Source: an uncultured Gemmatimonadota bacterium (GTDB lineage: Bacteria > Gemmatimonadota > Gemmatimonadetes > Gemmatimonadales > Gemmatimonadaceae). Taken from it: a stretch of 9,190 nt of DNA. Made by a program: the position numbers and the translations under genes. Location: NCBI GenBank assembly GCA_946478895.1, contig CAMLDY010000100.1, positions 1 through 9,190 on the forward strand, read 5' to 3'. Below the pieces are notes generated by a model. It searched no databases. It worked only from the letters and a program-made list of their open reading frames with translations, and was not told the DNA's origin. Below are positions 1 to 9,190 of the stretch, piece by piece; position 1 is the stretch's first letter, and each line of letters begins with the position of its first letter.

Positions 1-103
1 TGACGAGCCATAACCAGTTCGGTGTGCCGTTAAAGGGAACGGAATCGTGCGTGAAACCACCGAGATGATTAGGCGAAAGTCGGGCCACCGGATGTTTCGC
101 CCG

Positions 104-125
104 GTCCGGCTGTTTGTGGCCGGAC
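104..125. repeat. Small GC-rich hairpin
   Basis: A perfect 7-bp inverted repeat (gtccggc at 104-110, gccggac at 119-125) with an 8-nt loop. There is no T-run after it, so it is not a clear intrinsic terminator. It may end an upstream transcript that enters from before the window. Otherwise 1-129 shows nothing I can assign; a 22-codon open frame running off the left edge to a stop at 66-68 is too short to judge. Confidence 0.35.
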
Positions 126-129
126 GGAT

Positions 130-324
130 CGACAAAAGGCAACTGAACGGGCGGGAGGCGTCGGTTGTGAAGGCGACAGGCGAGGGGTTACGACCGTGGG
201 ACGTTTCCGCGCGCCATTTACCTAAAGGCTACCTCATTTCGCGTCGCAGGTACGTCCCACGGTTGTAACCTGAAGCCGGGCGCCTGATCCCAGACGCCTC
301 CCGCCCGTTCAGTTGCCTTTGTCG
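130..324. repeat. ~195-bp imperfect palindromic element (MITE-like)
   Basis: Nested inverted repeats cover almost the whole stretch. The outer arms (130-162 and 293-324) match perfectly apart from a one-base length difference in an A/T run. A middle pair is caggcg at 177-182 with cgcctg at 281-286. The inner arms (186-204 and 252-270) are 19 bp with one mismatch. The centre, about 205-251, is unpaired or weakly paired. No protein-coding signal is convincing inside it. Its size and near-identical terminal arms fit a non-autonomous mobile element or another interspersed palindrome. It sits 24 bp beyond the stop of the M28 peptidase gene, so on the minus strand its RNA hairpin could also end or stabilise that transcript. 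No target-site duplication is evident. It shares no obvious sequence with elements A, B and C. Confidence 0.75.
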
Positions 325-348
325 AAAACTGTACGCCCGCCCCGATGC

Positions 349-2112
349 CTACTGAACGCACTCCCCGTTCGGATCCGGCTTCTGCTTGTCCACAACCGGC
401 CGATGGTCGAGGTTGGCCACGCGGGTGGCCAGATCGGCGACGTACTGCGCCACCCGAGCCATGCGATCGTAATCGATGTACTGCGGCTCGTCGGTCACCT
501 GATGGTAGTCGGCGTGCCCGCCGGTGGTGAAGAAGATGATCGGAATGCCGTAGCGCGCGTACTCGTAGTGATCGCTGCGGCAATAGATGTTGGAGGGATG
601 ACCGTTGGCATCCATTGCGTAATCGAACTTGAAGGGATGTTTCTCGCCGGTGTTGACCGACTCGGCGAGATCGCCGAGCTGGGTCGACAGACGGCGGGAG
701 CCAACCAGCTGGACGTAGTCGGGGCTGCCGTGATAACGGACGCCCTCCTTCGTGATGCCCGTGTTGTCAGCAGCAGCACCGCGACCCACCATGTCCATGT
801 TCAGCTGTGCGACGATCGAATCGCGCGGTACCGTGGGATGGTCGGTGTACCACTCGGAGCCGTAGAGGCCCTCTTCCTCGCCGACATGCCACACGAAAAG
901 CAGCGACCGTTTCGGCTTTACTTTCTGCGAGGCGAAGTACTGCGCAATCTCGAGCGCGCTCATACTTCCGGAGCCATCGTCGTCGGCGCCGTTGTAGATC
1001 GAATCCGGCCGCGAGGATGCGCCGTTCGACTGTCTGCGGATGTCGGCGATCAGCTTGTTGACCTCGGCTTGCTGGGCAGCGTCGAGCTGCGGCGGACGGT
1101 CGTCGGCGCCCCCGGTTCGGAATAGATGATTCACGACGTAAATCGAATCGTGCGCGACCGGGCGTGTGCTCCAGCCGATGTGGTCGTTGTGCGCGCCGAT
1201 CGCGACGTATTCATTGCGCAGCTTCGGATCGCTGCCCGGAATCATTGCGACGACGTTGCGCGCGGGAAATTCCGTCGGCGTCTCCACGAAGCGCGGGGTC
1301 GATGAAACCGTCGCACCGAGCTGGCCAACCTTCGCGGACGCGATGCTGCCGTTTACCAGAGCGTCCGCTACGCGCGCATTCACATACAGGAACGACGGCA
1401 GCTCGGGATCGGTTCCCTCCTTCAGCAGCTGACTCGGTTCCTGGAAGATCTGAATCATCTGCGGCGGCATAGCCTCGAGGCTCGCGACCGCGATACCGGC
1501 GGCGTTCGCGAAGTGGCGGGTGACGATGGCGCGGTTGACTCCGCCACCCGAGTTCTGGGTGACGCCGCTGGCGTTGATGCGGAGCACTACGATCTTGCCC
1601 GCTGTCGCGGCGGGATCGATCAGCGACGCTGAGTCACCCCAGGTCCCGCCAAAGATGGCCTGGGCTCCATTCAGACTGCGCGCGCCCGAGCCCTGGTCGC
1701 GCACGACGTAGTCGGTCCAGGGCGCGAACTCTGTTGAGCCGACGGTGAGCTTGCTGGCCGCGTCGAACGCGCGATCGACCACGTCCACTTTCTGAAAGAA
1801 CGTCCCATTGTCGCCGGCCGGTGTCAGTCCCATGCGTTTCAGTTCCGCGGCGATATACTCGACTCCCTTGACGTTCCCCGCCGTCGCGAGCAGGCGACCT
1901 TGCATCGAGTCGTCGGCGAAGATGAAGAGCCGGGTTCTAAGATCGGCGGCGGTGATCGCGCCGGTGGTCGGGGTCGGAGTGTGGGTGCGCGGCCGCATCA
2001 AGACGTCCCAGCTGGGCGGAGCACCGAGGTCGGGCGGAGTGGTCGCGGCTTGTTGGGCGCCGGCGACGGAGGCGAAAGCCAGGAGCGCGGACGTGATTAA
2101 CGTGGATTTCAT
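349..2112 (-). CDS. Secreted M28 family zinc metallopeptidase (aminopeptidase-like)
   Basis: A 587-residue exported peptidase predicted to use two zinc ions to remove N-terminal residues or cleave small peptides outside the cytoplasm. Residues 1-20 form a signal peptide (Lys2, hydrophobic core, AGA-QQ cleavage region). A protease-associated-like segment lies around 120-270. The M28 catalytic domain spans about 283-565 and all expected metal and catalytic positions are present: H308 (GAHNDH), the Asp run D377-D379 (GADDDGSG), the catalytic and ligand Glu pair E412/E413, D440 (LNMDMVG) and H537 (DYHQVTD). The segment between H308 and D377 is ~68 residues, much longer than in compact M28 enzymes, so an extra loop probably covers the active site. 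The start is the only Met that gives a signal peptide, and no purine-rich ribosome site precedes it. The gene appears monocistronic. M28 also includes carboxypeptidase-like members, so exact specificity is open. Confidence 0.93.
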   Translation of the reverse strand: MKSTLITSALLAFASVAGAQQAATTPPDLGAPPSWDVLMRPRTHTPTPTTGAITAADLRTRLFIFADDSMQGRLLATAGNVKGVEYIAAELKRMGLTPAGDNGTFFQKVDVVDRAFDAASKLTVGSTEFAPWTDYVVRDQGSGARSLNGAQAIFGGTWGDSASLIDPAATAGKIVVLRINASGVTQNSGGGVNRAIVTRHFANAAGIAVASLEAMPPQMIQIFQEPSQLLKEGTDPELPSFLYVNARVADALVNGSIASAKVGQLGATVSSTPRFVETPTEFPARNVVAMIPGSDPKLRNEYVAIGAHNDHIGWSTRPVAHDSIYVVNHLFRTGGADDRPPQLDAAQQAEVNKLIADIRRQSNGASSRPDSIYNGADDDGSGSMSALEIAQYFASQKVKPKRSLLFVWHVGEEEGLYGSEWYTDHPTVPRDSIVAQLNMDMVGRGAAADNTGITKEGVRYHGSPDYVQLVGSRRLSTQLGDLAESVNTGEKHPFKFDYAMDANGHPSNIYCRSDHYEYARYGIPIIFFTTGGHADYHQVTDEPQYIDYDRMARVAQYVADLATRVANLDHRPVVDKQKPDPNGECVQ

Positions 2113-2190
2113 GGCGAGGTTGGGGAGGGAGATGAGGGGTTAGACACCGGACGCCGGCGATTTGTTTGCGGTCAGTTGTCAGCGTTTCGG

Positions 2191-2196
2191 ATTATA
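2191..2196 (-). promoter_or_regulatory. Candidate -10 box for the M28 peptidase gene
   Basis: Read on the minus strand this is a perfect TATAAT, about 80 nt upstream of the peptidase start codon, in the otherwise featureless gap 2113-2210. No good -35 hexamer is seen at the usual spacing; that position falls at the edge of palindromic element A (from 2211). If it is real, the transcript has a C-rich leader of roughly 70 nt without an obvious Shine-Dalgarno sequence. Confidence 0.4.
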
Positions 2197-2210
2197 GGGG
2201 TGGGCGCGTG

Positions 2211-2588
2211 GCGGGCCAGCTCTCGTACATAAGCGGGCAGCGGCAAGCTTTACAGCTTGCTACGCTGATGGCTTGTCGCGGGTTTCGGACCTGGCCGCTT
2301 CGGGTACATCTAACAATACTGAAGCACGGAGCCGTCACCTGCTGAGCAGCTATGCCCAGAGCACGTCACGTTCAGATCTTTTCGCGCTTCCAGTTGCGGA
2401 CTAGGGCGACGAGACACGATGCGCCCCGAGAGCTCTCGGCGTAGCAGCTCTCCCGCGATCGGCTCCGTGCGTTCTTTCATGTGGTGGCCAGCCGAAGCGC
2501 CCGACGCTGTACGCGGAGAAACCAACAAACAGCTGTCGGCGTAGCTGCTGTGAGGCTTGCAGCTGCCCGCTTATGTATTGTTAGGTGT
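2211..2588. repeat. Palindromic element A: a ~188-bp copy nested in a second ~190-bp copy
   Basis: A long imperfect palindrome fills most of the gap between the divergent peptidase and ATP-grasp genes. The outer arms (2211-2304 and 2493-2588) carry the family end motif aagcgggcag (2231-2240, inverted at 2563-2572) followed by related gctacgc-containing arms. They also pair next to the inner copy (cgcttcgg 2296-2303 with ccgaagcg 2492-2499). The inner part, about 2305-2492, is itself palindromic (gcacggagccg 2324-2334 with its exact inverse at 2460-2470). In reverse orientation it aligns along its length with element B, including the shared terminus gctggccaccacatgaaag. Removing the inner copy leaves about 190 bp, the size of element B, so one copy probably inserted into the centre of another. 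An open frame crossing the inner copy on the minus strand (2310-2528) is interrupted in copy B and is not called as a gene. Confidence 0.75.
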
Positions 2589-2626
2589 TGACGAAGCGCC
2601 CGACTTTATCCGCCGAGACCGCCAGA

Positions 2627-3727
2627 ATGTCTGCCCCGATCGCGATCTACTACGAGCACCCCGACTGGTTCAAACCCCTCTTCGCCGAGCTCGATCGTCG
2701 CGGCGTTCCGTACGTGCGGATCGATGCGACCTCGCACTTTTACGATCCGTCGGAAACGACGTCACCGTATTCACTCGTATTCAATCGCGCCAGTCCGTCG
2801 GCGTACATGCGCGGACACGGGCAGGTCACCTTTCACACCCTTAGCTGGCTGCGCCACCTCGAGCGCATCGGTGTCCCGGTAGTGAACGGCGCCGACGTTT
2901 ACGAGATGGAGACCTCGAAGGCGCTACAGCTCGAGATCCTCGAGGAGCTCGCGCTGCCGTACCCGAGAGCGCGCGTGATCAACGATGCAGCGCAGGCAGC
3001 GGAGGCGGCGCGCGGCCTGCGCTTCCCGGTGATCGTCAAGGCGAACATCGGTGGCAGCGGGGCCGGGATCACCCGATTCGACGACGCCGCTTCGCTCGCC
3101 ACCGCGGCGCGCGCGGGGACGATTGGCCTCGGCATCGACAACGTCGCGCTCGTGCAGGAGCTCGCTCCACTTCGCGACGCGCACATCACCCGCGTCGAAG
3201 TCTTGAACGGAAAATTCCTGTACGCGATCAACGTCTATCCGGCCGAGGATTCGTTCAACCTTTGCCCGGCCGACATCTGCCAGACGACCGACGGCCAGCA
3301 GCTTTCGCGGACTGCCTGCGCGGTCGACGCCGTTAAGAACGGAATGCGAGTCGAACAGTTCACGCCCCCGCGCGAGATCGTGCGCCAGGTCGAGCACATC
3401 GCGCAGCGTGTGAAGCTCGACGTCGGCGGCATCGAGTATCTGATCGACGACCGCGATGGCAAGCCTTACTACTACGACATCAACGCGCTGTCGAATTTCG
3501 TCGCCGATGCGCGCAACGTGGTCGGCTTCGATCCGTTCGAGAGGCTCGTTGATTATCTGGAGGAGCGGGCGGGCGGACTGGATTCGGGAGGCGGGAAGCT
3601 GGAGACGGGAGGCGCAATGCGCGCAGCGCTCGACGACCGCGCTCTCACTTCCAGCATGGACGGAGACCCTGCCTCGCGCGCTGCGCAGCCCGCTTCCCGC
3701 CTCCCGCTTCCCGCTTCCCGCCAATGA
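2627..3727 (+). CDS. ATP-grasp ligase (RimK-like)
   Basis: A 366-residue cytoplasmic ATP-grasp enzyme, expected to activate a carboxylate as an acyl phosphate and join it to an amine or other nucleophile; the substrate is unknown. Residues 1-95 form a Rossmann-like pre-ATP-grasp domain. ATP-binding features follow: K138 in FPVIVKAN, a glycine-rich loop at 142-147, the adenine-side hinge E177 (VQELA), and metal ligands E270 (GIEYLID) and N286 (YYYDINALSNF). I chose the ATG at 2627 because MSAPIAIYYEHP begins the conserved fold; the in-frame GTG at 2585 lies in the end of element A. The ribosome site is weak. Conserved sequence ends near residue 315. The last ~50 residues are low complexity, with PASR three times at 7-residue spacing, and are encoded by an inverted repeat. 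The stop overlaps the next gene's start (ATGA), so the two are probably co-translated. RimK-type peptide ligase is the best general class. Confidence 0.88.
   Translation: MSAPIAIYYEHPDWFKPLFAELDRRGVPYVRIDATSHFYDPSETTSPYSLVFNRASPSAYMRGHGQVTFHTLSWLRHLERIGVPVVNGADVYEMETSKALQLEILEELALPYPRARVINDAAQAAEAARGLRFPVIVKANIGGSGAGITRFDDAASLATAARAGTIGLGIDNVALVQELAPLRDAHITRVEVLNGKFLYAINVYPAEDSFNLCPADICQTTDGQQLSRTACAVDAVKNGMRVEQFTPPREIVRQVEHIAQRVKLDVGGIEYLIDDRDGKPYYYDINALSNFVADARNVVGFDPFERLVDYLEERAGGLDSGGGKLETGGAMRAALDDRALTSSMDGDPASRAAQPASRLPLPASRQ
3585..3706. repeat. Inverted repeat of the cgggaggcgggaagc type inside the ATP-grasp gene end
   Basis: A perfect 15-bp inverted repeat (3585-3599 and 3692-3706). 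The right arm continues into further gcttccc units up to 3719. Another gggaggc unit lies just inside the left arm, and gcgcagcgc-type pairing lies between the arms. It is read through as coding sequence and makes the Gly- and PASR-rich tail of the ATP-grasp protein. It ends a few bases before the start codon of the monooxygenase, so in mRNA the hairpin would lie directly over the junction between the two genes. It looks like an inserted interspersed repeat rather than ancestral coding sequence. Confidence 0.7.
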
Positions 3728-4788
3728 GATACGGCTACTGGCTCCCCGTCTTCGGCGGCTGGCTGCGCAACGTACCCGACGAGGGTATGACCGCCAGCTG
3801 GGATTACGTGAAGCGACTCGCGCAGCGCAGCGAGCAGATTGGCTACGACATCACGTTAATAGCCGAGCTGTTCATGAACGACATCAAGGGCATCGACTCC
3901 AACTCGCTCGAGGCGTGGTCGACGGCTGCGGCGCTCGCGGCGGTGACCGAGCGACTCGAGCTGATGGTCGCGGTCCGGCCGACGTTTCACGAGCCCGCGA
4001 TCTTCGCCAAGCAGGCCGCCAACATCGACCACATCTCGAACGGCCGGCTCGCGCTCAACGTCGTATCGTCGTGGTGGAAGGACGAGGCGCGCCGCTACGG
4101 TATTCACTTCGAGGAGCACGACGACCGTTACGCGCGAACCGACGAGTGGCTGCGCGTCGTCAACGGAACGTGGAATGAGGCGCGCTTCAGCCACAGCGGC
4201 AAGCACTACAAGGTCGAGGAGACGATCCTCGAGCCCAAACCCGGGCGCCGGCCGCGGCCGACCATTTATGCCGGCGGCGAAAGTGCGGCCGCCAAGGAGC
4301 TGATCTCACGCGCCTGCGATGCTTACGTGATGCACGGAGATCCACCCGAGCGCGTCGCGCCCAAGATCGCCGACATGATCGCGCGCAGAGAGAAGCTCGG
4401 ACTCGGCCCGATGCAGTACGGCGTCGCCGCCTACGCGGTCGTGCGTGACACGGAGGAGGAAGCGAAGGAAGAGCTCACCCGTATCACCAACGTCCAACCG
4501 GGGTCGCCGGGCTACCAGAATTATCAGGACTGGATCGCTCACACTGCTCTGGAGCAGCAGGTCTCGCTCGAGGATTACTCGGTCTCGAACCGCGGACTCC
4601 GCGCCGGCCTCGTCGGAACGCCCGAGCAGGTCGCCGACCGGGTCCGCGAGTTCGAGTCGGTCGGGGTGGATCTCTTGTTACTCCAGTTCAGTCCGCAGCT
4701 GGAGGAGATGGAAAGATTCTCTGAAACTGTGATGCCCTTGGTAGCATCTCGGCGTACGGACTCGGCAGCGGTGCTGGCCACCACATGA
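3724..4788 (+). CDS. LLM-class FMN-dependent monooxygenase (SsuD/SfnG-like)
   Basis: A 354-residue luciferase-like TIM-barrel flavoenzyme, expected to use reduced FMN from a separate reductase and O2 to oxidise a small substrate. The sequence resembles alkanesulfonate and dimethyl-sulfone monooxygenases: MRYGYWLPVFGGWL at the N-terminus, NVVSSWWKDEARRYG (112-126), EHDDRYARTDEWLR (131-144), the AGGES phosphate-binding region (183-187) and the C-terminal GTPEQVADRVREF segment (298-310). The substrate cannot be read from the sequence, and no SsuE-like reductase, sulfonate transporter or sulfur-starvation gene is present, so a role with the upstream ATP-grasp ligase is as likely as sulfur scavenging. 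The start codon overlaps the ligase stop by ATGA and is preceded only by a C-rich repeat without a Shine-Dalgarno, which implies translational coupling. The last codons (VLATT) and the stop lie within palindromic element B. Confidence 0.9.
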   Translation: MRYGYWLPVFGGWLRNVPDEGMTASWDYVKRLAQRSEQIGYDITLIAELFMNDIKGIDSNSLEAWSTAAALAAVTERLELMVAVRPTFHEPAIFAKQAANIDHISNGRLALNVVSSWWKDEARRYGIHFEEHDDRYARTDEWLRVVNGTWNEARFSHSGKHYKVEETILEPKPGRRPRPTIYAGGESAAAKELISRACDAYVMHGDPPERVAPKIADMIARREKLGLGPMQYGVAAYAVVRDTEEEAKEELTRITNVQPGSPGYQNYQDWIAHTALEQQVSLEDYSVSNRGLRAGLVGTPEQVADRVREFESVGVDLLLLQFSPQLEEMERFSETVMPLVASRRTDSAAVLATT

Positions 4789-4963
4789 AAGGAAGCGGGC
4801 AGCTGCAAGCGTAACAGCTGCTACGCTGACAGCTCTCGGGAAACATCGCGTCTCGCCGTCCGAGTCCGCAGTTGGAATGGCGAAGAGATGTGGACGTGCC
4901 GTGCTGTGGGCGTAGCTGCTGTAAAGCTTGCAGCTGCCCGCTTATGTACGAGAGGTGGCCAGC
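4773..4963. repeat. Palindromic element B (191 bp, complete copy)
   Basis: The cleanest member of the repeat family. The termini are gctggccacc at 4773-4782 and its inverse at 4954-4963. Within them is a perfect 18-bp inverted pair (4793-4810 with 4926-4943), then agctgctacgc with one mismatch (4816-4826 with 4910-4920). The central ~80 bp aligns with the inner copy of element A in reverse orientation, so the core is conserved and not just the ends. The element contains the monooxygenase stop codon and lies between convergent genes, where its hairpin could act as a terminator in both directions; there is no T-run. No transposase is encoded, so if mobile it must be moved in trans. Confidence 0.8.
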
Positions 4964-4990
4964 TAGGCGATCAGGTCCTGGAACCCGAGA

Positions 4991-5746
4991 CTAGGAAATA
5001 AGCTCCGCCTGCCGCGACTTGACCGTCCGATAACACTCGCACGCCGCCTTCTCGAGCCCAGGCCGATCGACAACGGCGATCATCCCTCGACTGTGGCCGA
5101 TCAGGCCCGCCTTCTCCAAAGCCCCCATCGCAACCGTCACCCCCGGCCTGCGCACCCCGAGCATCTCGGCGAGGAATTCCTGGGTCAGGTTGAATTCGTC
5201 GCGGCCGACGCGGTCCTGCGACATCAATAGCCAGCGCGCGCAGCGCTGCTCGATTACATGCAGGCGATTGCACGCCGCCGACTGCGAGACGGTCTCGAAG
5301 ATCAGCTGGGAGTAGCGGTGCAGGAGCCGGCCGAAGTTCTCGCAGCTGACCGCGAGCTCCCGAAAGTCTTCGGAACGGAGCCGCCACGCCTGTCCCGTGA
5401 TCTGTCCCACGCCCTTGAGCCGCGACGCGTCCACGCCGTGAAAGACCGCGACGCCGGCGAATCCATCGCTCCCGATCGTCATCGCCTCCACCGCATCACC
5501 ATTCTCCAGCTCGGTCACCAGCGAGATGACGCAGTTCTCCGGGAAGTACACGTGCCGGATCGCCTCGCCGCGCCGGAAAATGACCTCCTTCGACCTGACC
5601 GCGACGTCCTGGGCCTGGCCAAGGACGGTCTCGAGCTCGGACTGTGGGAGCAGGCGGAGAAGCTGGTTGCGGACCGTCCGTGGGATGCCGGCCACCGGCA
5701 AGGCGTCGTTGACCGTCGAGGTCGGGGCGATTGTTGGAGCTGCCAT
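4991..5746 (-). CDS. Crp/Fnr family transcriptional regulator
   Basis: A 251-residue DNA-binding regulator. A cyclic-nucleotide-binding-type beta-barrel spans about residues 35-130 (VIFRRGEAIRHVYFPENCVISLV and following strands), a dimerisation helix about 135-165, and a winged helix-turn-helix about 165-235 with LTQEFLAEMLGVRRPGVTVAM as the helix-turn-helix core. The classic cAMP-contact signature is absent: the corresponding stretch reads MTIGSDGFAGVAVFHG. The four-cysteine iron-sulfur pattern of Fnr is also missing, so the ligand is unknown or there is none. The start is the only Met near the N-terminus; the first ~20 residues are Ala/Thr/Pro rich and probably disordered. The gene is divergent from the ATPase fusion and converges on the monooxygenase across element B. 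A palindrome of Crp-site geometry lies 43 bp upstream of its start, suggesting autoregulation. Confidence 0.9.
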   Translation of the reverse strand: MAAPTIAPTSTVNDALPVAGIPRTVRNQLLRLLPQSELETVLGQAQDVAVRSKEVIFRRGEAIRHVYFPENCVISLVTELENGDAVEAMTIGSDGFAGVAVFHGVDASRLKGVGQITGQAWRLRSEDFRELAVSCENFGRLLHRYSQLIFETVSQSAACNRLHVIEQRCARWLLMSQDRVGRDEFNLTQEFLAEMLGVRRPGVTVAMGALEKAGLIGHSRGMIAVVDRPGLEKAACECYRTVKSRQAELIS

Positions 5747-5780
5747 GTTGGCCCGGATTGTCCAGGTGGAAATAGATGAC

Positions 5781-5811
5781 GGGTCGTCTGTCAGCGTGCT
5801 GACAGCGACCC
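5781..5811. promoter_or_regulatory. 31-bp palindrome with Crp-type operator geometry
   Basis: Two 13-bp arms, gggtcg + ctgtcag and ctgacag + cgaccc, are separated by cgtg, with a single unpaired T at 5787. The core reads TGTCA-N6-TGACA (5789-5804), the same half-site length and spacing as the Crp consensus TGTGA-N6-TCACA with one base changed in each half. It lies in the divergent region between the Crp-like gene and the ATPase fusion, so binding there could control both. The alternative is an mRNA hairpin in a 5' leader. Confidence 0.55.
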
Positions 5812-5815
5812 GCGA

Positions 5816-5833
5816 GGTACGTTTGCAAGTACC
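5816..5833. promoter_or_regulatory. Second small palindrome in the divergent region
   Basis: ggtac at 5816-5820 and gtacc at 5829-5833 are separated by 8 bp, immediately next to the larger palindrome. It could be a second, weaker protein-binding site. Five-base arms of this kind also arise by chance, so the support is slight. Confidence 0.25.
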
Positions 5834-5897
5834 GAACCTTGGCCCGGCGCCGTGTTATCTTCGAGGGGTCGAAACAGTCATTTAGTCGACCTGCCAC

Positions 5898-5903
5898 TAT
5901 AGA
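5898..5903 (+). promoter_or_regulatory. Possible -10 element for the ATPase fusion gene
   Basis: TATAGA lies 32 bp before the ATG. A poor -35 (cagtca, 5875-5880) stands at 17-bp spacing. The ribosome site is ambiguous: GGAAG at 5929-5933 is only 2 nt from the ATG, and AGGAAG at 5914-5919 is 16 nt away, so neither is well placed. Confidence 0.3.
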
Positions 5904-5935
5904 GCAGCAGGACAGGAAGTGCCCCACCGGAAGCC

Positions 5936-8647
5936 ATGACGACACCTGCTGATCCACAGCCCAACGAGCGAAGATACCGCTTCAAGGACGAGTGGCTGGT
6001 TTCGCTAGTCGGGACCATGCCCGGCGTTACGCCGGAGCTCATAAAGCGGTGGCGCTTTCAGCAGAAACCCTACATCTCGCAGGCGCTGATCGATGGCGAC
6101 GTCCTCTCCTTCCACGAGATCGCCGAGGTCGTCAAGGACGCCTTTAGAATCGACTACGTCGATTTGAGCCCGGGCGGCATCGACAAGAACGCGATGCAGA
6201 TTCTTCCCGAAAAGCTCTGTCGGGAGCACAGTGTCCTTCCCGTAAAAGTCGATAGCCGGATGGTCCATCTGGCGATGGCCAACCCGCTCGATCAGGAAGC
6301 AATCCAGAGAGTGAGCTGGGCGACGAGCCGCGAAGTGACGCCGCTCTTCTGCCCGCCCGGCCAGCTCGACAAGCTGGTCTCCGAGACACTGCGCCCGGAT
6401 GCCATGATCTACGGCCTCATCGAGAAACTCGATCAGGCGGTTGGAGTCGAGCAGGTCAAGGAAGAGGAGCAGGACGAAGCCCAGATGGCGCGCGTGCATG
6501 CGCCGGTCATCAAGCTCGTCGATGCAATCATCGCCAACGCCATCAAGTTGCGCGCGTCCGACATCCACATCGAGCACGACGAGACGAACACCCTGGTGCG
6601 CTTCCGTATCGACGGATTGCTCAAGAACATCATGGTGCTGCCGCGGTTCATCGGCGTCGGACCGGTCGTGTCGCGCGTGAAGATCATGTCGGATCTCGAC
6701 GTCGCCGAGCGCTTCCGACCACAGGACGGCCGCGCCAAGGTGCGTGTAGCCGGTGAAGAAGTCGCACTGCGCGTGTCGGTTCTTCCAACGCGCGTCGGCG
6801 AAAAAGTCGTGATGCGTCTGCTCAACGAGAAGTCGGTGCAGGTCTCGATGGGCACCCTGGGCTTCATGCCCGAAGTCCTCGAGAGATTCAAGGCATTGCT
6901 GATGCGGGAGCAGGGAATCCTGCTCGTCACCGGGCCGACAGGGTCGGGCAAGACGACAACGCTCTACGCCGCGCTCAACACCCGTCGCGGCGAGTCCGTC
7001 AACATCGTCACGGTCGAAGATCCGGTCGAGTACCGGTTGAGCGGTGTCAATCAGGTCCAGGTCAATGAGAAGCAGGGGCTGACTTTCGCCGGAGTTCTTC
7101 GCTCCGTTCTCCGTCAGGATCCCGATGTCTTGCTCGTCGGCGAGATCCGCGATCAGGAAACGGCGACCATCGCTTTCCAGGCGGCGATGACCGGCCACCT
7201 CGTGCTCTCGACGCTACACACCAACGACGCCATCGGCGCCATCCCGCGGCTTTCGAATATCGGCGTCGAGCCGTTCCGCGTCGCGGCGGGATTGATCGGC
7301 GTGACGGCGCAGCGTCTGGTCCGGCGTATCTGCCCGCATTGCCGGTACGAGGCGCCGATCGAGGAGCTGCACCCGATGGTCCGCTCGGCGCAGCAACGTC
7401 TGTTCGGCAAGGCCAGACACGTCAAGGCCACCGGATGCGCGGAGTGTGGGTTCAGCGGCTACACCGGTCGTTTGCCGCTGATCGAGTTCCTCGAGATCAC
7501 CCCGGAAATTCGCGGGATGATCACGACCGGAAAGATGGCCGACGAGATTCGTGCTCACGCCCTGCGAACCGGCGCGCTCCACACCTTCGACAACGACGCG
7601 CTCTGGCACATCGCCGAAGGCGACACCACCGCCGAAGAAGTCATTCCGTACACCGAGTTCGAGCGACGCCGTACCCCGCGCACTGCGACACCGCGCGTCA
7701 ACGCCGATTTCGTCCCCGAGCTCGACGCCGACGGCGTGGTCAAGCCGCCGCGCATTCTTCTCGCGGTCGCGGACAAGGAAGAGCGGGTGCGCTTCAACGA
7801 CATCCTCGTCGAAGCGCGCTTCGCCGTCCAGATCGCCAACGACGGCGCCGCCACGCTCGGCATCCTCGCGCAGGATCCGCCCGACGCGCTCGTCGTCGGG
7901 TTGAAGCTCCCGATCCTCGACGGCCGCCAGGTGGTCCACGCCGCGCGCACCGTCGTCGGATTGGTTGACATGCCTATCATCGTCATTGCGCCCGCCGGAA
8001 CTGAGGGCGAAACGAGCGACCTGCTGTCGCAGGGCGTCGACGACGTTCTTCACGAGCCGCTCGACGCCGCCCGCTTCCGCGGCCGCGTCACGACGGTAAT
8101 GCGGAGCCGCGGACTATGGGCGGAGACCGAAGAAGTGATGCGGCCGCTGATTCCTCAGGACGAAGCCGAGCGCCTCGTCGAGTTCAGGCTGAGCACGGCA
8201 ATCGACAGCGCTCCCGAAGAGCGCTTCGACAAGATCACCCGCATGGCGCAGCGGATGTTCAACGTGCCATTCGCGGGTGTCTCGTTCGTCGAAGGCGAGC
8301 GGCAGTGGTTCAAGTCGAGGCAAGGCTTGCAGATCGGCGACAGCGCCCGCGACATGTCATTCTGCGGCCATGCGATCACCGGCACCGAAGTGTTCGTGAT
8401 CGAGGATACGGTGCTCGACCCCAGATTTGCGCAGAACCCGCTCGTGCTCGAGGAGCCGCGGATCCGGTTCTACGCGGGACAGCCGGTGCGCGGGCCAGGC
8501 GGCCACAATGTCGGCACCTTATGCATCATGGACAAGCAGCCGCGCGAGTTCACGGACGATGACCGCGACAGTCTGCGCGACCTCGGTGAGCTGGTCGAGA
8601 AAGAGCTGCGCGCGAAGCCGACCAAGGTCGAAGCGCCGCCAGACTAG
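5936..8647 (+). CDS. GspE/PilB-type secretion ATPase fused to a pseudo-receiver and a GAF domain
   Basis: A 903-residue three-part protein. Residues 1-575 are a complete type II secretion/type IV pilus assembly ATPase: a GspE N-terminal domain (about 55-150), then the motor core with Walker A GPTGSGKT (333-340), Asp box VTVEDPVEY (358-366), Walker B region VLLVGEIRD with E403, His box around 420-431 and a zinc-site tetracysteine C466/C469/C501/C504. The normal family length is about 570 residues. A linker (576-603) leads to a receiver-like fold (604-722) in which the phospho-acceptor is G655, the acidic pair is V611/A612, the switch Thr is A685 and the conserved Lys is E707, so phosphorylation is not expected. 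Residues 745-892 are a GAF domain (ERFDKITRMAQRMF, QWFKSRQGL, SFCGHAI, TLCIMD). The frame is continuous with no sign of an assembly join. No platform protein, pilin or secretin gene is nearby. It probably powers pilus or secretion assembly under signal control, or is a repurposed regulatory ATPase. Confidence 0.93.
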   Translation: MTTPADPQPNERRYRFKDEWLVSLVGTMPGVTPELIKRWRFQQKPYISQALIDGDVLSFHEIAEVVKDAFRIDYVDLSPGGIDKNAMQILPEKLCREHSVLPVKVDSRMVHLAMANPLDQEAIQRVSWATSREVTPLFCPPGQLDKLVSETLRPDAMIYGLIEKLDQAVGVEQVKEEEQDEAQMARVHAPVIKLVDAIIANAIKLRASDIHIEHDETNTLVRFRIDGLLKNIMVLPRFIGVGPVVSRVKIMSDLDVAERFRPQDGRAKVRVAGEEVALRVSVLPTRVGEKVVMRLLNEKSVQVSMGTLGFMPEVLERFKALLMREQGILLVTGPTGSGKTTTLYAALNTRRGESVNIVTVEDPVEYRLSGVNQVQVNEKQGLTFAGVLRSVLRQDPDVLLVGEIRDQETATIAFQAAMTGHLVLSTLHTNDAIGAIPRLSNIGVEPFRVAAGLIGVTAQRLVRRICPHCRYEAPIEELHPMVRSAQQRLFGKARHVKATGCAECGFSGYTGRLPLIEFLEITPEIRGMITTGKMADEIRAHALRTGALHTFDNDALWHIAEGDTTAEEVIPYTEFERRRTPRTATPRVNADFVPELDADGVVKPPRILLAVADKEERVRFNDILVEARFAVQIANDGAATLGILAQDPPDALVVGLKLPILDGRQVVHAARTVVGLVDMPIIVIAPAGTEGETSDLLSQGVDDVLHEPLDAARFRGRVTTVMRSRGLWAETEEVMRPLIPQDEAERLVEFRLSTAIDSAPEERFDKITRMAQRMFNVPFAGVSFVEGERQWFKSRQGLQIGDSARDMSFCGHAITGTEVFVIEDTVLDPRFAQNPLVLEEPRIRFYAGQPVRGPGGHNVGTLCIMDKQPREFTDDDRDSLRDLGELVEKELRAKPTKVEAPPD

Positions 8648-8693
8648 GACGCCAGCCCAACGGCCGGCACACTAACCGCCGCGGCAGCCCGAA

Positions 8694-8716
8694 GGTATCG
8701 TTAGCGCGACGATACC
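8694..8716. promoter_or_regulatory. Hairpin between the ATPase fusion and the VOC gene
   Basis: A perfect 8-bp stem (ggtatcgt at 8694-8701, acgatacc at 8709-8716) with a 7-nt loop. It lies 47 bp past the fusion gene's stop and directly before the VOC gene's ribosome site. It has no T-run, so it may be an mRNA processing or stability hairpin, a weak terminator or a repressor site rather than a standard intrinsic terminator. Confidence 0.45.
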
Positions 8717-8720
8717 GGAG
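8717..8720 (+). promoter_or_regulatory. Ribosome binding site of the VOC gene
   Basis: GGAG lies six bases before the ATG at 8727. It is the only well-spaced Shine-Dalgarno seen in the window and supports this start. Confidence 0.6.
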
Positions 8721-8726
8721 CCACCA

Positions 8727-9113
8727 ATGAGCGCTGTCTCGCCGTCTCGCATCAAGCAAATCGCGGTTCCAGTCAGCTCGATCGCCGAGGCAAAGAATTT
8801 CTACGGTGACGTCCTTGGCCTCCGGTTTCTGTTTGACGCTCCGCCGTCTCTGGCCTTTTTCGAATGTGGTGGCGTTCGGTTGATGCTCGCCGGTCCGGAC
8901 GCGCAAGGACCCGACGGCGCGAACCAGCACCCGGTGCTCTACTACGAGGTCGCCGACATTCAGTCCGCCCACGCCCGCCTCGAATCTGCCGGCGCCGCCG
9001 TGGTCGAGAAGCCGCACGTGATTGCCAGGATGGAGGGGAGAGAGGTGTGGATCTCGGCGGTCTCGGACGGGCAGGGGAATGTCGTTCAGTTGATGGCCGA
9101 GATTTCGGTTTAG
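8727..9113 (+). CDS. VOC superfamily (glyoxalase/dioxygenase-like) protein
   Basis: A 128-residue single-module vicinal-oxygen-chelate protein, the usual size for a dimeric member of this fold. Two beta-alpha-beta-beta-beta units are readable: IKQIAVPVSSIAEAKNFYGDVLGL (9-32) leading to FFECGGVRLML, then VLYYEVADIQSAHARLESAG (70-89) leading to WISAVSDGQGNVVQLM. Possible metal ligands by position are Q11, E74 and a residue near the end (Q121 or E125), but the first strand has Gln rather than the common His, so metal use is uncertain. The reaction cannot be told from the sequence: family members include glyoxalases, antibiotic-binding proteins and extradiol dioxygenases. It is separated from the ATPase fusion by 79 bp and a hairpin, so shared transcription is possible but not evident. 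Its end is followed after 27 bp by repeat element C. Confidence 0.88.
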   Translation: MSAVSPSRIKQIAVPVSSIAEAKNFYGDVLGLRFLFDAPPSLAFFECGGVRLMLAGPDAQGPDGANQHPVLYYEVADIQSAHARLESAGAAVVEKPHVIARMEGREVWISAVSDGQGNVVQLMAEISV

Positions 9114-9140
9114 TCTCGGCGTCCGGGATCGGGGCGCCTG

Positions 9141-9190
9141 GCTGGCCAACCCTCGTACGTAAGCGGGCAGCGGCAAGCGTAACAGCTGCT
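9141..9190 (+). repeat. Palindromic element C (left end, cut by the window edge)
   Basis: The sequence begins gctggccaac, then ctcgtacgtaagcgggcag and the cggcaagcgtaacagctgct arm. It matches the left end of element A (2211 onward) and, in reverse, the right end of element B. Only the first 50 bp are inside the window, so its core and right end cannot be assessed. Confidence 0.75.

What the first reader, a model, noticed from the sequence alone, without database searches (positions are those of the whole stretch)
5936..8647. Secretion/pilus motor ATPase fused to receiver-like and GAF sensory domains
GspE/PilB ATPases normally end after the zinc site and C-terminal helices at about 570 residues. 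Here the motor core is complete with all nucleotide motifs, and ~325 residues of signalling modules follow in one uninterrupted frame. This could couple a small-molecule or redox signal (GAF) directly to pilus or secretion motor activity, or to hexamer assembly. I do not recall this architecture as a characterised one.
Basis: partly seen in the sequence, partly recalled or inferred. Interest (0 to 1): 0.75.

Follow-up and report, generated by a model that had tools for sequence, protein, structure and literature searches.

The report
Pilus-type motor with a sensor tail
A bacterium that by its relatives belongs to the Gemmatimonadota makes a pilus-type motor enzyme with a worn-out signal receiver and a probable small-molecule sensor fused to its end; it belongs to a little-noticed set of such tailed motors whose genes sit apart from the pilus machinery, so it may be a signal-controlled spare motor.

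Summary
One open frame (5936-8647, 903 aa) encodes an MshEN-like domain, a PilB/GspE ATPase core, a receiver-like domain and a GAF domain. It is no assembly error: 96 of the 120 best hits for the tail are PilB-type proteins, and the tail is under purifying selection.

The interpretation needs changing. (1) The receiver lost its phosphotransfer residues: acid pair, acceptor Asp, Thr/Ser and Lys are gone in 71 of 71 close full-length members. (2) No pilus genes were found beside it. An 89%-identical orthologue lies in a genome with four PilB-type ATPases but one detected PilC platform gene. (3) In 25 genomes of the phylum, 0 of 36 platform-linked ATPases have a C-terminal tail, against 26 of 31 detached ones (16 receiver, 5 NUDIX, 2 zinc ribbon, 2 unassigned, 1 of this kind). 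(4) The N-terminal c-di-GMP motif is found in 22 of 36 platform-linked ATPases but 0 of 32 receiver-, NUDIX- or GAF-tailed ones.

Best reading: one branch of a widespread class of detached, signal-tailed PilB-like motors that I did not find described. The ligand, and the pilus role itself, are inferred.

The parts
5936..8647 (+). Gene for the 903-aa MshEN-like / T2SSE ATPase / pseudo-receiver / GAF protein
6143..6388 (+). MshEN-like N-terminal domain (residues 70-151), without the c-di-GMP motif
   Evidence: Pfam PF05157; motif search
6497..7642 (+). PilB/GspE-type ATPase core (residues 188-569) with Walker A/B, Asp and His boxes and Zn site
   Evidence: PF00437, 421.5 bits; residues invariant; best structure matches are PilB, PilF and GspE
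6932..6955 (+). Walker A GPTGSGKT (residues 333-340)
   Evidence: 37 of 37
7661..7744 (+). Low-confidence, probably flexible linker (residues 576-603)
   Evidence: pLDDT below 50
7748..8104 (+). Pseudo-receiver domain (residues 605-723) lacking acid pair, acceptor Asp, Thr/Ser and Lys
   Evidence: PF00072 just over cut-off; residue table
8213..8596 (+). GAF domain (residues 760-887)
   Evidence: PF13185; sequence match to the diguanylate cyclase structure 4zmu
5853..5935 (+). Conserved non-coding leader directly upstream of the ATG
   Evidence: 10-locus alignment, 48 invariant columns; no Rfam family at gathering score
4991..5746 (-). Divergent Crp/Fnr-type regulator gene, found beside the fusion gene in 9 of 9 close loci that reach far enough upstream; not in divergent L010
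   Evidence: PF13545; synteny

Best explanation
The protein is a PilB-like ATPase from a class of detached (platform-less) PilB homologues whose cores form one clade. In this class the N-terminal c-di-GMP motif is mostly gone and an exchangeable C-terminal module is present. In relatives the module is an intact receiver or a NUDIX domain. In this branch the receiver has decayed into a structural or protein-contact domain, and a GAF domain supplies the input. Most likely the ATPase is an accessory extension motor, comparable to TfpB of Acinetobacter baylyi, that engages the cell's PilC platform (or joins PilB there) when the GAF domain binds its ligand; the neighbouring Crp/Fnr-type regulator may control expression. 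Shown here: architecture, loss of receiver and c-di-GMP residues, detachment from platform genes in relatives, one clade of cores. Inferred: hexamer, GAF ligand, the pilus as target, control by the regulator.
For: Catalytic residues intact in 37 of 37. Orthologue's genome G001 has 4 PilB-type ATPases and one PilC gene (two T2SSF repeats) 186 kb away on the same contig. In 25 genomes tails of 60 aa or more occur in 26 of 31 full-length detached ATPases and 0 of 36 platform-linked ones (Fisher p 6e-14). Core tree of 53 rows: 38 rows (the tailed ones, the Elusimicrobiota pair, both unassigned tails) form one clade, 97/91. Relaxed c-di-GMP RLG motif in 22 of 36 platform-linked ATPases (3 of the 36 have too short an N-terminus) and 0 of 16 receiver-, 0 of 5 NUDIX- and 0 of 11 pseudo-receiver/GAF-tailed ones. 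Receivers intact at all five positions in 17 of 17 receiver-tailed relatives aligned, absent in this branch. REC tree joins the pseudo-receivers to the intact REC of the Elusimicrobiota PilB L012, 99/98. Precedent for two extension ATPases in one system: TfpB/PilB (PMC11656802, section 11 read).
Against: No pilus, platform or pilin gene was found linked to the gene, so a pilus role rests on homology. The review section read says extension ATPases are generally system-specific. The genomes are largely multi-contig drafts, so a missed second platform cannot be excluded, and the window's own genome is not held. The motif loss is not tied strictly to tails: 1 of 5 untailed detached ATPases shows it (L075) and 14 of 36 platform-linked ones do not; 1 of 2 zinc-ribbon-tailed ones has it. 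Receiver class 2 groups with kinase receivers in the REC tree (95/91), so tails may have been gained more than once. The two GAF cysteines are shared by other GAF proteins (17 of 24 have both motifs). Domain packing in the model is uncertain (pTM 0.48). NCBIfam PilB, GspE and TfpB cut-offs are missed.
Confidence: 0.47

Rival explanations
1. The tailed class no longer works on pili at all. The ATPase has been recruited as a signalling or assembly machine for another process, such as envelope work or turnover of a nucleotide signal; the window protein is the ligand-gated member.
For: No pilus genes found nearby. The receiver-1 and NUDIX classes share neighbours: a weakly DUF5686-like gene in 15 of 17 loci against 1 of 20 control stretches, and a separate NUDIX gene within about 2.2 kb of 8 of 11 receiver-1 PilBs against 0 of 20. 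A NUDIX fusion is shown by 120 of 120 listed hits.
Against: The window's branch has neither neighbour (0 of 8 loci). Motor residues are fully kept. The neighbour profiles were trained on some of the loci counted, and only 1 of 7 DUF5686-like proteins scanned passes the Pfam cut-off.
Confidence: 0.3
2. The tail is a localisation or oligomerisation device: the pseudo-receiver and GAF dimerise or bind a partner and place the motor, with no ligand sensing.
For: Pseudo-receiver about as conserved as the N-terminal domain (dN/dS 0.07 and 0.06). FimX has a receiver without the acceptor Asp, and its deletion was reported to mislocalise pilus assembly (PMC11656802 passage).
Against: The GAF keeps the signature of its GAF subclass (invariant F809 C810 H812, D828 P829 F831, R844 F845 Y846 A847 in 37 rows), which suggests more than a passive spacer.
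Confidence: 0.17
3. Assembly or annotation error joining two genes.
For: None found.
Against: 96 PilB-type relatives among the 120 best tail hits; whole orthologues in several separately assembled MAGs; linkers under selection.
Confidence: 0.01

Closest known systems
PilB / GspE type IV pilus and type II secretion extension ATPases (PF00437)
   Same: Core with the catalytic and zinc residues; 46% identity to Geobacter PilB 5tsh in the structure alignment
   Different: Misses the NCBIfam PilB and GspE cut-offs (512 of 675.65 and 527 of 630.25 bits); no platform gene found beside it; about 330-residue tail
TfpB of Acinetobacter baylyi, a second extension ATPase
   Same: Extra extension-type ATPase in a cell that already has PilB (PMC11656802, section 11 read)
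   Different: Misses the TfpB model (439.5 of 850 bits); a GAF tail on TfpB is not mentioned in the section read
MshE / MshEN c-di-GMP-binding ATPases
   Same: MshEN domain at the N-terminus
   Different: RLG c-di-GMP motif absent (motif from PMC5013675 passages)
PilB-REC proteins of Gemmatimonadota and Elusimicrobiota (no name found in the literature searched)
   Same: Same clade in the core tree; receiver at the same place
   Different: Receiver intact in the 17 rows aligned; no GAF in the tails read
PilB-NUDIX proteins of Gemmatimonadota (no name found in the literature searched)
   Same: Detached, tailed, same clade
   Different: Tail is a NUDIX domain (PF00293; the Nudix box, recalled, is visible by eye in the 4 tails printed)
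FimX
   Same: Pilus regulator with a receiver lacking the acceptor Asp (PMC11656802 passage)
   Different: Separate protein with PAS, GGDEF and EAL domains, not fused to the motor

Membership tests
PilB/GspE extension ATPase | Walker A/B, Asp and His boxes, tetra-Cys zinc site | tested here: met
   37 of 37 for the key residues and three Cys; 36 of 37 for C504
PilB/GspE extension ATPase | Reaches the curated equivalog score | tested here: not met
   TIGR02533 527 of 630.25; TIGR02538 512 of 675.65
PilB/GspE extension ATPase | Gene linked to a T2SSF/PilC platform | tested here: not met
   None among the window genes scanned; orthologue 186 kb from the only platform gene detected in G001; window's own genome not held
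TfpB accessory ATPase | NCBIfam TfpB model | tested here: not met
   439.5 of 850 bits
MshEN c-di-GMP receptor | Two RLGxx...LxxxLxxQ motifs | tested here: not met
   0 of 11 family members, even with a relaxed pattern
Response regulator receiver | Acid pair, phospho-acceptor Asp, Thr/Ser, Lys | tested here: not met
   Lost in 71 of 71 close members; of 6 distant members 3 keep Asp at the acceptor site, none the full set
GAF domain | Profile match over cut-off | tested here: met
   PF13185 37.5 bits, cut-off 28.6
GAF domain as ligand sensor | Binds a small molecule | not testable with these tools
   No ligand inferred

The most novel reading that the evidence does not exclude
The tailed PilB-like ATPases are a separate, widespread machine class in Gemmatimonadota (with kin in Elusimicrobiota): signal-processing motors without a platform of their own, whose C-terminal module is swapped between receiver, NUDIX enzyme, zinc ribbon and pseudo-receiver/GAF, so that phosphorelay, nucleotide and small-molecule signals feed the same kind of motor.
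Probability: 0.35. Interest if true: 0.8.

Novelty: new variant of a known kind. Interest (0 to 1): 0.6.

Why it matters
From the papers looked at, control of pilus extension motors is described through separate partner proteins (PilZ, FimX; PMC11656802 passages) or the N-terminal c-di-GMP site (PMC5013675 passages). Here control modules appear to be built into the C-terminus of detached motors and exchanged between branches. That makes the question of why bacteria keep several PilB homologues testable in a group where each motor carries a label of what it may listen to.

Tried and rejected
Considered and rejected: assembly error; phosphorylation of this receiver; c-di-GMP control through MshEN; special chemistry of the GAF cysteines, since other GAF proteins share them. 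A viral-contig scan found no relative. The idea that metallo-beta-lactamase/REC/GAF proteins lie in the same genomes was not supported: 22 of 61 phylum genomes matched P0107, but those matches cover only residues 1-305 of 605, its lactamase part; the REC tree does join the two modules (99/97). The conserved leader gave no Rfam family at gathering score, no compensatory pair change and no promoter match. The pattern scan is void: its gap was too short to match even G001; with a correct gap on 4 genomes it found one copy in each of G001, G137 and G062 and none in G175.

Full report
Observation. The window holds one 903-codon frame at 5936-8647 (+). Pfam gives MshEN (70-151), T2SSE (188-569), Response_reg (618-717, barely over cut-off) and GAF_2 (760-887). 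The other five window genes scanned are an M28 peptidase, an ATP-grasp protein, a luciferase-like monooxygenase, a Crp/Fnr-type regulator and a glyoxalase.

The fusion is real. A search with residues 585-903 (1339 proteins at E 1e-5 or better among the 7995 candidates scored, 120 listed) returned 96 PilB-type proteins among the 120; 90 (P0001-P0090) have 73-86% identity over the tail and six (P0091-P0095, P0099) 40-46%. Where sources give an organism for these, it is a Gemmatimonadota taxon; most give none. The other 24 are metallo-beta-lactamase/REC/GAF proteins and GAF-containing kinases or response regulators. The genome-contig scan (an alignment of seven N-termini) gave 13 loci: L001-L009 at 85-93% identity (titles name Gemmatimonadota taxa except L008, an unidentified bacterium), L011 (Gemmatimonadetes, 91%), L010 (49%) and two Elusimicrobiota (29-32%). 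Rough dN/dS over 8 orthologous genes is low in every part: N-terminus 0.06, core 0.04, linkers 0.08 and 0.04, pseudo-receiver 0.07, GAF 0.13.

The receiver is a pseudo-receiver. In 71 close full-length members (window included) the acceptor position is G (66), A (4) or S (1); the acid-pair positions are V/I/L and A/S/G/T; the Thr/Ser position is A (69) or V (2); the Lys position is E (68) or D (3). Of 6 distant members 3 keep Asp at the acceptor site but none the full set. The model has mean pLDDT 77.8 and pTM 0.48, so domain packing is not reliable; linkers 576-603 and 724-733 are below 50. Foldseek's best PDB matches are PilB, PilF and GspE.

A class of tailed, detached motors. The window's own genome is not held, so I used G001, the genome of L011, whose orthologue is 89% identical over the full length with conserved neighbours (output partly cut). 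G001 has four PilB-type ATPases but T2SSF matches only in one PilC gene, next to the canonical PilB/PilT pair.

In a 25-genome sample PF00437 and PF00482 hits were paired by distance (both lists typed by hand). I took 68 ATPase rows: the 65 above 360 bits and three partial ones; five rows of 208-223 bits and those below about 173 bits were left out as TadA- or PilT-type, judged by score and length; the list is capped. Thirty-six lie within 12 kb of a platform gene and all 36 end 5-13 residues after the core; three of these are short frames (232, 233, 410 aa) that still reach the core's end. Thirty-two are detached; one is a fragment at a contig end (L168). Of the other 31, 26 have a tail of 60 residues or more: 25 fetched anew, of which Pfam calls receiver 16, NUDIX 5, zinc ribbon 2 and neither 2 (L090, by eye a decayed receiver; L092, unassigned), and the pseudo-receiver/GAF protein of G001. 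The five without a tail are L066, L068, L070, L072 and L075. So 16 of 25 genomes have at least one detached ATPase with a receiver, NUDIX or receiver/GAF tail; G025 has only an unassigned tail, G007 and G017 zinc ribbons, and six (G002, G004, G006, G008, G019, G026) none. All 26 loci L028-L053 have a receiver tail; they were best hits to a query with a receiver, and five are the same genes as in the 25-genome sample. The larger database agrees: 120 of 120 listed hits (of 382) for a NUDIX tail and 120 of 120 listed (of 4121) for a receiver tail carry T2SSE plus that domain.

Phylogeny. In the core tree (53 rows, midpoint root) 38 rows form one clade, 97/91: all tailed ATPases, both unassigned ones and the two Elusimicrobiota proteins; without the zinc-ribbon pair 36 rows, 100/97. 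The window branch groups with the two Elusimicrobiota proteins (100/99) and is sister to the receiver and NUDIX classes (96/87). Four rows are long branches (L075, L101, L081, L102). The Elusimicrobiota pair sits inside the fusion branch beside P0091 with weak support (84/56), so loss of the GAF there is as possible as one gain elsewhere; the tail of L013 is cut by the contig end. In the REC tree the pseudo-receivers join the intact receiver of Elusimicrobiota L012 (99/98) and the metallo-beta-lactamase/REC/GAF proteins (99/97), with several long branches; receiver class 1 lies on the same side, but receiver class 2 groups with kinase receivers (95/91), so receiver tails may have been gained more than once. 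A PilB-REC ancestor whose receiver decayed is a reasonable but unproven history for this branch.

The c-di-GMP site. A relaxed form of the MshEN motif (RLGxx..., from PMC5013675 passages) occurs in 22 of 36 platform-linked ATPases (3 have too short an N-terminus; strict motif 7), 0 of 16 receiver-, 0 of 5 NUDIX- and 0 of 2 unassigned-tail ones, 1 of 2 zinc-ribbon ones, 1 of 5 untailed detached ones and 0 of 26 of L028-L053, and in 0 of 11 fusion members and not in L012. Loss of the motif therefore goes with detachment at least as much as with tails.

Neighbours. Receiver-type loci (16 plus L090) hold a histidine kinase in 10 of 17 against 4 of 20 control stretches (p 0.02, weak); NUDIX-class loci 0 of 6. 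Family scans confirmed hybrid kinases in L065, L077, L091, L067 and L090, and upstream of the Elusimicrobiota gene L012. A separate NUDIX gene lies within about 2.2 kb of 8 of 11 receiver-1 PilBs (0 of 20 controls), and a weakly DUF5686-like gene in 15 of 17 receiver-1 and NUDIX-class loci (1 of 20 controls); of 7 DUF5686-like proteins scanned 1 passes the Pfam cut-off, 4 score below it and 2 have no match. The profiles were built from some of these same loci, which leans towards the finding; the controls were hand-picked 13-kb stretches of the same genomes, while some test loci are only 8 kb. The pseudo-receiver/GAF loci have none of these except one kinase in 8. They share a divergent Crp/Fnr-type regulator and a conserved non-coding leader at 5853-5935.

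Literature. Searches listed no paper that by title or abstract start describes PilB-REC, PilB-GAF or PilB-NUDIX proteins in Gemmatimonadota; the library is open-access only. Passages of PMC10581226 mention type IV pili in the phylum but not these proteins. PMC11656802 (passages; section 11 in full) describes multiple PilB homologues and TfpB. Other papers were seen only as search listings.

Mechanism. Best supported: an accessory, signal-gated motor (0.47). Main rival: the class has left pili altogether (0.3). The evidence separates this protein clearly from a phosphorylated regulator and from a c-di-GMP-controlled PilB; what the GAF binds and what the motor moves are open.

Noticed in passing
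L064, L080, L084, L087, L089: PilB-like ATPases fused to a NUDIX domain (PF00293); 120 of 120 listed database hits share the fusion. In 8 of 11 receiver-1 loci the NUDIX is a separate gene nearby.
   Followed up: partly
window 5853-5935: Conserved leader of about 80 bases (48 invariant columns over 10 loci) with a CCTGC...GCAGG inverted repeat; one copy each in G001, G137 and G062, none in G175; no known RNA family.
   Followed up: partly
L074:3364-5436, L086:7486-11139, L064:8567-10642, L084:7850-9910, L092:7425-9650: Weakly DUF5686-like genes beside receiver-1 and NUDIX-class PilBs; one of the five passes the Pfam cut-off.
   Followed up: partly
L012:3-6771: Elusimicrobiota PilB-REC with a large hybrid kinase (GAF, PAS, Hpt) just upstream; its intact receiver is the closest to the window's pseudo-receiver in the REC tree.
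   Followed up: partly
P0097, P0100, P0104, P0107, P0109, P0112, P0116, P0120: Metallo-beta-lactamase-fold proteins with a REC-GAF tail related to the window's tail.
   Followed up: partly
L071, L081: Detached PilB-like ATPases ending in a double zinc ribbon.
   Followed up: no
window 2585-4788: ATP-grasp and luciferase-like monooxygenase genes whose frames overlap by 4 bases; relatives of both lie upstream of the fusion gene in most close loci.
   Followed up: no
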